DNA of 64,000 bases, from assembly GCA_021770095.1 (NCBI GenBank), contig JAETRQ010000006.1, forward strand, positions 62,001-126,000, written 5' to 3'. Source of the stretch: Eubacteriaceae bacterium. GTDB taxonomy: Bacteria > Bacillota > Clostridia > Oscillospirales > Acutalibacteraceae. Below are positions 1-64,000 of this stretch, piece by piece. The notes beneath the pieces were generated by a model. It was not told where the DNA came from, made no database searches, and worked only from the letters and a program-made list of their open reading frames with translations. The translations under genes were made by a program, and so were the position numbers. Numbering within the stretch: position 1 is the first letter of the stretch; every line of letters begins with the position of its first letter.

Positions 1-72
1 TGCAGCGAAAAAGAGTGGTACCACGGTATTTTATCGTCTCTTTGCCTTTTGGCAAAGGGACGTTTTTATTTT
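1..72 (+). promoter_or_regulatory. T-box leader, 3' part (antiterminator box and terminator)
   Basis: The stretch AGAGTGGTACCACGG at about 12-26 matches the conserved T-box sequence that pairs with the acceptor end of an uncharged tRNA. It is followed by a rho-independent terminator: a 12-bp stem at 35-46/51-62 with a TTTT loop and a T-run from 63. The tRNA-pairing bulge reads TGGT (16-19), which would match a tRNA whose discriminator base is A. The specifier loop that would reveal the amino acid lies upstream of the window. The ferredoxin oxidoreductase operon begins about 20 bp after the T-run, so it should be read only when the cognate tRNA is uncharged. Confidence 0.82.
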
Positions 73-92
73 TATAGAAATGAGGATTGATT

Positions 93-665
93 ATGGCAGA
101 TTTAGTTGAAATCCGTTGGCACGGACGCGGCGGACAGGGTGCTAAAACGGCAGCACTTCTTCTTGCAGATGTTGCATTCAAAACAGGCAGTTATGTTCAG
201 GGATTTCCGGAATACGGTCCTGAGCGTATGGGTGCTCCTATCACCGCATATAACCGTATCAGCAATAAGGAAATCAGAGTACACTCAAATATTTATGAGC
301 CGGATTTCGTCGTTGTTGTTGATGAAGGACTTCTTGATGTTGTCAATGTTACGGAAGGACTTAAAGAGACAGGCGGTATTGTTGTGAATTCTTCAAAAAC
401 ACCTGATGAGATAAAATCAAAACTCGCAGGATATAATGGTAAGGTTTATACAATTGATGCACGCAAAGTATCTGTTGCATGCCTGGGCAGATATTTCCCG
501 AATACACCGATGCTTGCTGCAATTGTTAAGGTATCAGGTGTTATGGCAAAAGATACTTTCTTTGCAGAAATGCTGAATTCATTCAATCACAAGTTTGCAT
601 CAAAGCCTGAAGTTATTGAAGGCAATATGAATGCACTTAAAATGGCATTTGAGGAGGTAAAGTGA
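93..665 (+). CDS. 2-oxoacid:ferredoxin oxidoreductase, gamma subunit
   Basis: Gamma subunit of a heterotetrameric ferredoxin-dependent 2-oxoacid oxidoreductase (pyruvate/2-ketoisovalerate type), which interconverts a 2-oxoacid plus CoA with acyl-CoA, CO2 and reduced ferredoxin in the cytoplasm. Near the N-terminus it has the family motif RWHGRGGQGAKTAA, followed by FPEYGPERMGAP. I chose the ATG at 93 because GAGG at 82-85 is correctly spaced for it; the upstream in-frame TTG at 87 is too close. Length (about 190 residues) is normal for the subunit. It is the first gene of a gamma-delta-alpha-beta operon with 1-13 bp gaps, just downstream of a T-box terminator. The exact substrate cannot be read from the protein; T-box control favours an amino-acid-related 2-oxoacid. 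Confidence 0.9.
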   Translation: MADLVEIRWHGRGGQGAKTAALLLADVAFKTGSYVQGFPEYGPERMGAPITAYNRISNKEIRVHSNIYEPDFVVVVDEGLLDVVNVTEGLKETGGIVVNSSKTPDEIKSKLAGYNGKVYTIDARKVSVACLGRYFPNTPMLAAIVKVSGVMAKDTFFAEMLNSFNHKFASKPEVIEGNMNALKMAFEEVK

Positions 666-666
666 T

Positions 667-969
667 ATGAAATCAGATTTGAATAAACTTCACCTTGACT
701 GCAACTGGCAGGATTTAACCGAAGGTATGCAGATTTACGGTGAAACAACTGCACTTGAATTCAATACAGGTGAATGGACTTCCGTTAAACCTGAACTTGA
801 TATGTCAAAATGTATCCATTGTCTTATGTGTGTTCCTGTTTGTCCTGACAGTTGTATACCTGTTGTTGACGGAATGCGCGGAGAATTTGATTATGACCAC
901 TGTAAAGGCTGCGGCATTTGTGTTAAAGCGTGTCATGTTGATGCAATAAAGATGGAAGGAGTAAAGTGA
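667..969 (+). CDS. 2-oxoacid:ferredoxin oxidoreductase, delta subunit (2x[4Fe-4S] ferredoxin)
   Basis: Small ferredoxin-like subunit that carries electrons from the catalytic core to external ferredoxin. Two clusters of the CxxCxxCxxxC type are visible in the second half (CIHCLMCVPVCPD and CKGCGICVKACHV), each expected to bind one [4Fe-4S] centre. The 100-residue length is usual for PorD/VorD. The gene starts 1 bp after the gamma-subunit stop, with GGAGG in the end of the preceding gene as ribosome-binding site, and is followed 1 bp later by the alpha subunit, so translation of the four subunits is probably coupled. Confidence 0.93.
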   Translation: MKSDLNKLHLDCNWQDLTEGMQIYGETTALEFNTGEWTSVKPELDMSKCIHCLMCVPVCPDSCIPVVDGMRGEFDYDHCKGCGICVKACHVDAIKMEGVK

Positions 970-970
970 T

Positions 971-2152
971 ATGGCAAGAAAAGACAGACTCAGCGGTAAT
1001 GAGGCAGTGGCAGAGGCTCTGCGTCAGATTAATCCGGATGTTATGGCGGCTTTCCCTATAACTCCTTCAACTGAGATTCCTCAGTATTTTTCAAAATTAG
1101 TTGCAAACGGACAGGTGGACAGTGAATTTATTCCTGTCGAATCAGAGCATTCGGCTATGTCAGCCGTAATCGGTTCACAGTCTGCGGGTGCAAGAAGTGT
1201 TACTGCAACATCATCAGCAGGCATGGCATTAATGTGGGAAGAACTTTATCTTGCTGCATCAAACAGGCTTCCGTGTGTGCTTACACTTGTTAACCGTGCT
1301 TTATCAGGACCTATCAATATCAATTGTGACCACAGTGACTCAATGGGTGCAAGAGATTCTGGATGGATTCAGATTTATGCAGAGAACAATCAGGAGGTTT
1401 ATGATAATCTCTGTATGGCTTATCGTATTGCAGAGCATAAGGATGTTATGCTTCCTGTTATGATTTGTCAGGATGGATTTATTACATCTCATGCCGTTGA
1501 AAATATTGTGCTTAATGAAGACGAAGATGTTAAGAACTTTGTGGGTGAATATAATCCTGAACATTCACTTCTCAATCCTCAATGTCCTATGGCAGTCGGT
1601 CCTTACAGTGTAACGAATTATTATTTTGAAGCCAAAAGAGCACAGGCTGAGGCTCTCAAAAATGCCAAGCAGGTTACACTGGATGTTGCAAAAGAGTATG
1701 CAAAAATTTCAGGCAGAGAGTACGGACTCTTTGAAGAATATAAAATGGACGACGCTGAATATGCTGTTGTTATCATTGGTTCGGCAGCAGGTACAGCAAA
1801 AGACGCTGTTGACCGGTTAAGAGAGCAGGGAATTAAAGCAGGTTTGATAAAAATCAGACTTTTCCGTCCTTTCCCTGCAGAAGAAATTGCCAAATCACTT
1901 GAAGGTGTCAAAGCAGTTGCCCTTATGGACAGAACAGAATCTTACAATGATAACTGCGGACCAATCGGAAGTGAAGTCACAACTGCTCTTTACAGAGCAA
2001 AATCGGATACACTCACAGTCAATTATGTTTACGGTCTCGGCGGACGAGATGTAAAAGTATCCGATATGATTCATGTTTATAATGAACTTGAAAAAATTGC
2101 AAAAGAAGGTAAGGTTGAAAATCCTTATCGCTATATGGGAGTAAGAGGATAA
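971..2152 (+). CDS. 2-oxoacid:ferredoxin oxidoreductase, alpha subunit
   Basis: Alpha subunit with the pyrimidine-binding and transketolase C-terminal-like domains. Family signatures are FPITPSTEIPQ near residue 29, the SEHSAMSAVIGSQSAGARS segment and the TSSAGMALMWEELYLAA segment. The C-terminal region (AVVIIGSAAGTAKDAVDRLR, then GLIKIRLFRPFP) is the typical domain II end. The length of 393 residues fits the PorA/VorA family. It pairs with the TPP-binding beta subunit immediately downstream. Pyruvate versus branched-chain specificity is not decidable by eye. Confidence 0.92.
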   Translation: MARKDRLSGNEAVAEALRQINPDVMAAFPITPSTEIPQYFSKLVANGQVDSEFIPVESEHSAMSAVIGSQSAGARSVTATSSAGMALMWEELYLAASNRLPCVLTLVNRALSGPININCDHSDSMGARDSGWIQIYAENNQEVYDNLCMAYRIAEHKDVMLPVMICQDGFITSHAVENIVLNEDEDVKNFVGEYNPEHSLLNPQCPMAVGPYSVTNYYFEAKRAQAEALKNAKQVTLDVAKEYAKISGREYGLFEEYKMDDAEYAVVIIGSAAGTAKDAVDRLREQGIKAGLIKIRLFRPFPAEEIAKSLEGVKAVALMDRTESYNDNCGPIGSEVTTALYRAKSDTLTVNYVYGLGGRDVKVSDMIHVYNELEKIAKEGKVENPYRYMGVRG

Positions 2153-2165
2153 GGAGGACGCAGAT

Positions 2166-3107
2166 ATGTATAATTTTAAAGAATTTGTTTCAAGAGAAGA
2201 GCGTCTTTCAGGCGGTCACAGAATGTGTGCAGGATGCGGCGGTACAATCGCCGTAAGAAATGTATTGAAAGCAATCAAACCCGGTGATAAGGCAGTAATC
2301 GGTAACGCAACAGGCTGTCTTGAAGTTTCAACTTTTATGTATCCGTATACGGCATATAAAGACAGTTATATCCACAATGCATTTGAAAATGCAGGTGCAA
2401 CTATGTCCGGTGTGGAAGGTGCATATAATGCCTTGAAAAGAAAGGGCAAACTTGATGAAACATATAAATTCATTACTTTCGGTGGTGATGGCGGTACATA
2501 TGACATCGGTTTTCAGTCACTGAGCGGTGCAATGGAACGCGGTCACGATATGGTATATGTTTGTTACGATAATGGTGCATATATGAACACAGGTATTCAG
2601 CGTTCTTCAGCAACACCTATGTTTGCTGACACAACAACAACCCCTGTCGGCAGACAATCGACAGGTAAACCGCAGTACAGAAAAGACCTTGCGGCAATTA
2701 TCGCAGAACATCAGGTTCCTTATGTTGCACAAACTACTTTTGTTCAGAATTTCCGCGATTTGTACAGAAAGTCAGAAAAAGCAATTTATACCAAAGGTCC
2801 TGCATTTCTGAATATCATGGCACCTTGCCCGAGAGGCTGGAGATATAATACACCGGATATTATGGAAATTTGCAAACTTGCGGTTGAAACCCGTTATTGG
2901 CCTCTTTTTGAAGTTGTTGACGGTAAGTGGATTTTGAACTATGAGCCGAGAAATTATGTTCCTATCGAGGAATGGCTTGTAAAACAAGGCAGATTCAAGC
3001 ATATGTTCAAACCTGAAAATGAATGGATGATTGAAGCATTCCAGAAAGAAGTTGACCGCCGTTGGTATGAACTTCTTGACCGTTGTGCTGAAGTCCGCGG
3101 CGCATAA
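2166..3107 (+). CDS. 2-oxoacid:ferredoxin oxidoreductase, beta subunit (TPP-binding)
   Basis: Beta subunit that binds thiamine pyrophosphate and a proximal [4Fe-4S] cluster. The N-terminal CAGCGGTIAVR motif, the GNATGCLEVS segment and the TPP/Mg motif GGDGGTYDIG are all present, followed by YDNGAYMNTGIQRS. The 313-residue length is normal. GGAGG lies about 10 bp upstream of the ATG. It is the last gene of the gamma-delta-alpha-beta operon, so a complete enzyme is encoded. The gene order is that of the archaeal and Thermotoga-like POR/VOR enzymes rather than the single-chain clostridial pyruvate:ferredoxin oxidoreductase. Confidence 0.92.
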   Translation: MYNFKEFVSREERLSGGHRMCAGCGGTIAVRNVLKAIKPGDKAVIGNATGCLEVSTFMYPYTAYKDSYIHNAFENAGATMSGVEGAYNALKRKGKLDETYKFITFGGDGGTYDIGFQSLSGAMERGHDMVYVCYDNGAYMNTGIQRSSATPMFADTTTTPVGRQSTGKPQYRKDLAAIIAEHQVPYVAQTTFVQNFRDLYRKSEKAIYTKGPAFLNIMAPCPRGWRYNTPDIMEICKLAVETRYWPLFEVVDGKWILNYEPRNYVPIEEWLVKQGRFKHMFKPENEWMIEAFQKEVDRRWYELLDRCAEVRGA

Positions 3108-3140
3108 CCAAATCAGATTTATTAATGGGGTTGAAATAGA

Positions 3141-3398
3141 ATGGCTAAACAATTAAATGATTATATTAACGAACTTGATCAATATTGGAATGCTTTCTCT
3201 GACCCAAGAATAAAAGGCGAAAATCCTAAATGTTTAGAAATCCAAGAAATATTAATATCAATCTTTACAGAAATGAATGAGGATGATATGAAATCTTTCT
3301 TAGATGATTTTGATGAATCTAAATTAGAACAGATAGCATATCCTTTGGAGGAAATTATTGATATTTATCCTTTTGTAGAGGCATATGTAAAATATTAA
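3141..3398 (+). CDS. Small acidic hypothetical protein
   Basis: An 85-residue acidic protein that I do not recognise. It has no signal peptide, membrane segment or cysteine cluster and looks predominantly helical (alternating acidic and hydrophobic residues, several DD/EE pairs). A GGGG ribosome-binding site sits about 11 bp before the ATG. It lies 33 bp after the oxidoreductase operon and ends just before a good terminator, so it may be its last transcribed gene. Base composition is more A/T-rich than the operon before it, so it could be a later insertion. No function is proposed. Confidence 0.6.
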   Translation: MAKQLNDYINELDQYWNAFSDPRIKGENPKCLEIQEILISIFTEMNEDDMKSFLDDFDESKLEQIAYPLEEIIDIYPFVEAYVKY

Positions 3399-3417
3399 AC
3401 TAAATATCGCTAAATTA

Positions 3418-3460
3418 AGCCAATGTGTAGCGTAGGTAAAACTGCATATTGGCTTTTTTT
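3418..3460 (+). terminator. Rho-independent terminator
   Basis: An 11-bp stem (AAGCCAATGTG pairing with CATATTGGCTT, one G-T pair) around a 17-nt loop is followed by a run of seven T. It closes the oxidoreductase/small-protein transcription unit. Confidence 0.8.
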
Positions 3461-3597
3461 ATTGCAATCTTTTGATTGTATCGGCTGGCGGATTGTTCAG
3501 TTGTTTTTATTACGATACAAATTTCTTTTGTTTCCACATTTACTAATTTTTGTTTTTGTGGTAAAATAATAGTATCAGGTTAACAAGGAGAATAAAA

Positions 3598-4668
3598 ATG
3601 ACCGTATTGTTAATTATTTTTGCTGTTGTATGTCTTTGGAAAATCCAACTCAGACCGGCAGACAATTCAAATTATATAACCGACTATATGTCAATTGAAA
3701 AAACAACTGCGATAAAAGGTATTTTTATCCTTATCGTTTTCTTTTCTCATTTTAATACGTATGTTGATTTCACTTCAGCAGGTGATATTGCATATCTTGA
3801 GCATTATAAAATGATAGGGCAGAGAATGGTTACTCTGTTTATGTTCTATTCCGGCTATGGAGTCATGGAAGCTATTAAGAAAAAGAAAATGGCATATGTC
3901 CGCAAAATGCCTGTTAACCGTATTTTGGCAACTTTTTTCAGATATGACGTTGCAGTGCTTTTGTTCCTGATTATGCATTTGATTTTAGGTACGGATTTGT
4001 CAAAAAAGCGCATCCTTCTTGCATTCACTTCATGGGGAGCAATAGGTAATTCCAACTGGTATATCTTTGCAATTCTTGTTTGTTATGTACTCACATTTAT
4101 TTCATTTGCAATTTTCAGAGATAAGGGTAAGTTTATTCCCGGAGCAGTGTGCCTTCTTGTTTTGCTTTCTGTTTATGTTGCCGTATTCCATATCAAAGAA
4201 TTACAGGCAACAAGGTATTATAATACAGTGCTTTGCTATGCAATCGGTGTCTTTTTCTCATTGTTTAAAGAAAAATTTGACAAATTGTTCGGCGGGAATA
4301 ACACACTTTGGGCAGTCACACTTTTTGCAAGTATAATAATTACGCAGGTAACCTATTCAACGAAGGCAAGATTTGCTGTTTATGAAATCAGTATGTTCTC
4401 ATTTACACTTGCAGTTGTATTGTTTACAATGCATATTTCTCTTAATAATAAAGTTCTTAACTGGTTCGGTGAACATCTTTTCAGTGTATATATGCTCCAG
4501 CGTATACCGATGATTGTGTTCCAAAAATTAGGACTCGGAGAATATAATATTTATCTTTATTTCGTGGTTTGTCTTATCGTAACTGTAATTCTTGCTTATG
4601 TGTTTGATAAACTGGTTAATCCTTTGTGGTCAATGATTGCGAATCCGAAAAAGAAAAAAATTGCATAA
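3598..4668 (+). CDS. Integral membrane acyltransferase (acyltransferase family 3)
   Basis: A 356-residue protein with about ten hydrophobic segments. After the first helix comes the segment AIKGIFILIVFFSHFN, which resembles the start of acyltransferase-3 proteins, where the conserved His lies at the membrane face; later SNWYIFAILVCYVLTF also fits. Members O-acetylate peptidoglycan, exopolysaccharide or teichoic acid sugars. AAGGAG lies 7 bp before the ATG. It stands alone between two terminators, so its polymer substrate cannot be inferred from neighbours. Confidence 0.72.
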   Translation: MTVLLIIFAVVCLWKIQLRPADNSNYITDYMSIEKTTAIKGIFILIVFFSHFNTYVDFTSAGDIAYLEHYKMIGQRMVTLFMFYSGYGVMEAIKKKKMAYVRKMPVNRILATFFRYDVAVLLFLIMHLILGTDLSKKRILLAFTSWGAIGNSNWYIFAILVCYVLTFISFAIFRDKGKFIPGAVCLLVLLSVYVAVFHIKELQATRYYNTVLCYAIGVFFSLFKEKFDKLFGGNNTLWAVTLFASIIITQVTYSTKARFAVYEISMFSFTLAVVLFTMHISLNNKVLNWFGEHLFSVYMLQRIPMIVFQKLGLGEYNIYLYFVVCLIVTVILAYVFDKLVNPLWSMIANPKKKKIA

Positions 4669-4673
4669 ATTTT

Positions 4674-4716
4674 AACGGATGCAAGCGGCAATCTGCTGTT
4701 TGTATCCGTTATTTTT
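4674..4716 (+). terminator. Rho-independent terminator
   Basis: The arms AACGGATGCAA and TTGTATCCGTT pair over 11 positions with one G-T, enclosing an inner CGGC..GCTG-like loop, and are followed by ATTTTT. Confidence 0.75.
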
Positions 4717-4729
4717 GAGTGTTATCCAC

Positions 4730-4758
4730 TTGTATAACAATTAAAAATATTATATACT
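4730..4758 (+). promoter_or_regulatory. Sigma-A-type promoter for the radical SAM gene
   Basis: TTGTAT (4730-4735), a 17-bp spacer and TATACT (4753-4758). Transcription would begin about 10 bp before the start codon, leaving a very short leader. Confidence 0.6.
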
Positions 4759-4774
4759 TATCGTTGGTGATGTT

Positions 4775-5854
4775 ATGGCTATCTCAGTAATGCTCAAACC
4801 TGCATCAAGTAATTGTAATCTTAAATGTGAATATTGCTTTTATCATTCTTTATCAGCTCAGCGCAAAGATTTTTCAAAGGGTATGATGTGTATTGATACA
4901 GCAAAAAAAGTAATTGACAGTGCTCTTGATTTTGCAGCAGGTACAGATGTGTATTTTACGTTTCAGGGCGGCGAACCGCTCTTGTGCGATATTGATTTTT
5001 ATTATGCGTTTGTAGATTATACTGTTAAACAGAATACGCATAATTCCCGTATTCATTTCTGTTTGCAGACAAACGCAACTTTGATTACTCGCGAATTTGC
5101 ACAGTTTTTCAAAAAAAATAATTTTTTGATTGGTGTATCTCTTGATGGGAATGAAGATATGAATTCTTATCGTGTATATCCGGATGGTTCAAATTCATTT
5201 TCCGATATAATGAAAGGTATCGATTTGTTAAAAGAATATGGTGTTGCATTCAATGTAATATCGGTTTTGACAAAGAATACTGCAATCCATTTCAGAAAAG
5301 CATACAGATTTTTTAAAGAAAATAATCTCCGCTATCTTCAGTTCATTCCATGTCTGCGTCCGATGGACGGTCAATTTGATGAAAGCCTTTATATGGACAA
5401 TGATGATTATTCTGAATTTTTGATTCGCGGATTTAAAATCTATTTTAACGATTATATGCGCGGTGAATATGTCTCTGTCCGCTCTTTTGATAATTACATA
5501 TCTTTGGCATCCGGAAATCATGCAGAACAGTGCGGTATGAACGGCTGCTGCTCAACTCAATTTGTTGTTGAGGGTGACGGCAGTGTGTATCCCTGTGATT
5601 TTTATTGTACGGATGATTGGTGTCTCGGTAATATAAATAATCATTCTTTTGATGAACTCTATCACAGCCAAAAGGCAGTCGATTTTATGAAAGAGTCATT
5701 TATTCTTCCTGATGAATGTAAGAATTGTCAATTTTTTTATATCTGCCGTGCAGGTGGCTGTAAGAGAAACAGACAGGATAAAGATTATTGTGACGCTTAT
5801 AAAAAATTCTTCTCTGTCAGTGAAGATAAAATAAAATTAATGAAAAGGCAGTAA
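4775..5854 (+). CDS. Anaerobic sulfatase-maturase-like radical SAM/SPASM enzyme
   Basis: Radical S-adenosylmethionine enzyme of the anSME type, which oxidises a Cys or Ser in a partner protein to formylglycine. The N-terminal CNLKCEYCFY motif binds the SAM cluster, and the SAM-binding GGEP motif follows (FQGGEPLL). The C-terminal half has the two cysteine groups of a SPASM domain (CGMNGCCS...CDFYC and CKNCQFFYICRAGGC), which hold two auxiliary clusters. The 359 residues are close to the usual 370. No sulfatase or obvious peptide substrate lies in the window. It is followed 10 bp later by a lipoprotein gene and is probably co-transcribed with it. Other SPASM peptide maturases are an alternative. 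Confidence 0.82.
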   Translation: MAISVMLKPASSNCNLKCEYCFYHSLSAQRKDFSKGMMCIDTAKKVIDSALDFAAGTDVYFTFQGGEPLLCDIDFYYAFVDYTVKQNTHNSRIHFCLQTNATLITREFAQFFKKNNFLIGVSLDGNEDMNSYRVYPDGSNSFSDIMKGIDLLKEYGVAFNVISVLTKNTAIHFRKAYRFFKENNLRYLQFIPCLRPMDGQFDESLYMDNDDYSEFLIRGFKIYFNDYMRGEYVSVRSFDNYISLASGNHAEQCGMNGCCSTQFVVEGDGSVYPCDFYCTDDWCLGNINNHSFDELYHSQKAVDFMKESFILPDECKNCQFFYICRAGGCKRNRQDKDYCDAYKKFFSVSEDKIKLMKRQ

Positions 5855-5864
5855 GTGTGATATT

Positions 5865-6728
5865 ATGAAAAAATATATTTCTCTCCTGTTGTCAATTATT
5901 GTTTGTTTAACTGTTTTCGCAGGTTGTACAAAATCCGGTTCCGATAGTGAATATGTTATTACGATGGACTCCCATTATGATTATGTTAACGATACGGCAG
6001 TTCGCTCATATGAAAAACTCTGTAATGCTGTTATTAACGGTGAGGAGGAAGTCAGATTCAATACTGCTCATATGGATGAGATTAACCAACTTTTTTATAC
6101 TTGTTTCCCGCTTTATCCGCTTGTTGAAAGTATTGATATTCTTGAGAATAATACAGGTGTCGGTATCAAATATAAGAATGATATGGATAAGCATACAGAA
6201 CTTGTTTCTCAGTTCAATGACAAAATTTCGGATATCATGAAGGAATGCAGATATTCTAAAGTAAGTACAGATGAATATATATTTAATGTATATGTTTATA
6301 TTACTTCAAATTTTAAAATTGACAGCAGTATTTTCACTACTTTTGATACTGTAGTTGAAGGCAAAGGCTACAATGCATCCATAAATTCTCTGTTTGAATA
6401 TCTTGTGCTTCGCGGCGGGGGAAAAGCATCACATATCATTTCTTCAACAGGTTCTAATATTATGTCAATGGTGAACTTTGCCGGCAAGTCATACTTTTTT
6501 GATCCTGCCAAAGAGATTGAGATTAATTCAGGAACTGCTCTTGTTTATTTTGCTATGGATACTTCAAGAGCAGCCGGTATATTCCTTTATACAGATAATA
6601 CGGATGTTGAAAAAATTGAAGATGATTCTTTTTCAAAACTTGCTTTATCAGAATCCTATACTGTTAAAAAGTCAACTGTTACTGTACAGTGCTCGGATGA
6701 GAGTGAGTTTGTATTTAATTTGAACTAA
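5865..6728 (+). CDS. Lipoprotein with transglutaminase-like fold lacking catalytic residues
   Basis: The N-terminus is a lipoprotein signal ending in the lipobox FAGC (Cys about residue 20), so the protein should be anchored on the outer face of the membrane. The C-terminal half has the spacing of a bacterial transglutaminase-like domain (GKGYNASINSLFEYLVLRGG, a later SHII and YFFDPAKE). The usual catalytic Cys position reads Tyr-Asn and the HAW motif is absent, so it is probably not catalytic. It lies directly after the radical SAM gene. Function unknown; the fold assignment is by eye. Confidence 0.6.
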   Translation: MKKYISLLLSIIVCLTVFAGCTKSGSDSEYVITMDSHYDYVNDTAVRSYEKLCNAVINGEEEVRFNTAHMDEINQLFYTCFPLYPLVESIDILENNTGVGIKYKNDMDKHTELVSQFNDKISDIMKECRYSKVSTDEYIFNVYVYITSNFKIDSSIFTTFDTVVEGKGYNASINSLFEYLVLRGGGKASHIISSTGSNIMSMVNFAGKSYFFDPAKEIEINSGTALVYFAMDTSRAAGIFLYTDNTDVEKIEDDSFSKLALSESYTVKKSTVTVQCSDESEFVFNLN

Positions 6729-6755
6729 AAAAATGATTTTTTTAAATAATTTTTG

Positions 6756-6784
6756 TTGTATTTGTATGCTCAATATGTTAGAAT
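6756..6784 (+). promoter_or_regulatory. Promoter and about 107-nt leader of the symporter gene
   Basis: TTGTAT (6756-6761), 17-bp spacer, TAGAAT (6779-6784). Transcription would start near 6791. The leader before the start at 6897 contains a short hairpin (GAAATA..TATTTC near 6829-6847), but I recognise no riboswitch class in it. Confidence 0.6.
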
Positions 6785-6896
6785 AAATGAAGTAACTATA
6801 TTAGCGAGAAAAGTTCAGCCCTGTTGTTTGAAATACGTATTCTATTTCTGCCTGGTTTGGACACTCTTACTTGCTTAAAGAAAAGGAGAGATGTGC

Positions 6897-9320
6897 ATGG
6901 CTTCTAATGAAGGCATAAAACAAAAAGTGACAGGTCTTATTGACAGTGTCAGATACAACTGGAAGGAGCCACCAAAAGGCAGATATATGACTTTTAAAGA
7001 AGTTGCTGCTTATTCATTTGGCGGTATCGGTGCGTATTTCATAATCACACTGGGTACACAACTTCTTGTTAACACAACAAATATGATTGTCGGCGGTGCT
7101 ATTGGTGTTGCACCGACTGATATGTACATACTTTATATTATAGCAACATTGGCAAATATCCCTTTGACAGCGATAAGAGCCAATATGATTGATAATACAC
7201 GTGGTAAAGGCGGTAAATACAGACCTTATCTTTTGTCAATGGGTCTCCCGACTGCCCTTATTGCATTGGCTTATGTATGGTTCCCGTATGACAAACTGGG
7301 ATTAATATTCGGTTCGGGTATGATATTTGGTAAAAGCATTTCATATGTAATTACCTGTACTGCTGTATTGATATTCAATTTGTTATTGCAGTTCTTCTAC
7401 AATTTCTTTTATGATGCTTATACAAACCTTATCCATGTTCTGTCACCGAACACGCAGGAACGTACGGATGTACTCGCTATCAAATCAGTAGTATATTCTC
7501 TTGCTCCCTCAATTGTAAATATTGTTCTTCCGATTGTTGCTCAGTTTGCTGCTGACAATAATCTTTACGATATTAAGGTTTACAGAATTTCTTATCCTGT
7601 ATTTGCAATAATCGGTATGCTTCTTACTATCGTTGTTTATGCAAATACTGAGGAAAAAATTGTTCAGGCAAAAACACATACCATTCAGATTAGTTTTAAA
7701 GACGCTTTAAAGGAAGTTGCCAAGAATAAATATTTCTGGATTATTTCACTTGCCGGATGGCTGGGCTTCCTTGAAGGTGCATATGGTAATATCCTTACTT
7801 GGTCTTATAATTACGGACACACAACAAACGGTGCTACTTTCGCACTTATCCAGACTTTAACCGGTAATGCGGCTTTATGGGGTATGATTCTGGCTCCGTT
7901 CTGTATTAAAAGGTTTGGTAAGAAAAAAGTTCTTCTTGCAGTTAACACTCTGAATATTATATTCATTCTTGCCATGCGTGTTAATATGTACAGTATTTGG
8001 TGGCTGTTTATATGCGTTTATCTTAACTGGCTTGTCGGTGCTTTTGAACAGATTACTACTCCTGCTATTCAGGCAGATATTCGTGATTATCAACAGTATA
8101 AGACCGGCGAACGTATTGACGGTGCATTTTCAGCAGTAAAGACAATCGGTGAAGTTGTTACACTTGCAACATCTGCTATTCTTCCTGCTGTTCAAAAATA
8201 CTATGGTGTATTTGAAGGCAATGGATACGAAAAAGCATATGATATTCTTGACATCAATACCGGTGAACCGGGATTGTTATACAAGATGATGTCAGCACTT
8301 ATCATAATGGCTGCGTTTGGTGCATTCCTTAATATGGTACCTTATTTCTTCTACGATTTTACTGAAAAGAAGCAGAAGAGCGTTGTCCGTGTACTTCAAG
8401 TTCGCTCATTATTTGAGGACTATGGCAACAAAGCACTCGGCAACCGTCAGATTGTTGAAGCAATTGACCTTGTTAATAATGCAAAAGAGATGGCAGCTCA
8501 GTCACCTAAAGAAGTTTCAAAGAATTCTTATAAAGGTATTTCTGATAAAGCAGAGCGCAAACTTGCCAAAAAGGCTTATAAGGAAGCACTTGAATTTAAC
8601 GAAGAAATCGAAATTTCAAAGTTTGTTTGTGCTGAACTTGATAAGTTCAATTCTGATTTGTTCAAACATAAGGTCGCTGTTTATAATGAAATTTATTTAC
8701 AGGGCCTTGACTCAATCAAGAATATTGATATTGATACAGTACGCAAAGAACTTGCAAAGGCAAAAGCACTTCCTAAGACAACACAGGAAGAAAAAGATTT
8801 CCGCTCATTTGAAATCGAAATTGCTAAAAATAAGATTTCTGCAAGAAAAGCGTATGACAAATATTATGGTTCAATGAATGAGTTTGCAGAACCTGATATG
8901 GCTGCACTTACTGCTCTCTTTGATAAAGAGGATGAACTTGATGTTAAAATCTTTGATTTGACAGAAGAAATGACTCTTGCCAAAAAAGAGGATGACAAAG
9001 ACAAGGCAGCAGATTTTAAAATTCAGATTAAAAATCTTACTGCTGAAAAGAAGGAAGTTCAGAAACAGACTAAAGTTCTCATGGATGAATTTGCTAAGTT
9101 TAACCGTGCTGCAAAGCCGTTTAATGATGCAAAGAAACTTCTTCTCCAGCAGGAAAATTACAGCCACTTTGATGAAATTGCCGCTCTCTATGATGAGGCT
9201 AAAGAAAAGGCCGATGAAGAGGACAGAATCAGAGAAGAAGAAGCCGCTAAGAGAATTGCTGAAGAAAAAGCAGAGCTCGAAAGACGTAAGGCTGAAAAGA
9301 AGGCTAAGAAAAATAAATAA
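6897..9320 (+). CDS. GPH-type (MFS) sugar:cation symporter with long charged C-terminal extension
   Basis: Residues of about 40-500 form a 12-helix MFS_2 transporter of the glycoside-pentoside-hexuronide:cation symporter type (MelB/XylP-like). The remaining roughly 300 residues are hydrophilic, very rich in Lys, Glu and Ala with heptad-like spacing, and end in a run of Arg/Lys/Glu. They are predicted to be a cytoplasmic coiled coil, which ordinary GPH symporters (about 450-500 residues) lack. I start at the ATG at 6897 because AGGAG at 6884-6888 is 8 bp away; the in-frame ATG at 6891 is too close. The gene is monocistronic between a promoter and a strong terminator. Substrate unknown. Confidence 0.8.
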   Translation: MASNEGIKQKVTGLIDSVRYNWKEPPKGRYMTFKEVAAYSFGGIGAYFIITLGTQLLVNTTNMIVGGAIGVAPTDMYILYIIATLANIPLTAIRANMIDNTRGKGGKYRPYLLSMGLPTALIALAYVWFPYDKLGLIFGSGMIFGKSISYVITCTAVLIFNLLLQFFYNFFYDAYTNLIHVLSPNTQERTDVLAIKSVVYSLAPSIVNIVLPIVAQFAADNNLYDIKVYRISYPVFAIIGMLLTIVVYANTEEKIVQAKTHTIQISFKDALKEVAKNKYFWIISLAGWLGFLEGAYGNILTWSYNYGHTTNGATFALIQTLTGNAALWGMILAPFCIKRFGKKKVLLAVNTLNIIFILAMRVNMYSIWWLFICVYLNWLVGAFEQITTPAIQADIRDYQQYKTGERIDGAFSAVKTIGEVVTLATSAILPAVQKYYGVFEGNGYEKAYDILDINTGEPGLLYKMMSALIIMAAFGAFLNMVPYFFYDFTEKKQKSVVRVLQVRSLFEDYGNKALGNRQIVEAIDLVNNAKEMAAQSPKEVSKNSYKGISDKAERKLAKKAYKEALEFNEEIEISKFVCAELDKFNSDLFKHKVAVYNEIYLQGLDSIKNIDIDTVRKELAKAKALPKTTQEEKDFRSFEIEIAKNKISARKAYDKYYGSMNEFAEPDMAALTALFDKEDELDVKIFDLTEEMTLAKKEDDKDKAADFKIQIKNLTAEKKEVQKQTKVLMDEFAKFNRAAKPFNDAKKLLLQQENYSHFDEIAALYDEAKEKADEEDRIREEEAAKRIAEEKAELERRKAEKKAKKNK

Positions 9321-9334
9321 TAATAGCATTAATA

Positions 9335-9379
9335 AAGACTGTATCATCAGGTTTTGCTTGATGATACAGTCTTTTTTTT
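9335..9379 (+). terminator. Strong rho-independent terminator
   Basis: A perfect 15-bp stem (AAGACTGTATCATCA and its complement) with a short GGTTTTGCT loop, followed by eight T. Confidence 0.92.
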
Positions 9380-9499
9380 GTTTTTAGTGAGAAAATAAAG
9401 CTTTTAATGATAGCAAGTGAAATATTTTGATTGTTATAACTCAACTTGCAATTGTTGCATATTATGAAGTATATGATACAAATGAAACGAGGTTTTGCT

Positions 9500-9715
9500 A
9501 TGATTTTATATATAAAGGTAGGCTCAATAACTAATGCACAGCGCGGACAAAAAGTGTTGAATTCAAACGGATTTAAGTCTAAAATCAAAAGGATAGAAAA
9601 TCCTGATAAAACCGATGGTTGCGGATATGCTCTTGAAGTGTCTGCTGATGATAAAACGCCGGTTGAAATATTGGAGAAAAATAAAATAAAAGTCAGGGGA
9701 GCAGAGTGGCAATGA
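9500..9715 (+). CDS. Putative S/Se carrier-like protein (DUF3343)
   Basis: A 71-residue protein of the DUF3343 type, thought to handle persulfide or selenide sulfur. It starts [19 protein letters not shown] and contains the single conserved Cys in GCGYALEV. I start at the ATG at 9500 (GAGG 7 bp upstream); the longer open frame from 9446 has no ribosome-binding site and no homology. It overlaps the next gene, a cysteine desulfurase, by ATGA, and this pairing is common in Clostridia. It probably receives sulfur or selenium from that enzyme. Confidence 0.78.
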
Positions 9716-10836
9716 TTTATTTTGATAACAGTGCCACCACCAATCCCAAGCCTATGTCTGTTGTATATGCAGCAAATACAGGAATGAAGAATTATAGTTT
9801 TAACAGTGGCAGAGGCGGATATAATCAGTCTGTGCTGACCTCACAAAAAATCTTTTCTGTCAGAGAAAAGCTATCCTCTTTAACGTCATATGCACCTGAA
9901 AATATTGCTTTTACTTTAAATTGCACAATGGCTCTTAATATGGCAATCAAAGGCAGTGTGAAGAGAGGGGACCATATTATAATTTCGAGCGTTGAGCACA
10001 ACGCTGTTTCACGTCCTGTTGAAGCTTTGCGTAAGAAGGGGATAATAACTTACGATGTTGCTCCAATCAGTTATGATCCTGATGTTACAGTAAACAGCTT
10101 TAGAAAACTTATAAAAAATAACACAAGATTGATTGTTTGTACAAATGCCTCAAATGTTTTTGGCGGAATTATTCCTGTTGATAAAATAGCAAATTTGTGC
10201 AAAAATAATGGTATCAGGCTTATTGTTGACGGTGCACAGACAGTTGGAATGCTTGATGTTTCAGGCACGAATGCAGATATTCTTTGTTCTGCGGGTCATA
10301 AAGGACTGTATGGTCCTATGGGTACAGGCTTTATGGCAGTTGGTGAGAATATTGCAATTGAGACAATTATTGAAGGCGGTACAGGTTCGTCTTCACTTAA
10401 TCTGAATCAGCCCGATTTCCTTCCCGACAGATTTGAGTCTGGAACGCTCAATAACAGCGGTATAATAGGTCTTGGTGCGGGAATAGATTTTGTTATGAAA
10501 AAGGGAATAAAGAATATTTATCATAAGGAACTTACTCATATTCAGCATTTATATAATGAACTTAAAAATGATGATAATGTCGTACTTTATACCCCTTATC
10601 CGGAGAAAAATATATTTGTTCCTATTTTGTCTTTTAATTATAAAGACTATCCATCTGAAAAGACAGCAAATCTTCTTGCCGAAAAGGGAATCGCTCTTCG
10701 TGCGGGTTTGCATTGTGCACCGCTTGCACATAAATATTATGGGACTGATGAGCGCGGAACAGTGCGCATAAGCCCGTCTGTTTTTACAACAGATAAAGAA
10801 TGTGAAATTTTTTTGAATACTTTGAAAAAACTTTGA
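9712..10836 (+). CDS. Cysteine desulfurase family protein (class V aminotransferase)
   Basis: PLP enzyme that removes sulfur from cysteine as a protein persulfide. It begins [13 protein letters not shown] and has the PLP-lysine region [14 protein letters not shown] and the active-site cysteine loop [11 protein letters not shown]. Length (about 374) is normal for the subgroup found next to DUF3343 proteins. The start at ATG 9712 forms an ATGA overlap with the upstream stop; a GTG at 9706 is an alternative but adds only two residues. No IscU/SufU scaffold is adjacent, so the sulfur acceptor is likely the preceding small protein. Confidence 0.87.
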
Positions 10837-10902
10837 TATTCCCTTTATTTCTTATTTATTATGTGTTAAAATATTACTATCAGGAATTAAAGGGAAGTTT
10901 TT

Positions 10903-11772
10903 ATGCTTAATCAAATACAAGATACAATCAACAGAATATTAAGTGTTTTTTCCACTTTTTCTATCACAGACTTTTTGGATATTGTTGTTGTTGCCGCTAT
11001 TATTTATATCTGTATAAGAATTATCAGAGAATCGCGTGCAATCCAACTGACAAAGGGTCTCATTTATCTTGCCTTGATTTATGCAGTTGTTAATCTTTTG
11101 AATATGGAGGCATCAAGTTTTATTTTCAAATCCATATTCTCAAATATTCTTATCATTGTCGTTGTTCTTTTCGGTCCTGAAATAAGAAATATTCTTGAAC
11201 AAGTCGGTCACGGTACCGCATCGAAAAGTTTTAGAACTATTATCCATCCCGGTGTTGCTGTTGAAATTGCAGAAACCTCCGATGCCATTGAGGCTGTATG
11301 CAAAGCCTGTTCCGATTTGAGTGACCAAAAGGTCGGTGCATTGATTTGTTTTGAAAATAATACAATCCTTGGTGATGTAATCGCAACAGGAACTATGATT
11401 GATGCAAAAGTTTCAAAAGAATTGGTTGAGAATATTTTTTATCCCAAATCACCGCTTCATGACGGTGCAATGATTATCCGTGACGCTAAAATTTATGCGG
11501 CTGGATGTATTCTTCCGCTTACAAAGAAAACGGTTTCTTCCTCTCTTGGTACACGACACAGAGCCGGCATTGGTCTTACTGAACAGAGTGATGCCATTGT
11601 TGTTGTTGTCAGTGAGGAAACAGGTGCAATTTCCGTTGTTCAGAACGGTGTTTTGCAGCGTGATATTTCAGACGGTGATTTGAGAGATATTTTAACAACA
11701 GAATTTGTTCCGACAGGTTCATCTTCCGATGACAAGATTATTTCAAAACTTGTAAGGAGGATGAAAAAATAA
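10903..11772 (+). CDS. cdaA: Diadenylate cyclase CdaA
   Basis: Membrane-bound synthase of cyclic di-AMP, the signal that controls potassium, osmotic balance and wall stress in Firmicutes. There are three hydrophobic helices in the first about 95 residues, then the DAC domain with the DGAMII and GTRHRAGIG motifs that bind ATP and metal. Length (289) is near the B. subtilis enzyme (273). The stop overlaps the start of the regulator gene cdaR by one base, as in most Firmicutes; the usual third gene, glmM, is absent here. Confidence 0.95.
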   Translation: MLNQIQDTINRILSVFSTFSITDFLDIVVVAAIIYICIRIIRESRAIQLTKGLIYLALIYAVVNLLNMEASSFIFKSIFSNILIIVVVLFGPEIRNILEQVGHGTASKSFRTIIHPGVAVEIAETSDAIEAVCKACSDLSDQKVGALICFENNTILGDVIATGTMIDAKVSKELVENIFYPKSPLHDGAMIIRDAKIYAAGCILPLTKKTVSSSLGTRHRAGIGLTEQSDAIVVVVSEETGAISVVQNGVLQRDISDGDLRDILTTEFVPTGSSSDDKIISKLVRRMKK

Positions 11773-13064
11773 TGGCTGAAGATAAAAAGAAAAAATCAAA
11801 GTTTTCAATCAGAAAATTGATTTATAACGACAAGTATCTTATAATTATTTCCATTCTTCTTGCTGTTGCAATTTGGATTGCGACTTCAATGAATTTGTCA
11901 CCGGAAACTTCAAAAACCATTTCAGTTCCTGTGACAGTAGATTTCAGTGATACTGCCGCAGAACAGTTAGGATTGAAATGTTTTGGTGATGAGACCGTTA
12001 ATGTTGATGTAACGATTTCATGTAAAAAATATCTTGCAAAAGATATTACGGCGGATAACCTTTCTGTCAAACTTCAAACAAATGCCGTCACCACAAGCGG
12101 ATATTCAGATGTACCGATTCAGGTAGACCCCGTCGGCGGTAACAGTAATTTCAGTATAGTCAGTTATTATCCAACAGTTTATCGTGCTTATTTTGATGTT
12201 GAAGCAGAAAAAGCAATGGATATTGAAGTCAAATATAATAAAGAAAACTTTATTGAAGACGGTTATATGATGGGTGAACCTCTTCTGAGTGAATCAACTG
12301 TCACAATAAAAGGTCCTCGCACCTATGTCTCACAGGTTGACAAAGTAGTCACCCAAGTTGATATTGACGGCAAACTTAAAGAAACAACTTCTATGGATCT
12401 CACACTGTCTGCTATTGACAGTTATGGTTCAAAGGTTAATTTTATTTCATTTAATACGGAGGGCGAGAGTTTGACGATTACGCTTCCGGTTTTAAAAGAG
12501 ATGAATCTTGATGTTACGTCATCATTTCTCGGACGTCCGAGTAAAGTTAATATGGATGACTTCAGCGTGGTATATAGCTTAAACAAAGTGAATGCAGGTG
12601 TCCTTGAAGGTGCAGATATTAAAGAGGCAAATATCGGCAGTATCGAATTTTCAAAACTTAATATTGGTACAAATAAATTTTCGTTTAATGTCAATTCACT
12701 TGATGGAATTGTAATTCTTGATAATATCGAAACAATTGATGTAACAGTAACCGTTCCTTCATCCTATACAAGTAATGAACTGGATGTTTCATCAGGTGAT
12801 GTCAAACTGATTAATATACCGCAAGGTTATAATGCATCTGTGTCGAGCATTGATTTTTCAAAGGTAACCGTTATTGGTACAGAATCCAATCTTTCGGGTA
12901 TTACAAAATCAAATATTAATCTTGCTGTTGATTTGTCTACGCTTAAGGAAGAAGACCTCAACGCAGGCACAGCAACCGTGACTGTAACAACTGCTCTTGA
13001 AAATTCAGATACCTGTTGGATTTACGGCACGTATCAGGCAGTTATTAATCTTACAAAAGCATAA
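11772..13064 (+). CDS. cdaR: CdaA regulator CdaR (YbbR-domain protein)
   Basis: A single N-terminal membrane helix (about residues 20-40, IIISILLAVAIWIATSMNLS) followed by several extracytoplasmic YbbR repeats of about 85 residues, seen as recurring beta-rich segments such as the one from VPVTVDFSDTAA onward. CdaR binds and modulates CdaA. The gene overlaps cdaA by 1 bp, with GGAGG in the end of cdaA. It ends in a bidirectional terminator facing the rodA-like gene. Confidence 0.88.
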   Translation: MAEDKKKKSKFSIRKLIYNDKYLIIISILLAVAIWIATSMNLSPETSKTISVPVTVDFSDTAAEQLGLKCFGDETVNVDVTISCKKYLAKDITADNLSVKLQTNAVTTSGYSDVPIQVDPVGGNSNFSIVSYYPTVYRAYFDVEAEKAMDIEVKYNKENFIEDGYMMGEPLLSESTVTIKGPRTYVSQVDKVVTQVDIDGKLKETTSMDLTLSAIDSYGSKVNFISFNTEGESLTITLPVLKEMNLDVTSSFLGRPSKVNMDDFSVVYSLNKVNAGVLEGADIKEANIGSIEFSKLNIGTNKFSFNVNSLDGIVILDNIETIDVTVTVPSSYTSNELDVSSGDVKLINIPQGYNASVSSIDFSKVTVIGTESNLSGITKSNINLAVDLSTLKEEDLNAGTATVTVTTALENSDTCWIYGTYQAVINLTKA

Positions 13065-13100
13065 AAAAGATGGGTAAGTTTAAACTTACCCATCTTTTTT
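13063..13100. terminator. Bidirectional terminator between cdaR and the rodA-like gene
   Basis: A perfect 38-bp inverted repeat (arms AAAAAAGATGGGTAAGTTT) flanked by A and T runs, so it can stop transcription in both directions. It overlaps the last bases of both converging genes. Confidence 0.9.
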
Positions 13101-14253
13101 ATGTTGTATAAAATAGTGCTTTGCTTTGTGATTTTGAGTATCTGTAAACGCTCATTGCTATTCCGAGCGCAAGGTATGTACATAATGATGATGAACCACC
13201 TGCAGAAAAAAGCGGAATTGTAATACCAATGCATGGCAGGAGCGAGAGTTCCATTCCGACATTGATAACAACCTGTGTGAACAGCATAACCGATATACCG
13301 CTGCACATAAGATAACCAACATTGTCTCTTGCTTTAAGTCCGACTGACAGCATTCTGAGTATCAGTACAAGCAATATTACAATTACTGCAAGCGTACCTA
13401 TGTATCCGAACTCTTCACCTGCAACGGACAGTATCATATCACTTTCGTTTACAGGGACATCGCCGTTCTGTGTCATACTTCCGTTGAGATAGCCTTGTCC
13501 AGTCCATCCGCCGCTGCCCATAGCGATTTTTGCATTTGTCTGTTGATAAAGCAAATCCTCGTATTGTTCCGGATAAAACAAAGCGGCAATTCTTTGCCTT
13601 TGTACACCGTCAATAATGTTCAGTTTCCATCCAAGCATAAATGCAACAATGATTGCACAAATACCTGCAACGAAATAACCGATATTGACTTTGGCAAAAA
13701 ACAGCATTCCGATGAACATTACCAAAAATACAAGAGCCGAACCGGCGTCACCGGTTGCCACAACAAGTGCAATCGGAATCATACCGTGAATAACAAGCGG
13801 AATAATGGTCTTAATCCTGTTGATTTTATCTTTAACCATATCAAGGTGATATGAAAAAGAAATGATAAAACCAATCTTCAGCAGTTCAGAAGTTTGGAAT
13901 GTGAATACACCAAGATCAAGCCAAGAACGTGCATCAGGTCTGTCCGGATTTACGGCTTTACCAAAAAGCAGTGTAACAATCATCAGCAGTATACATCCAC
14001 CTGCAATAATCGGCCATAGCTTCGATATAATTGCATAGTCAATATTGCTGACAATCAATACCATTATGATACCGCCGAGTATGGAAATCATCATACTTCT
14101 GACATCACTGGTTATGATTCTGCCGTCTCCGAGTTTTGAGTAAGTTGCACTGTATACAAGTGCAAGCCCGTATGCAGAACCAATCAGTGCAGCAAACAGT
14201 GTTACATAATCAATACCACGCCAAAAACCTATTCTGTTTTGATTTGTATTCAG
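13099..14253 (-). CDS. rodA: RodA/FtsW-family peptidoglycan polymerase (SEDS protein), non-ATG start
   Basis: SEDS-family glycosyltransferase that polymerises lipid II for wall elongation. The first ATG is at 14094, but the open frame continues upstream and encodes clear RodA N-terminus (GFWRGIDYVTLFAALIGS, then LVYSATYSKLGDGR). Without it the first transmembrane helix is missing. No ATG, GTG or TTG occurs in frame between 14094 and the upstream stop. A strong AAGGGGG site at 14264-14270 lies 10 bp before an in-frame CTG at 14253, which I take as the start (384 residues). Other landmarks are RSWLDLGVFTFQTSELLKIG and the C-terminal FSAGGSSSL. RodA rather than FtsW or SpoVE is by resemblance. 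Confidence 0.82.
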   Translation of the reverse strand: MNTNQNRIGFWRGIDYVTLFAALIGSAYGLALVYSATYSKLGDGRIITSDVRSMMISILGGIIMVLIVSNIDYAIISKLWPIIAGGCILLMIVTLLFGKAVNPDRPDARSWLDLGVFTFQTSELLKIGFIISFSYHLDMVKDKINRIKTIIPLVIHGMIPIALVVATGDAGSALVFLVMFIGMLFFAKVNIGYFVAGICAIIVAFMLGWKLNIIDGVQRQRIAALFYPEQYEDLLYQQTNAKIAMGSGGWTGQGYLNGSMTQNGDVPVNESDMILSVAGEEFGYIGTLAVIVILLVLILRMLSVGLKARDNVGYLMCSGISVMLFTQVVINVGMELSLLPCIGITIPLFSAGGSSSLCTYLALGIAMSVYRYSKSQSKALFYTT

Positions 14254-14291
14254 TTCAGTGCAACCCCCTTTATAAATTACTTATATATTAT

Positions 14292-14320
14292 ATTAAAATA
14301 TATTACTCTTTTCAAGTCAA
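14292..14320 (-). promoter_or_regulatory. Possible promoter for the rodA-like gene
   Basis: On the minus strand TTGACT (14315-14320), 17-bp spacer and TTTAAT (14292-14297). Transcription would start near 14285, upstream of the AAGGGGG site, in agreement with the extended reading frame. Confidence 0.4.
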
Positions 14321-14354
14321 GAATAAAATTATGTATATTATGTTAAAATTACTA

Positions 14355-14383
14355 TTGGCTTATTATTTTAGTTATGATATAAT
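14355..14383 (+). promoter_or_regulatory. Sigma-A promoter of fhs
   Basis: TTGGCT (14355-14360), 17-bp spacer, TATAAT (14378-14383) with an extended -10 TG. Leader of about 33 nt to the fhs start. Confidence 0.75.
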
Positions 14384-14422
14384 ACAATGTGTTATCCTAT
14401 CAAATATTAAGGAGACTTTTCT

Positions 14423-16090
14423 ATGTTATCAGATATTGAAATTGCGCAGAATGCAAAGATGAAACCAATTACCGAAATTGCTGCTTCAGTCGGTATTTCG
14501 TCTGAAGAGATTGAGCCGTATGGTCATTATAAAGCAAAAATTTCCGATTCCGTGCTTGATCGTCTTAAAGATAAGCCGGACGGTAAACTTGTTCTTGTTA
14601 CTGCGGTTAATCCAACACCGGCAGGTGAGGGTAAAACAACAGTTTCCATCGGTCTTGGTCAGGGTATGGCAAAAATCGGTAAGAATGCCGTAATCGCACT
14701 CAGAGAGCCTTCTCTCGGTCCTGTGTTCGGAATTAAGGGAGGGGCCGCAGGAGGCGGATATTCACAGGTTGTTCCTATGGAAGATATAAATCTTCATTTC
14801 ACAGGTGATATGCATGCAATTACCAGTGCGAATAACCTTATGTGTGCGATTCTTGATAACCATATCCAGCAGGGCAATGAACTCGGCATTGACCAAAGAA
14901 GAGTTCTTGTTAAACGCTGTCTTGATATGAATGACAGAGCATTGCGTAATATTGTGTGTTCACTTGGCGGCAAACTCAATGGTATACCAAGAGAAGATCA
15001 TTTCATTATCACAGTTGCATCAGAAGTTATGGCAATTCTCTGTCTCAGTGCAGATGTATTTGATTTGAAGAAAAGGCTCGGCAATATTCTTGTTGCATAC
15101 ACTTATGACGGTGCACCTGTATATTGCAGAGATATTAAGGCTGACGGTGCAATGACAGTATTGCTCAAAGATGCAATTAAGCCGAATCTTGTTCAGACGC
15201 TGGAAAATACTCCGGTTATTATGCACGGCGGTCCTTTTGCCAATATTGCACACGGATGTAATTCAATCCGTGCAACCAAAACAGCACTTAAACTCGGAGA
15301 TTATTGTATTACTGAAGCAGGTTTCGGTTCTGACTTAGGTGCAGAAAAATTCCTGGACATCAAATGCAGATTTGCAGGAATTAAGCCGTCTTGTATTGTT
15401 CTTGTATCAACGGTCAGATCAATGAAATATAATGGCGGTGTTGATAAAAGCGAACTTACCAAAGAGAATATGTCCGCTCTTGAAAAAGGCAGTGTAAACC
15501 TTGGCGCACATATTGATAACTTAAAAAAATTCGGTGTACCTGTTGTTGTTGCAATCAATCATTTTTATGCTGATACAGATAATGAAATAGAATTTGTCAA
15601 AAATTTCTGTGAGAGCAAAGGTGCTCAGTTCTCCGTAACAAAATGTTTTGCACAGGGCGGTGAAGGGTCAACAGATCTTGCACAAAAGGTTGTGTCCGCC
15701 TGTGAAGAAGAGAACAACTTCAGATTCCTTTATGATACAGATATGCCTGTCTATGAGAAAATTGAAACGATTGCAAAAGAAATTTACGGTGCAGATGGTG
15801 TTGACTATACGAAAGAAGCTAAGAAGAGTATTGATGAATTTATCTCTCTTGGTGCTGATAAAATGCCTGTTTGTATGGCAAAAACGCAGTACAGCCTTTC
15901 TGATAATCCATCAGCACTTGGCAAGCCTGAGAATTTTAGAATTACAGTTTCATCAGCCAATCTCTCAAATGGGGCAGGATTCCTTGTATGCCAGACAGGT
16001 TCAATTATGACCATGCCGGGTTTATCTAAATCTCCTGCAGCATATAACATTGATATTGATGAAAATGGTAATACAGTAGGACTTTTTTAA
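14423..16090 (+). CDS. fhs: Formate--tetrahydrofolate ligase
   Basis: Makes 10-formyl-THF from formate, THF and ATP; serves purine and formyl-Met synthesis and, in acetogens, the methyl branch of the Wood-Ljungdahl pathway. The P-loop region [20 protein letters not shown] is near residue 56, and the family segment [20 protein letters not shown] follows. Length of 555 residues is standard. AAGGAG lies 8 bp before the ATG. It is followed with a 1-bp overlap by tsaE. No other Wood-Ljungdahl genes are nearby, so a purely anabolic role is likely. Confidence 0.97.
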
Positions 16091-16521
16091 TGAAAGAATA
16101 TTTAACAAACAGTTATGAAGAAACAATCAATCTCGCCTCGGATTTTGCAAAAACTTTACCCAAAGGCTCTGTGATTGCCTATATCGGCGGATTGGGAATG
16201 GGGAAGACTGCTTTTACTGCCGGATTGGTAAAAGGGCTTGGAATTGATTCTGACGTGTCTTCACCCACATTTGCAATTTGTAATACCTATATCGGTGATG
16301 TTAATACACTTCATCATTTTGATATGTACAGAGTGGACGGCTGGGACGATTTGTATTCAACAGGCTTTTATGATTATCTTGATACGGATGATTATATTGC
16401 AGTTGAGTGGAGCGAAAATATTTTTTCCGCCCTGCCTGATGATGCAGTTATTATTGAGATTGAAAAGATTGATGATAATATAAGAAAGTTCAAATTTTAT
16501 AATAAATTGGAGATTGAGTAA
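16090..16521 (+). CDS. tsaE: tRNA N6-threonylcarbamoyladenosine biosynthesis ATPase TsaE
   Basis: Small P-loop ATPase that works with TsaB and TsaD to install t6A at position 37 of ANN-decoding tRNAs. The Walker A GGLGMGKTAFTAGL is near residue 34, followed by SPTFAICNTY and the HFDMYRVDGWDDL segment. Its 143 residues are normal. It overlaps fhs by one base and tsaB by one base, so translation is coupled. Confidence 0.93.
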   Translation: MKEYLTNSYEETINLASDFAKTLPKGSVIAYIGGLGMGKTAFTAGLVKGLGIDSDVSSPTFAICNTYIGDVNTLHHFDMYRVDGWDDLYSTGFYDYLDTDDYIAVEWSENIFSALPDDAVIIEIEKIDDNIRKFKFYNKLEIE

Positions 16522-17189
16522 TGATTTTGTCATTTGATTCATCAGCAGTTACTGCTTCGGCTGCATTGACTGATGGAGATAAAATTATTAATAGTGCATT
16601 TATCAATGCGGGTCTGACACATAGTGAGACATTACTGCCTATGATTAAGTCCGTTATGAACGGTTACAGTTTCAAAGATTTGGAGGCTATTGCCATTACT
16701 GCCGGTCCCGGTTCATTTACGGGTGTCAGAATTGGCGTTGCCACTGCAAAAGGGCTTGCTTTTGATAATGATATTGATTGTATAAGTGTTTCAACACTTG
16801 AGGCAATTGCTTATAATTTTACGGATAAAAATACAATTGTGTGTGCTGTAATGGATGCAAGACGAATGCAGTTCTATAACGCTTTGTTTGAGATTAAAGA
16901 CGGGACAGTAAAACGCCTGTGTGATGACCGTGCAATATCTCTTGAAGATTTGTCCGTGCAATTGTCTGTGTTTGATGAAGTTATCATTGCAGGGGACGGA
17001 GCAAAACTTTGTTTTGATAATCTGTCACTTGATAATATAAAACTTGCTGATGATGAAAGAATTTATCAGAATGCAGTTGCTGTTTCAAAAGCAGCGAAAA
17101 ATAAAAAAAGAATTTCCGCCGCTTCGTTAATGCCTGTATATCTGAGGCAGAGTCAGGCAGAAAGAGAATTAAAATTGAAAAGAGGATGA
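16521..17189 (+). CDS. tsaB: tRNA t6A biosynthesis protein TsaB
   Basis: ASKHA-fold partner of TsaD and TsaE in t6A synthesis. It begins MILSFDSSAVTASAAL and contains GLTHSETLLPMI and the AITAGPGSFTGVRIGVATAKGL region typical of TsaB. Length 222 is normal. The ATG overlaps the tsaE stop by one base. The usual downstream rimI/tsaD genes are not here; rpiB follows instead. Confidence 0.93.
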   Translation: MILSFDSSAVTASAALTDGDKIINSAFINAGLTHSETLLPMIKSVMNGYSFKDLEAIAITAGPGSFTGVRIGVATAKGLAFDNDIDCISVSTLEAIAYNFTDKNTIVCAVMDARRMQFYNALFEIKDGTVKRLCDDRAISLEDLSVQLSVFDEVIIAGDGAKLCFDNLSLDNIKLADDERIYQNAVAVSKAAKNKKRISAASLMPVYLRQSQAERELKLKRG

Positions 17190-17192
17190 AAT

Positions 17193-17642
17193 ATGATTGC
17201 TATCGGAAGTGACCACGCAGGATTTCCGCTCAAGGAAGAAATCAAAAAGTTTTTGGATGAAAAGAAAATTGATTACATTGATGTCGGATGTTATTCACCT
17301 GAACGGTTTGATTATGCAATCTCGGCACAAAAGGCATGTGACAAAGTTGTTGCCGGTGAATGTGACAAAGCTGTTTTGTGCTGCGGCACCGGTGTAGGAA
17401 TTTCCATGGCCGCAAATAAAGTAAAAGGTATCCGTGCTTGCTGTTGTTCCGATTATTTCAGTGCAAAATATACAAGGGCTCATAATGATGCAAATGTGCT
17501 GTGTATGGGTGACAGAGTAATTGGTGCCGGTCTGGCATGTGAACTTGTTGATGTGTTCCTTAACACCGAATTTGAAGGCGGAAGGCATGCAAACAGAGTT
17601 GAGCAGATTATGGCAATTGAAAAAGGTGAAAAGCTTTATTAA
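17193..17642 (+). CDS. rpiB: Ribose-5-phosphate isomerase B
   Basis: Interconverts ribose 5-phosphate and ribulose 5-phosphate in the pentose phosphate pathway. It begins IAIGSDHAGFPLKEEIKKFL and has the catalytic-Cys loop CCGTGVGISMAANK and the NDANVLCMGDRVIG segment of RpiB. The length of 149 is normal. It follows tsaB after 3 bp and ends the fhs-tsaE-tsaB-rpiB operon. Confidence 0.95.
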   Translation: MIAIGSDHAGFPLKEEIKKFLDEKKIDYIDVGCYSPERFDYAISAQKACDKVVAGECDKAVLCCGTGVGISMAANKVKGIRACCCSDYFSAKYTRAHNDANVLCMGDRVIGAGLACELVDVFLNTEFEGGRHANRVEQIMAIEKGEKLY

Positions 17643-17660
17643 TTAATTTTTACATAATGA

Positions 17661-17689
17661 AAGCGGAGATTTAATCTCCGCTTGTTTTT
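17661..17689 (+). terminator. Rho-independent terminator after rpiB
   Basis: Stem AAGCGGAGAT / ATCTCCGCTT with a TTA loop followed by GTTTTT. Confidence 0.88.
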
Positions 17690-17703
17690 ATATCTATATT
17701 TGT

Positions 17704-18642
17704 TTATGACCACTTAAGTGCTTTGATTGAAAATCCAAGTGTTATATCAAGTCTGTTTTTCTGAACAATTGCAACAACGGTCTTTTTGTTGCATCCTGAA
17801 ACTTTACCTGTTACTTTATAATAGTTGTTGTTGCCAAGATCTTCAACTTTTGTAATATTTACAGTCTGCTTCCTTTTCGTGAATTCTGTAATGGTAAAAG
17901 TATCATCTTTAGAGTTGTATGTGATTGGAGCTTTTGCATCTTTTGCAAAATCATTGCATTGTGTTTTGAAATTAACAACTGTTTGTCCGTAATATCTGAA
18001 CAGGTTAAGAACTACAGGGCTTGACGGATAAGTTTTTCGTGTACTTCCTTCGTGTTCTGCCATCCATACCGCAGTATGTGTTGCTATGCTGAGCGGAACA
18101 CCTTCTGAATTTTCATAGTTTGCTGTGTATAGATATGGAACCTCAAGCATATTCTCAATGATTGCATAGTCTTCGTCTGAAAACTTAACTTCTTTACCGC
18201 TGTCTGTTGTTTTTGGTACAACGTCTTTGCCGTCAAATTTTGTTGTATTTGCATCGGATGTTGCAGGAACTTTATCATCAACTTTTGGCGGATTATGTTC
18301 TCTGCTTGGATTTGTATTGAGTTCTTCTTCATCGTCAGCAGCACCATTAACTTTGTTATTCTTTTTATCATCATTGCTGTTATTGCTTGATATTTTAATT
18401 TTTCTTCCGGTTTTGTTACCGTCCTTGTCAACTTCGTATGCAACTTTTTTTCCGTCTTCGTATTCATAGACTACATCAACTTCGTTGCCGTCTTCATCAA
18501 CTTCAACACCGAATTCAATATCGTTATTCTCCAAGTCGGATACGGATACATCTTCCGATGAATCACTGTTTTTAGAACATGAAACAAAAATTCCGGATAA
18601 AACCACAATAACTGCTAAAAGCAAAATAAAAACTTTTTTCAA
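17704..18642 (-). CDS. Lipoprotein of unknown function
   Basis: Signal peptide with a lipobox ending in FVSC (Cys about residue 22), so a surface lipoprotein. Residues of about 25-150 are low-complexity and highly charged (DEDGNEVD, DKDGNKTG repeats, then Asp/Asn/Lys-rich), probably a flexible linker. The C-terminal about 150 residues appear to be a compact beta-rich domain with two cysteines (TQCNDFAKD and VSGCNKKT). I recognise no family. It is a single-gene unit with its own promoter, convergent with rpiB. Confidence 0.7.
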   Translation of the reverse strand: MKKVFILLLAVIVVLSGIFVSCSKNSDSSEDVSVSDLENNDIEFGVEVDEDGNEVDVVYEYEDGKKVAYEVDKDGNKTGRKIKISSNNSNDDKKNNKVNGAADDEEELNTNPSREHNPPKVDDKVPATSDANTTKFDGKDVVPKTTDSGKEVKFSDEDYAIIENMLEVPYLYTANYENSEGVPLSIATHTAVWMAEHEGSTRKTYPSSPVVLNLFRYYGQTVVNFKTQCNDFAKDAKAPITYNSKDDTFTITEFTKRKQTVNITKVEDLGNNNYYKVTGKVSGCNKKTVVAIVQKNRLDITLGFSIKALKWS

Positions 18643-18675
18643 GCAGAAAACCTTCTTTCGTTCGAACTATAACTA

Positions 18676-18704
18676 ATTATAAAAAGAATTTGTCAAAATG
18701 TAAA
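18676..18704 (-). promoter_or_regulatory. Sigma-A promoter of the lipoprotein gene
   Basis: On the minus strand TTTACA (18699-18704), 17-bp spacer and TATAAT (18676-18681). Confidence 0.65.
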
Positions 18705-18720
18705 GAGAAATTATTAAAAA

Positions 18721-18780
18721 TGAACAAATAATTAACTCATTGTTCACAGTATTTACATATTTTTCAATATATGTTATTTT
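18721..18780 (+). promoter_or_regulatory. Possible promoter with upstream inverted repeat
   Basis: TTTACA (18752-18757), 17-bp spacer and TATTTT with an extended TG (18775-18780) could serve the membrane-protein gene at 18816. Just upstream, TGAACAA (18721-18727) and TTGTTCA (18740-18746) form a perfect 7-bp inverted repeat, a possible operator. Confidence 0.4.
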
Positions 18781-18815
18781 ATATAAACCATTAAGTATTA
18801 AAAATAGGTGGTTTT

Positions 18816-19346
18816 ATGAAAAGTGCAACACGTCTTGCAGTTTGTTCAATCGTGTCGGCATTGTCGGTAGTTTTGCTTTTTCTTGGCGGAATAACATTTG
18901 TTCTTGCATATATTATGCCAATGATTGTCGGCCTCTTTATGATAATGCTCAGGCGTACTTTTGGTACATCTTCGGCATGGATAACTTACACTGCAGTTTC
19001 AATTCTGTCTTTTATTTTGGTAGCAGATAAAGAATGTATGCTGATGTATGTTTTATTTTTTGGCTTCTATCCGATTATCCGGTCTGAAATAAACAAGATT
19101 AAATCAAAGTTCTTTGCTTGGATATTTAAATTTATTGTTTTTAACATCATGGTTTTGATTGTTCAGCTTATTCTTGTTTATGTTTTCGGAATTCCTTTTC
19201 TTGATGAGGGCGAAGGCAAAGCTTTCATTTTATTGTTTGTTGTTTTAATGAATATTATGTTTGTTATTTATGATAAATTGATTGATAAGGTTTCTCTGCT
19301 CTATCAACTTAAACTTGAAAAAAGAATAAAAAAGTTTTTTAAATAA
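18816..19346 (+). CDS. Small integral membrane protein, unknown function
   Basis: A 176-residue protein with five or six hydrophobic helices and a basic C-terminus ending KRIKKFFK. The first helix region (VVLLFLGGITFVLAYIMPM) gives it a look of substrate-binding (S) components of ECF vitamin transporters, but I see no specific signature and no ECF ATPase genes nearby. It is a single-gene unit convergent with murC. Function not assigned. Confidence 0.65.
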   Translation: MKSATRLAVCSIVSALSVVLLFLGGITFVLAYIMPMIVGLFMIMLRRTFGTSSAWITYTAVSILSFILVADKECMLMYVLFFGFYPIIRSEINKIKSKFFAWIFKFIVFNIMVLIVQLILVYVFGIPFLDEGEGKAFILLFVVLMNIMFVIYDKLIDKVSLLYQLKLEKRIKKFFK

Positions 19347-19352
19347 AAATGA

Positions 19353-19379
19353 CCCGTTACTAAATCAAAAGTAACGGGC
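19353..19379. terminator. Bidirectional terminator between membrane-protein gene and murC
   Basis: Stem CCCGTTACT / AGTAACGGG (9 bp, 8-nt loop) in the 38-bp gap between convergent genes; A-rich and T-rich flanks lie on both sides. Confidence 0.72.
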
Positions 19380-19384
19380 ATTAT

Positions 19385-20761
19385 TTATTTATTCTTCAAT
19401 TTATTTACCATCATTCTTGCAACTTTATAAACATCGCCGCAGCCAAGTGTTATTACCAAGTCACCGTCTTGCGCATTGTTAAGTACATAATCGCAGATTT
19501 CTTCAAACGTATCAAGCTGAATGGAGTTAGGTACTTTATCCGCCAAGTCTTTTGCTTTAATACCAATTGTATTGACTTCACGGCTGCCCATAATTGCAGA
19601 TATAACACATCTGTCCGCAATTTTTAAAACTTCGGCAAAGTCGTCAAGCAGTATGGATGTTCTTGTAAATGTGAATGGCTGGTGTACTGCCCAGACATTT
19701 TTGTATCCCATCTTCTTTGCTGCTTCAAGTGTAACTTTAATCTCAGCAGGATGGTGTGCATAATCGTCTGCAAATGTAATTCCGTTGTATTTACCCAGCA
19801 GTTCAAATCTTCTTCCTGCACCGCCGAATGCTTTGAGTCCTCTGCAGATACTCTCAACATCAGCACCGCTTTCATATGCAGCAACAAAAGCACACAGAGA
19901 ATTGAGTATATTATGTTCACCCGGTACGGACAGTTCTGCTTTGGCAATGAATTCACCGTTATGATAGATGTCATAAGAAGAATGGAATCCGCCGGGAATA
20001 TCAATGTTTTCAGCAACCCATTCATTATTTTTATTTCTGCCTATTGAAATCAGTTTTTTGCCTGTAATACCTTTTAAAGTATCAACAGTATTTTTGTCAT
20101 CACCATTATATATAATGGTTTTTGTTGTCATTTCAGCAAATTGGCGGAATGACTTTTTGATATTTTCAAGATTACCGAAGAAATCAAGATGATCTTCGTC
20201 AATATTGAGTATCACAGCAATATCCGGATTCATTTTTAAAAATGTGTTGTTGAATTCACAACTTTCACAAACAAAATTTTCGCTTCTTCCATATCTTCCG
20301 TATGCATCAATAACAGGCAGTTTACCACCGATAACAGCACTTGGATCCAAACCTGCTTCAAGCAGAATTTGTGTCAGCATTGAAGAGGTTGTTGTTTTTC
20401 CGTGTGTGCCGCATACGCCGATGCAATTGCTGAAAATTCTGCTCATTGCACCGAGGAGGTCTGCTCTTTCATAACATTCAAAATTCTCTTTTGCATACTC
20501 GAGTTCTTCATTGCCTTTGAGAATTGCATTGGTGTAAATTACAAGTTCAATGTCATCTGTAAGATTTTCTTTTTTTTGTCCAAGATAAACTTTGGCGCCT
20601 TCTTTTTCAATTCTTCTGAATGTTTCTGTATCATTATTATCCGAGCCTGAAACATTGTAACCGAGTGATATAAGTATTTCTGCAAGAGGGCACATTCCGG
20701 CACCGCCTATACCGATGAAATGTACTCTCTTTATTTTTTTTAAAAGTTCATCTATATTCAT
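19385..20761 (-). CDS. murC: UDP-N-acetylmuramate--L-alanine ligase MurC
   Basis: Adds the first L-Ala to the peptidoglycan stem peptide. The N-terminal Rossmann motif HFIGIGGAGMCPLAEIL, the ATP-binding GVCGTHGKTTTSSML and the C-terminal FADDYAHHPAEI are all present. The length of 458 is normal. The ATG is preceded by GGGGGA. It stands alone, separate from the dcw cluster, as is frequent for murC in Firmicutes. Confidence 0.97.
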   Translation of the reverse strand: MNIDELLKKIKRVHFIGIGGAGMCPLAEILISLGYNVSGSDNNDTETFRRIEKEGAKVYLGQKKENLTDDIELVIYTNAILKGNEELEYAKENFECYERADLLGAMSRIFSNCIGVCGTHGKTTTSSMLTQILLEAGLDPSAVIGGKLPVIDAYGRYGRSENFVCESCEFNNTFLKMNPDIAVILNIDEDHLDFFGNLENIKKSFRQFAEMTTKTIIYNGDDKNTVDTLKGITGKKLISIGRNKNNEWVAENIDIPGGFHSSYDIYHNGEFIAKAELSVPGEHNILNSLCAFVAAYESGADVESICRGLKAFGGAGRRFELLGKYNGITFADDYAHHPAEIKVTLEAAKKMGYKNVWAVHQPFTFTRTSILLDDFAEVLKIADRCVISAIMGSREVNTIGIKAKDLADKVPNSIQLDTFEEICDYVLNNAQDGDLVITLGCGDVYKVARMMVNKLKNK

Positions 20762-20846
20762 TAAAATTCCCCCGTAACCATATTAAAACAATCTCATATA
20801 TTATACTACTTTCAAATTGAAAAATAAATACTTATGTTTGTATTAA

Positions 20847-20873
20847 CTAATATTTTTTTCATTCATAGTATGT
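20847..20873 (+). promoter_or_regulatory. Candidate sigma-K-type promoter for dpaAB
   Basis: AC (20847-20848), 16 bp, then CATAGTATG (20865-20873) resembles the mother-cell sigma-K consensus AC-N16/17-CATANNNTA. No good sigma-A promoter is visible here. Dipicolinate synthase genes are sigma-K controlled in Bacillus, which supports the reading. Confidence 0.45.
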
Positions 20874-20891
20874 AAAGGCTGAGGTGTTTAT

Positions 20892-21617
20892 ATGAAATTA
20901 AAAACGTTTTCTATTCCTTATTTGACGGATGAAAGATTAAAATATACAAAAGAATATTTACAGAACTTGGGATATATCTATCTTGAGAACTGCGATGATG
21001 CAGATTTTGCAGTTTTGCCTGTACCTGCCAAAAAATATATGTTTGATAACATCAATAATAAATATGTTTTTTACGGTGCAGGTGATTTTAAAGGTTTTGA
21101 CTATAATAAAGTGAATTTTTTCCTGCTTGAAAATGCTTATCTTACCGCTGAAGGTGCAGTTGCTCTTTTGAAAGAAACAAGTGACCATTCTATATACGGT
21201 TCAAAAATACTTATTACCGGATACGGCAGAATTGCACAGGCATTGCAGAAAATACTTACCGCAATGGGTGCTGACGTTACTGTCTGCTCGCGCAGTGAAG
21301 AGAGCAAGGCACAGGTTAAATTTGCTGGATTAAAACATATTACTTTTGATGAACTTCAGAAGGATAATGATTTCGATGTTGTTTTTAATACAGTACCGCA
21401 TTTAATATTTACAAAATCAGAAATTGACTCTCTGTCGGAAAATGTCATTCTTATTGACCTTGCATCTTTTCCCGGTGGTGTTGATACGCTTTATGCTAAA
21501 TCAAAAAATATTAATTTGATTGACGGCAGAAAATTACCTTCCAGATATTCTCAGATAACAGCAGGTCATTTGATTGGCAAAACCGTACACCAAATTATAA
21601 AGGAGGAATTGTCTTGA
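20892..21617 (+). CDS. dpaA: Dipicolinate synthase subunit A
   Basis: One of two subunits that oxidise dihydrodipicolinate to dipicolinic acid, the calcium chelator of the spore core; made in the mother cell during sporulation. The NAD-binding ILITGYGRIAQALQKIL motif is in the centre and the closing GRKLPSRYSQITAGHLIG segment is typical of SpoVFA. At 241 residues it is shorter than the Bacillus protein (about 300), as is seen in several Clostridia. It overlaps dpaB by 4 bp. This is the strongest sign that the organism forms spores. Confidence 0.92.
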   Translation: MKLKTFSIPYLTDERLKYTKEYLQNLGYIYLENCDDADFAVLPVPAKKYMFDNINNKYVFYGAGDFKGFDYNKVNFFLLENAYLTAEGAVALLKETSDHSIYGSKILITGYGRIAQALQKILTAMGADVTVCSRSEESKAQVKFAGLKHITFDELQKDNDFDVVFNTVPHLIFTKSEIDSLSENVILIDLASFPGGVDTLYAKSKNINLIDGRKLPSRYSQITAGHLIGKTVHQIIKEELS

Positions 21618-22177
21618 ACATAGGATATTGCTTTACAGGCTCATTCTGTACTTTTTCAAAATCAATAGATGTACTTGAAAATTTGGTTGCAGCAGGTAAT
21701 AATGTTACTCCGATAATGAGTGAAAATGCATATTCCATTGATACCAGATTCGGCAAGGCAGTTGATATTCAAAATAAAATTATTCAAATAACAGGCAACA
21801 GTATAATCCATACGATAGAACAGGCTGAACCAATAGGTCCGAAAAAAATGTTTGATGTTCTTGCAATTGTTCCCTGCACAGGCAATACCCTTGCAAAACT
21901 TGCCAACGGAGTAACCGATACATCCGTTACAATGGCAGCGAAAAGTCATTTGAGGAACAACAGACCGGTTGTAGTTGGTATTTCAACAAATGATGCACTT
22001 GGTGCTGCTGCAAAAAATATCGGAGCATTACTTAATTATAAGCACTATTATTTTGTCCCGTATGGTATGGATAATTTCATGATGAAACCAAAATCAATGG
22101 TATGTGATTTTAACCAGGTTATCAGTACAATTGAAAGTGCAAAAAACGGTCAGGAAATTATGAAAAAAATATATTGA
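21614..22177 (+). CDS. dpaB: Dipicolinate synthase subunit B
   Basis: Flavoprotein-like subunit of dipicolinate synthase. It starts with GYCFTGSFCTFSKSIDVL and has the flavoprotein motif PCTGNTLAKLANGVTDT. Length 187 is normal. It starts at TTG 21614, overlapping the dpaA stop (TTGA), with AAGGAGG about 8 bp upstream. The end of the gene contains the -35 element of the next operon. Confidence 0.93.
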   Translation: MNIGYCFTGSFCTFSKSIDVLENLVAAGNNVTPIMSENAYSIDTRFGKAVDIQNKIIQITGNSIIHTIEQAEPIGPKKMFDVLAIVPCTGNTLAKLANGVTDTSVTMAAKSHLRNNRPVVVGISTNDALGAAAKNIGALLNYKHYYFVPYGMDNFMMKPKSMVCDFNQVISTIESAKNGQEIMKKIY

Positions 22178-22202
22178 CTTTTTACTTATAATTATATATA
22201 TT
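22174..22202 (+). promoter_or_regulatory. Sigma-A promoter of the potABCD operon
   Basis: TTGACT (22174-22179, overlapping the dpaB stop codon), 17-bp spacer and TATATT (22197-22202). The leader is about 50 nt. Confidence 0.65.
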
Positions 22203-22260
22203 TAAATTTATGGAAGTCTATCTTGCTTTCAAATCGTGTTGGTAATCGAGGATGTGGAAA

Positions 22261-23394
22261 TTGGGAAAGATAATAGATTTGAAGGACATCACTGTTAAAT
22301 ATGGTGATAATGTCGTTCTTGATAAATTGAATTTGTATATTAATGAAAAAGAGTTTATAACGTTTCTCGGTCCGTCAGGCTGTGGTAAGACTACCACTCT
22401 TCGTTGTATTGCCGGTTTTATTGAACCGGACAGCGGCGAAATTATTTTTGACGGCAAAAAAATAAATGATGTTCCTCCGCACAAAAGACAGGTGAACACC
22501 ATTTTTCAGCGTTATGCTCTTTTTTCTCATTTAAATGTATATGAAAATATAGCATTCGGTCTCAGAATTCAAAAGAAATCAAAAGATGAAATCAGGTCAA
22601 CTGTTGCGCATATGCTGGAATTAGTTAATCTTAAAGGATTTGAAAAACGCAGTATAGACTCACTTTCGGGCGGTCAGCAGCAGCGTGTTGCTATTGCAAG
22701 AGCATTGGCGAATAATCCAAAAGTTCTGCTTCTTGATGAACCGCTCGGTGCTCTTGATTTAAAACTGAGAAAAGATATGCAGACCGAACTTAAAGCAATA
22801 CAAAAGCGTCTTGGTATAACATTTGTTTATGTTACGCATGATCAGGAAGAGGCACTCTCCATGTCAGATACCGTTGTGGTTATGGACAAGGGTAAAATTC
22901 AGCAAATCGGTACACCTGAAGATATTTATAATGAGCCTGTTAATGCCTTTGTTGCCGATTTTATAGGTGAGTCAAATATTGTGGATGCAATTATGCTCAA
23001 AGATTATCTTGTTTCTTTTGGCGGTGTAACATTCGATTGCCTTGACCATGGATTTGGAGAAAATGCATTTGTTGAGGCAGTTGTGCGCCCTGAGGATATT
23101 AAAATTGTTGAACCCGGTGCAAAGTCTTCATTGACCGGTGATATTACAAGCGTTACTTTCAAGGGTGTTCATTTTGAAATTCTTGTTGATGTAGGCGGTT
23201 TTATATGGATGATTCAGACTACTGAACATCACAAAGAAGGCGAGCGTATAGGTATGTATATTGAGCCTGATGCGATTCATATTATGAACCGCAGTGAGTA
23301 CAGCGGTGAATTCGGTGATTATTCATATTTCTCTGATGAAATGGACCACATTTCTGATGCGTCTTACAATTGGGAGGAAGATAATGAAAATTAG
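22261..23394 (+). CDS. potA: Spermidine/putrescine ABC transporter ATP-binding protein PotA
   Basis: ATPase of the polyamine importer. Walker [10 protein letters not shown], signature LSGGQQQR, Walker B LLLDEP and the switch His are present, followed by a C-terminal TOBE-like regulatory domain (from about residue 240). The start is uncertain. GAGG at 22248-22251 abuts the ATG at 22252 but is 9 bp from the in-frame TTG at 22261, which gives GKIIDLKDI as in relatives, so I chose TTG. It overlaps potB by 11 bp. Confidence 0.93.
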
Positions 23395-24208
23395 GAGCAG
23401 GAAACTTCTGGATAAGCCTTATCTTGTCTGGTCAGTATTATTTATCATTGCTCCTCTTATTATGGTTGCTTACTATGCTTTTACAGATAGGAGCGGTGCA
23501 TTCTCTCTTGACAGTATATCTCAAATATTGTCTTATTTACCGACTATATTGCTGTCAGTTCTTTATGGACTGGCTGCAACGGTGATTTGTCTTGTTATCG
23601 GTTATCCGTTTGCTTATATTTTTTCTAAATTTTCTGTCAGAAGGCAGCAGATGATGGTTTTGCTTGTTATGCTGCCCATGTGGATGAATTTTCTTATCAG
23701 AACATATAGCTGGATGACAATTCTCGGTGATTCGGGTGTTATAAATACCATCCTGTCAGCGATAGGACTTGACCCTGTAAAAATGATTAATACAAGCGGA
23801 GCCGTTATTTTGGGTATGGTTTATAACTTTTTGCCATATATGATTTTGCCTATATATTCTGTTTTGTCCAAAATGGATAACTCTCTTGTTGAAGCTGCAC
23901 AGGATTTGGGTTCCAATAAATTCCAGGTGATGAGCAAGGTTGTTTTTCCGCTTTCACTGGGCGGTGTTCTGAGCGGAATTACAATGGTTTTTGTTCCTTG
24001 TGTATCCACATTTTATATTACTCAAAAACTCGGCGGCGGACAAATTGTCTTGATAGGCGATGTTATTGAAACACAGTTCCAGAGCGCCAATAACTATAAT
24101 CTAGGTGCTGCACTTTCATTTGTACTTATGATTTTGATACTCGTTTGTCTCGGTGTTATGAATTATTTCGGTGCAGATAATGATAATGACGGAGGTGTTG
24201 TAATATGA
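23384..24208 (+). CDS. potB: Spermidine/putrescine ABC transporter permease PotB
   Basis: Inner-membrane permease with six helices and the EAA loop ([20 protein letters not shown]) that docks with PotA. I start at ATG 23384 (GGAGG 6 bp upstream, inside potA); the longer open frame from 23294 lies within potA and has no ribosome-binding site. It overlaps potC by ATGA. Confidence 0.92.
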
Positions 24209-25026
24209 CAAAAAAATCTTCCTTGTTATCAAAGTTTTATATGGCATTGGTTTTTATTTTTCTTTATGCACCGATTGCTGTTATGATGCTGTTTTCGTTC
24301 AATTCAACTGCCAGCACTTATATTTTCAGCGGTCTTTCTTTGGATTGGTATAAAGAAATGTTTTCTGATGCTGCTGCAATGCAGTCACTCAGGAACACAA
24401 TAGTCCTTGCTGTCTGTACTGCTGTTTGTTCAACCATTCTTGGTATTCTGGCTGCCGTCGGTCTTTTTAATTCGCGCAATAAATTATATAAAAAATCAAT
24501 GATGACAGTAACGAATATCCCGATGATGAATCCTGAAATTGTTACCGGTATTGCAATGATGCTTTTATTTGTTTTTGCAGGTACATTGGTCAGAAAAAGT
24601 GATGTTCTCGGATTTTGGACACTTCTTGTTGCACACATTACATTTGCACTTCCTTATGTGATTTTGAATGTTCTGCCCAAACTCAAACAGTTTGATATGC
24701 ATGTTTATGAGGCTGCAGTCGACCTTGGTTGCAAACCTGTCAAAGCTTTTTTCAAAGTCGTTATGCCTGAGATTTTGTCAGGTATCATAACCGGATGTGT
24801 GATGAGTTTCACGCTCTCACTTGATGACTTTATTATCAGTTATTTTACAAACGGCCCAAGTTTTCAGACGCTTCCGATCTATATTTTTTCTATGACGAAA
24901 AAGCGTGTAAAACCTGATATGTATGCTCTGTCTACACTTATGTTTGTCGTCATTCTTGTACTTCTGATACTTATGAATGTTGCTCAGAACAGGGTTGAAA
25001 AAAAGGGTAAGAGTGATGTGAAATGA
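24205..25026 (+). CDS. potC: Spermidine/putrescine ABC transporter permease PotC
   Basis: Second permease, six helices, with the EAA loop YEAAVDLGCKPVKAFFKVVM and the SLDDFIISYF segment common in PotC. Length 273 is normal. It overlaps both potB and potD by 4 bp (ATGA), so the whole operon is translationally coupled. Confidence 0.93.
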   Translation: MTKKSSLLSKFYMALVFIFLYAPIAVMMLFSFNSTASTYIFSGLSLDWYKEMFSDAAAMQSLRNTIVLAVCTAVCSTILGILAAVGLFNSRNKLYKKSMMTVTNIPMMNPEIVTGIAMMLLFVFAGTLVRKSDVLGFWTLLVAHITFALPYVILNVLPKLKQFDMHVYEAAVDLGCKPVKAFFKVVMPEILSGIITGCVMSFTLSLDDFIISYFTNGPSFQTLPIYIFSMTKKRVKPDMYALSTLMFVVILVLLILMNVAQNRVEKKGKSDVK

Positions 25027-26279
25027 AAAAAATAATACTATCCTTTCTCACTGCTCTTTTGCTGATTTCCTGCTTGCCTGTTACTGCTTTTGCTGATAAT
25101 GAGCCTTTCACACAGGAACAGATTGATTATTACAAAAATCTCGGTCTGCAGGGGACAGTGGTTAATGTTTATAATTGGGGTGAATATATTTCTGACGGCA
25201 GTGAAGGTTCAATGGATGTTGTCAGCGAATTTGAACGACTGACCGGTGCAACTGTTAATTATACCAACTATGAGTCTAATGAAAATATGTATTCAAAACT
25301 TTCAGGCGGCGGTGTATCATATGATGTTATTGCACCCAGTGACTATATGATTGAGCGTCTGATTGATGAAGATATGCTGCTTGAACTCAATTATGATAAT
25401 ATTCCTAATATGAAATATATTAAGGATGAATTCCAAAATTTGTTTTATGACCCTGAACAGCGTTATACTGTCTGTTTCAATATCGGTACAACTGTTTTGA
25501 TTTATAACAAAACACTTGTGGAGGAAGAACCTGACAGTTGGTCTGTCCTTTGGGATGAGCAGTATAAAGATAAAGTGTTAATGTTTAACAATTCCCGTGA
25601 TGCGTTTGCCATTGCACAGTCCATGCTGGATAAGGATTACAATTCAACTGTTGAACAGGATTGGGTTGATTGTGCCCAGTTGCTTGCTGAACAAAAGGAT
25701 AAGACGAATCCGGTTTATGTTATGGATGAAGTGTTCAACCTGATGGAAAGCGGTGAATATGCCTTTGCAACATATTATGCAGGTGATTATCTCCTGATGG
25801 TTGACAACAATGAGGATTTGGGTTATTGTTTTCCAAAAGAAGGAATCAATTATTTTTATGATGCTTTTTGTGTCCCGTCTTGTTCTAAAAATAAAGCAGG
25901 TGCAGAGGCATTTATCAATTTTATGCATGAGCCGCAGGTTGCTTATGAAAACAGTGAATTTATCTTTTATCGTTCTCCAAATGTGACTGTTGAGGAAAAT
26001 GAAGAGAGTTCTCTGTATCAAAGTGAAGTCATTTATCCTTCATCGGAATTGAAATCGCAGTTTTTTAAAAATTTACCTCAGAATATTATTGAACTTGAAA
26101 GTAATTTGTGGACACAGGTAAAAAGCGGAAAACTTTCTGTTGACAATGCATCACAGGATAAAAAAATTTATATTGAATGTGCTGTCTTGGGCGGTGCCGC
26201 ATTGATAGTTATTATGTTCAAAATAATTTCAATCGCAAGAAAAAAGAAAGAACAGGATTTGAGTGATTTATATGATTAA
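25023..26279 (+). CDS. potD: Spermidine/putrescine-binding protein PotD with C-terminal membrane segment
   Basis: Extracellular polyamine receptor of the ABC importer (VYNWGEYISDGS near the start, then YDVIAPSDYMIERLI). The N-terminal signal contains both a possible lipobox (LISC, Cys 17) and a signal-peptidase I site (AFA-D). Unusually, the C-terminus adds a hydrophobic helix (ECAVLGGAALIVIMFKIISI) followed by a basic tail, so the protein may be anchored by its C-terminus or at both ends. Without the tail it has normal PotD length. It overlaps potC (ATGA) and the following HAD gene. Confidence 0.9.
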   Translation: MKKIILSFLTALLLISCLPVTAFADNEPFTQEQIDYYKNLGLQGTVVNVYNWGEYISDGSEGSMDVVSEFERLTGATVNYTNYESNENMYSKLSGGGVSYDVIAPSDYMIERLIDEDMLLELNYDNIPNMKYIKDEFQNLFYDPEQRYTVCFNIGTTVLIYNKTLVEEEPDSWSVLWDEQYKDKVLMFNNSRDAFAIAQSMLDKDYNSTVEQDWVDCAQLLAEQKDKTNPVYVMDEVFNLMESGEYAFATYYAGDYLLMVDNNEDLGYCFPKEGINYFYDAFCVPSCSKNKAGAEAFINFMHEPQVAYENSEFIFYRSPNVTVEENEESSLYQSEVIYPSSELKSQFFKNLPQNIIELESNLWTQVKSGKLSVDNASQDKKIYIECAVLGGAALIVIMFKIISIARKKKEQDLSDLYD

Positions 26280-26919
26280 GTGTGCTCTTTTTGATTTGGA
26301 CGGAACTTTGGTCGATACTTCAATCGACCTTGGCAGAGCAACTGCATATGTGCTGGAAACTTATGGCAGACCAGCAAAGTGGACCGATAAAGATTATCTT
26401 TCTTTTGTCGGCAACGGTGCGAAAAAATTAATTGACAGAGCATTCGAGCATACGCTTGATGATGCTCAACTGAATAAAGCACTTGATGTGTTTAAATTAA
26501 AATATAATCAAATTCTTCTTGATAATGCCGTAATTTATGAAGGGATTAAACCGTCTCTTGATTTCTTGAAAAAACAGGGAATCAAACTTGCCGTTGTGAC
26601 AAATAAACCGCACGAGTGTGCTGTTAAAATGGTTGAAACCCTGTTCGGTAAAGATTTTTTTGATGTTATTGTCGGTGCAAGAGAGGATGTGGCTAAAAAG
26701 CCTGATCCGTTCACAACAAATTTTGCACTCGAAAAATTGAATATGAAGCCGAATGAAGCAATTTTCTTCGGCGACAGTGATGTTGATGTGCTTACTGCAA
26801 AAAATGCAGGAGTGGAGGCTGTGGGCTGCTCATGGGGATTTCGCAGTTTTGAATGTCTGTTTGCAGCGTCTCCATCCGTAATCATCGACCATCCGAAATA
26901 TATAGCAAAACTTTTTTAA
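26272..26919 (+). CDS. HAD-superfamily hydrolase, phosphoglycolate-phosphatase-like
   Basis: Cytoplasmic phosphatase of the Gph/PGP type, with the nucleophile motif FDLDGTLVDT, TNKPH (motif II) and FFGDSDVDVLTAKNAG (motif IV). Length of 215 is usual. The start at ATG 26272 lies inside the end of potD; GTG at 26263 in frame is better spaced from AGGA and would add three residues. Known relatives remove 2-phosphoglycolate or act as broad phosphatases; substrate here is not certain. Confidence 0.85.
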   Translation: MIKCALFDLDGTLVDTSIDLGRATAYVLETYGRPAKWTDKDYLSFVGNGAKKLIDRAFEHTLDDAQLNKALDVFKLKYNQILLDNAVIYEGIKPSLDFLKKQGIKLAVVTNKPHECAVKMVETLFGKDFFDVIVGAREDVAKKPDPFTTNFALEKLNMKPNEAIFFGDSDVDVLTAKNAGVEAVGCSWGFRSFECLFAASPSVIIDHPKYIAKLF

Positions 26920-26927
26920 AAAAAGTG

Positions 26928-26956
26928 TTGACAAATGCGTTTTGCTCTGCTATAAT
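26928..26956 (+). promoter_or_regulatory. Consensus sigma-A promoter of tRNA-Leu(GAG)
   Basis: TTGACA (26928-26933), 17-bp spacer, TATAAT (26951-26956): a perfect match to consensus, as expected for a stable RNA gene. Confidence 0.9.
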
Positions 26957-26969
26957 TCATATCGTTGAC

Positions 26970-27054
26970 GCGAGAGTGGCGGAATCGGCAGACGCGCACG
27001 TTTGAGGGGCGTGTGGGGCGACTCGTACGGGTTCAAGTCCCGTCTCTCGCACCA
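26970..27054 (+). tRNA. tRNA-Leu (anticodon GAG)
   Basis: The acceptor arms GCGAGAG (26970-26976) and CTCTCGC (27044-27050) pair fully, followed by A and an encoded CCA. The anticodon stem CACGT/GCGTG encloses TTGAGGG, giving anticodon GAG at 27004-27006. A long variable arm (about 27014-27030) identifies a class II tRNA. The T-loop GGTTCAAGTCC is intact. Confidence 0.95.
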
Positions 27055-27248
27055 GAATAAGCGAATACCCATTTGGGTATTCGCTTATTTTTATGTGATA
27101 AACAGGCTGGCTTTACTCTCTCTATATCGGGGTCCCCAAAAAGCGTTAGGCTTTTTGGGGAGAGGAAAAGCAAATGAAGTGTTCGTTATAAATTTCCAGT
27201 TTGTTTGAACACGGAATTTGATTTGACGAAAGTCCCGTCTTCGCACCA
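27035..27248 (+). repeat. Decayed direct repeat of the tRNA-Leu(GAG) 3' end flanking a non-coding segment
   Basis: The tRNA 3' end AAGTCCCGTCTCTCGCACCA (27035-27054) recurs as AAGTCCCGTCTTCGCACCA (27230-27248), one base shorter, 195 bp downstream. The roughly 175 bp between hold the tRNA terminator, an 11-bp hairpin CCCCAAAAAGC..GCTTTTTGGGG (27134-27160, also GGGGTCCCC at its left edge) and no credible gene. The second copy is followed by its own terminator. The layout matches the one at the other tRNA-Leu gene (61.2 kb). Confidence 0.7.
27056..27092 (+). terminator. Rho-independent terminator right after tRNA-Leu(GAG)
   Basis: Perfect 15-bp stem (AATAAGCGAATACCC) with an ATTT loop and TTTT tail, starting 1 bp after the CCA end. 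Confidence 0.92.
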
Positions 27249-27253
27249 AAAGT

Positions 27254-27287
27254 AGCTTAATTCTATTTGGAGTTGAGCTGTTTTTTT
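27254..27287 (+). terminator. Terminator behind the second copy of the tRNA 3' end
   Basis: The arms AGCTTAATTCT and GGAGTTGAGCT pair over 11 positions (several G-T) with an ATTT loop, followed by a run of seven T. It may be the original terminator of the tRNA gene, displaced by an insertion. Confidence 0.72.
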
Positions 27288-27314
27288 ATTTAATCATATA
27301 TTCATCATAAATTT

Positions 27315-27338
27315 AAGGCTCAGTTTTTACTGAGCCTT
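27315..27338. terminator. Hairpin overlapping the end of the PAP2 gene
   Basis: AAGGCTCAGT / ACTGAGCCTT with a 4-nt loop; it includes the PAP2 stop codon. On the plus strand it is followed by TTTT, on the minus strand only by AAATTT, so its main use may be to stop plus-strand read-through. Confidence 0.45.
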
Positions 27339-28138
27339 TTGTCATATATTTTTATTGCAAGTAATACGATTATAAAACTTACTGTTCCGCCGATGGTTAC
27401 ATCACTCATATAATGTGCACCCATAACAAGCCTTGTGTAAGCAACGATTGAAGTGTATATGCACGGTATCCAGAAGCAGAGTTGACTGTTCTTTTTCCAT
27501 TTATCTGAAAGATACGGCATAAACATCATCAGGTAACTCATTGCAGCCCCTGCCGTGTGACCGCTCGGGAACGACTTATTGCCGTTAATTCCGTTAATGA
27601 TATACCATGGTGTGAATTCATCAAAACTGTCAGCCGCAATCAAATCTCTGAATCTGACTCTGCCCCAAAGATATTTCATTCCTTCAATAGCCGTAATCTG
27701 AACAAACATAACAATAACACCGATAATTGCAATCTGTCTGAGTGTATCTTTTTTGTCATCAGGGATATGGATGTATTTGCCGACTGTGAGGCAGACCAGA
27801 CCGAACCCAATACCGAATACAAGCCCGAATATCATTTCATGCTCAACAAAGAAGTATTTGCTGAAATAGTAGCCGAAATAAGCCGAACCGCCCATTGCTA
27901 TTATCAATCCTGCAATTTGCTGCAACTTATTTTTATATGTATAAAACAGTACAGTGCCTGCAAGCGGACAAATCAGCCTGCCGGGCATTTCGCCGGTGTT
28001 TCTGAACCATATTGCAAAAATATTTTCAGGGTTATTCAGTGCCTTGTCAATCTGCAAATCATAGAATGCAGCCATAATCATGGCAACGATTACGACACCG
28101 AAAAAGAAAATTATGTTTGGTCTGTATTTTTTTATCAT
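27320..28138 (-). CDS. PAP2-family membrane phosphatase
   Basis: Membrane phosphatase of the phosphatidic acid phosphatase type 2 family. The three catalytic motifs are visible: GRVRFRDL (motif I-like, Lys/Arg-rich), FPSGHT (motif II) and TRLVMGAHYMSDV (motif III with the His nucleophile). About seven hydrophobic helices. Possible substrates are undecaprenyl pyrophosphate or phosphatidate-type lipids. I start at ATG 28138, spaced from AGGTGA; the GTG at 28147 overlaps that site. Confidence 0.82.
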   Translation of the reverse strand: MIKKYRPNIIFFFGVVIVAMIMAAFYDLQIDKALNNPENIFAIWFRNTGEMPGRLICPLAGTVLFYTYKNKLQQIAGLIIAMGGSAYFGYYFSKYFFVEHEMIFGLVFGIGFGLVCLTVGKYIHIPDDKKDTLRQIAIIGVIVMFVQITAIEGMKYLWGRVRFRDLIAADSFDEFTPWYIINGINGNKSFPSGHTAGAAMSYLMMFMPYLSDKWKKNSQLCFWIPCIYTSIVAYTRLVMGAHYMSDVTIGGTVSFIIVLLAIKIYDKRLSKN

Positions 28139-28258
28139 TTCAATCACCTGAACTTATATTATCATATGAGATAAATTTATGCAAATCGTTAATTTTTTGT
28201 TGCCTTTTGCTCATATAATGTGTAAAATAAATAAGATACATATAAAGGGGAATAGATT

Positions 28259-29191
28259 ATGGTTTATAATAATGTATTAGAAGCAATAGGTCATTCACCT
28301 ATGATTAAACTGAATAAACTTGTCGATGATGACAGTGCAGATATTTTTGTCAAATTTGAGGGACTCAATGTCGGCGGCTCAATCAAAACAAGAACTGCTT
28401 ATAATATGATTATGGATGCAGAGGCAAAAGGACTGATTCATGAAGATACAATCATTGTTGAGCCTACAAGCGGCAATCAGGGTATAGGTCTTGCACTTGT
28501 CGGTGCAGTTAAGGGTTATAAAACGATTATTATTATGCCTGATTCAGTCAGCCTTGAAAGGCGCAAACTCGTCGAGCATTACGGTGCGAAAGTTATACTG
28601 ATTCACGATGCAGGGAATATCGGTGACTGTATTGAAGAATGTCTTAATACTGCTTTGAGGATGAAAGAGGAAGACCCGAATGTTTATATTCCTCAGCAGT
28701 TTACTAATCCTGCAAATCCTATGGTGCACCGTCATCATACAGGACTTGAAATTCTTGAACAGGTTGCAGGTCCTATTGATGGTTTTTGTTCCGGTATCGG
28801 AACAGGCGGAACGATAACAGGAATCGGAGAAGTTCTTAAGGCACAGAATCCTGATATAACAATATGGGCAGTTGAGCCTGAAAATGCTGCAATCCTTGCC
28901 GGAGGTACAGTCGGTACACATAATCAAATGGGTATTGGTGACGGTGTTATTCCTGAAATATTAAATCAGAATATTTATTCAGATATTTGTATCATAACCG
29001 ATGAGGAAGCGATTCAGACATCTAAAGATTTGGCGCGTCTTGAGGGACTTATGTGCGGTATAAGCAGCGGAACGAATGTTGCCGCAGCGAAGAAACTTGC
29101 CAAAAAACTCGGTAAGGGTAAGACGGTTGTTACTGTTCTTCCTGATACTGCTGAACGCTATTTTTCAACACCGCTTTTTGATAATGATTAA
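28259..29191 (+). CDS. cysK: Cysteine synthase-like PLP enzyme
   Basis: Fold-type II PLP enzyme of the O-acetylserine sulfhydrylase (CysK/CBS) family, making cysteine from O-acetylserine and sulfide. The PLP lysine is in GGSIKTRTA, the phosphate loop is GIGTGGTITGIGEVLK, and the substrate loop is TSGNQGIGLA. Two normally conserved positions differ: KDR reads KTR and SGNTG reads SGNQG, so substrate preference may be altered. Length 310 is normal. It has a good GGGG site upstream and is followed 9 bp later by the FliB-like gene. Other beta-replacement enzymes are possible. Confidence 0.82.
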   Translation: MVYNNVLEAIGHSPMIKLNKLVDDDSADIFVKFEGLNVGGSIKTRTAYNMIMDAEAKGLIHEDTIIVEPTSGNQGIGLALVGAVKGYKTIIIMPDSVSLERRKLVEHYGAKVILIHDAGNIGDCIEECLNTALRMKEEDPNVYIPQQFTNPANPMVHRHHTGLEILEQVAGPIDGFCSGIGTGGTITGIGEVLKAQNPDITIWAVEPENAAILAGGTVGTHNQMGIGDGVIPEILNQNIYSDICIITDEEAIQTSKDLARLEGLMCGISSGTNVAAAKKLAKKLGKGKTVVTVLPDTAERYFSTPLFDND

Positions 29192-29200
29192 GGTAACGCT

Positions 29201-30157
29201 ATGATTTTAAAAGTTCCTTCTTTTTATAAAGATTTTAAATGTATTGCAGGGGAATGCCCTGACTCCTGCTGTCAGGGCTGGGAAGTGGATGCCGACGAGG
29301 ATTCATTAAAATATTATGCAACTTTGACAGGTGATATAAGAAACAGAATTGACTCCGTTCTTGATAAAGATGAGTTTGGCAACACGATTTTCAAATTGGC
29401 AGATAAAAAACGCTGCCCTTTTCTGAATCATGAAAATCTATGTGATATGCATATCGCAATCGGCGGAGAGCATACACCATATACCTGCCGTATGTTTCCA
29501 AGATTTATCAATGATTTCGGCGGTACGAGAGAAATGGGTATTTCTTTCTCCTGTCCGGTTGCTGCTGATATAATGTTTAACCTCACTGAGCCAATGTCTT
29601 TTACCAGCGAACTGAATGATCTTCCACCGCAGATGAATGAAATTGATGCTCAGACATATTTTTTCCTTGTAAAAGCAAGGGAAAAGGCTTTTTCAATCCT
29701 TCATGACAGAACAATATCTGTTTCTCAAAGATTGTTAAATTTGCTTGACTATGGTGTTGAACTGCAGTCTGATTTGGAAGAATATACTGACGGCGGGGAC
29801 GATATTGCTTTTTTCGATATTTTCCGTAATCCTGAGCTTATCAATCCTGAATGGACGGAAAAAGTTAACCTAGCAAAAGAAAAGCCGGTATCTGATGCCG
29901 TATTCAACGAAAATATAGCGTCATATTTTATTTTCAGATATTTTTTGACTGCTGTTTTTGATTATGATGTGTTGTCAAAAATAAAAATGGCTGTAATCGG
30001 GGTTCTGATTGTTACATATTTTGGTGAGGACAGCTGGACCATTCACCTCTGGAGTAAAGAAACAGAACATTCCCAATACAATATGGACAGATATAAAAAA
30101 TTCCTTAAACAGGCAGATTGCCTCAGCGTAAATGAGTTGAAAAAAAGGTTGTTTTGA
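29201..30157 (+). CDS. FliB-like cysteine-cluster protein
   Basis: A 318-residue protein of the FliB (flagellin lysine N-methylase) family. Cysteines are arranged as CIAGECPDSCCQGW near the N-terminus, then CPFLNHENLCDMH, TCRMFPRF and SCPVAAD, suggesting an iron-sulfur cluster. No flagellar genes are in the window, and many non-motile Clostridia carry this family, so methylation of flagellin is only one possibility. It follows the cysteine-synthase-like gene by 9 bp and is probably co-transcribed. Confidence 0.75.
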   Translation: MILKVPSFYKDFKCIAGECPDSCCQGWEVDADEDSLKYYATLTGDIRNRIDSVLDKDEFGNTIFKLADKKRCPFLNHENLCDMHIAIGGEHTPYTCRMFPRFINDFGGTREMGISFSCPVAADIMFNLTEPMSFTSELNDLPPQMNEIDAQTYFFLVKAREKAFSILHDRTISVSQRLLNLLDYGVELQSDLEEYTDGGDDIAFFDIFRNPELINPEWTEKVNLAKEKPVSDAVFNENIASYFIFRYFLTAVFDYDVLSKIKMAVIGVLIVTYFGEDSWTIHLWSKETEHSQYNMDRYKKFLKQADCLSVNELKKRLF

Positions 30158-30187
30158 AAATGACTGTTCTTAATCAAGTGTATGATT

Positions 30188-30216
30188 TTGTGCTGCATCA
30201 TTTAAATAGATATAAT
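30188..30216 (+). promoter_or_regulatory. Probable promoter for the membrane protein at 30235
   Basis: TTGTGC (30188-30193), 17-bp spacer, TATAAT (30211-30216). Confidence 0.5.
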
Positions 30217-30234
30217 ACATTTTGGTGTGAGTAA

Positions 30235-30999
30235 ATGGCAAAGCAAAAGAAAAATAAGAAACCGCAAAAGGATAAAATTCCAAAATATGAACATAGAAAA
30301 TTTCATTCTTTAATTATAGTTCCATATGCACTGATTTTATTGATATATATGAATTTTGAGAAAGTTTGTTATATCTGTGCAAAGACATTTTCAAAAGAGA
30401 ATTATTTTTTATATCAACCCAAAATATCATTTTTTTTGATTATGTTTTTTGTGTTGCTATTTGTTTTAATGATTGTTGACGGTGTGTTTATTGACAGTGC
30501 AAAAAAATTAGAATTAAAATTCAAAGACTATTTTTCTCTGAAAAACATCAAAGCAAAAAAGCAAGTTAAAAGGGTTGTTATCCAATCGGTAGTTGTTATT
30601 TTACTTTGTGTATTGTTTTTTTACTTGGGTGGTCAATCAAAATACGTTGCTGATGATACTGGCATTATTTCATACAGTTTATTCCAAAACAGCCAAGAAT
30701 ATATAAACTATGATGATGTAACATCAGTAGAAATACGAGGTGAATACCATAGTGGTGTTCACACACTGCATTCTCATGTTTCCGGTGAATATCAATTCAT
30801 TGTTATTCTCAATACAGATACAAAACAGTTTGTGGCAGATGAGGTGGATTTTGGGAATGATTATTCAAAAATTGCAGATTTCTTAGAGATTTTTGATGCA
30901 AGCATAGTTAATGCGGATAAAGAAACCATAAAAGAATTGCAAAGATACAATAACAGCAGCAATAATGACATCATTGACTCTATTCTCAGTACTTATTAA
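30235..30999 (+). CDS. Hypothetical membrane protein
   Basis: A 254-residue protein that I do not recognise. The first about 20 residues are strongly basic (KKNKKPQKDK), followed by three hydrophobic helices (about 27-43, 66-83, 112-128). The C-terminal about 120 residues are soluble, probably extracytoplasmic or cytoplasmic depending on helix number, and resemble a PH-like beta domain (ISYSLFQNSQEYINYDDVTSVEI), but this is weak. The gene is noticeably A+T-rich compared with its neighbours. Confidence 0.6.
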   Translation: MAKQKKNKKPQKDKIPKYEHRKFHSLIIVPYALILLIYMNFEKVCYICAKTFSKENYFLYQPKISFFLIMFFVLLFVLMIVDGVFIDSAKKLELKFKDYFSLKNIKAKKQVKRVVIQSVVVILLCVLFFYLGGQSKYVADDTGIISYSLFQNSQEYINYDDVTSVEIRGEYHSGVHTLHSHVSGEYQFIVILNTDTKQFVADEVDFGNDYSKIADFLEIFDASIVNADKETIKELQRYNNSSNNDIIDSILSTY

Positions 31000-31023
31000 T
31001 ACAAAAAGAAAATTATTATTTAT

Positions 31024-31078
31024 AATATAAAAACAAGCCCGCTATGATACTTTCAGTGTGAAAGCATCATAGTGGGCT
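31024..31078 (-). terminator. Terminator of the femX-alr operon
   Basis: A long stem-loop (AGCCCGCTATGAT..ATCATAGTGGGCT at 31036-31078, with an inner CTTTCA/TGAAAG stem). Read on the minus strand it is followed by TTGTTTTTATA, so it ends the alr transcript. Confidence 0.72.
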
Positions 31079-31129
31079 GTAAATTTATATTCTACGGTGG
31101 AAGAATTGATAACTTATTCTATTATGCAC

Positions 31130-32206
31130 TTAATATTTATATATTCTCGGTATTCTCGGGTTAACCATAAGCGGTGAAATGTCAACACTTGCGGTGTCAC
31201 CGATATTAACATCGCTTCCTGTTATATCAACCGCAGTATGGCTCAGTCCTATTTCACCTAATACATCATACATTTTGTCATTGATTTTAACCTGTAAGTG
31301 CTGCTTTTTCAGATATTTTTTCAGTTGTGATAATACTGAGCGGAAATCAGCATTTTCCTTCTCCTTGGTCAGACCAAATCCGTCATAATGACCGATTGGG
31401 ATAATTGCTATTTTAGTCTCTCTTTTGGTAGTGTATTCACCGTTATAACCGATTGAATATCCTGATGGTACAGTTTTAATTTCAATAACATCTGCTTCAA
31501 GTGAGCCAATCCTGTTGAGTTCGGTTTTATTTTTTGTGATGACTCTTCCGGTGAAAGCAGATCCGATTCTGACACTGTCAAGGCACACATCTTCAACATT
31601 AAGCAGTGCAGGGGAGTTGGCACAGTGCAGAGTACCTGTTTCTTTACCTGCTTTTTTTATCTGTTCCATTGCATCTTTGAATAACTGCAACTGAACTTTA
31701 GTAAGTTCGGTATTTGTGAATGCAGAAGAAAAGTGTGTGTATGCACCGATGAATTCAAGATTTTCAAAGTCATAACATTTGATTGCATCTTCAATCTCAC
31801 TCGGCATGAATCCGTATCTGCCCATACCTGTGTCAATCTTTAGATTGCATCTTGTTGTGACTCCGAGTTCTTTTGATACCTTGTCCATCACTTCAGCACT
31901 TTTCAGCGAACCGATTGTTGCGATTGCATGCAACTCGGCAATCTTTTTGGCTTCACTTTCAATGCAGGTGGAACGCATAACAAGTATATCTCTGTTATTC
32001 ACTACCGTTCTCAATTCGTCAAGGTCATCTGTTTCTGTAACTGCAAATGTTTCAATTGAATTATCAAGCAAAATTCTCGATAATTCTTTGATTCCGAACC
32101 CGTACCCGTTGCCTTTTACAACGCCGATTAATGGTACACCTGCTTTTTTCTTGATAATATCAATGTTTTCTTCAAGTGCTTTTTTGTTGATAACATATCT
32201 GCTCAT
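31130..32206 (-). CDS. alr: Alanine racemase-like PLP enzyme
   Basis: PLP racemase of the alanine racemase fold, expected to supply D-alanine for the wall. The PLP lysine is in GVVKGNGYGFG and the catalytic tyrosine region reads GYNGEYTT, then IPIGHYDGFG. The conserved GRICMDQ segment of true alanine racemases is replaced by GEIGLSH, so it is a divergent member and could act on another amino acid. Length 358 is normal. It starts 4 bp after the FemX-like gene, forming a two-gene wall operon. Confidence 0.78.
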   Translation of the reverse strand: MSRYVINKKALEENIDIIKKKAGVPLIGVVKGNGYGFGIKELSRILLDNSIETFAVTETDDLDELRTVVNNRDILVMRSTCIESEAKKIAELHAIATIGSLKSAEVMDKVSKELGVTTRCNLKIDTGMGRYGFMPSEIEDAIKCYDFENLEFIGAYTHFSSAFTNTELTKVQLQLFKDAMEQIKKAGKETGTLHCANSPALLNVEDVCLDSVRIGSAFTGRVITKNKTELNRIGSLEADVIEIKTVPSGYSIGYNGEYTTKRETKIAIIPIGHYDGFGLTKEKENADFRSVLSQLKKYLKKQHLQVKINDKMYDVLGEIGLSHTAVDITGSDVNIGDTASVDISPLMVNPRIPRIYKY

Positions 32207-32210
32207 AATT

Positions 32211-33242
32211 TTACCTGTTCAATAATTTTGTTGCTATGTTATAAAGTTGATATATCGGCTTGTTGATAACATAATCAAATTCGCCTACAAACTCTTTCAT
32301 ATATCCGCCGAAACCGTGTTTGAATCTCCACAAACCATAGTGTGGATTGTCAGGATTCTGGCAGTCACCTGATATTCCGCCGAAATCATATACTTTGCAT
32401 CCGCATTCCATACCCCACTGCATCATTGCCCATTGCAGTGCATAGTTCGGATATACATTCCTGTGTGCATTTGATGATGCACCATACTGATATTTCATAA
32501 CATTCTGTCCCCATTTAATCGCAATGGTTCCGGCAATAGCCTGTCCGTTATAATATGCCATATAAAGTCTTGCATCATCTGTCATACAATCCAGTATTTT
32601 TTCAAAATAAACTTTCGGTCTTACCAAAAATCCATCTCTTTCACCGGTTTCGCTCATAATCGCAACAAAGTCATCAAGTGCCTCTTTGCCGCAGATTTTG
32701 ACTTCAACACCTTTTTTAGGTGCTTTTCTGATTCTGTTTCTGTAATCAGATTTGAATGTGAGCATAAGTTCGTCTTCACTCATATTGTTATAATCAAAAC
32801 AGTATACAAATCTTGGCTGTACATTTTCAAAATCCATGCAGCCCGGGTTGAGTTCTATGAATCCTTTTTGTATAAGATGATTTTTGAACGCGCTGTTTTC
32901 AATAACAATTTCAGGGTCGATTTTAAAACAGTATGCTTTATATTCTTTGCCGATTTCAAGCAGGGCATCAAATAACTTGTCAAATGTATCAAAATCATTT
33001 TCATCACAAACAAATCCGCGGCAGCAGTACATAAGTGAATTTTTGATTATCGGAATGGACCTGATTAAAACGGCTGCAGAACCTTTGATATTTCCGTCAT
33101 TGTCTTTAAGCATAACTGCTTCAAATTTCCATGCATCTTTAACTTTTGCCCATTTTGAAGAATGCTGAAACAGTCCTTTCGGATGATTTTTTATGAAATT
33201 TTCATATTCATCAATATTGTCTTTATTAACTCTGACTATCAT
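32211..33242 (-). CDS. FemAB/FemX-family aminoacyltransferase
   Basis: Peptidoglycan branch-forming enzyme that adds amino acids from aminoacyl-tRNA to lipid II (FemX/MurM type). Two GNAT-like domains; landmarks are GLFQHSSKWAKVK near the N-terminus, SDYRNRIRKAPKKGV in the middle and YDFGGISGD near the end. I start at ATG 33242 because GGAG is 8 bp upstream of it; the longer frame from 33260 has no ribosome-binding site. The pairing with a racemase suggests involvement in stem or cross-bridge peptides. Confidence 0.86.
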   Translation of the reverse strand: MIVRVNKDNIDEYENFIKNHPKGLFQHSSKWAKVKDAWKFEAVMLKDNDGNIKGSAAVLIRSIPIIKNSLMYCCRGFVCDENDFDTFDKLFDALLEIGKEYKAYCFKIDPEIVIENSAFKNHLIQKGFIELNPGCMDFENVQPRFVYCFDYNNMSEDELMLTFKSDYRNRIRKAPKKGVEVKICGKEALDDFVAIMSETGERDGFLVRPKVYFEKILDCMTDDARLYMAYYNGQAIAGTIAIKWGQNVMKYQYGASSNAHRNVYPNYALQWAMMQWGMECGCKVYDFGGISGDCQNPDNPHYGLWRFKHGFGGYMKEFVGEFDYVINKPIYQLYNIATKLLNR

Positions 33243-33264
33243 CTTGTGACTCCATTTCATTAGG

Positions 33265-33306
33265 TAGGCAATGTGCTGTAACCCAAACCGTGGTTAAAAT
33301 TGCCTA
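33265..33306 (-). promoter_or_regulatory. Hairpin in the leader of the femX-alr operon
   Basis: TAGGCAAT and ATTGCCTA form a perfect 8-bp outer stem around an inner TAACC/GGTTA stem. It occupies most of the leader between the promoter and the FemX start. No T-run follows, so it is not a terminator. I do not recognise it as a known riboswitch. Confidence 0.5.
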
Positions 33307-33324
33307 GATTTATTACAGTATAGT

Positions 33325-33353
33325 ATTATACCAAATTCAGCAACACTTGTCTA
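33325..33353 (-). promoter_or_regulatory. Promoter of the femX-alr operon
   Basis: On the minus strand TAGACA (33348-33353), 17-bp spacer and TATAAT (33325-33330). It lies back-to-back with the lacZ promoter. Confidence 0.6.
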
Positions 33354-33355
33354 TA

Positions 33356-33410
33356 TTGACTTTTACCATTATTTAGGTTAATATTAAATCATATTGTATC
33401 AATTGTATCA
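33356..33410 (+). promoter_or_regulatory. lacZ promoter and tandem repeat at the start site
   Basis: TTGACT (33356-33361), 17-bp spacer, TAATAT (33379-33384). A tandem 9-mer, ATTGTATCA twice (33393-33410), covers the predicted start site and could bind a repressor. Confidence 0.6.
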
Positions 33411-33418
33411 ATATATAA

Positions 33419-36586
<3,168 letters not shown>

Positions 36587-36589
36587 TGT

Positions 36590-38476
36590 ATGAAAAGAGT
36601 ATTTGCATTTATAGGGTTTACGGTTGCAATTACTCTTATTGTACTTAATATTATTCCTTTTTCATTTGTTAAATATATTACGATTGCGGCAGTGGCACTT
36701 TTTATTGTGTCACTGCTTGTTAAGTCTTTAAGGAAAGAAAAAGTTATTCCTGTAGTTTTGGTGAGTGTAATTTTTGCTTGTTCGGTTTTTAGCGTTCATT
36801 ATATTTCATCTTATAATCCCGTGGTGAATTTAGACGGAGAAAAAGCAGATATATCATTTGAAATTATAGACTTACCTACCAAGAAAACAGACGGCGGATA
36901 TTCATATACAGTAAAGGTGAAGTCTGTTGATATTCCGTCGTCACCGCAGACTTTTAAAATGAAACTGAATACGAATTTTCCATTAAAAGCAGATGCGTAT
37001 CAGACGGTTCATGCTAATGTGTATTTTAAACAGATTGCGGATAACGGTTTTGATTCTTTCGGCTATTTTGGTGACGGTATTTATCTTAGTGCTGCTTTAT
37101 ATTCTTATGAGGTAACGCCGATTGTCAGGCAAAATATCGGTTATCATATTTTAGAGATAAGAAAAACAATTATTGACATATTAAAAGATAATTTGCCGTC
37201 AGGTGTTTATCCGCTTGCTGTTTCGGTTATGACTGGGGATAAAAGTTATCTTGACAGTGATATTATTTCCGATTTCAAAATTTGCGGAATATCACATATT
37301 ATTGCAGTCTCCGGTCTGCACATTTCAATAATCTGTATGTCTGTTTATTCTTTGCTTAAATTGTTTGGTGTTTCTAAATTTAAGAATACTTTTATTACAC
37401 TGATTGTCCTGTTTGTTTATTCCGGTATTGCTGATTATTCCAAATCCGTTCTGCGTGCTGGCATAATGATAACTGTTTTACTGTTGGCAAAACTTATTGA
37501 TAAAAAGTCGGATACGCTCAATTCATTAGGTTTGTCCGTTTTTATTATATGTTTCAATCCTTATGCAGTAACCGATATAAGTGCTTTGTTAACAGTAACA
37601 GCAGTAATCGGAATTGTTGTAGTAAAGAAAGAAATAGACAAACATTTTTCACCTGAAAATAATGTGATTAGATACATATATGATGTAATGTCCATAAGTT
37701 TCTCTGTTCTGCTTACAACTTTTCCTGTTATGTGGCTCTACTTCGGCAGTGTAAGCATAGTCGGTGTTTTCCTCAATATAATTATAATTCCGCTTCTTCA
37801 GGCGGCATTAATCAGTATCGTTTTCCTTTGCCTTTTCTTTAAAATACCATTCCTTGCTTTTATTCCGAAAGCAGTTAGCTATTTTACATTGAATTTGATT
37901 ATTGTTATATCGGATTTTTGTGCGGATACATTTTCATTATTCGTTTTTGATATAAGTTCCTCTGTTTTTGGGGTTGCTGCAGCAGGTGTGCTGCTTTTGA
38001 TTGCGGTTTCAATATTTGTCGGTAAAGATATTAACCTAAAGATAACTGCACCATTTATTGCAATTGTGTTGGTTATATCATCCCTTTTTGCCGGATACGA
38101 AAGAGAATACAGTACTTATCTGTATATCAGCAGCAGCGGTGCCGTCTTTGCCTATAGTAAGGACGTTTTTGTTGCCATTGATGTTGATGATAAAAATGAT
38201 AAATATGCCTATGATTCTCTTGTTGAAAACAAAAATTTTGATTATATTGATTTAATTGATTGTGATTATCTTGAAAGTAATGATGCGTTTGGAGATTTAT
38301 GTGAAAATATTTCTGTCAATCGTGTTAACGGGATTTTGATTTTAACGATTTGTGATAATATATTTGAAATTGATGAAGATTATGTTACAATAAACAATAA
38401 TATATATGTGCGTGATTTATATGGCAAATATTCCATTGATACGGATACAGTTATAAGATTTGCCCAGGAGGTATAG
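36590..38476 (+). CDS. comEC: ComEC/Rec2-family DNA uptake channel
   Basis: Polytopic membrane protein forming the DNA translocation channel for competence. The N-terminal extracytoplasmic domain (about residues 70-180) is followed by the competence domain with the signature GISHIIAVSGLHISII (about residue 235) and about ten helices. The C-terminal metallo-beta-lactamase-like domain present in many ComEC proteins is reduced to about 120 residues without the HxHxDH motif. Length 628 is short (B. subtilis 776). It starts 3 bp after lacZ, so it may be partly transcribed from the lacZ promoter, and is followed by holA. Confidence 0.88.
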   Translation: MKRVFAFIGFTVAITLIVLNIIPFSFVKYITIAAVALFIVSLLVKSLRKEKVIPVVLVSVIFACSVFSVHYISSYNPVVNLDGEKADISFEIIDLPTKKTDGGYSYTVKVKSVDIPSSPQTFKMKLNTNFPLKADAYQTVHANVYFKQIADNGFDSFGYFGDGIYLSAALYSYEVTPIVRQNIGYHILEIRKTIIDILKDNLPSGVYPLAVSVMTGDKSYLDSDIISDFKICGISHIIAVSGLHISIICMSVYSLLKLFGVSKFKNTFITLIVLFVYSGIADYSKSVLRAGIMITVLLLAKLIDKKSDTLNSLGLSVFIICFNPYAVTDISALLTVTAVIGIVVVKKEIDKHFSPENNVIRYIYDVMSISFSVLLTTFPVMWLYFGSVSIVGVFLNIIIIPLLQAALISIVFLCLFFKIPFLAFIPKAVSYFTLNLIIVISDFCADTFSLFVFDISSSVFGVAAAGVLLLIAVSIFVGKDINLKITAPFIAIVLVISSLFAGYEREYSTYLYISSSGAVFAYSKDVFVAIDVDDKNDKYAYDSLVENKNFDYIDLIDCDYLESNDAFGDLCENISVNRVNGILILTICDNIFEIDEDYVTINNNIYVRDLYGKYSIDTDTVIRFAQEV

Positions 38477-38477
38477 T

Positions 38478-39524
38478 GTGTCAAAATTTGGTGAAAAAGA
38501 ATTTAAAGAGCAAATAAAATCAGGCAATTATGCAAATGCATATCTTATTTATGGTGAAGAAAGTTATCTTAAAAACCATTATATCTCTTTGATGAAAAAA
38601 AATATTCTGGACCCTGTTTTTGAGTCGTTTAATTTTCATAAGTTTGAGGGGAAAGATACTTCTCTTGATGATATATTGAAAGATGCACAAATGCTCCCGA
38701 TGATGAGTGAATATAACTTTGTGCTTGTACGCGATTATCAGATTGAAAAATCAAAGTCAGATCAAAAACTTCTTTTTGATTTTCTTTCCGATTTGCCTGA
38801 GAGCACAATAATTGTCTTTCTTTATGATGCCGTTGAGCCGGATGTAAAATCCTCTGCTTTTAAGAAGATTTTGACAGCGTTTGATAAAGCAGGTACTGTT
38901 GTGAATTTGGAAAAAAGAAGTGAGAGTGATGTTGCCAAACTTCTTGTTTCAGGTGCAAAAAAGAGAGGCTCATCTCTTGATATAAATAATGCCAAATATC
39001 TTATTTCTGTTTCCGGAAATGATATGAAAGTGCTTTTGAATGAACTGGACAAACTTTCATACTTTGCAAAGGGTAGTGAAATTACAAAAGATATTATTGA
39101 CAATATGGCTGTTAAATGCCTGCAGGCCAGGGTTTATGACTTGTCAAAAGCAGTTGTTGCCGGTAATGCGGATAATGCTTATGAAGTTGTTAATACACTT
39201 TTCGGTATGAAAGAGGACCCAATACTGATTCTTGCGGTTATCGGTGGTGTATATGTCGATATGTATCGTGTTAAATGTGCGAAAACAGCAGGCTTTTCTT
39301 ATGATGATGTATCACATCATTATAATTACAAGGGCAGGGAATTTGCTCTTCGTAATGCATCAAGGGACTGTGCCAAACTCACTGAAGTCCAACTCAGAAA
39401 ATCACTCGACACAATCATGGATACTGATATTAAGTTGAAGAGCACTGTAATTGACAAACAACTCCTGCTGGAAGAACTGATTGCAAAATTGATTTTGATT
39501 GCAAGGGGAGTTGAATATGCTTAA
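38478..39524 (+). CDS. holA: DNA polymerase III delta subunit
   Basis: Clamp-loader subunit that opens the sliding clamp. It shows the HolA pattern NAYLIYGEESYLKNHY near the start, LPMMSEYNFVLVRDY, and the C-terminal KQLLLEELIAKLILI helix. The start is GTG 38478, 6 bp after AGGAGG and one base after the comEC stop; the longer frame from 38460 lies inside comEC. The comEC-holA order is the usual one in Firmicutes. It overlaps rnmV by 8 bp. Confidence 0.92.
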   Translation: MSKFGEKEFKEQIKSGNYANAYLIYGEESYLKNHYISLMKKNILDPVFESFNFHKFEGKDTSLDDILKDAQMLPMMSEYNFVLVRDYQIEKSKSDQKLLFDFLSDLPESTIIVFLYDAVEPDVKSSAFKKILTAFDKAGTVVNLEKRSESDVAKLLVSGAKKRGSSLDINNAKYLISVSGNDMKVLLNELDKLSYFAKGSEITKDIIDNMAVKCLQARVYDLSKAVVAGNADNAYEVVNTLFGMKEDPILILAVIGGVYVDMYRVKCAKTAGFSYDDVSHHYNYKGREFALRNASRDCAKLTEVQLRKSLDTIMDTDIKLKSTVIDKQLLLEELIAKLILIARGVEYA

Positions 39525-40104
39525 AATTAAAGAGGCAGTTATTGTTGAAGGCAGATATGATAAACTCAAACTGGCAAATTTTCTTGATACTCTGATTATT
39601 GAGACGAACGGATTTGGCATTTATAAAAACAAAGAAAAATTGAAGTTTATAAAAAAACTTGCACTCGAACGCGGAATAATTGTTTTGACGGATTCAGACC
39701 ACAGCGGTTTTCAGATAAGGAATTTTATCTCATCCGGAATACCGAAGAATTGTGTTAAACATATTTATATTCCCGATATTTATGGTAAAGAAAAGCGTAA
39801 AGATAAACCTTCAAAGGAGGGGAAACTCGGTGTTGAAGGGATGAGTGAGGATTTGCTTGAAGGATTGTTCAGAAAGCATAATGTTTCTGCTGCTCAGGTT
39901 TCAAAGGGTGAGCCGGTTACAAATTATGATTTGTTTGAATACGGATTTTCAGGCACTGCTCATGCTAAGGATAACAAAAAAAGATTGCTCAAATCACTTG
40001 ACCTTCCTGAATTCCTTTCAACCAATTCTTTGCTGTCCTATATAAATTCTTCAATGACCAAAGAAGAGTTTATCTCCCTTGCACACGATTTAAATAATAA
40101 ATAA
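39517..40104 (+). CDS. rnmV: Ribonuclease M5
   Basis: Toprim-domain endonuclease that finishes 5S rRNA. Toprim motifs are EAVIVEGRYDKLKL near the start and VLTDSDHSGFQIRN; then comes the IYIPDIYGKEKRKDKPSKEG segment typical of RnmV. Length 195 is normal. ATG 39517 is 6 bp after AAGGGGAG; the in-frame ATG at 39499 lies deeper in holA and lacks such a site. The gene often sits next to ksgA; here it follows holA. Confidence 0.92.
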   Translation: MLKIKEAVIVEGRYDKLKLANFLDTLIIETNGFGIYKNKEKLKFIKKLALERGIIVLTDSDHSGFQIRNFISSGIPKNCVKHIYIPDIYGKEKRKDKPSKEGKLGVEGMSEDLLEGLFRKHNVSAAQVSKGEPVTNYDLFEYGFSGTAHAKDNKKRLLKSLDLPEFLSTNSLLSYINSSMTKEEFISLAHDLNNK

Positions 40105-40146
40105 AAACATATAAAAACACCCGAATTCAAATTACATATTGATGAA

Positions 40147-40178
40147 AAAACAGCACTTCGATAAAGAAGTGCTGTTTT
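40147..40178. terminator. Bidirectional terminator between rnmV and galT
   Basis: Stem AAAACAGCACTTC / GAAGTGCTGTTTT (13 bp) with a 6-nt loop; A and T runs on the two sides. Confidence 0.9.
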
Positions 40179-40180
40179 GT

Positions 40181-41671
40181 TTATTCAACGGAATTCATAA
40201 ATTTAATAAATTGTTCTTTGCCTTTTTCTGTTCGTTCAAAGACACCGCATTGTTCCAGAATTGCCGTGAAAACAATTCCGATTTCTTTCTGAAGTATATC
40301 TATACAGTTGTTTTCTGTTATTTCATATTTGTTTTTAATCATCTCTGCCCATTCACTGTGTTTTGCAATTCGTTCGTCAGCAGAAATATCCTCATGATTG
40401 ATGAGCGCCGATTTTAATATTTCCATTTCAGTTCTTAATCTGGACGGTAAAACGGCAAGACCCATTACTTCAATCAGGCCGATATTTTCTTTTTTTATAT
40501 GATGATATTCCTTGTGTGGGTGATAATATCCGTCCGGACATTCATCCGTAGTAATATTGTTTCTGAGTACCAAATCCAGTTCATATGCTCCGTCATTATA
40601 TCGGGCAATAGGTGTAATTGTATTATGCGGAGTGCCGTCGGTTTCGGCAAAGATAAATGCGTCCTCATCCGTATAACCGCGCCATGCTTTCAGAATCTTA
40701 TCAGCAAGTGCGCTGATTTTTGCTGTGTCAATGCCTCTCAATCGGATAACGGACATAGGCCACTTAACAATACCGCATTCAATATCATCGAAACCTGCAA
40801 AGTTGTATTTTGTTTCAATCGGTGCTTTCGCCATTGCGAAAGTGTAATTTCCGCCCTGAAAATGTTCATGTGTCAGAATTGAACCGCCTACGATTGGTAA
40901 ATCTGCATTTGAACCAACAAAATAATGTGGGAAGAGTTTTACAAAATCAAACAGTTTTTCAAAAACTTCTCCGTCTATTTTCATCGGTGAATGATTTGCA
41001 TTAAAAACTATGCAGTGTTCGTTATAATAAACATATGGAGAATACTGCATAAACCAGTCGGAATGATTGATTGTAATCGGAATGATACGATGGTTTTGTC
41101 TTGCAGGATGATTGATTCTTCCTGCATAGCCTTCATTTTCTTTGCATAACTGGCATTTTGGATAGGAACTCTGCTTCATTGTCAGTGCAGCAGCAATTGC
41201 CTTTGGATCTTTTTCGGGCTTTGAAAGATTGATGGTTATATCAATGTCACCGTATTCTGTTTCGGTAATCCATTTAATGTCATTTTTAATTCTGTAATCT
41301 CTTATGTAATCACTTTTTTTGCTAAGGTTATAATAGAAGTCTGTTGCTGCCTGAGGACTTTGCTCATATTTTTCCTTGAATTCTTTAATAACCTGTGACG
41401 GTCTGGGTATAATTGCTCCCATGATTTTTGTATCAAACAAATCTCTGTATACAACAGAGTTTTCGCACAAACCATTCTCACAGGCATAATCAAGTATTGT
41501 TTTCAGGATTTCTTCCAGTTCGGGTGAGCCGTCTATAACTGATTCTTCAAAAGTATCAAGTTGCAAGATTTCAAGCAACTTATTAATAGTATATACTTTA
41601 TCTTCTTTTTCAATCAGGTGTTCGTTTTCAGCATATTGAACCAATGCCGCAATTGCTTCAAATATTTTCAT
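40181..41671 (-). CDS. galT: Galactose-1-phosphate uridylyltransferase, class II
   Basis: Leloir pathway enzyme exchanging UMP between UDP-glucose and galactose 1-phosphate. It is the Firmicutes type 2 form (about 500 residues) with CQLCKENEGYAGR, NHRIIPITINHSDWFMQYSP and the catalytic THEHFQGG. I start at ATG 41671 (496 residues). The longer open frame to 41779 begins inside tmcAL, upstream of a clear promoter, and encodes no conserved sequence. galK and galE are not in the window. It should act on galactose from LacZ. Confidence 0.93.
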   Translation of the reverse strand: MKIFEAIAALVQYAENEHLIEKEDKVYTINKLLEILQLDTFEESVIDGSPELEEILKTILDYACENGLCENSVVYRDLFDTKIMGAIIPRPSQVIKEFKEKYEQSPQAATDFYYNLSKKSDYIRDYRIKNDIKWITETEYGDIDITINLSKPEKDPKAIAAALTMKQSSYPKCQLCKENEGYAGRINHPARQNHRIIPITINHSDWFMQYSPYVYYNEHCIVFNANHSPMKIDGEVFEKLFDFVKLFPHYFVGSNADLPIVGGSILTHEHFQGGNYTFAMAKAPIETKYNFAGFDDIECGIVKWPMSVIRLRGIDTAKISALADKILKAWRGYTDEDAFIFAETDGTPHNTITPIARYNDGAYELDLVLRNNITTDECPDGYYHPHKEYHHIKKENIGLIEVMGLAVLPSRLRTEMEILKSALINHEDISADERIAKHSEWAEMIKNKYEITENNCIDILQKEIGIVFTAILEQCGVFERTEKGKEQFIKFMNSVE

Positions 41672-41714
41672 TGTAACCGTAACCCCTTTTCTCCATAATT
41701 TATTTTGAGATAAT

Positions 41715-41743
41715 ATTATATCAATTGTTTTAAAATTATTCAA
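41715..41743 (-). promoter_or_regulatory. Sigma-A promoter of galT
   Basis: On the minus strand TTGAAT (41738-41743), 17-bp spacer, TATAAT (41715-41720) with an extended TG. It lies between tmcAL and galT and excludes the longer galT start. Confidence 0.7.
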
Positions 41744-41771
41744 TAGTTTTGTAAATTCTTGATGAATTATG

Positions 41772-42842
41772 TTATTCATTATCCATTATAACTACTTTTC
41801 CACGCTGTTCCGTGCCGCAGGGCAGGGGAATTTTGTAGCCGAGATTGTAAAGGTCCGTACATCTGCATTCAAGTGCAAATAGTTTTTTTGCATTATCGTT
41901 AAGACTGTTAATATCACTGTAACGGCTTATGATGGGTAATTTTGCCTTTTTCTTCATTTCGGATAAAATTTCTTTGCCTTTATGATTAAAGCCCAAAATT
42001 CTTATATAAGGGACATTAAATGTATATTCTTTTGTTATTCCTAAATATGATTTTAAAATGATGCGTCTTATTCTTGAATGTGTGTATCGTTTTGTTTTTA
42101 TTTTACTGTAGATTTCATAAAGACTTGATGATGTTCGCACTGCACTTATTATTCTGTTTTCAAGTCCTTCATTTACATCTTCAATCTTGAGAAAATCATT
42201 TGCATCCATGGTTCTCAGTTTACTCAGTATTGCAGTTTCACAGTTGTATATTGAGCAGATTTTGTTTCTGTCAAGATTCTGCCTTATTGCCGATGCACTG
42301 TATTTTTCATCATCACTGTCATGCCCTTTGCCGATTCTTTTTACAGCAGTAAAAGGCAGGTTTGTGCAGTTGATATATTCAATTGCCAGTATATTGTTTG
42401 GATAATCCAATACTTCATCATCAATTATCTTTTTTCTTGCTGCGGGGTATGACAAGCCGTTTTTCATTTCTTCGGCAATTTCTTTTTCGTTATTTTTGAT
42501 TTTATCCGCAACTTCTTTTAATTTTCGCTTATCATCACACTCAGCACCAAATGCAATTTGATCGATAACACCGCTTTTTTCCAAAATCTCGACAGCATAT
42601 TTTGCAAATCCACCTGCTGACATTGCTGAATAAGCACATGGTAATTCGATTACCAAATCCGCACCGCCTTGCAGTGCATCCTTTGTTCTTTTGAATTTAT
42701 CATAAACTGCAAACTCTCCGCGCTGGACGATATTGCCGCTCATAACGCAGACTATACCGTCAGATTCTGCTCTGACAGTATCCATCAAATACTTATGACC
42801 GCTGTGAAATGGGTTGAATTCGCAAATAATTCCTGTTGTCAT
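41772..42842 (-). CDS. tmcAL: tRNA(Met) cytidine acetate ligase TmcAL
   Basis: Formerly YlbM: uses acetate and ATP to acetylate the wobble cytidine of elongator tRNA-Met. The nucleotidyltransferase motif IICEFNPFHSGHKYLM at the N-terminus (HxGH), MSGNIVQRGEFAVYDK and ADLVIELPCAYSAMSAGGFA are characteristic. At 356 residues it is a little shorter than Bacillus (about 415). It is divergent from ackA, the acetate kinase; both handle acetate, although this may be coincidence. Confidence 0.92.
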   Translation of the reverse strand: MTTGIICEFNPFHSGHKYLMDTVRAESDGIVCVMSGNIVQRGEFAVYDKFKRTKDALQGGADLVIELPCAYSAMSAGGFAKYAVEILEKSGVIDQIAFGAECDDKRKLKEVADKIKNNEKEIAEEMKNGLSYPAARKKIIDDEVLDYPNNILAIEYINCTNLPFTAVKRIGKGHDSDDEKYSASAIRQNLDRNKICSIYNCETAILSKLRTMDANDFLKIEDVNEGLENRIISAVRTSSSLYEIYSKIKTKRYTHSRIRRIILKSYLGITKEYTFNVPYIRILGFNHKGKEILSEMKKKAKLPIISRYSDINSLNDNAKKLFALECRCTDLYNLGYKIPLPCGTEQRGKVVIMDNE

Positions 42843-42863
42843 AAAAATGTTACCTAAAAATCC

Positions 42864-42893
42864 TTGACATTAATATATAATTTATATTATCAT
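42864..42893 (+). promoter_or_regulatory. Probable promoter of ackA
   Basis: TTGACA (42864-42869), 18-bp spacer, TATCAT (42888-42893), about 55 nt before the ackA start. The surrounding sequence is very A+T-rich, so other -10 choices exist. Confidence 0.5.
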
Positions 42894-42951
42894 ATTATTA
42901 AAATAATAATACTAAATTTATATAATAATTTCAATAGGTGGAGGAAATATT

Positions 42952-44169
42952 TTGAAAATCTTAGTTATTAACTGCGGCAGTTCATCTCTTAAGTATCAAT
43001 TGATGGATATGTCTGATGAATCCGTACTCTGCAAAGGTGCTATCGAGCGTATCGGTATGGAGATTAAAGGCGGAGAGGAAAACGTCATTGTTAAAATCGG
43101 TGACAACAAGTATACATATGATAAAGAACTTCCGAACCATACAGCAGCGTTCAGTGAAGTTAAGTATATCCTTTCAGAAGGTGAACACAAAGTGATTTCA
43201 TCTTTCAATGAGATTGATGCAATCGGTCATCGTGTTGTACAGGGCGGTGACAAATATACAAAGAGTGTTCTTATTGATGAGGATGTTGTTAAAACAGTTG
43301 AGGAATTATCACCGCTTGCGCCTCTTCACAATCCTGCAAACCTTCAGGGTTACAAGGCTTGTTTGGAAGTAGTAGGTCCTGATGTTCCTCAGGTTGCAGT
43401 ATTTGACACTGCTTTCCACAGCACTATGCCGGCAAAGGCTTATATGTATGCTGTTCCGTATGAGTATTATGAAAAATATGGTGTTCGCCGTTATGGCTTC
43501 CACGGTACATCCCACAAATTTGTTTCTCACAGAGTTGCAGACAAAATGGGCAAAAACATAAAAGATTTAAAAATCATTACTTGTCATCTCGGCAACGGTT
43601 CATCAATCGCTGCTGTTAAGCACGGCAGAGTTGTTGATACTTCAATGGGATTCACTCCTCTTGATGGTTTTATGATGGGTACACGTTCAGGCGGTGTTGA
43701 TCCATCAGTTGTAACATTCATTATGAAGAAACTTGGTTTAACTCCTGATGAAATGGATAAGATTTTGAATAAAGAATCAGGTGTTAATGCGATTTCCGGT
43801 GTGTCTTCAGACGACCGTGATATTTGTGCAGCACAGGCTGAAGGTAATGAAAGAGCGATTCTTGCTCATGAAATGCAGGCATATGAGATTGCAAAATATA
43901 TCGGTTCATACATTGCAGCAATGAACGGTGTTGATGCTATTGTATTCACAGGCGGAATTGGTGAAAACGGTGTTTGGCTTCGTGCAAAGATTTGTTCATA
44001 TCTCGGCTATATGGGTGTACATATCAATGAGGCACTTAACCAAAAAACACAAAAGGGTGCTGAAGCAGAACTTACAGACCCGACTGACAGTGTTCGTGTA
44101 TTTATTCTTGCCACAGATGAAGAATTGACTATTGCACGTGATACTGCTGAAATTGTTTCAAACTTATAA
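42952..44169 (+). CDS. ackA: Acetate kinase
   Basis: Makes ATP and acetate from acetyl phosphate, the main energy step of acetate fermentation. It starts KILVINCGSSSLKYQLM and has the RYGFHGTSHKFVS, THLGNGSSI-like CHLGNGSSIAAV and FTGGIGENG motifs of the acetokinase family. Length 405 is normal. The start is TTG 42952, 8 bp after GGAGG. pta is not in the window. It is followed 30 bp later by ydbC. Confidence 0.97.
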   Translation: MKILVINCGSSSLKYQLMDMSDESVLCKGAIERIGMEIKGGEENVIVKIGDNKYTYDKELPNHTAAFSEVKYILSEGEHKVISSFNEIDAIGHRVVQGGDKYTKSVLIDEDVVKTVEELSPLAPLHNPANLQGYKACLEVVGPDVPQVAVFDTAFHSTMPAKAYMYAVPYEYYEKYGVRRYGFHGTSHKFVSHRVADKMGKNIKDLKIITCHLGNGSSIAAVKHGRVVDTSMGFTPLDGFMMGTRSGGVDPSVVTFIMKKLGLTPDEMDKILNKESGVNAISGVSSDDRDICAAQAEGNERAILAHEMQAYEIAKYIGSYIAAMNGVDAIVFTGGIGENGVWLRAKICSYLGYMGVHINEALNQKTQKGAEAELTDPTDSVRVFILATDEELTIARDTAEIVSNL

Positions 44170-44199
44170 GATAGATTAAGTGTAAAGGAGGAGTGCAAA

Positions 44200-44415
44200 A
44201 TGCCGGAAATCAAGTATGAAATCACAGAGCATGTAGGAGTTATCTCTGAAACTGCAAGAGGTTGGACAAGAGAAGTCAATATGATTTCTTGGAACGGCCG
44301 TGAACCAAAGATTGATGTTCGTGACTGGTCACCTGATCACTCAAAGATGAGCAAGGGTCTTACTTTCACTGTTGAAGAAGTCAAAGAACTTACAAAACTT
44401 GTTGAGAAACTCTGA
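44200..44415 (+). CDS. ydbC: YdbC/PC4-like ssDNA-binding protein
   Basis: A 71-residue protein matching the bacterial homologue of transcriptional coactivator PC4: the segment GWTREVNMISWNGREPKIDV followed by RDWSPDHSKMSKGLTF is distinctive. Family members bind single-stranded DNA as dimers and may act in transcription or replication. AAGGAGGAG lies 6 bp before the ATG. No terminator separates it from ackA, so the two may share a transcript. Confidence 0.85.
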   Translation: MPEIKYEITEHVGVISETARGWTREVNMISWNGREPKIDVRDWSPDHSKMSKGLTFTVEEVKELTKLVEKL

Positions 44416-44428
44416 ACAAGCGGAATTT

Positions 44429-44460
44429 GAGGGCAACATTTCTGTTGCCCTTGAACTTTT
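44429..44460 (+). terminator. Rho-independent terminator after ydbC
   Basis: AGGGCAACA / TGTTGCCCT (9 bp, 4-nt loop) followed after a few bases by CTTTTG. The T-run is short. Confidence 0.7.
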
Positions 44461-44483
44461 GTTATTGTGCAAATAAATCTGTT

Positions 44484-44513
44484 TTGTTTGCCCAATCATT
44501 AAATAATTATATT
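44484..44513 (+). promoter_or_regulatory. Possible promoter of alaS
   Basis: TTGTTT (44484-44489), 18-bp spacer, TATATT (44508-44513). No T-box precedes alaS here; the gap is too short. Confidence 0.45.
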
Positions 44514-44545
44514 TTACTTGGAAAGTGAAATTTGAGGTATAAGTT

Positions 44546-47176
44546 ATGGAATGGACATCTTTAAATGATTTGAGAGAAAAATATCTTTCTTTTTTTGAAA
44601 GTAAAGGACATCTCAGACTCTCAAGTTTTTCTCTTGTGCCGAACGGAGACAAGAGTCTTCTTTTAATAAATTCAGGTATGGCACCTATGAAAAAATATTT
44701 TACAGGTGAGGTTACACCGCCAAGGAATCGTGTTACAACCTGTCAGAAGTGTATCCGTACACCGGATATTGAGAATGTCGGTAAAACTGCACGTCACGGC
44801 ACTTTTTTTGAGATGCTGGGCAATTTCTCTTTCGGTGATTATTTCAAAAAAGAAGCAACGGCATGGGCTTGGGAATTTTGTACCGAAGTACTTAAAATGC
44901 CGGTGGATAAACTCTATATCACAATTTATGAAGATGATGACGAAGCATTTGAAATATGGACGAAACAAAACGGTGTTGCACCTGACCATATTGTAAGACT
45001 TGGAAAAGAAGATAATTTCTGGGAGCATGGTTCAGGACCTTGCGGACCATGTTCTGAAATTCATTTTGACCGCGGTGAGAAATACGGCTGCGGCAAACCC
45101 GACTGCGGACCGGGATGCGAATGCGACAGATATGTAGAATTTTGGAACAATGTGTTCACCCAGTTTGATAATGACGGGAATAATAATTATACTCCGCTCG
45201 AACATCCAAATATTGATACAGGAATGGGTCTTGAAAGACTTGCATGTATCATGCAGGATGTTGACAATATTTTTGAAGTGGATACAGTTCAGAATATTAT
45301 GCGTAAAATCTCTGAGATTGCCGGTGTGAAATATCATGAGGACGATAAAAAAGATATTTCATTGCGTGTAATCACAGACCATATCCGTTCATCAACGTTT
45401 ATGATTGGTGACGGTGTAATACCATCAAATAACGGCAGAGGATATGTTCTTCGCCGCCTTATCCGCCGTGCTTGTCGTCATGGCAGACTTTTGGGCGTTA
45501 ATGAACCTTTTCTTTACAAAGTATGTGATACAGTAATCAAAGAGAATGAAACTGCTTATCCAGAGCTGAAGGATAAGGCTGAATTGATTAAAAAGGTTGT
45601 TCTTGCCGAAGAAGAATCTTTCGGTAAAACAATTGATGCAGGTCTTGCACTCCTTGATGAATATATTTCAAATATGGAGGGTAAAATTTTTTCTGGTGAA
45701 GATGCATTCAAACTGAATGATACGTACGGTTTCCCTCTCGATTTGACAAAAGATATTCTTGAGGAAAAAGGTATTACTGTTGATGAAGATAAGTTCAATG
45801 CACTTCTTGCGAATCAGAAAGCAACTGCCCGTGCAGCACGTAAGGATGCAGGTGCTGATGCTTGGAAGGGTGAAAGTGTTAAAATCAATGCGGACAAGAC
45901 TGAGTTTGTAGGGTATACAGATTTTGATTGTGATGCAACCGTACTTGCTATCATTAATTCTGATGGTGAACTTGTTGATATGCTCGGAGCAGATGAACAG
46001 GGAACGATTGTCCTTGATAAGACGCCGTTCTATGCTTTGTCAGGCGGTCAGGTCGGAGACAGTGGTGTAATTGAAAATGGCACTGATAATGTATTCCTTG
46101 TTGCAGATACATCAAAAAATGCAGATAGCATTTATCTCCATAGCGGAAATGTATCAAAAGGAATTATCAGTGTTGGTGATACTGTAAATGCAAGCATTAA
46201 TGCCAACAGACGTAAATCAATTATGCGCAATCATACTGCAGCGCATCTTCTTCAGGCGGCTCTCAGAGAAGTTTTAGGAACACATGTTGAACAGGCAGGA
46301 CAACTTGTTAATGAGTATGAGGTACGTTTTGACTTTACACACTTCAATCCTATGACTGCTGATGAGATTGTTAAAACAGAACTTCTTGTTAATGATTTTA
46401 TTATGAAAGCTCAAGATGTTATTATGCAGGAAATGCCGATTGAAGAAGCAAAGAAAATGGGTGCAATGATGCTCTTCGGTGAAAAATACGGTGATATTGT
46501 AAGAGTTGTTAAAGCAGGAGATTTTTCAACAGAATTCTGCGGCGGTACCCATGTTGATAACAGCGGAAAACTCGGTTTGTTCAAAATTATCAGTGAGTCC
46601 TCTGTGGCTGCCGGTGTTCGCAGAATCACTGCAGTAACCGGTTTAGGTCTTATGAATTATCTGAATACAAATGAGGCACTTGTTAAGTGTGCGGCATCTA
46701 TTCTTAAATCGGGTGATAATGATATTGAAGGTAAAATATCTGCTCTTATAACCGATAATAAAGAAAAGGATAAGGAAATTCAGCGTCTTAATGCTGAACT
46801 TACCAAGCTCAAGAGTGCAGATATGTTTGCAAAGCCAATAGCAGTCGGCTCTCTTGAACTGTATGTTGCCAAAGTAGATAACGCAACACCTGATGCCCTT
46901 CGCTCAATGGGTGATGATATTAAGGCAAAAGGTGATAATGTTATTGCTGTAATTGCAGGAACGAATGCTGACAAAGCGAATTTTGTTGCTGTATGCGGTA
47001 AAGATGCAATTGCAAGCGGTGTGAAGGCAGGAGACCTTGTCCGTGAAATTGCAAAACTTGCCGGTGGCGGCGGCGGCGGACGTCCTGACAGTGCTATGGC
47101 AGGAGCCAAAGATTTGACTAAAGTTGACAGTGCTCTTGCTGCTGTTGAAGAGACAGTTAAGTCTATGCTGAAATAA
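44546..47176 (+). CDS. alaS: Alanyl-tRNA synthetase
   Basis: Class II synthetase charging tRNA-Ala. The aminoacylation domain (FESKGHLRLSSFSLVP, RTPDIENVGKTARHGTFFEM) is followed by the editing domain (HTAAHLLQAALREVLG and CGGTHV zinc site) and the C-terminal C-Ala domain with GGGGGGRPDSAMAGA. At 876 residues it is full length. It is followed 19 bp later by the HIT protein gene, in a common Firmicutes order. Confidence 0.97.
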   Translation: MEWTSLNDLREKYLSFFESKGHLRLSSFSLVPNGDKSLLLINSGMAPMKKYFTGEVTPPRNRVTTCQKCIRTPDIENVGKTARHGTFFEMLGNFSFGDYFKKEATAWAWEFCTEVLKMPVDKLYITIYEDDDEAFEIWTKQNGVAPDHIVRLGKEDNFWEHGSGPCGPCSEIHFDRGEKYGCGKPDCGPGCECDRYVEFWNNVFTQFDNDGNNNYTPLEHPNIDTGMGLERLACIMQDVDNIFEVDTVQNIMRKISEIAGVKYHEDDKKDISLRVITDHIRSSTFMIGDGVIPSNNGRGYVLRRLIRRACRHGRLLGVNEPFLYKVCDTVIKENETAYPELKDKAELIKKVVLAEEESFGKTIDAGLALLDEYISNMEGKIFSGEDAFKLNDTYGFPLDLTKDILEEKGITVDEDKFNALLANQKATARAARKDAGADAWKGESVKINADKTEFVGYTDFDCDATVLAIINSDGELVDMLGADEQGTIVLDKTPFYALSGGQVGDSGVIENGTDNVFLVADTSKNADSIYLHSGNVSKGIISVGDTVNASINANRRKSIMRNHTAAHLLQAALREVLGTHVEQAGQLVNEYEVRFDFTHFNPMTADEIVKTELLVNDFIMKAQDVIMQEMPIEEAKKMGAMMLFGEKYGDIVRVVKAGDFSTEFCGGTHVDNSGKLGLFKIISESSVAAGVRRITAVTGLGLMNYLNTNEALVKCAASILKSGDNDIEGKISALITDNKEKDKEIQRLNAELTKLKSADMFAKPIAVGSLELYVAKVDNATPDALRSMGDDIKAKGDNVIAVIAGTNADKANFVAVCGKDAIASGVKAGDLVREIAKLAGGGGGGRPDSAMAGAKDLTKVDSALAAVEETVKSMLK

Positions 47177-47195
47177 TAAAGCGAGGTTAAAACAT

Positions 47196-47528
47196 ATGTG
47201 TATTTTTTGCGAGATAATTGCCGGTAATATTCCTTCAACAAAAGTGTATGAAGATGATAAAATTCTGGCTTTTAAAGATATTAATCCTGTTGCACCTGTT
47301 CATATTATTGTTGTGCCTAAAGTGCACATTGAGTCGGCAAATGATGTCAACAGTCAAAACAGTGATGTTATTTCTGCTATATTTGAAAAAATCCCTGAGA
47401 TTGCCAAATCACAGGGGATTGATTCATACAGAATTATTAACAACTGTGGTGATGATGCAGGACAGACAGTGAAACATCTTCATTTTCATATAATCGGCGG
47501 TCTTGAAATGGGAGAAAAAATATTATGA
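47196..47528 (+). CDS. HIT-family nucleotide hydrolase (HinT-like)
   Basis: A 110-residue histidine triad protein that hydrolyses adenosine phosphoramidates. It starts CIFCEIIAGNIPSTKVYEDD and ends with the HLHFHIIGG triad; the Cys pair may bind zinc. It overlaps the next gene by ATGA. Linked to alaS, where it could clear aminoacyl-adenylate by-products. Confidence 0.93.
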   Translation: MCIFCEIIAGNIPSTKVYEDDKILAFKDINPVAPVHIIVVPKVHIESANDVNSQNSDVISAIFEKIPEIAKSQGIDSYRIINNCGDDAGQTVKHLHFHIIGGLEMGEKIL

Positions 47529-48067
47529 GTGAGGAATTTTATACTTTAAAAATTGCGGGTGTTGAACGTCAGTTAAAAAAATTTGCCGTTTCAGACAGTC
47601 TTGATATTGCGGCTTTTATTCTTTTTGGTGATGTTGAACTTACTGAAGCATGTGCAAAAGCATTGCTTGATAAAGTACCTGAATTTGATTACATAGTCAC
47701 ACCTGAAGCAAAATCCATTCCGCTGGCTTATGAGATGAGTAAAATTTCAGGCAAAAAGTATATTGTTGCACGCAAGGGCGTAAAGGTTTATATGGATAAT
47801 CCTGTTGAATATACCGTAAGAAGTATAACTACTCAGAAGGAACAGACGCTTTATCTCGGTCATGAAGATGGTGATTTGTTGAAAGATAAAAAAGTGCTTA
47901 TCCTTGATGATGTAATTTCAACAGGGGAGAGCTTAAAGGCTGTTATCGGTCTTGTTGAAGCATTCGGCGGTGAAATTGTTGCCTCATGTGCGCCTCTTGC
48001 CGAAGGTGATGCTGCAGAGAGAGAGGATATTGTATTTTTGGAGAAACTGCCGCTCTTCTTCAAATAA
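47525..48067 (+). CDS. Purine phosphoribosyltransferase family protein
   Basis: Type I phosphoribosyltransferase with the PRPP loop VLILDDVISTGES at residues of about 120-132 and an APT/XPT-like N-terminal region (YIVTPEAKSIPLAYEMS). Most likely adenine or xanthine phosphoribosyltransferase-like salvage, but the base specificity cannot be read by eye. Length 180 is normal for APT. It is coupled to the HIT gene by a 4-bp overlap. Confidence 0.82.
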   Translation: MSEEFYTLKIAGVERQLKKFAVSDSLDIAAFILFGDVELTEACAKALLDKVPEFDYIVTPEAKSIPLAYEMSKISGKKYIVARKGVKVYMDNPVEYTVRSITTQKEQTLYLGHEDGDLLKDKKVLILDDVISTGESLKAVIGLVEAFGGEIVASCAPLAEGDAAEREDIVFLEKLPLFFK

Positions 48068-48101
48068 AAACTTAATTATAAATTATTAAAAATGAATTTT
48101 T

Positions 48102-48140
48102 ACCCAAAAGTTGCAAATAATACTTTTGGGTGATTTTTTT
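48102..48140 (+). terminator. Terminator overlapping the ldh start
   Basis: Perfect 10-bp stem ACCCAAAAGT / ACTTTTGGGT with a 10-nt loop, followed by GA and seven T. The 3' arm contains the only ribosome-binding site of ldh (GGGTGA), and the T-run overlaps its TTG start codon. Confidence 0.82.
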
Positions 48141-49086
48141 GCTGAATGATAATAAGAAAGTAGTTATTGTCGGTGTAGGTATGGTTGGCATGAGTTATGC
48201 CTATGCTTTACTTAATCAGAATATTTGTGATGAATTGGTACTTGTTGATATTGATGTCCACAGAGCAAGAGGAGAGGCTATGGATTTGTGTCACGGTCTG
48301 CCGTTTGCACCGAGTTCTATGAAAATAAAAGCAGGTGATTATTCAGACTGCTCCGATGCAGATGTTGTTGTGATTGCGGCAGGAGCAGCACAGGCAGAAG
48401 GTGAAAGCCGACGTGATTTGCTTGAAAAAAATTATAAAGTTTTTCGGACCATTGTCCAGCCTATTGTTTCAAGCGGATTTAACGGTGTTTTTCTGGTTGC
48501 ATCTAATCCTGTTGACATTATGACACATATCGTATATACGCTTTCAGGATTTCCGTCAGGCAGAGTATTGGGTTCAGGGACTACTTTGGACTCAGCAAGG
48601 TTAAGACATATGATTAGTGATTACTTCAGAATTAATCCAAGAAATGTTCATGCCTATGTTATCGGTGAGCATGGCGACAGTGAATTTGTGGCTTGGAGCA
48701 ATGCTGCAATTTCTGTCAATCCTTTATCTGAACTGGAGAATAAATATCCGGATTTAATGCACGATATGAACAGAATTGCGGTTGATGTGCGTCAGTCAGC
48801 ATATGATATTATCAAGTCAAAGGGTGCAACTTATTATGGTATCGGTATGGTACTGGCAAGATTAACTCGTGCAATTTTGTTTGATGAAAATTCTATTTTC
48901 ACTGTATCAACGTATCTAAAAGGTGAATATGGTGAAAAAGGCATATTTGTCGGTGTCCCGTCAGTTGTTAACAGAAACGGTGTTCGTGAAGTTTATCAGA
49001 TGCAGCTGAATGAAAGCGAAAAAAAGAAATTCAAACATTCCTGCAAAATAATTCATGATATGAAAAAAGAGATTGGAATTGATTAG
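48139..49086 (+). CDS. ldh: L-lactate dehydrogenase
   Basis: Reduces pyruvate to L-lactate with NADH. It belongs to the LDH/MDH superfamily: NAD motif VVIVGVGMVGMSYAYAL, catalytic His in GEHGDSEF, and a Gln in the specificity loop (AQAEGESRRDL), which favours lactate over malate. About 315 residues. No ATG is available; TTG 48139 is spaced 5 bp from GGGTGA, and GTG 48130 is an alternative lying inside that site. The start is buried in a terminator hairpin, which suggests attenuation or translational control. Rex, its usual repressor, is encoded 0.7 kb downstream on the other strand. Confidence 0.9.
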   Translation: MLNDNKKVVIVGVGMVGMSYAYALLNQNICDELVLVDIDVHRARGEAMDLCHGLPFAPSSMKIKAGDYSDCSDADVVVIAAGAAQAEGESRRDLLEKNYKVFRTIVQPIVSSGFNGVFLVASNPVDIMTHIVYTLSGFPSGRVLGSGTTLDSARLRHMISDYFRINPRNVHAYVIGEHGDSEFVAWSNAAISVNPLSELENKYPDLMHDMNRIAVDVRQSAYDIIKSKGATYYGIGMVLARLTRAILFDENSIFTVSTYLKGEYGEKGIFVGVPSVVNRNGVREVYQMQLNESEKKKFKHSCKIIHDMKKEIGID

Positions 49087-49102
49087 TTCCAATCTCTTTT
49101 TT
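49063..49102. terminator. Bidirectional terminator between ldh and the acn-icd-rex operon
   Basis: Perfect 16-bp stem AAAAAAGAGATTGGAA with an 8-nt loop that contains the ldh stop codon; T-runs on both strands. Confidence 0.92.
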
Positions 49103-49123
49103 GTTGATTTTTATTAATTTTGC

Positions 49124-49810
49124 TTATTCATTGTTTTCCATTACATATGTACCGTCAGACATAACGGCAATAGCATATTTGCCGTATTTATAGTACTTTT
49201 TAATTGTATTGGTAAAGTTGAGATAATCGCTTACAGTGTAATTCTTACCATTGATTTTTCTCACTTTGTTATTATCACAGCAGACATAAATATCATTGTC
49301 ATCATAACAAATATGGGTAGGGTTTATAAAAGTATTTGCGTCAATTCCGCCAATCCTTAAATCAACTTTCATATTCTGGCAGGAATATCTGATTACACAA
49401 TTTTCTCCGCTGCATATACTCCAGAAGTATTTTCCTTCAAGTGCCATACAACTGATTGGTTTTTCGTGATAATCAAATGTACCGCTCCAACTGATTTCAC
49501 CGTCTCTGTCAAATATTCCGGCTTCACCGTTAGGATATATTGCAAGCACTCTTCTGTCATATAATACGGATGCTTCACACTGCACAAAGTTAGGTATTAT
49601 CTCGCTGATTCTTTTGAAATTGCCTCCGAATTTTCTCAATAAATAAGCACTTTTTGTCGACAAATCAATGCTCTTGTTCACAAAGTCAACAACAGAGTAC
49701 TGTACCTTGTATTGCGTCGGATTGGCAAGTGGTATCTTCTCAACAATAATTGCAGAAGTGTCACTGTATTTTACAACATCAACAATATCTTTATTTGTGA
49801 TTAACTGCAC
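49124..49810 (-). CDS. Unknown protein, propeller-like, coupled to rex
   Basis: A 228-residue protein without signal peptide or membrane segment. Recurrent short beta-rich units (LAIYPNGEAGIFDRDGEISW, ISCMALEGKYFWSIC, THICYDDNDIYVCCDNNKV) suggest a partial beta-propeller. I do not recognise a family. It starts at GTG 49810, with AAGGAGG inside the end of rex and only 4 bp after the rex stop, so it is translated with rex. Function unknown, but the operon position hints at redox or energy metabolism. Confidence 0.62.
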   Translation of the reverse strand: MQLITNKDIVDVVKYSDTSAIIVEKIPLANPTQYKVQYSVVDFVNKSIDLSTKSAYLLRKFGGNFKRISEIIPNFVQCEASVLYDRRVLAIYPNGEAGIFDRDGEISWSGTFDYHEKPISCMALEGKYFWSICSGENCVIRYSCQNMKVDLRIGGIDANTFINPTHICYDDNDIYVCCDNNKVRKINGKNYTVSDYLNFTNTIKKYYKYGKYAIAVMSDGTYVMENNE

Positions 49811-49814
49811 GCAT

Positions 49815-50459
49815 TTATACCTCCTTGTCAGATAATGTATTTGTCAGATAACCAAGAGTCAAAAGGCTGTCTGTCAAATGCACATTCTCAACAAGTACTT
49901 CAGGATGAGCCATCGCTATATCAAAGTTTGAAAAATTCCAAAAACTTTTTATTCCCACTTTTACAAGCAGGTCGGTAATTTCTCTCATATCTGTTGATGG
50001 AATACAAGTTACTGCACAAGTCGGTTCGTTGTCAATGCAGAAATTTTCAAGATAATTAATATTTCTGATTGGAATACCTTTTATCATATTGCCGCAAAGT
50101 GCTTCATTTTTATCAAAAATGCCTATGAGTTTAAATCCGCTGTTTTTTGAAAAAATCTTATTGGTAACTGCTTTGCCAAGATTACCTGCACCGATGAGTA
50201 TGGTTTTTATCTCTTTATTCACACAGAGAATTTCACCGATTTTGCTGTGAAGTTCGGGTACATTATAACCATATCCCTGTTGACCGAAACCGCCGAAACA
50301 GTTAAAATCATGCCTGATTTGTGAAGCGGTCAAGCCCATTCGTGCAGCAAGTTCTTTTGAACTTATTCTCACAATTCCGTTTTCCTTGAGTGATTGCAGA
50401 AAACGATAATAGCGTGGTAATCTTTTTATAACAGATATTGAAATATCATCCTTAGCCAC
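49815..50459 (-). CDS. rex: Redox-sensing transcriptional repressor Rex
   Basis: Represses fermentation genes when NADH is low and lets go when NADH rises. The N-terminal winged helix includes SVIKRLPRYYRFLQSL and RISSKELAARMGLTASQIRHD, which reads DNA; the Rossmann domain has ILIGAGNLGKAV. Length 214 is normal. It is the third gene of acn-icd-rex, 12 bp after icd. The window contains Rex-like palindromes at 53621 and at 62517-62556, so it may control its own operon and the E2-like gene. Confidence 0.95.
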   Translation of the reverse strand: MAKDDISISVIKRLPRYYRFLQSLKENGIVRISSKELAARMGLTASQIRHDFNCFGGFGQQGYGYNVPELHSKIGEILCVNKEIKTILIGAGNLGKAVTNKIFSKNSGFKLIGIFDKNEALCGNMIKGIPIRNINYLENFCIDNEPTCAVTCIPSTDMREITDLLVKVGIKSFWNFSNFDIAMAHPEVLVENVHLTDSLLTLGYLTNTLSDKEV

Positions 50460-50471
50460 AATAATCTCTCC

Positions 50472-51647
50472 CTATTTTGTCATTTGGGTGATTGTATCCA
50501 TTACATAATCACCAAACTCACTGCAGGTACATCCATCACTTCTGCCTGTAATTGTAAGTTTCTTCTCTTCAAACATACATTTATCCAGTGCTGCTTCGAG
50601 TGCATTTGCCTCGTCCTGATAACCAATATGTGAAAGGAGCATTACAGATGCTCTGAGCATTGAGCATGGGTCAGCATACTGACCTCTGCCTTCTTTAATC
50701 ATTCTTGGTGCAGAGCCGTGAATTGCCTCAAACATTGCATATTTTTTACCGATATTTGCTGAACCGGCAGTGCCGACACCGCCTTGGAATTCTGCAGCCT
50801 CATCCGTAATGATGTCACCATAAAGATTAGGAAGTACAAATACTTTGAAGTCTCTTCTTCTCATTGGGTCAATCAGTTTTGCTGTTGTAATATCAACATA
50901 CCAGTCATCTGTAACAATATCAGGGTATTCAGCACCGATTTTTTGTGCTGTTTTAAGGAATTTGCCGTCAGTTGTTTTGATAATATTAGCCTTTGTTATG
51001 ATTGAAACTTTGCCTTTATTGTTCTTCTTTGCATATTCATAAGCAAGGCGAGCAATCCTTTCACAGCCTTCCTGTGTGGCTACTGTGAAGTCAACAGCAA
51101 GATCATCCGTGATGTTAACACCGTGTGAGCCAACTGCATATCCGCCTTCGGTATTTTCTCTGAAGAATGTCCAGTCAATGCCTTCTTCAGGAACTTTTAC
51201 CGGTCTCATGTTAGCAAAAAGGTCAAGTTCTTTTCTCATTGCAACATTTGCTGATTCTACATTTGGCCATGGGTCTCCTGCTCTCGGTGTAGTTGTAGGA
51301 CCTTTGAGGATAACGTGGCAAGCCTTGAGTTCTTCAAGTACATCATCAGGAATTGCTTTGTTGCAAGCTGCACGATTTTCAATAGTAAGTCCGTCAATTT
51401 CTTTGAAAGTTACTTTTCCCTTTGCAACTTCATCTTTAAGCAAAAATGCAAGTACGCGTTCACTTTCTTTTGTAATAACAGGACCGATTCCGTCACCGCC
51501 GCAGATACCGATAACGATTGTATCAAGTGCCTCATAATCCGTAAAGTCTTTGTCTTCTTTAATTTTCTTTGCACGGGCAAGCTGTGATTCCATAAGTGAA
51601 CGGAATTTTTCAACTGCTTCGTCAAGAATTTGTTTTTCGTCAGCCAT
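50472..51647 (-). CDS. icd: Isocitrate dehydrogenase
   Basis: Oxidises isocitrate to 2-oxoglutarate, the step giving glutamate precursor. It belongs to the isocitrate/isopropylmalate dehydrogenase family: GICGGDGIGPVITKE near the N-terminus, substrate loop FFRENTEGGYA and NLYGDIITDEAAEFQGGVG (metal-binding Asp). An N-terminal extension of about 40 residues is present; 391 residues in total. Cofactor (NAD or NADP) is not clear by eye. It is 16 bp after aconitase, 12 bp before rex. Confidence 0.92.
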   Translation of the reverse strand: MADEKQILDEAVEKFRSLMESQLARAKKIKEDKDFTDYEALDTIVIGICGGDGIGPVITKESERVLAFLLKDEVAKGKVTFKEIDGLTIENRAACNKAIPDDVLEELKACHVILKGPTTTPRAGDPWPNVESANVAMRKELDLFANMRPVKVPEEGIDWTFFRENTEGGYAVGSHGVNITDDLAVDFTVATQEGCERIARLAYEYAKKNNKGKVSIITKANIIKTTDGKFLKTAQKIGAEYPDIVTDDWYVDITTAKLIDPMRRRDFKVFVLPNLYGDIITDEAAEFQGGVGTAGSANIGKKYAMFEAIHGSAPRMIKEGRGQYADPCSMLRASVMLLSHIGYQDEANALEAALDKCMFEEKKLTITGRSDGCTCSEFGDYVMDTITQMTK

Positions 51648-51663
51648 AATATCTCTCCTTTGT

Positions 51664-53601
51664 TTATTTATTCATTTCTCTTGTATAGTCCAGCAATCCG
51701 CCGCAGATGAGCATTGCTCTCTGTCTGTCTGAAAGGTGAGATGAATCAAGTTCATATTCTTCTCCCTTAGTGATGTTCTTGAGTACAACGGATTCTTTAT
51801 TTTCAATAGCATTTTTAATGTTAGGCAATGCAAGTTCATCCATCTGGTCAATCTTGTCATAATCTTCTTCGTTTTTGAAAGTGAATGGAAGAATACCTGC
51901 ATTAACAAGGTTAGCAATATGGATACGTGCAAAACTCTTTGTGATAACTGCCTTAACGCCGAGATAAAGCGGAGCAAGTGCAGCATGTTCTCTTGAAGAA
52001 CCCTGTCCGTAGTTTGAACCGCCGATAATGATACCTTTACCTTCAGCCTTAATTCTTTCAGGGAATGTTTCATCACAGACTGTGAAGCAATGCTCAGAAA
52101 TTTTCGGAATATTAGATCTGAGAGGTAAGATTTTAGCACCTGCCGGCATAATATGGTCAGTTGTAATATTATCACCGACTTTCAAAATTGCTTTTGCAGT
52201 AATTTCTTCCGGCAGCGGTGCGGTTTCCGGGAAAGGTTTGATGTTTGGTCCGCGGAGTACTTCAACATCTTTTGCCTCTTCAGGAGAAGCAGGAGGCTCA
52301 ATCATATTGTCGTTGACGATGAATTTTTCAGGCATTTCAACAACCGGTGCTTCGCCAAGTTCTCTTGGGTCTGTAAGATAACCTGTAAGAGCAGATGCAG
52401 CTGCAACTTCGGGCGAAACAAGATAAATGCCTGCATCTTTTGTGCCTGAACGTCCTTCAAAGTTTCTGTTGAATGTTCTCAGCGAAACACCTGCTGAATT
52501 CGGAGATTGTCCCATACCAATACAAGGACCGCATGCTGATTCGAGAATTCTTGCACCTGCACTGATCATATCTGACAATGCACCGTTAAGAGCAAGCATA
52601 TTGAGAACCTGCTTTGAACCCGGAGCAATACAAAGTGAAACAGACGGGTCAATTGTCTTGCCTTTAAGGATAGCAGCAACTTTCATCATATCAACAAATG
52701 AAGAGTTTGTGCAAGAACCGATTGCAACCTGATCAACTTTGATTTTGCCGATTTCTTCAGTAGTTTTAACTCTGTCAGGCATATGAGGACATGCAGCCAT
52801 AGGTGTAAGTGAGCAAAGGTCAATATCAATTACTTCGTCATAAACAGCATCAGCGTCAGGAAGAATTTCTGTCCAGTCATTTTCACGTCCCTGTGCTTTA
52901 AGAAATGCAAGTGTAATTTCATCTGACGGGAAGATAGAGGTTGTTGCGCCGAGTTCTGCACCCATATTTGTAATGGTTGCTCTTTCGGGAACAGAAAGTG
53001 TTTTTACGCCTTCTCCGCCGTATTCAATGATTTTGCCTACGCCGCCCTTTACACTCATAATTCTGAGTACTTCAAGGATAACATCTTTGGCTGATACCCA
53101 GGGTTTTAAATATCCTGTAAGATTAATTCTTGTCATTTTCGGCATTGGAATATAATATGTACCGCCGCCCATTGCAACTGCAACGTCAAGTCCGCCTGAA
53201 CCCATTGCGAGCATACAGATACCGCCGCCTGTCGGTGTGTGGCTGTCTGAACCGATTAAGGTTTTTCCGGGGATACCAAATCTTTCAAGGTGTACCTGAT
53301 GGCAGATGCCGTTACCCGGTCGGCTGAAATAAATGCCGTGCTTCTTTGTTACACTTTGGATATAACGGTGGTCATCCGCATTTTCAAAACCTGTCTGAAG
53401 CGTGTTATGGTCAATATAAGCAACTGATTTTTCAGTTTTAACCCGATCAACACCCATTGCTTCAAATTCAAGATAAGCCATTGTTCCTGTTGCATCCTGC
53501 GTAAGTGTCTGGTCAATTTTAAGTCCGATTTCGGTACCTACGACCATTTCTCCTTCAACAAGGTGGGATTTAATAAGTTTTTGTGCTAAAGTAAGTCCCA
53601 T
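51664..53601 (-). CDS. acnA: Aconitate hydratase
   Basis: [4Fe-4S] enzyme isomerising citrate to isocitrate. Cluster ligands are in GSCTNSSF and ESACGPCIGMGQSP; the C-terminal swivel domain has GGSNYGQGSSREHAALAP. The length of 645 residues matches the short (mitochondrial-like) aconitase of Clostridia. First gene of the acn-icd-rex operon with its own promoter. No citrate synthase is in the window. The oxidative half-pathway to 2-oxoglutarate is therefore controlled together with the redox repressor. Confidence 0.93.
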   Translation of the reverse strand: MGLTLAQKLIKSHLVEGEMVVGTEIGLKIDQTLTQDATGTMAYLEFEAMGVDRVKTEKSVAYIDHNTLQTGFENADDHRYIQSVTKKHGIYFSRPGNGICHQVHLERFGIPGKTLIGSDSHTPTGGGICMLAMGSGGLDVAVAMGGGTYYIPMPKMTRINLTGYLKPWVSAKDVILEVLRIMSVKGGVGKIIEYGGEGVKTLSVPERATITNMGAELGATTSIFPSDEITLAFLKAQGRENDWTEILPDADAVYDEVIDIDLCSLTPMAACPHMPDRVKTTEEIGKIKVDQVAIGSCTNSSFVDMMKVAAILKGKTIDPSVSLCIAPGSKQVLNMLALNGALSDMISAGARILESACGPCIGMGQSPNSAGVSLRTFNRNFEGRSGTKDAGIYLVSPEVAAASALTGYLTDPRELGEAPVVEMPEKFIVNDNMIEPPASPEEAKDVEVLRGPNIKPFPETAPLPEEITAKAILKVGDNITTDHIMPAGAKILPLRSNIPKISEHCFTVCDETFPERIKAEGKGIIIGGSNYGQGSSREHAALAPLYLGVKAVITKSFARIHIANLVNAGILPFTFKNEEDYDKIDQMDELALPNIKNAIENKESVVLKNITKGEEYELDSSHLSDRQRAMLICGGLLDYTREMNK

Positions 53602-53620
53602 TGATAAAAAATCCTCCTAA

Positions 53621-53639
53621 TTGTTTATAATTTTAACAA
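53621..53639 (-). promoter_or_regulatory. Rex-like palindrome at the acn start site
   Basis: TTGTTTATAATTTTAACAA has TTGTT and AACAA ends as in the clostridial Rex site TTGTTAA-N4-TTAACAA, but the spacing is one base longer. It covers the predicted transcription start of acn. Confidence 0.4.
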
Positions 53640-53644
53640 AGAAT

Positions 53645-53673
53645 ATTTTATTACAAAAGCATTTTGCTGTCAA
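53645..53673 (-). promoter_or_regulatory. Sigma-A promoter of acn-icd-rex
   Basis: On the minus strand TTGACA (53668-53673), 17-bp spacer and TAAAAT (53645-53650). Transcription would start near 53638. Confidence 0.7.
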
Positions 53674-53726
53674 CCAATATTACAGAAATGTAATATAATT
53701 TAAAATTACTTAATTTAATCTATATA

Positions 53727-53755
53727 TTGAAATAACATCATACTTATGCTAAAAT
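53727..53755 (+). promoter_or_regulatory. Promoter of tepA operon
   Basis: TTGAAA (53727-53732), 17-bp spacer, TAAAAT with extended TG (53750-53755). About 45 nt before the tepA start. Confidence 0.6.
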
Positions 53756-53806
53756 AATAATATTATGTCGCCTTGATTTGGGTATAAATAACTATGAGGT
53801 GTTTTT

Positions 53807-54541
53807 ATGCTTAAATCAAATAATGAAAACTTAAAACAAAGTAATGACAATGAACAGGAAGATAATTCCAATAATACGCAAGAACAGGAAGTGAATACTG
53901 CCTCTGCATTTGAAACAGGCTCAATCACTGTTTCAAAAGACGGTCATTTTATTCACTGTTTGACAATAATCGGGCAGATTGAAGGTCATTATATCCTGCC
54001 GAGTCAGAATAAAACCACGAAATATGAACATGTGATTCCTCAGCTTGTTGCTATTGAAGAAAGTAAAGAAATTGAAGGTTTGCTGATTATTCTTAATACA
54101 GTCGGCGGTGATGTTGAGGCAGGATTGGCAATCGCCGAACTTCTTTCTACTATGAAGACACCGACTGCATCTCTTGTTCTCGGCGGGGGGCATTCCATAG
54201 GTGTTCCGCTTGCGGTCAGCTGCAAAAAGAGTTTTATTGTTCCGTCTGCTACCATGACAGTCCATCCTGTCAGAATGAATGGTCTTGTTCTTGGTGTTCC
54301 GCAGACATTGTCTTATTTTGAAAAAATGCAGGACAGAATTGTCAATTTTGTTTCAAATAATTCTAAAATCAGTGATGAGGATTTCCGTAAGTTAATGCTC
54401 AAAACAGGGGAACTTGTTATGGATGTGGGAACTGTTCTTGACGGCGAAGGTGCTGTTCAGTCAGGACTTATTGATGAAATGGGCGGTCTTTGTGATGCTC
54501 TTGATTTTTTGAATAAAACGATTGAGGAGAATGAAATTTGA
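53807..54541 (+). CDS. tepA: ClpP-like protease TepA (YmfB)
   Basis: Cytoplasmic ClpP-fold protein linked to protein export and spore formation (translocation-enhancing protein). A hydrophilic, Asn/Glu-rich N-terminus of about 35 residues precedes the ClpP fold. Nucleophile Ser in [11 protein letters not shown] and catalytic His in TVHPVRM are visible. Length 244 is normal for TepA. As in Bacillus it is followed by a small ylzJ-like gene and a DNA translocase, although here a uppP-like gene is inserted between them. Confidence 0.88.
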
Positions 54542-54747
54542 TTTTTTCTATTATTAGTGAAAATGATATTTTTTTTACTCCTGCTGCGGCGAATAATAGT
54601 TTGCGGTCAAGTAATCCTTATGATTATATAAGGTGCGGTTATTGTATTGATAACGCATCACTTTTTGGGGGTAAAAATTATGTGGATTTTAACAGCGATA
54701 TTCCAAGCTATCGGACAAGCACTAACTTGGATTTTACCAATATCTGA
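54538..54747 (+). CDS. YlzJ-like small protein (possibly truncated)
   Basis: Short open frame starting at TTG 54538, overlapping the tepA stop (TTGA). The first 38 residues ([13 protein letters not shown], then [12 protein letters not shown]) recall the start and the STDPxDYL motif of YlzJ, and the position after tepA is where ylzJ sits in Bacillus. The middle of the family is missing and the tail overlaps the uppP-like gene by 68 bp. It could be a shortened or decaying ylzJ. Confidence 0.38.
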
Positions 54748-55540
54748 AAGCGGTCACAGTGCTGTTTTTCATGATTTTTCAAGCAGATTTACAGATGCCT
54801 GTTCAAAGTTAACAGGCGTCATACATATCGGTATTGCAATCGGAATTATCATTGCTTTTTATAAACTGTTTTTAACATTGCTCAAAAACTTTTTCGGCGG
54901 ATGGAATGATTTGTTCCATAAAAGACTTGACGTAAAAAATCCTTCTGCGCAAAGAAGATTTATGTATATGACAATTCTTTCTTTTGTACCAATGATTTTT
55001 TATGTCATTCCGGCAGGAAAGTATGGCAATGTTTATCAACTGTTTCACAGAGTTTCATATAATGGGAATCTTTTGGGCGAGGGCATTTGTATTGCACTTA
55101 CAGGTGTGCTTATTATCACTGCAATCGGCATGAAAGATAAGAAGTCTTCCATTAAAATTCCGCCTTTTCTTCAGGCTCTCATTATCGGCGTTATTGCCTT
55201 CCTTACAGTTCCGGTTTCAGGAACTTCACTTGTTGCAGGGATACTTTTTATCGGCATGCTTCTTGGAATGAGTGATAAGATTGCACTCAGATATTCAATG
55301 GTAATGTCTGTTATGGTTCTTATCGTAATGGGAATTGTTGAGATTTGTATCGGTGTGACAGATGTTAAGGCAGTGGCTGTGATTCTTGCTCTTGTTGTTT
55401 CAATTCTGTTCTCATTCTTCACGGTGAAACTTTTAATTTTCTTTATAAAGAAAAATTATCTTAAATACTTTGCATGGTATGATATTGTTCTCGGCGGTAT
55501 ATGTTTCATAGTCGGTATATTTGAAATTGTGTTAAAATAA
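54680..55540 (+). CDS. UppP/BacA-like undecaprenyl-diphosphatase homologue
   Basis: Membrane protein with eight helices, of the BacA/UppP family, which recycles undecaprenyl pyrophosphate, the wall lipid carrier. The family motif [10 protein letters not shown] is present near residue 18. However, the second Glu of the ExxxE motif appears as Trp (QALTWILP) and the PGxSRSG loop reads PVSGTSLVAG without the catalytic Arg, so activity is uncertain. I start at ATG 54680, 8-9 bp after GGGGGT; the longer frame from 54647 has no such site. The gene lies between tepA and ftsK. Confidence 0.72.
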   Translation: MWILTAIFQAIGQALTWILPISESGHSAVFHDFSSRFTDACSKLTGVIHIGIAIGIIIAFYKLFLTLLKNFFGGWNDLFHKRLDVKNPSAQRRFMYMTILSFVPMIFYVIPAGKYGNVYQLFHRVSYNGNLLGEGICIALTGVLIITAIGMKDKKSSIKIPPFLQALIIGVIAFLTVPVSGTSLVAGILFIGMLLGMSDKIALRYSMVMSVMVLIVMGIVEICIGVTDVKAVAVILALVVSILFSFFTVKLLIFFIKKNYLKYFAWYDIVLGGICFIVGIFEIVLK

Positions 55541-55552
55541 CGGAGATACATA

Positions 55553-58075
55553 ATGGCTAATAAAAAGAAAACAAATAAAGGAAAACAAAATAAATCTTCC
55601 AAGAAAACCCCTGCAAAGGTACAGGTCAATCAAAAACAGGAAGAAAGAATCAGAGTTGCAGGCATTGCGATATTTGCTTTGTCAGTGATTTTCTTCTGCC
55701 TTGCAATCATTACCGGTGCAGGTGTTTGGACTGTTTTACATAATATCTATGTTGGAATTTTCGGTGTGTTTGCATCTTGCGTCTTTCCGCTTGTCTCAAT
55801 AGTGGTTATGCTTTTTTACAGTTTCAATAATGCACAGACTTCAAAATTAATTGCTAAGAGTATTGAAACTATCATTATGGTTTTGATTATTTCAACATTT
55901 GTTCACGTTGTGTCACACGCAACTGGCGGGGAATTCAAAGATGTTATTTTAGAAAGTTATAATAATGCTCCGGTTTCATTCAACGGCGGATTTATCGGTG
56001 CAGTTTTCGGATGGCTTCTGCTTTCATTAGGCAAAGCACCGGCAATTATTCTTTCAATTGTATTGTTTCTTGTGGATTTCATGCTGCTTACAGGTATTAC
56101 TGTTGCGCAGTTCTTTTCCGGTGCAGCAAAACCGGCAAAGGTTACATATGAAAAGGTAGTTCCTGTAATTAATGAGCGTAAAGAACGCAGAAGAATGAGT
56201 AAAGAAAATATTGATGTTCCGCTTGATGTTGCTCCTCCTGATGAGGATGATGCTGATGTTAAGCCAAAGAAAAGAAGGGCTAAAAAAGAAGTCTTTGACC
56301 CTGAAGAAGAATCATCAGTTCCAAAAGATATAATTGATGAAATCAATGCAACAACTGCGAGAAATAAAAAAGAGCGTGAAAAAAATACTGACCCTAAAAA
56401 GACAAAAACCATTGATGAAATTGTTGAGGATGCTTCAAAAGAAGAGCAGGAAAAGCCGGCAGAAAACTTTACTGTCTCCAAAGAATCAATGGAGGCTAAG
56501 GTTAATGATTACAAATTGCCTTCACCAAATCTGCTTAAAAAGTCAGTTAAAAAATCAACAAAAGACATCAGCGGTGAATTGAAAGAAAATGCACAAATGC
56601 TGATTGATACGCTGCATTCTTTTAATGTTGACGCAACAATAACCGATATTTCACGCGGTCCTACTGTTACAAGATACGAACTTAAACCTGCTGCTGGTAT
56701 CAGAATCTCGAAAATTACAAATCTGGCAGACGATATTGCACTTAATCTTGCTGCCACTCATGTCCGTATTGAAGCACCGATTCCTGGGAAAGCAGCGGTT
56801 GGTATAGAAGTACCGAATACGATTAAAAACTCAGTCTCCATGCGTGAATTAATCGATACGCCTGAATTCAGCCAGCAAAGTTCGCTTCTTTCAGCTGGTT
56901 TGGGAAAAGATATTGCAGGTAAATGTGTTTATTGTGATGTATCGAAAATGCCGCATCTGCTTGTTGCAGGTACAACAGGTTCTGGTAAATCTGTATGTAT
57001 GAATTCAATCATCACTTCTATTCTGTATCGTGCTAAGCCTGATGAAGTCAAGTTCCTTATGATTGACCCGAAACAGGTTGAATTTTCTAAATATGCAGGT
57101 ATTCCGCACCTTCTTGTTCCTGTTGTAACAGACCCAAGGAAGGCGGCAGGTGCTCTTGGATGGGCTGTTTCGGAAATGCTTCAAAGGTATCAGCGTCTTT
57201 CACAGGTTGGTGTGCGAGATATTGAAGGTTATAATAAATATGTCAGCAAGCATGAAGATATGGACTTTATGCCTAAAATAGTCATCTTTATTGACGAATT
57301 TGCAGATTTGATGATGGCAGCTCCAAAAGAAGTTGAAGATTCCGTATGCCGTCTTGCACAGATGGCCCGTGCTGTTGGTATGCACCTTGTAATTGCAACG
57401 CAGCGTCCTTCTGTTGATGTAATAACCGGTCTTATAAAAGCGAATATTTCATCCCGTATTGCACTCACTGTTTCATCTCAAATTGACTCAAGAACGATTT
57501 TAGATGCTTCCGGTGCTGAAAAACTTCTTGGTCACGGTGATATGCTCTATTCACCGATTGGTGCAACAAAACCGGTGCGTGTTCAGGGTTGCTTTATTTC
57601 AGATGATGAAGTAGAAGAACTTTGTAATTTTGTTAAAAATCAGGGCGAGAGCCAGTACGACGAGAATATTGCCAAGGAAATTGAGGCAAAAGCAGTTCAG
57701 GATAAAAAATCATCTCCGTTTGAAGATGACGGCGACAGTGAGCAATTGGATGCTTTGTTCGAAAAAGCAGTTGACATTGTACTTGAAACAGGTACTGCCT
57801 CAACTTCATTCCTGCAAAGAAAACTTTCTGTAGGATATGCACGTGGTGCAAAGATAATTGACCAGTTACAGGATAAAGGCATAATAGGTCCTGCAAATGG
57901 CTCAAAGCCGAGAGAGATACTTATTAATCGACAGCAATGGCTTGAAATGCAGGCTTATTCATCAAGCGGTGAATTCACTGCTGAAAATACTGAGCAGATG
58001 TCGTTTGAAGAGTCACAGACTATTGCAAATGATTCTGATTTTTCTTTTGATGAAGAAAATTTTGTTGAGGAATAA
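55553..58075 (+). CDS. DNA translocase FtsK/SpoIIIE
   Basis: Hexameric motor that pumps chromosomal DNA across the division or sporulation septum. Four N-terminal helices (about residues 35-190), a highly charged linker (190-330), the beta domain, and the RecA-like motor with Walker A GTTGSGKS at 473-480. The C-terminal gamma winged helix (STSFLQRKLSVGYARGAKII) reads KOPS/SRS sequences. The 840-residue length is near SpoIIIE (787). The tepA neighbourhood matches spoIIIE in Bacillus. Confidence 0.94.
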   Translation: MANKKKTNKGKQNKSSKKTPAKVQVNQKQEERIRVAGIAIFALSVIFFCLAIITGAGVWTVLHNIYVGIFGVFASCVFPLVSIVVMLFYSFNNAQTSKLIAKSIETIIMVLIISTFVHVVSHATGGEFKDVILESYNNAPVSFNGGFIGAVFGWLLLSLGKAPAIILSIVLFLVDFMLLTGITVAQFFSGAAKPAKVTYEKVVPVINERKERRRMSKENIDVPLDVAPPDEDDADVKPKKRRAKKEVFDPEEESSVPKDIIDEINATTARNKKEREKNTDPKKTKTIDEIVEDASKEEQEKPAENFTVSKESMEAKVNDYKLPSPNLLKKSVKKSTKDISGELKENAQMLIDTLHSFNVDATITDISRGPTVTRYELKPAAGIRISKITNLADDIALNLAATHVRIEAPIPGKAAVGIEVPNTIKNSVSMRELIDTPEFSQQSSLLSAGLGKDIAGKCVYCDVSKMPHLLVAGTTGSGKSVCMNSIITSILYRAKPDEVKFLMIDPKQVEFSKYAGIPHLLVPVVTDPRKAAGALGWAVSEMLQRYQRLSQVGVRDIEGYNKYVSKHEDMDFMPKIVIFIDEFADLMMAAPKEVEDSVCRLAQMARAVGMHLVIATQRPSVDVITGLIKANISSRIALTVSSQIDSRTILDASGAEKLLGHGDMLYSPIGATKPVRVQGCFISDDEVEELCNFVKNQGESQYDENIAKEIEAKAVQDKKSSPFEDDGDSEQLDALFEKAVDIVLETGTASTSFLQRKLSVGYARGAKIIDQLQDKGIIGPANGSKPREILINRQQWLEMQAYSSSGEFTAENTEQMSFEESQTIANDSDFSFDEENFVEE

Positions 58076-58083
58076 AGTAAAAT

Positions 58084-59949
58084 ATGAACGGATTTCTCCC
58101 AATTAATAAAAAAGAAATGCTCGCAAGAGGGTGGGACAGTGTTGATTTTGTTTATGTAACTGGTGACAGTTATGTTGATCATCCTTCCTTTGGTGCAGCA
58201 ATTATAACAAGAGTACTTGAAAATAAGGGATTTAAAGTCGCAGTACTCAGTCAGCCTGACTGGAAGAATACGCTATCTTTCACTGAGTTCGGAAAGCCGC
58301 GTCTTGGTTTTTTTGTTACCAGCGGAAATATAGATTCTATGGTTGCACATTATACTGCTGCAAAGCGTATTCGCCGTGATGATGCCTACACAGCGGGCGG
58401 AGTTGCAGGCAAAAGACCGGACAGAGCAGTTATTGTATATTCAAATATAATCAAAACTTTATATCCTGACAGTCCTGTCATAATCGGTGGACTTGAAGCT
58501 TCACTCAGGCGCTTTGCTCATTATGATTATTGGGATGATAAAATCAGACCGAGTATTCTGATAGATTCAAAGGCTGATTTGCTTAGTTTCGGTATGGGCG
58601 AAAAGCAGACGATTGAGATTGCACAAAGACTTGATAGTGGAGAGGATATTGCCACAATCCATGATATTTTGGGAACCTGCTATGCTTGCCCTACAACACA
58701 AACCCCTTATACAGGTGTTGAATGTCCGTCATATGAAAATGTGACGGCAAGTAAAAAAGAATATGCAAAATCCTGCCGAATTCAGCAGGATGAACAGGAT
58801 CATATCAGAGGTAAATTAATAAAGCAAAAACACGGCAAGATAATGATTGTGCAAAATCCGCCAATGCCGCCTTTGACTCAAAAAGAACTCGACTGGGTGT
58901 ATTCACTTCCATATATGAGAGCGTATCATCCATCTTATGAAGATGTGGGCGGTGTGCCCGGTATAAGGGAGGTTGAGTTCTCAATTACGCATAATCGGGG
59001 TTGTTTTGGTGCATGCAATTTCTGTTCGATTGCTTTTCATCAGGGCAGATATGTCACTACCCGTTCCAAGAAAAGTATTATGGTCGAGGCCGAGAAACTA
59101 ACGAATATGCCTAATTTTAAAGGGTATATTCATGATATAGGCGGACCAACTGCTAATTTCAGAAAACCATCATGCGATTTTCAGGAAAATCACGGCTTAT
59201 GTAAAGGTAAAAAATGTCTTGCTCCGCAGCCATGTCCTAACCTGAATGTTGACCATAGTGAATATCTTGATATTTTAAGAAGTGTACGAAATATTAAAGG
59301 GGTAAAAAAAGTTTTTATCCGCAGCGGTATCCGATATGACTATCTTTTGCAGGATAAAGATGATACTTTTTTCAGAGAACTGGTTGAAAACCACGTTTCA
59401 GGTCAGCTCAAAGTAGCACCGGAACATTGTTCTGCTGCTGTGCTTGATAAAATGGGTAAACCTCATATCGAGACTTATATAGATTTTTCACGCCGATATT
59501 TTAAATATACAGGCGATGTTCATAAAGAACAATATCTTGTTCCTTATCTTATGTCTTCTCATCCCGGTTCTACTCTTGATGACGCAGTTGAATTGGCTTT
59601 GTTCCTTAAAAAGAATCATATCAGACCTGAGCAGGTACAGGATTTTTATCCGACTCCGGGCACAATATCAACTTGTATGTTTTATACAGGTCTTGATCCA
59701 TACACAATGCAGGAAGTGTATGTTGCCAAAAGTGAAGAGGATAAAAAAATGCAGAGGGCGTTGCTTCAGTATTTTAATCCCAAAAATCATCATTTGGTTG
59801 AAAAAGCACTCAAAAAAGCAAAGCGTTTTGATTTGATAGGTTATGGCAGTAAATGTCTTATTGCTCCGCTTCATAACAGAAGTGTGAATAATAAACGTTC
59901 TTTAAATCAAAGTTCAAAGTATCAAAAAGGTAAGCGTAAAAAAAGATGA
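58084..59949 (+). CDS. YgiQ-family radical SAM protein
   Basis: Large radical SAM protein (621 residues) of the YgiQ family. The N-terminal YgiQ domain (FLPINKKEMLARGWDSVDFV, then DHPSFGAAIITRVLE) is followed by the SAM-cluster motif CFGACNFCSIAFHQGR. A second cysteine group (CKGKKCLAPQPCPN) may bind another cluster. A basic C-terminus (KGKRKKR) could bind nucleic acid. The enzyme's reaction is not established. It overlaps comEA by 4 bp and follows ftsK by 8 bp. Confidence 0.92.
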   Translation: MNGFLPINKKEMLARGWDSVDFVYVTGDSYVDHPSFGAAIITRVLENKGFKVAVLSQPDWKNTLSFTEFGKPRLGFFVTSGNIDSMVAHYTAAKRIRRDDAYTAGGVAGKRPDRAVIVYSNIIKTLYPDSPVIIGGLEASLRRFAHYDYWDDKIRPSILIDSKADLLSFGMGEKQTIEIAQRLDSGEDIATIHDILGTCYACPTTQTPYTGVECPSYENVTASKKEYAKSCRIQQDEQDHIRGKLIKQKHGKIMIVQNPPMPPLTQKELDWVYSLPYMRAYHPSYEDVGGVPGIREVEFSITHNRGCFGACNFCSIAFHQGRYVTTRSKKSIMVEAEKLTNMPNFKGYIHDIGGPTANFRKPSCDFQENHGLCKGKKCLAPQPCPNLNVDHSEYLDILRSVRNIKGVKKVFIRSGIRYDYLLQDKDDTFFRELVENHVSGQLKVAPEHCSAAVLDKMGKPHIETYIDFSRRYFKYTGDVHKEQYLVPYLMSSHPGSTLDDAVELALFLKKNHIRPEQVQDFYPTPGTISTCMFYTGLDPYTMQEVYVAKSEEDKKMQRALLQYFNPKNHHLVEKALKKAKRFDLIGYGSKCLIAPLHNRSVNNKRSLNQSSKYQKGKRKKR

Positions 59950-60338
59950 GTAACAGTAAACGTCAGAGTTTAATCGTTATCGGTTTCGGACTGATAATCC
60001 TTGCAGGCATAATATTGTATTTCGCTTTTTCCATTCCTAAAGTCAATGATGAAACTGTATTGAATAAGACCGTAACAATTTCTGAAACACATAGTACCGG
60101 TCAGAAGATTAGCAATAAAAACGGCAACAGTGAAAGCAGTATAGATTATCCCATAAATATCAATACCTGCACAGTTGATGATTTGGTGACGATTAACGGA
60201 ATCGGAGAAAAGAAAGCAAGTGCAATAGTTGAATATAGGGATGTTATCGGCGGCTATACTTCAGTTGAGGAAATTAAAAATATTAAGGGAATAGGGGATA
60301 AGGTCTTTGATAAAATTTCTCCTTACTTATGCGTATGA
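59946..60338 (+). CDS. comEA: ComEA-type competence protein
   Basis: DNA-binding membrane protein that receives incoming DNA. An N-terminal transmembrane helix (about residues 10-30), a Ser/Asn-rich linker and two helix-hairpin-helix motifs (ININTCTVDDLVTINGIGEK and IKNIKGIGDKVFDKI) are seen. Length 130 is short but complete (Bacillus about 205). It overlaps ygiQ (ATGA) and comFC. Its separation from comEC is unusual. Confidence 0.88.
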   Translation: MSNSKRQSLIVIGFGLIILAGIILYFAFSIPKVNDETVLNKTVTISETHSTGQKISNKNGNSESSIDYPININTCTVDDLVTINGIGEKKASAIVEYRDVIGGYTSVEEIKNIKGIGDKVFDKISPYLCV

Positions 60339-61060
60339 ATATACTGGTCTCTTCATTTTCCAAATTGCTTAAAGCCTTTATTCCTGACAGGTGCAGAATC
60401 TGCGGTACTGTTGTTGAGCTTGATACAAATCTTTGTAACGATTGTCATAATCTTCCATCCATTTTATCACCGGTATGTGAATCCTGCGGTGCTAATGTCG
60501 ATGACTGCTCTTGTAAAAAAAGCAAGAATGAATATAAGCAGATTATTGCTCCTTATTATTATAAAGATTCAATTGTTAAAGGTATTCATAATTTTAAAGA
60601 AAATGATATGCCGTTTCTGGCTAAAGAATATGCACACGATATGGCAGATTGTTTTAATCAATATTATTCAGACATAAAATTTGATTTTATTACTTTTGTA
60701 CCTGCAAGAACATTCAAGAAAAGAGTAAGAGGTTTTAATCAGTCAGAACTCCTTGCCAATGAATTGTCTTTGCTTCTTAATATTCCTGTTAAAGATGTTT
60801 TGAAGAAAATTTCCTATTCAGGAACACAGCATCATAAAACTGCCAAAGAAAGAAAAGCAGATGTTTTTGCAACAATTGATATTAATGATAAATATAAATC
60901 CCAACTTGCAGATAAAACTGTTCTGCTTGTTGATGATGTTAAAACAACAGGTGCAACATTGAATGAGTGTGCAAAAATGCTTAAGATTTATGATTCCAAG
61001 GCTGTTTATGCACTTACCTTTGCCATTACGAACAGAGATAAAAAATCAAAAAATAAATAA
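60335..61060 (+). CDS. comFC: ComFC-type phosphoribosyltransferase-like competence protein
   Basis: Cytoplasmic protein needed for handling of incoming single-stranded DNA. An N-terminal zinc finger (CRICGTVV..CNDC, CESC..CSC) precedes a phosphoribosyltransferase fold with the DKTVLLVDDVKTTGATL loop and RVRGFNQSELLA. Length 241 is normal. I chose ATG 60335, which overlaps the comEA stop (ATGA); ATG 60329 adds two residues. ComFA is not adjacent. Confidence 0.9.
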   Translation: MNILVSSFSKLLKAFIPDRCRICGTVVELDTNLCNDCHNLPSILSPVCESCGANVDDCSCKKSKNEYKQIIAPYYYKDSIVKGIHNFKENDMPFLAKEYAHDMADCFNQYYSDIKFDFITFVPARTFKKRVRGFNQSELLANELSLLLNIPVKDVLKKISYSGTQHHKTAKERKADVFATIDINDKYKSQLADKTVLLVDDVKTTGATLNECAKMLKIYDSKAVYALTFAITNRDKKSKNK

Positions 61061-61065
61061 AACTA

Positions 61066-61094
61066 TTGAAATTTTTTCCGTTAAATGTTATTAT
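61066..61094 (+). promoter_or_regulatory. Promoter of tRNA-Leu(UAG)
   Basis: TTGAAA (61066-61071), 17-bp spacer, TATTAT with extended TG (61089-61094), about 30 bp before the tRNA. Confidence 0.65.
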
Positions 61095-61125
61095 ACACAA
61101 GTTACTGATTCCGTAATTGATAAAT

Positions 61126-61208
61126 GCGGGTATGGTGGAATTGGCAGACACGCAAGATTTAGGATCTTGTGGGAGACCGTGCAGGTTCAAGTCCTGTTAC
61201 CCGCACCA
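61126..61208 (+). tRNA. tRNA-Leu (anticodon UAG)
   Basis: Acceptor arms GCGGGTA (61126-61132) and TACCCGC pair, followed by A and an encoded CCA. The anticodon stem CAAGA/TCTTG encloses TTTAGGA, giving TAG at 61160-61162. The class II variable arm and T-loop GGTTCAAGTCC are intact. Start and end are clear. Confidence 0.96.
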
Positions 61209-61449
61209 ATGACAGAGGATGCTGTTAATGCTTCCTCTGTTTTATTTTGTAACGGACTTGAACCTGTGAAGGTCTGAGCGTGTATAAAACAGTCCGGTGG
61301 ACTGTTTTTAGCGAAGAGCGTGAGGAGGGTACTGTTGCTTTGCAACGGTCGACGAGCGAGAAATATGCAAGGCAATGCCGCAGCATATGGCAAGTCCTGT
61401 TACCCGCACCAATGACAGAGGATGCTGTTAATGCTTCCTCTGTTTTATT
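61188..61449 (+). repeat. 59-bp perfect direct repeat of tRNA-Leu(UAG) 3' end plus terminator, flanking a non-coding segment
   Basis: The last 21 bases of the tRNA and its terminator (61188-61246) recur without a mismatch at 61391-61449, 203 bp downstream. The 144 bp between hold a 10-bp hairpin AAAACAGTCC..GGACTGTTTT (61286-61308), a small GTTGC/GCAAC hairpin (61334-61346), and an inverted copy of the tRNA T-arm (61249-61274). No credible gene lies inside. This accounts for most of the 465-bp gap between comFC and the E2-like gene. Confidence 0.88.
61212..61248 (+). terminator. tRNA-Leu(UAG) terminator
   Basis: ACAGAGGA / TCCTCTGT (8-bp stem with two more inner pairs) followed by TTTATTTT. 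A second identical copy stands at 61415-61449. Confidence 0.85.
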
Positions 61450-61475
61450 ATGATTTCACTGTCGTTTTTATTTAA

Positions 61476-61511
61476 AAGAAAAATAAAAAGAGCATCGTGT
61501 GATGCTCTTTT
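61476..61511 (-). terminator. Terminator of the E2-like gene
   Basis: AAAAGAGCATC / GATGCTCTTTT (11 bp, GTGT loop). On the minus strand it is followed by TTATTTTTC. Confidence 0.85.
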
Positions 61512-61524
61512 GTTATTTAATCAT

Positions 61525-62445
61525 TTACTTCCAAGAAAGTATTATTTCCGGATTTGCAAAAATTTCATCCAGTCTTCTCATAAACGGAACAATATCACCA
61601 TAATCAAGTGCTCTGTGGTCAATTGCAATTGTAATCGGCATAATGAGTCTTGATTCAACTGTATCATTGCCGTTTTCATCTGTAACGACTATAGGTCTTT
61701 TCTGTGCTGCATTAACAGCAAATGCCGTTGTCTGAGGAGGAATAATTTCCAATAATGCACAAAGTCCTTTGTGTTCTCTGTAAATTGAACCAAGGTTAGA
61801 AATCGTTGTTGTACCTTGCTCAATATCATGTTTTGTAAGACGTTCGGTAGTTGGTATTGAATAATACTCTTTTTTTGCCTGTCCGCTTAAAGTTTTTACT
61901 TTATGCTTACCTGTTTTTGAACCATAAAGTCGTCTGATTGCCTGCAGAATTTTGCCTTGTTTGAGTCCCTGAAGTGTGTTGTCCATTGAGACTTCAAACA
62001 TAACTTCATTCATATCGGAATTTTTTGCACGTCTGATACTGTCATTGATAGCATCTGTCATCTGTGACAGTGTTTTGGTACCCATATCGTGCATATTGAT
62101 TGTCATCATTTCTCCGCTCGGCAAAACCATAGGCATTGAAATGTCAATGTTGTCAAAATATTTAAGGCATCCTCTTACGAGTTTTCTGTTGAATACAAGA
62201 TGTGTATTCATTTTAGGTGCTGCTTTCAGCCCTTCACATATGATTTTAAGCATTACAGTATTGATTGTAATTTTCTTTGATTTATCTGTGCATCCTTCAT
62301 TGAGTTTTTTGCAGACTTTGAAAAGTTCTGTTACATCCGGTTCGTATGTAACAGTTGCGTGGGGAATAGTCTCCCAACTTTCAGATGTCATGTTTGAAAC
62401 AATTTTTCTTGCAATTCCAAAATGTTCTTCTTTAACCAGTGCCAA
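61525..62445 (-). CDS. Stand-alone 2-oxoacid dehydrogenase E2-type acyltransferase domain
   Basis: A 306-residue catalytic (CAT-like) domain of dihydrolipoamide acyltransferases, without lipoyl or E1/E3-binding domains. Landmarks are IPHATVTYEPDVTEL, the TTTISNLGSIYREHKG segment, and the active-site region IAIDHRALDYGD (the usual HRxxDG, with Tyr inserted before Gly). No E1, E3 or lipoyl gene is in the window, so it probably transfers acyl groups from CoA to another acceptor. The start is TTG 62445, 7 bp after AGGAG. It has its own consensus promoter covered by two Rex-like sites and lies downstream of a CoA-transferase. Confidence 0.8.
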   Translation of the reverse strand: MALVKEEHFGIARKIVSNMTSESWETIPHATVTYEPDVTELFKVCKKLNEGCTDKSKKITINTVMLKIICEGLKAAPKMNTHLVFNRKLVRGCLKYFDNIDISMPMVLPSGEMMTINMHDMGTKTLSQMTDAINDSIRRAKNSDMNEVMFEVSMDNTLQGLKQGKILQAIRRLYGSKTGKHKVKTLSGQAKKEYYSIPTTERLTKHDIEQGTTTISNLGSIYREHKGLCALLEIIPPQTTAFAVNAAQKRPIVVTDENGNDTVESRLIMPITIAIDHRALDYGDIVPFMRRLDEIFANPEIILSWK

Positions 62446-62494
62446 AATTTTACTCCTTTAATATGTTAAATTATTATATATCTTGATAGACATT

Positions 62495-62523
62495 ATTATA
62501 TCATACGCTCTATTATCTGTCAA
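62495..62523 (-). promoter_or_regulatory. Consensus promoter of the E2-like gene
   Basis: On the minus strand TTGACA (62518-62523), 17-bp spacer, TATAAT with extended TG (62495-62500). The -35 element lies inside the proximal Rex-like site. Confidence 0.85.
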
Positions 62524-62534
62524 TAAATTAACAA
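62517..62534 (-). promoter_or_regulatory. rex: Rex-like operator, proximal
   Basis: On the minus strand TTGTTAATTTATTGACAG, two mismatches from the clostridial Rex consensus TTGTTAA-N4-TTAACAA. It overlaps the -35 element, so binding would block RNA polymerase. Confidence 0.65.
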
Positions 62535-62538
62535 ACAC

Positions 62539-62556
62539 TTGTCAATAATTTAACAA
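62539..62556 (-). promoter_or_regulatory. rex: Rex-like operator, distal
   Basis: On the minus strand TTGTTAAATTATTGACAA, one mismatch from TTGTTAA-N4-TTAACAA. Its centre is 22 bp (about two helix turns) from the proximal site. The palindrome extends to CAAACACTTGT..ACAAGTGTTTG (62532-62563), which could also form a hairpin. Confidence 0.68.
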
Positions 62557-62592
62557 GTGTTTGACATTAATGATAAAATTTATATTGCAGTT

Positions 62593-63975
62593 TTAACTGC
62601 CGATATTGAGTTTGTTCTTTATATCATCAACAATCTGTTCTTTTACATCCTCAATAACTTCTTTGATTTCTTCTCGAGTGAAGGGGTCTTCATTAAATCT
62701 TTTTTTGAATTCAATAATCAGATGCGGTCTGAAACGCGGATGTGATATTTTGATTAATGCTTTTGCTCTTTCCTTGAGTGTTTTACCCTTGAGCTGAGCA
62801 ATACCATATTCTGTTACTACGTAGTTAACATCATTTCTCGGTGTTGTAACCGCACTTCCTTCAGTAATGAGAGGAACAATTCTCGAAATCATGCCTTTTT
62901 TTGCGGTTGAAGGCATTGCGATGATTGACCTTCCTCCATGGCTCATTGTTGCACCGCGCACGAAGTCAACCTGACCTCCGACTGCTGAGAACTGATTAAG
63001 TCCAACCGTGTCTGAAACGACCTGACCGAGCAGGTCAACCTGAAGACAGGAATTGACCGACACCATATTATCATTCTTTGCAATCTCGATAGGATTATTA
63101 ACATAGTCAATTGGATGTATTTCAACAGAGGGATTATTATTTATGTAATTATTAAGTTTTTGAGATCCAAAAGCAGCCCCCAATATGGTTCTGCCTTTGT
63201 TCGTTTGCTTTTTCTTATTATTGATAACACCGGATTCAAGCAAATCAACAACACCGTCACCAACAAGTTCACTATGCAGTCCGAGGTCTTTTTTATCTTT
63301 TAACTGCGCACATACAGCGTTCGGAATCCCACCGATACCTAACTGTAAACAATCGCCGTCTTTGATTAGGGAAGCACAGTTTTTGCCGATTTTCATTTCG
63401 ACTTCACTGATTTCAACACTTTTTACTTCAGGCAATGGCTCATCTATTTCCACAAAATAAGTAAAATCTCTAATATGCTTATTGTTACCGAATGTTCTCG
63501 GCATATATTTATTTACCTGAGCGATAACGACTTCACAGTAATCAGTAGTACCCTTTGTGTAATCAACAGTAGTACCGAATGATACGTATCCGTGTTCATC
63601 CGGTGGTGATACCATAACAATGGTTACCCTCGGGCAAATATAATTTTCAATTATGTCAGGTATTTCATAAAAATGAGATGTTGTAAATTCACTTATTCCG
63701 GTTGAAATGGCTTTTCTGTTGCTGGTTGAAGCAAAAAGGGAATTGAGCGTAAAATGACCTTTCATTTCGGGCTGGCACCAAGGTGAATCACCAAGTGTAA
63801 GCATACTTATAATCTCAATATTGTTGAATTCTTTATAATGTTCTACAAGTGCTTTTTCAATTCCGAACGGTTCACCGCAGCCCATACCGGTTACAACTTT
63901 ATCACCATCTTTGATAGATTTTATTGCCTCTTCGGCGGTAACTAATTTACTTTTGTATATTTCTTTCCAATCCAT
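62593..63975 (-). CDS. Acetyl-CoA hydrolase/CoA-transferase family protein (4-hydroxybutyrate/butyrate type)
   Basis: Class I CoA-transferase of the acetyl-CoA hydrolase family, swapping CoA between acids such as acetate, butyrate or 4-hydroxybutyrate. Landmarks: GMGCGEPFGIEKALVEHY near the start, GIGGIPNAVCAQL, and HSELVGDGVVDLLESGVI with the catalytic Glu. Later come FSAVGGQVDFVRGA and VVTEYGIAQLKGK. I start at ATG 63975, spaced 8 bp from GGGG; the GTG at 63984 overlaps that site. Gene length (460 residues) is normal. It points to butyrate or related short-chain acid fermentation; exact acids are not decidable. Confidence 0.86.
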   Translation of the reverse strand: MDWKEIYKSKLVTAEEAIKSIKDGDKVVTGMGCGEPFGIEKALVEHYKEFNNIEIISMLTLGDSPWCQPEMKGHFTLNSLFASTSNRKAISTGISEFTTSHFYEIPDIIENYICPRVTIVMVSPPDEHGYVSFGTTVDYTKGTTDYCEVVIAQVNKYMPRTFGNNKHIRDFTYFVEIDEPLPEVKSVEISEVEMKIGKNCASLIKDGDCLQLGIGGIPNAVCAQLKDKKDLGLHSELVGDGVVDLLESGVINNKKKQTNKGRTILGAAFGSQKLNNYINNNPSVEIHPIDYVNNPIEIAKNDNMVSVNSCLQVDLLGQVVSDTVGLNQFSAVGGQVDFVRGATMSHGGRSIIAMPSTAKKGMISRIVPLITEGSAVTTPRNDVNYVVTEYGIAQLKGKTLKERAKALIKISHPRFRPHLIIEFKKRFNEDPFTREEIKEVIEDVKEQIVDDIKNKLNIGS

Positions 63976-64000
63976 AATTTTCACCCCGAATTGTATTCTA

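Follow-up and report, generated by a model that had tools for sequence, protein, structure and literature searches.

A segment behind a tRNA-Leu gene of an Acutalibacteraceae bacterium, probably a non-coding integrative mini-element of a large family

A segment of 203 bp behind the tRNA-Leu(UAG) gene of a Eubacteriaceae bacterium (assembly GCA_021770095.1) is interpreted here as a member of a large family of mini-elements that are non-coding, non-autonomous and integrative, and that would be inserted at the T-loop by a recombinase acting in trans. We put the probability of this interpretation at about 0.55. The units have a common architecture with a boundary at the T-loop, an inverted arm which matches the host gene and a conserved fold; they occur at many targets and in arrays, and a relative has an empty site. 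The family suggests a type of miniature insertion element that has not been described, and a literature search over open-licence PMC papers found no paper describing such units. The window referred to below is the whole stretch of DNA that was analysed, 64,000 nucleotides of contig JAETRQ010000006.1.

The features of the window locus are collected in Table 1. A sequence-only reading of this DNA had described a perfect 59-bp repeat of the tRNA end and its terminator, the copies lying 203 bp apart. The repeat is confirmed and is slightly longer, 62 nt with 98% identity (61188-61249 and 61391-61452), the sole mismatch being at position 60. It spans the T-loop (CAAGTCC), the CCA and the trailer hairpin, and both trailer copies take the same fold (-16.6 kcal/mol each); a scan for consensus terminators listed neither of the two hairpins. 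By our own arithmetic a 16-mer with at most one mismatch is expected within 4 kb about 5e-5 times per gene, so that a chance origin of the repeat is excluded. The inner 144 bp (61247-61390) had been called non-coding and hairpin-bearing, which agrees with what we find: the open reading frames essentially inside it are mechanical and none exceeds 68 aa; the folding of 61252-61400 is better than that of shuffled sequences both as RNA (z -3.1, 1 of 200 as good) and as DNA (z -2.75, 2 of 200 as good). Only tRNA matches exceed the Rfam gathering score in the window. A terminator-like hairpin on both strands lies at 61486-61511, between the tRNA unit and a convergent acyltransferase gene.

Table 1. 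Features of the tRNA-Leu(UAG) locus, in window coordinates
Feature	Position	Strand	Evidence
Host gene tRNA-Leu(UAG), intact, CCA encoded	61126..61208	+	ARAGORN; Rfam RF00005, 57 bits
tRNA tail copy 1 (T-loop to CCA), opening the direct repeat	61188..61208	+	21-nt identical run to tRNA end
Trailer 1: terminator-like hairpin (stem ~61211-61241) and T-run	61209..61249	+	Fold; 38 nt identical to copy 2
Inverted copy of the host T-arm (complement of 61182-61194)	61254..61266	-	Inverted repeat, 13 nt, 100%; also family-wide
Conserved structured element	61252..61400	+	Covariance model R1, 135.9 bits; sequence itself in the R1 seed
Central hairpin P3, AAAACAGTCC-GGT-GGACTGTTTT, most widespread part of the family	61286..61308	+	
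tRNA tail copy 2, without the 5' part of the gene	61391..61411	+	Direct repeat
Trailer 2: hairpin copy, 1 mismatch within the 62-nt repeat	61412..61452	+	Repeat and fold

Searched as DNA, the inner 144 bp gave matches in 36 of 60 genomes (own, genus and order), many of which cover only the central hairpin of about 21 nt. Among 20 stretches that were fetched, ten have a tRNA gene with an exact downstream copy of its last 14 bases, four a tRNA gene without such a copy and six no tRNA gene. An alignment (A1) and a covariance model (R1) were built from 21 elements. R1 matches 44 of 80 genomes of the genus (E<=0.001) and at least 89 of the 394 sampled genomes of the order, in at least 48 of 168 genera (E<=1e-4); the survey of the order is a lower bound because seven candidates per genome were scored. 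Seven exact pattern matches fall in named records, which are Oscillospiraceae, Ruminococcaceae, Eubacterium and Clostridia assemblies. The phage and plasmid sets searched hold no match to the family, nor did three exact patterns match any viral contig, and Rfam applied to 12 further loci returned only tRNAs and one Gut-1 RNA, the latter outside the unit at its locus (L057). Other body classes with an inverted arm, some of them degenerate, were seen at L292 (in genome G008), L053, L068 and L019; their hosts are tRNA-Leu(tag), Ser(gct), Met and Leu(caa), and some share the central hairpin only.

From 101 matches of R1 we followed 84, dropping most of the further array units, repeat records and the weakest matches. 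A tRNA gene lies upstream on the same strand in 44 of them; 12 are at rpsI and 7 behind tmRNA genes (tmRNA detection switched on), and the remaining 21 of the 84 lie at contig ends, follow tRNA 3' halves or were not inspected. A unit was counted when a CCA-bearing gene is followed within 4 kb by a 16-nt copy of its tail with at most one mismatch. There are 121 such units, each closed by a copy of its own gene's 3' end, at 95 of 199 distinct tRNA and tmRNA genes of 29 kinds; this fraction is no prevalence because most loci were chosen through element matches. In an unselected census based on Rfam tRNAs, units follow 3 of the 40 genes of the window's genome and 6 of the 42 of genome G381, where two more have the inverted arm only and two of the genes had less than 250 nt of readable sequence. 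The unit length is 141-228 bp in 112 of the 121 units and 248-1994 bp in the other nine. The sequence-only reading had seen the expected footprint of a small element, too small for an integrase, that inserts at a tRNA 3' end and restores the gene. It is supported in part: the window insert has no ORF above 68 aa, units of this size prevail, and related bodies lie behind many tRNA genes, flanked by each local tRNA end. The inverted T-arm, the conserved fold, the arrays and the targets at tmRNA and rpsI had escaped that reading.

Arrays occur, and by eye some of them mix body classes at one gene (L071, L234). On the minus strand behind tRNA-Glu(ttc) of G381 (L357) an array consists of one 175-bp and three ~349-bp units with another body class. 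At L314, L317, L318 and L320 about 7-14 kb lie between the tRNA gene and the mini-units. L249 covers the same place as L320, and there the units come after a tRNA 3' half of the sort that an anticodon-type island would leave behind. Just behind a unit at L057, between tRNA-Ala and tRNA-Arg, Gut-1 RNA (RF01706) has two matches, at 1116-1191 and 1204-1277; they are on opposite strands, and only one of them exceeds the cut-off.

The rpsI loci form a variant. The C-terminus of uS9 was read in all 12, and a copy of the last 18 nt of the gene (at most three mismatches) follows in 11, the exception being L143. An inverted 9-mer of the gene end was found in only three (L135, L137, L139), and the body is on the strand opposite to the gene. 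The direct repeat is thus preserved at rpsI, with the body in reversed orientation and a less marked inverted copy.

The boundary of the units is at the T-loop. An identical run to the tRNA end starts 18-22 nt before the gene end in 78 of 93 genes, and in 111 units the second tail agrees with the host in 58-73% at positions -21 to -19 and in at least 90% from -18 on. The inverted arm of the same 111 units, placed by best fit to the host, matches it in 83-100% from -26 to -14 and drops to 12-37% in the acceptor stem; it is centred where the direct repeat begins. When 106 units are placed by an anchor that is independent of the host, the arm matches its own host in 77-100% by position. At informative positions 7.64 of 9 match the own host and 5.53 other hosts; the total is 810 of 954, compared with a maximum of 649 in 2000 shuffles of hosts, and the own host is the best or joint best in 91 of the 106 units. 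It should be noted that these statistics include tandem units, which are not independent. Among the bases at -18 to -14 at which second tail and host disagree, the arm agrees with the host in 22 and with the tail in 3; what is conserved is therefore not its pairing with the tail of its own unit. A preserved pairing of arm and own tail had been considered with a first count (host 138 of 149, tail 8) that was dominated by the edge of the T-loop, where the direct copy only begins, and it was given up.

A closing helix P1, formed by the arm with the tail, is followed in the body fold by P2, P3 and additional hairpins. Of the cells in A1, 92.2% pair (shuffled mean 86.5), and 22 of 47 pairs change on both sides, compared with a shuffled mean of 9.8; none of 500 shuffles is as high, and the signal is lost when partners are shifted by 1-3 columns. 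In the helix below the P3 hairpin, two pairs are usually non-standard, in 18 and 19 of the 21 rows. Wider sets of 140 rows, which were aligned to the model and so lean to it, contain 275 G-U and 75 A-C cells among 5887 when read on the + strand, one single pair giving 84 of the 275. The excess of G-U over A-C speaks for a folded + strand rather than for an inverted repeat in double-stranded DNA. In our own reading P1 and P2 together could represent a T-arm copy whose loop contains the inserted body.

The mean identity of bodies is 0.643 (n=86) within one genome at different hosts, 0.508 (n=167) between genomes at one kind of host, and 0.943 (n=17) for units that share genome and host; the comparison covers the 94 of 132 elements whose host is known, the fetched stretch containing none for the other 38. 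Part of the likeness within a genome could be due to concerted evolution. In eleven aligned pairs from the same genome the arm changes with the host and the body is kept where the host T-arms differ (L237/L238, L240/L242, L198/L199, L062/L109, L220/L235); pairs such as L206/L210 have identical host T-arms and are uninformative.

The sequence-only reading had also named strains with a single tRNA end as support. With one genome per species, the acyltransferase gene beside the unit has a match in 71 of 80 genus genomes, and 14 of the 30 loci that were fetched have tRNA-Leu(tag). In the syntenic genome G079 the end of comF precedes the tRNA gene and the acyltransferase gene follows it, and there is one tail with one terminator, so that such support is found in a relative. 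G088 has an empty site on the downstream side only, its upstream side being without a forward frame of more than 80 aa. At the same locus G008 carries a different body class with a tail copy, G024 a tail copy after a stretch of N, and others carry unrelated sequence. A frame that by eye resembles SIR2 begins directly after tRNA-Leu(tag) at L313 (genome G032).

We regard it as highly probable that the unit is a mobile insertion. The unit comprises a tRNA tail, a terminator, the inverted copy of the host T-arm and the folding body, after which comes the next tail. Its position is such that the tRNA remains whole, with the displaced 3' end behind the unit. A site-specific strand exchange at the T-loop probably underlies this; the recombinase would be supplied in trans and the chances that it is a tyrosine recombinase, as the sequence-only reading had suggested, are about even, this type being likelier than the serine type. 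The element's site would be the T-arm copy with the fold, perhaps used as folded single-stranded DNA, a substrate which we propose only tentatively. Repeated events at one gene would build arrays, and the elements may be active at present. More speculative still is the idea that the T-arm is the receiving site and that the single-stranded element shows the recombinase a mimic of it, the arm being re-fitted to each host and the body retained; the units would then be integron- or MITE-like and of a kind not described. If the main interpretation is true, we know of no class of elements with site-specific insertion that would be smaller; targeted insertion at many housekeeping RNA genes might then need no more than a 13-nt T-arm copy and a folded body. 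Repeats behind tRNA genes, possibly misread as tRNA fragments or assembly errors, would be explained, and the enzyme, if found, would give a small and retargetable integration system.

The same kind of mini-element might be moved by a serine recombinase, which we consider improbable. Serine recombinase (PF00239) matches occur in all ten element-bearing genomes checked, one lies about 1 kb from a unit (G399:C22), and the serine-recombinase islands of Dehalococcoides likewise target the T-loop of tmRNA, according to the part of PMC3146451 considered here. However, tyrosine recombinase (PF00589) matches occur in the same ten genomes, so neither type is tied specifically to the elements; in G399, which is listed as 99% complete, there are two matches to PF00589 and three to PF00239. 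One candidate tyrosine recombinase, the family at L261/L265/L266, was rejected: it is present in G242 and G381, and it is neither among the four G315 proteins nor among the nine of 12 G000 proteins that were recovered by signature. A Xer-like protein is common to these four genomes (48-68% identity) and looks like a housekeeping protein, and two Xer-like proteins scored below the cut-offs for integron integrases; no IntI was identified. The integrase stretches behind tRNAs that were read (L272, L283) show no such body. Between tRNA-Ser(cga) of G000 and the integrase gene at L272 there is an inverted T-arm piece, ATTCGAACC, which is possibly part of that integrase's own site.

To a similarly low degree the body may be a structured RNA that is transcribed behind the tRNA and pairs through its arm with the T-arm, its copying being due to an RNA function or an RNA route. 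The strong compensatory changes and the tolerance of G-U on the tRNA strand fit such an RNA, as does the arm, which follows the host tRNA more closely than the second tail of its unit. This is at variance with the hairpin that precedes the body, which is terminator-like though unlisted by the consensus scan, and with the promoter-like sites, which are not above shuffles (2 found, mean 1.5). The body at rpsI, being on the opposite strand, would not be co-transcribed with the gene, which also argues against an RNA. Reverse transcriptase matches were found in only two of the ten genomes, the window's genome being one of them, and a resident reverse transcriptase was rejected as general mover given its absence among the matches in the other eight.

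A target-duplicating insertion by an HUH/Y1 transposase or a Cas1-like integrase, in which the tail and the terminator are duplicated, is less probable again. In 36 of 93 genes the first trailer resembles the last, so that the repeat there takes in the terminator, as would be the outcome of a long target duplication; in the other 57 the two are unlike. In 15 of the 36 another inverted arm comes next, as it would in a unit that has been cut off; the window unit has like trailers and no further arm. With trailers alike in some genes and unlike in others, both the import of an own terminator and the duplication of tail and terminator are possible. A Y1 transposase, as would be expected with IS200/IS605 or REP/RAYT-derived elements, has a match in the window's genome, but such matches occur in only 5 of the 10 element-bearing genomes, for which reason a resident Y1 transposase was rejected as general mover, and target duplication leaves the inverted T-arm unexplained. 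An old tandem duplication of the tRNA end in place, followed by decay, would account for the near-identity of units that share genome and host, but is hardly credible with related bodies at 29 kinds of RNA gene and at rpsI and with the empty site of G079, which contradict a single-copy arrangement common to all relatives.

The preferred interpretation, a mini-element inserted at the T-loop by a recombinase acting in trans, may finally be compared with known systems. Integron attC sites combine inverted core copies with a fold of one strand and are found in arrays. The units resemble them in that the inverted T-arm and the direct core flank a foldable body and in that arrays could grow at one receiving site, as far as the partial descriptions of attC that were used go. 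Unlike in integrons, the body here is conserved in sequence, the target is the T-arm of tRNA and no clean gene cassettes were found. Gene cassettes were considered at L250, L251 and L209, where by eye a partial or degenerate tail lies between gene and unit, and at L324, where a truncated terminator does; these gene-bearing stretches are therefore treated as separate insertions. A mobile unit made of an ORF and an attC-like site was not seen, most units being too short for a gene. MITEs, IMEX elements and tycheposons are small or non-autonomous, use enzymes in trans and in some cases sit at tRNA genes; in a casual view of our units we noticed no transposase end repeats, dif site or genes. SCC elements are moved by serine recombinases.

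The units have the intact tRNA, the displaced 3'-end copy bounding the insert and the empty site in a relative that mark integrative elements, and no integrase gene inside, for which the 112 units of 141-228 bp are too short. Islander-type islands at tRNA and tmRNA genes, which have tyrosine integrases, are alike in the insertion into the 3' part of the gene, the restoration of the gene and the displaced fragment at the far end, as given in the part of PMC4383910 used here, in which their sizes peak at 13.6 and 39.9 kbp. The units differ from them in their length, the lack of an integrase gene, the conserved fold, the inverted T-arm copy and the arrays of similar units. In Dehalococcoides, according to the sections of PMC3146451 on these islands, serine-recombinase islands are inserted in the middle of the T-loop of tmRNA and stand in tandem with 20-bp repeats of the 3' end. 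These ssrA islands (DsiB) differ in having one target gene and in carrying genes, sixteen of them an integration module, and the same sections describe no structured non-coding body (PMC3146451). The ends of tRNA, tmRNA and rpsI genes are targets of tyrosine integrases in other bacteria, as stated in the portions of PMC4701971 and PMC4383910 considered. The choice of site, that is the T-loop and the tRNA, tmRNA and rpsI genes, is that of known integrases, whereas the small size, the lack of genes, the inverted T-arm and the fold are features of the units described here.
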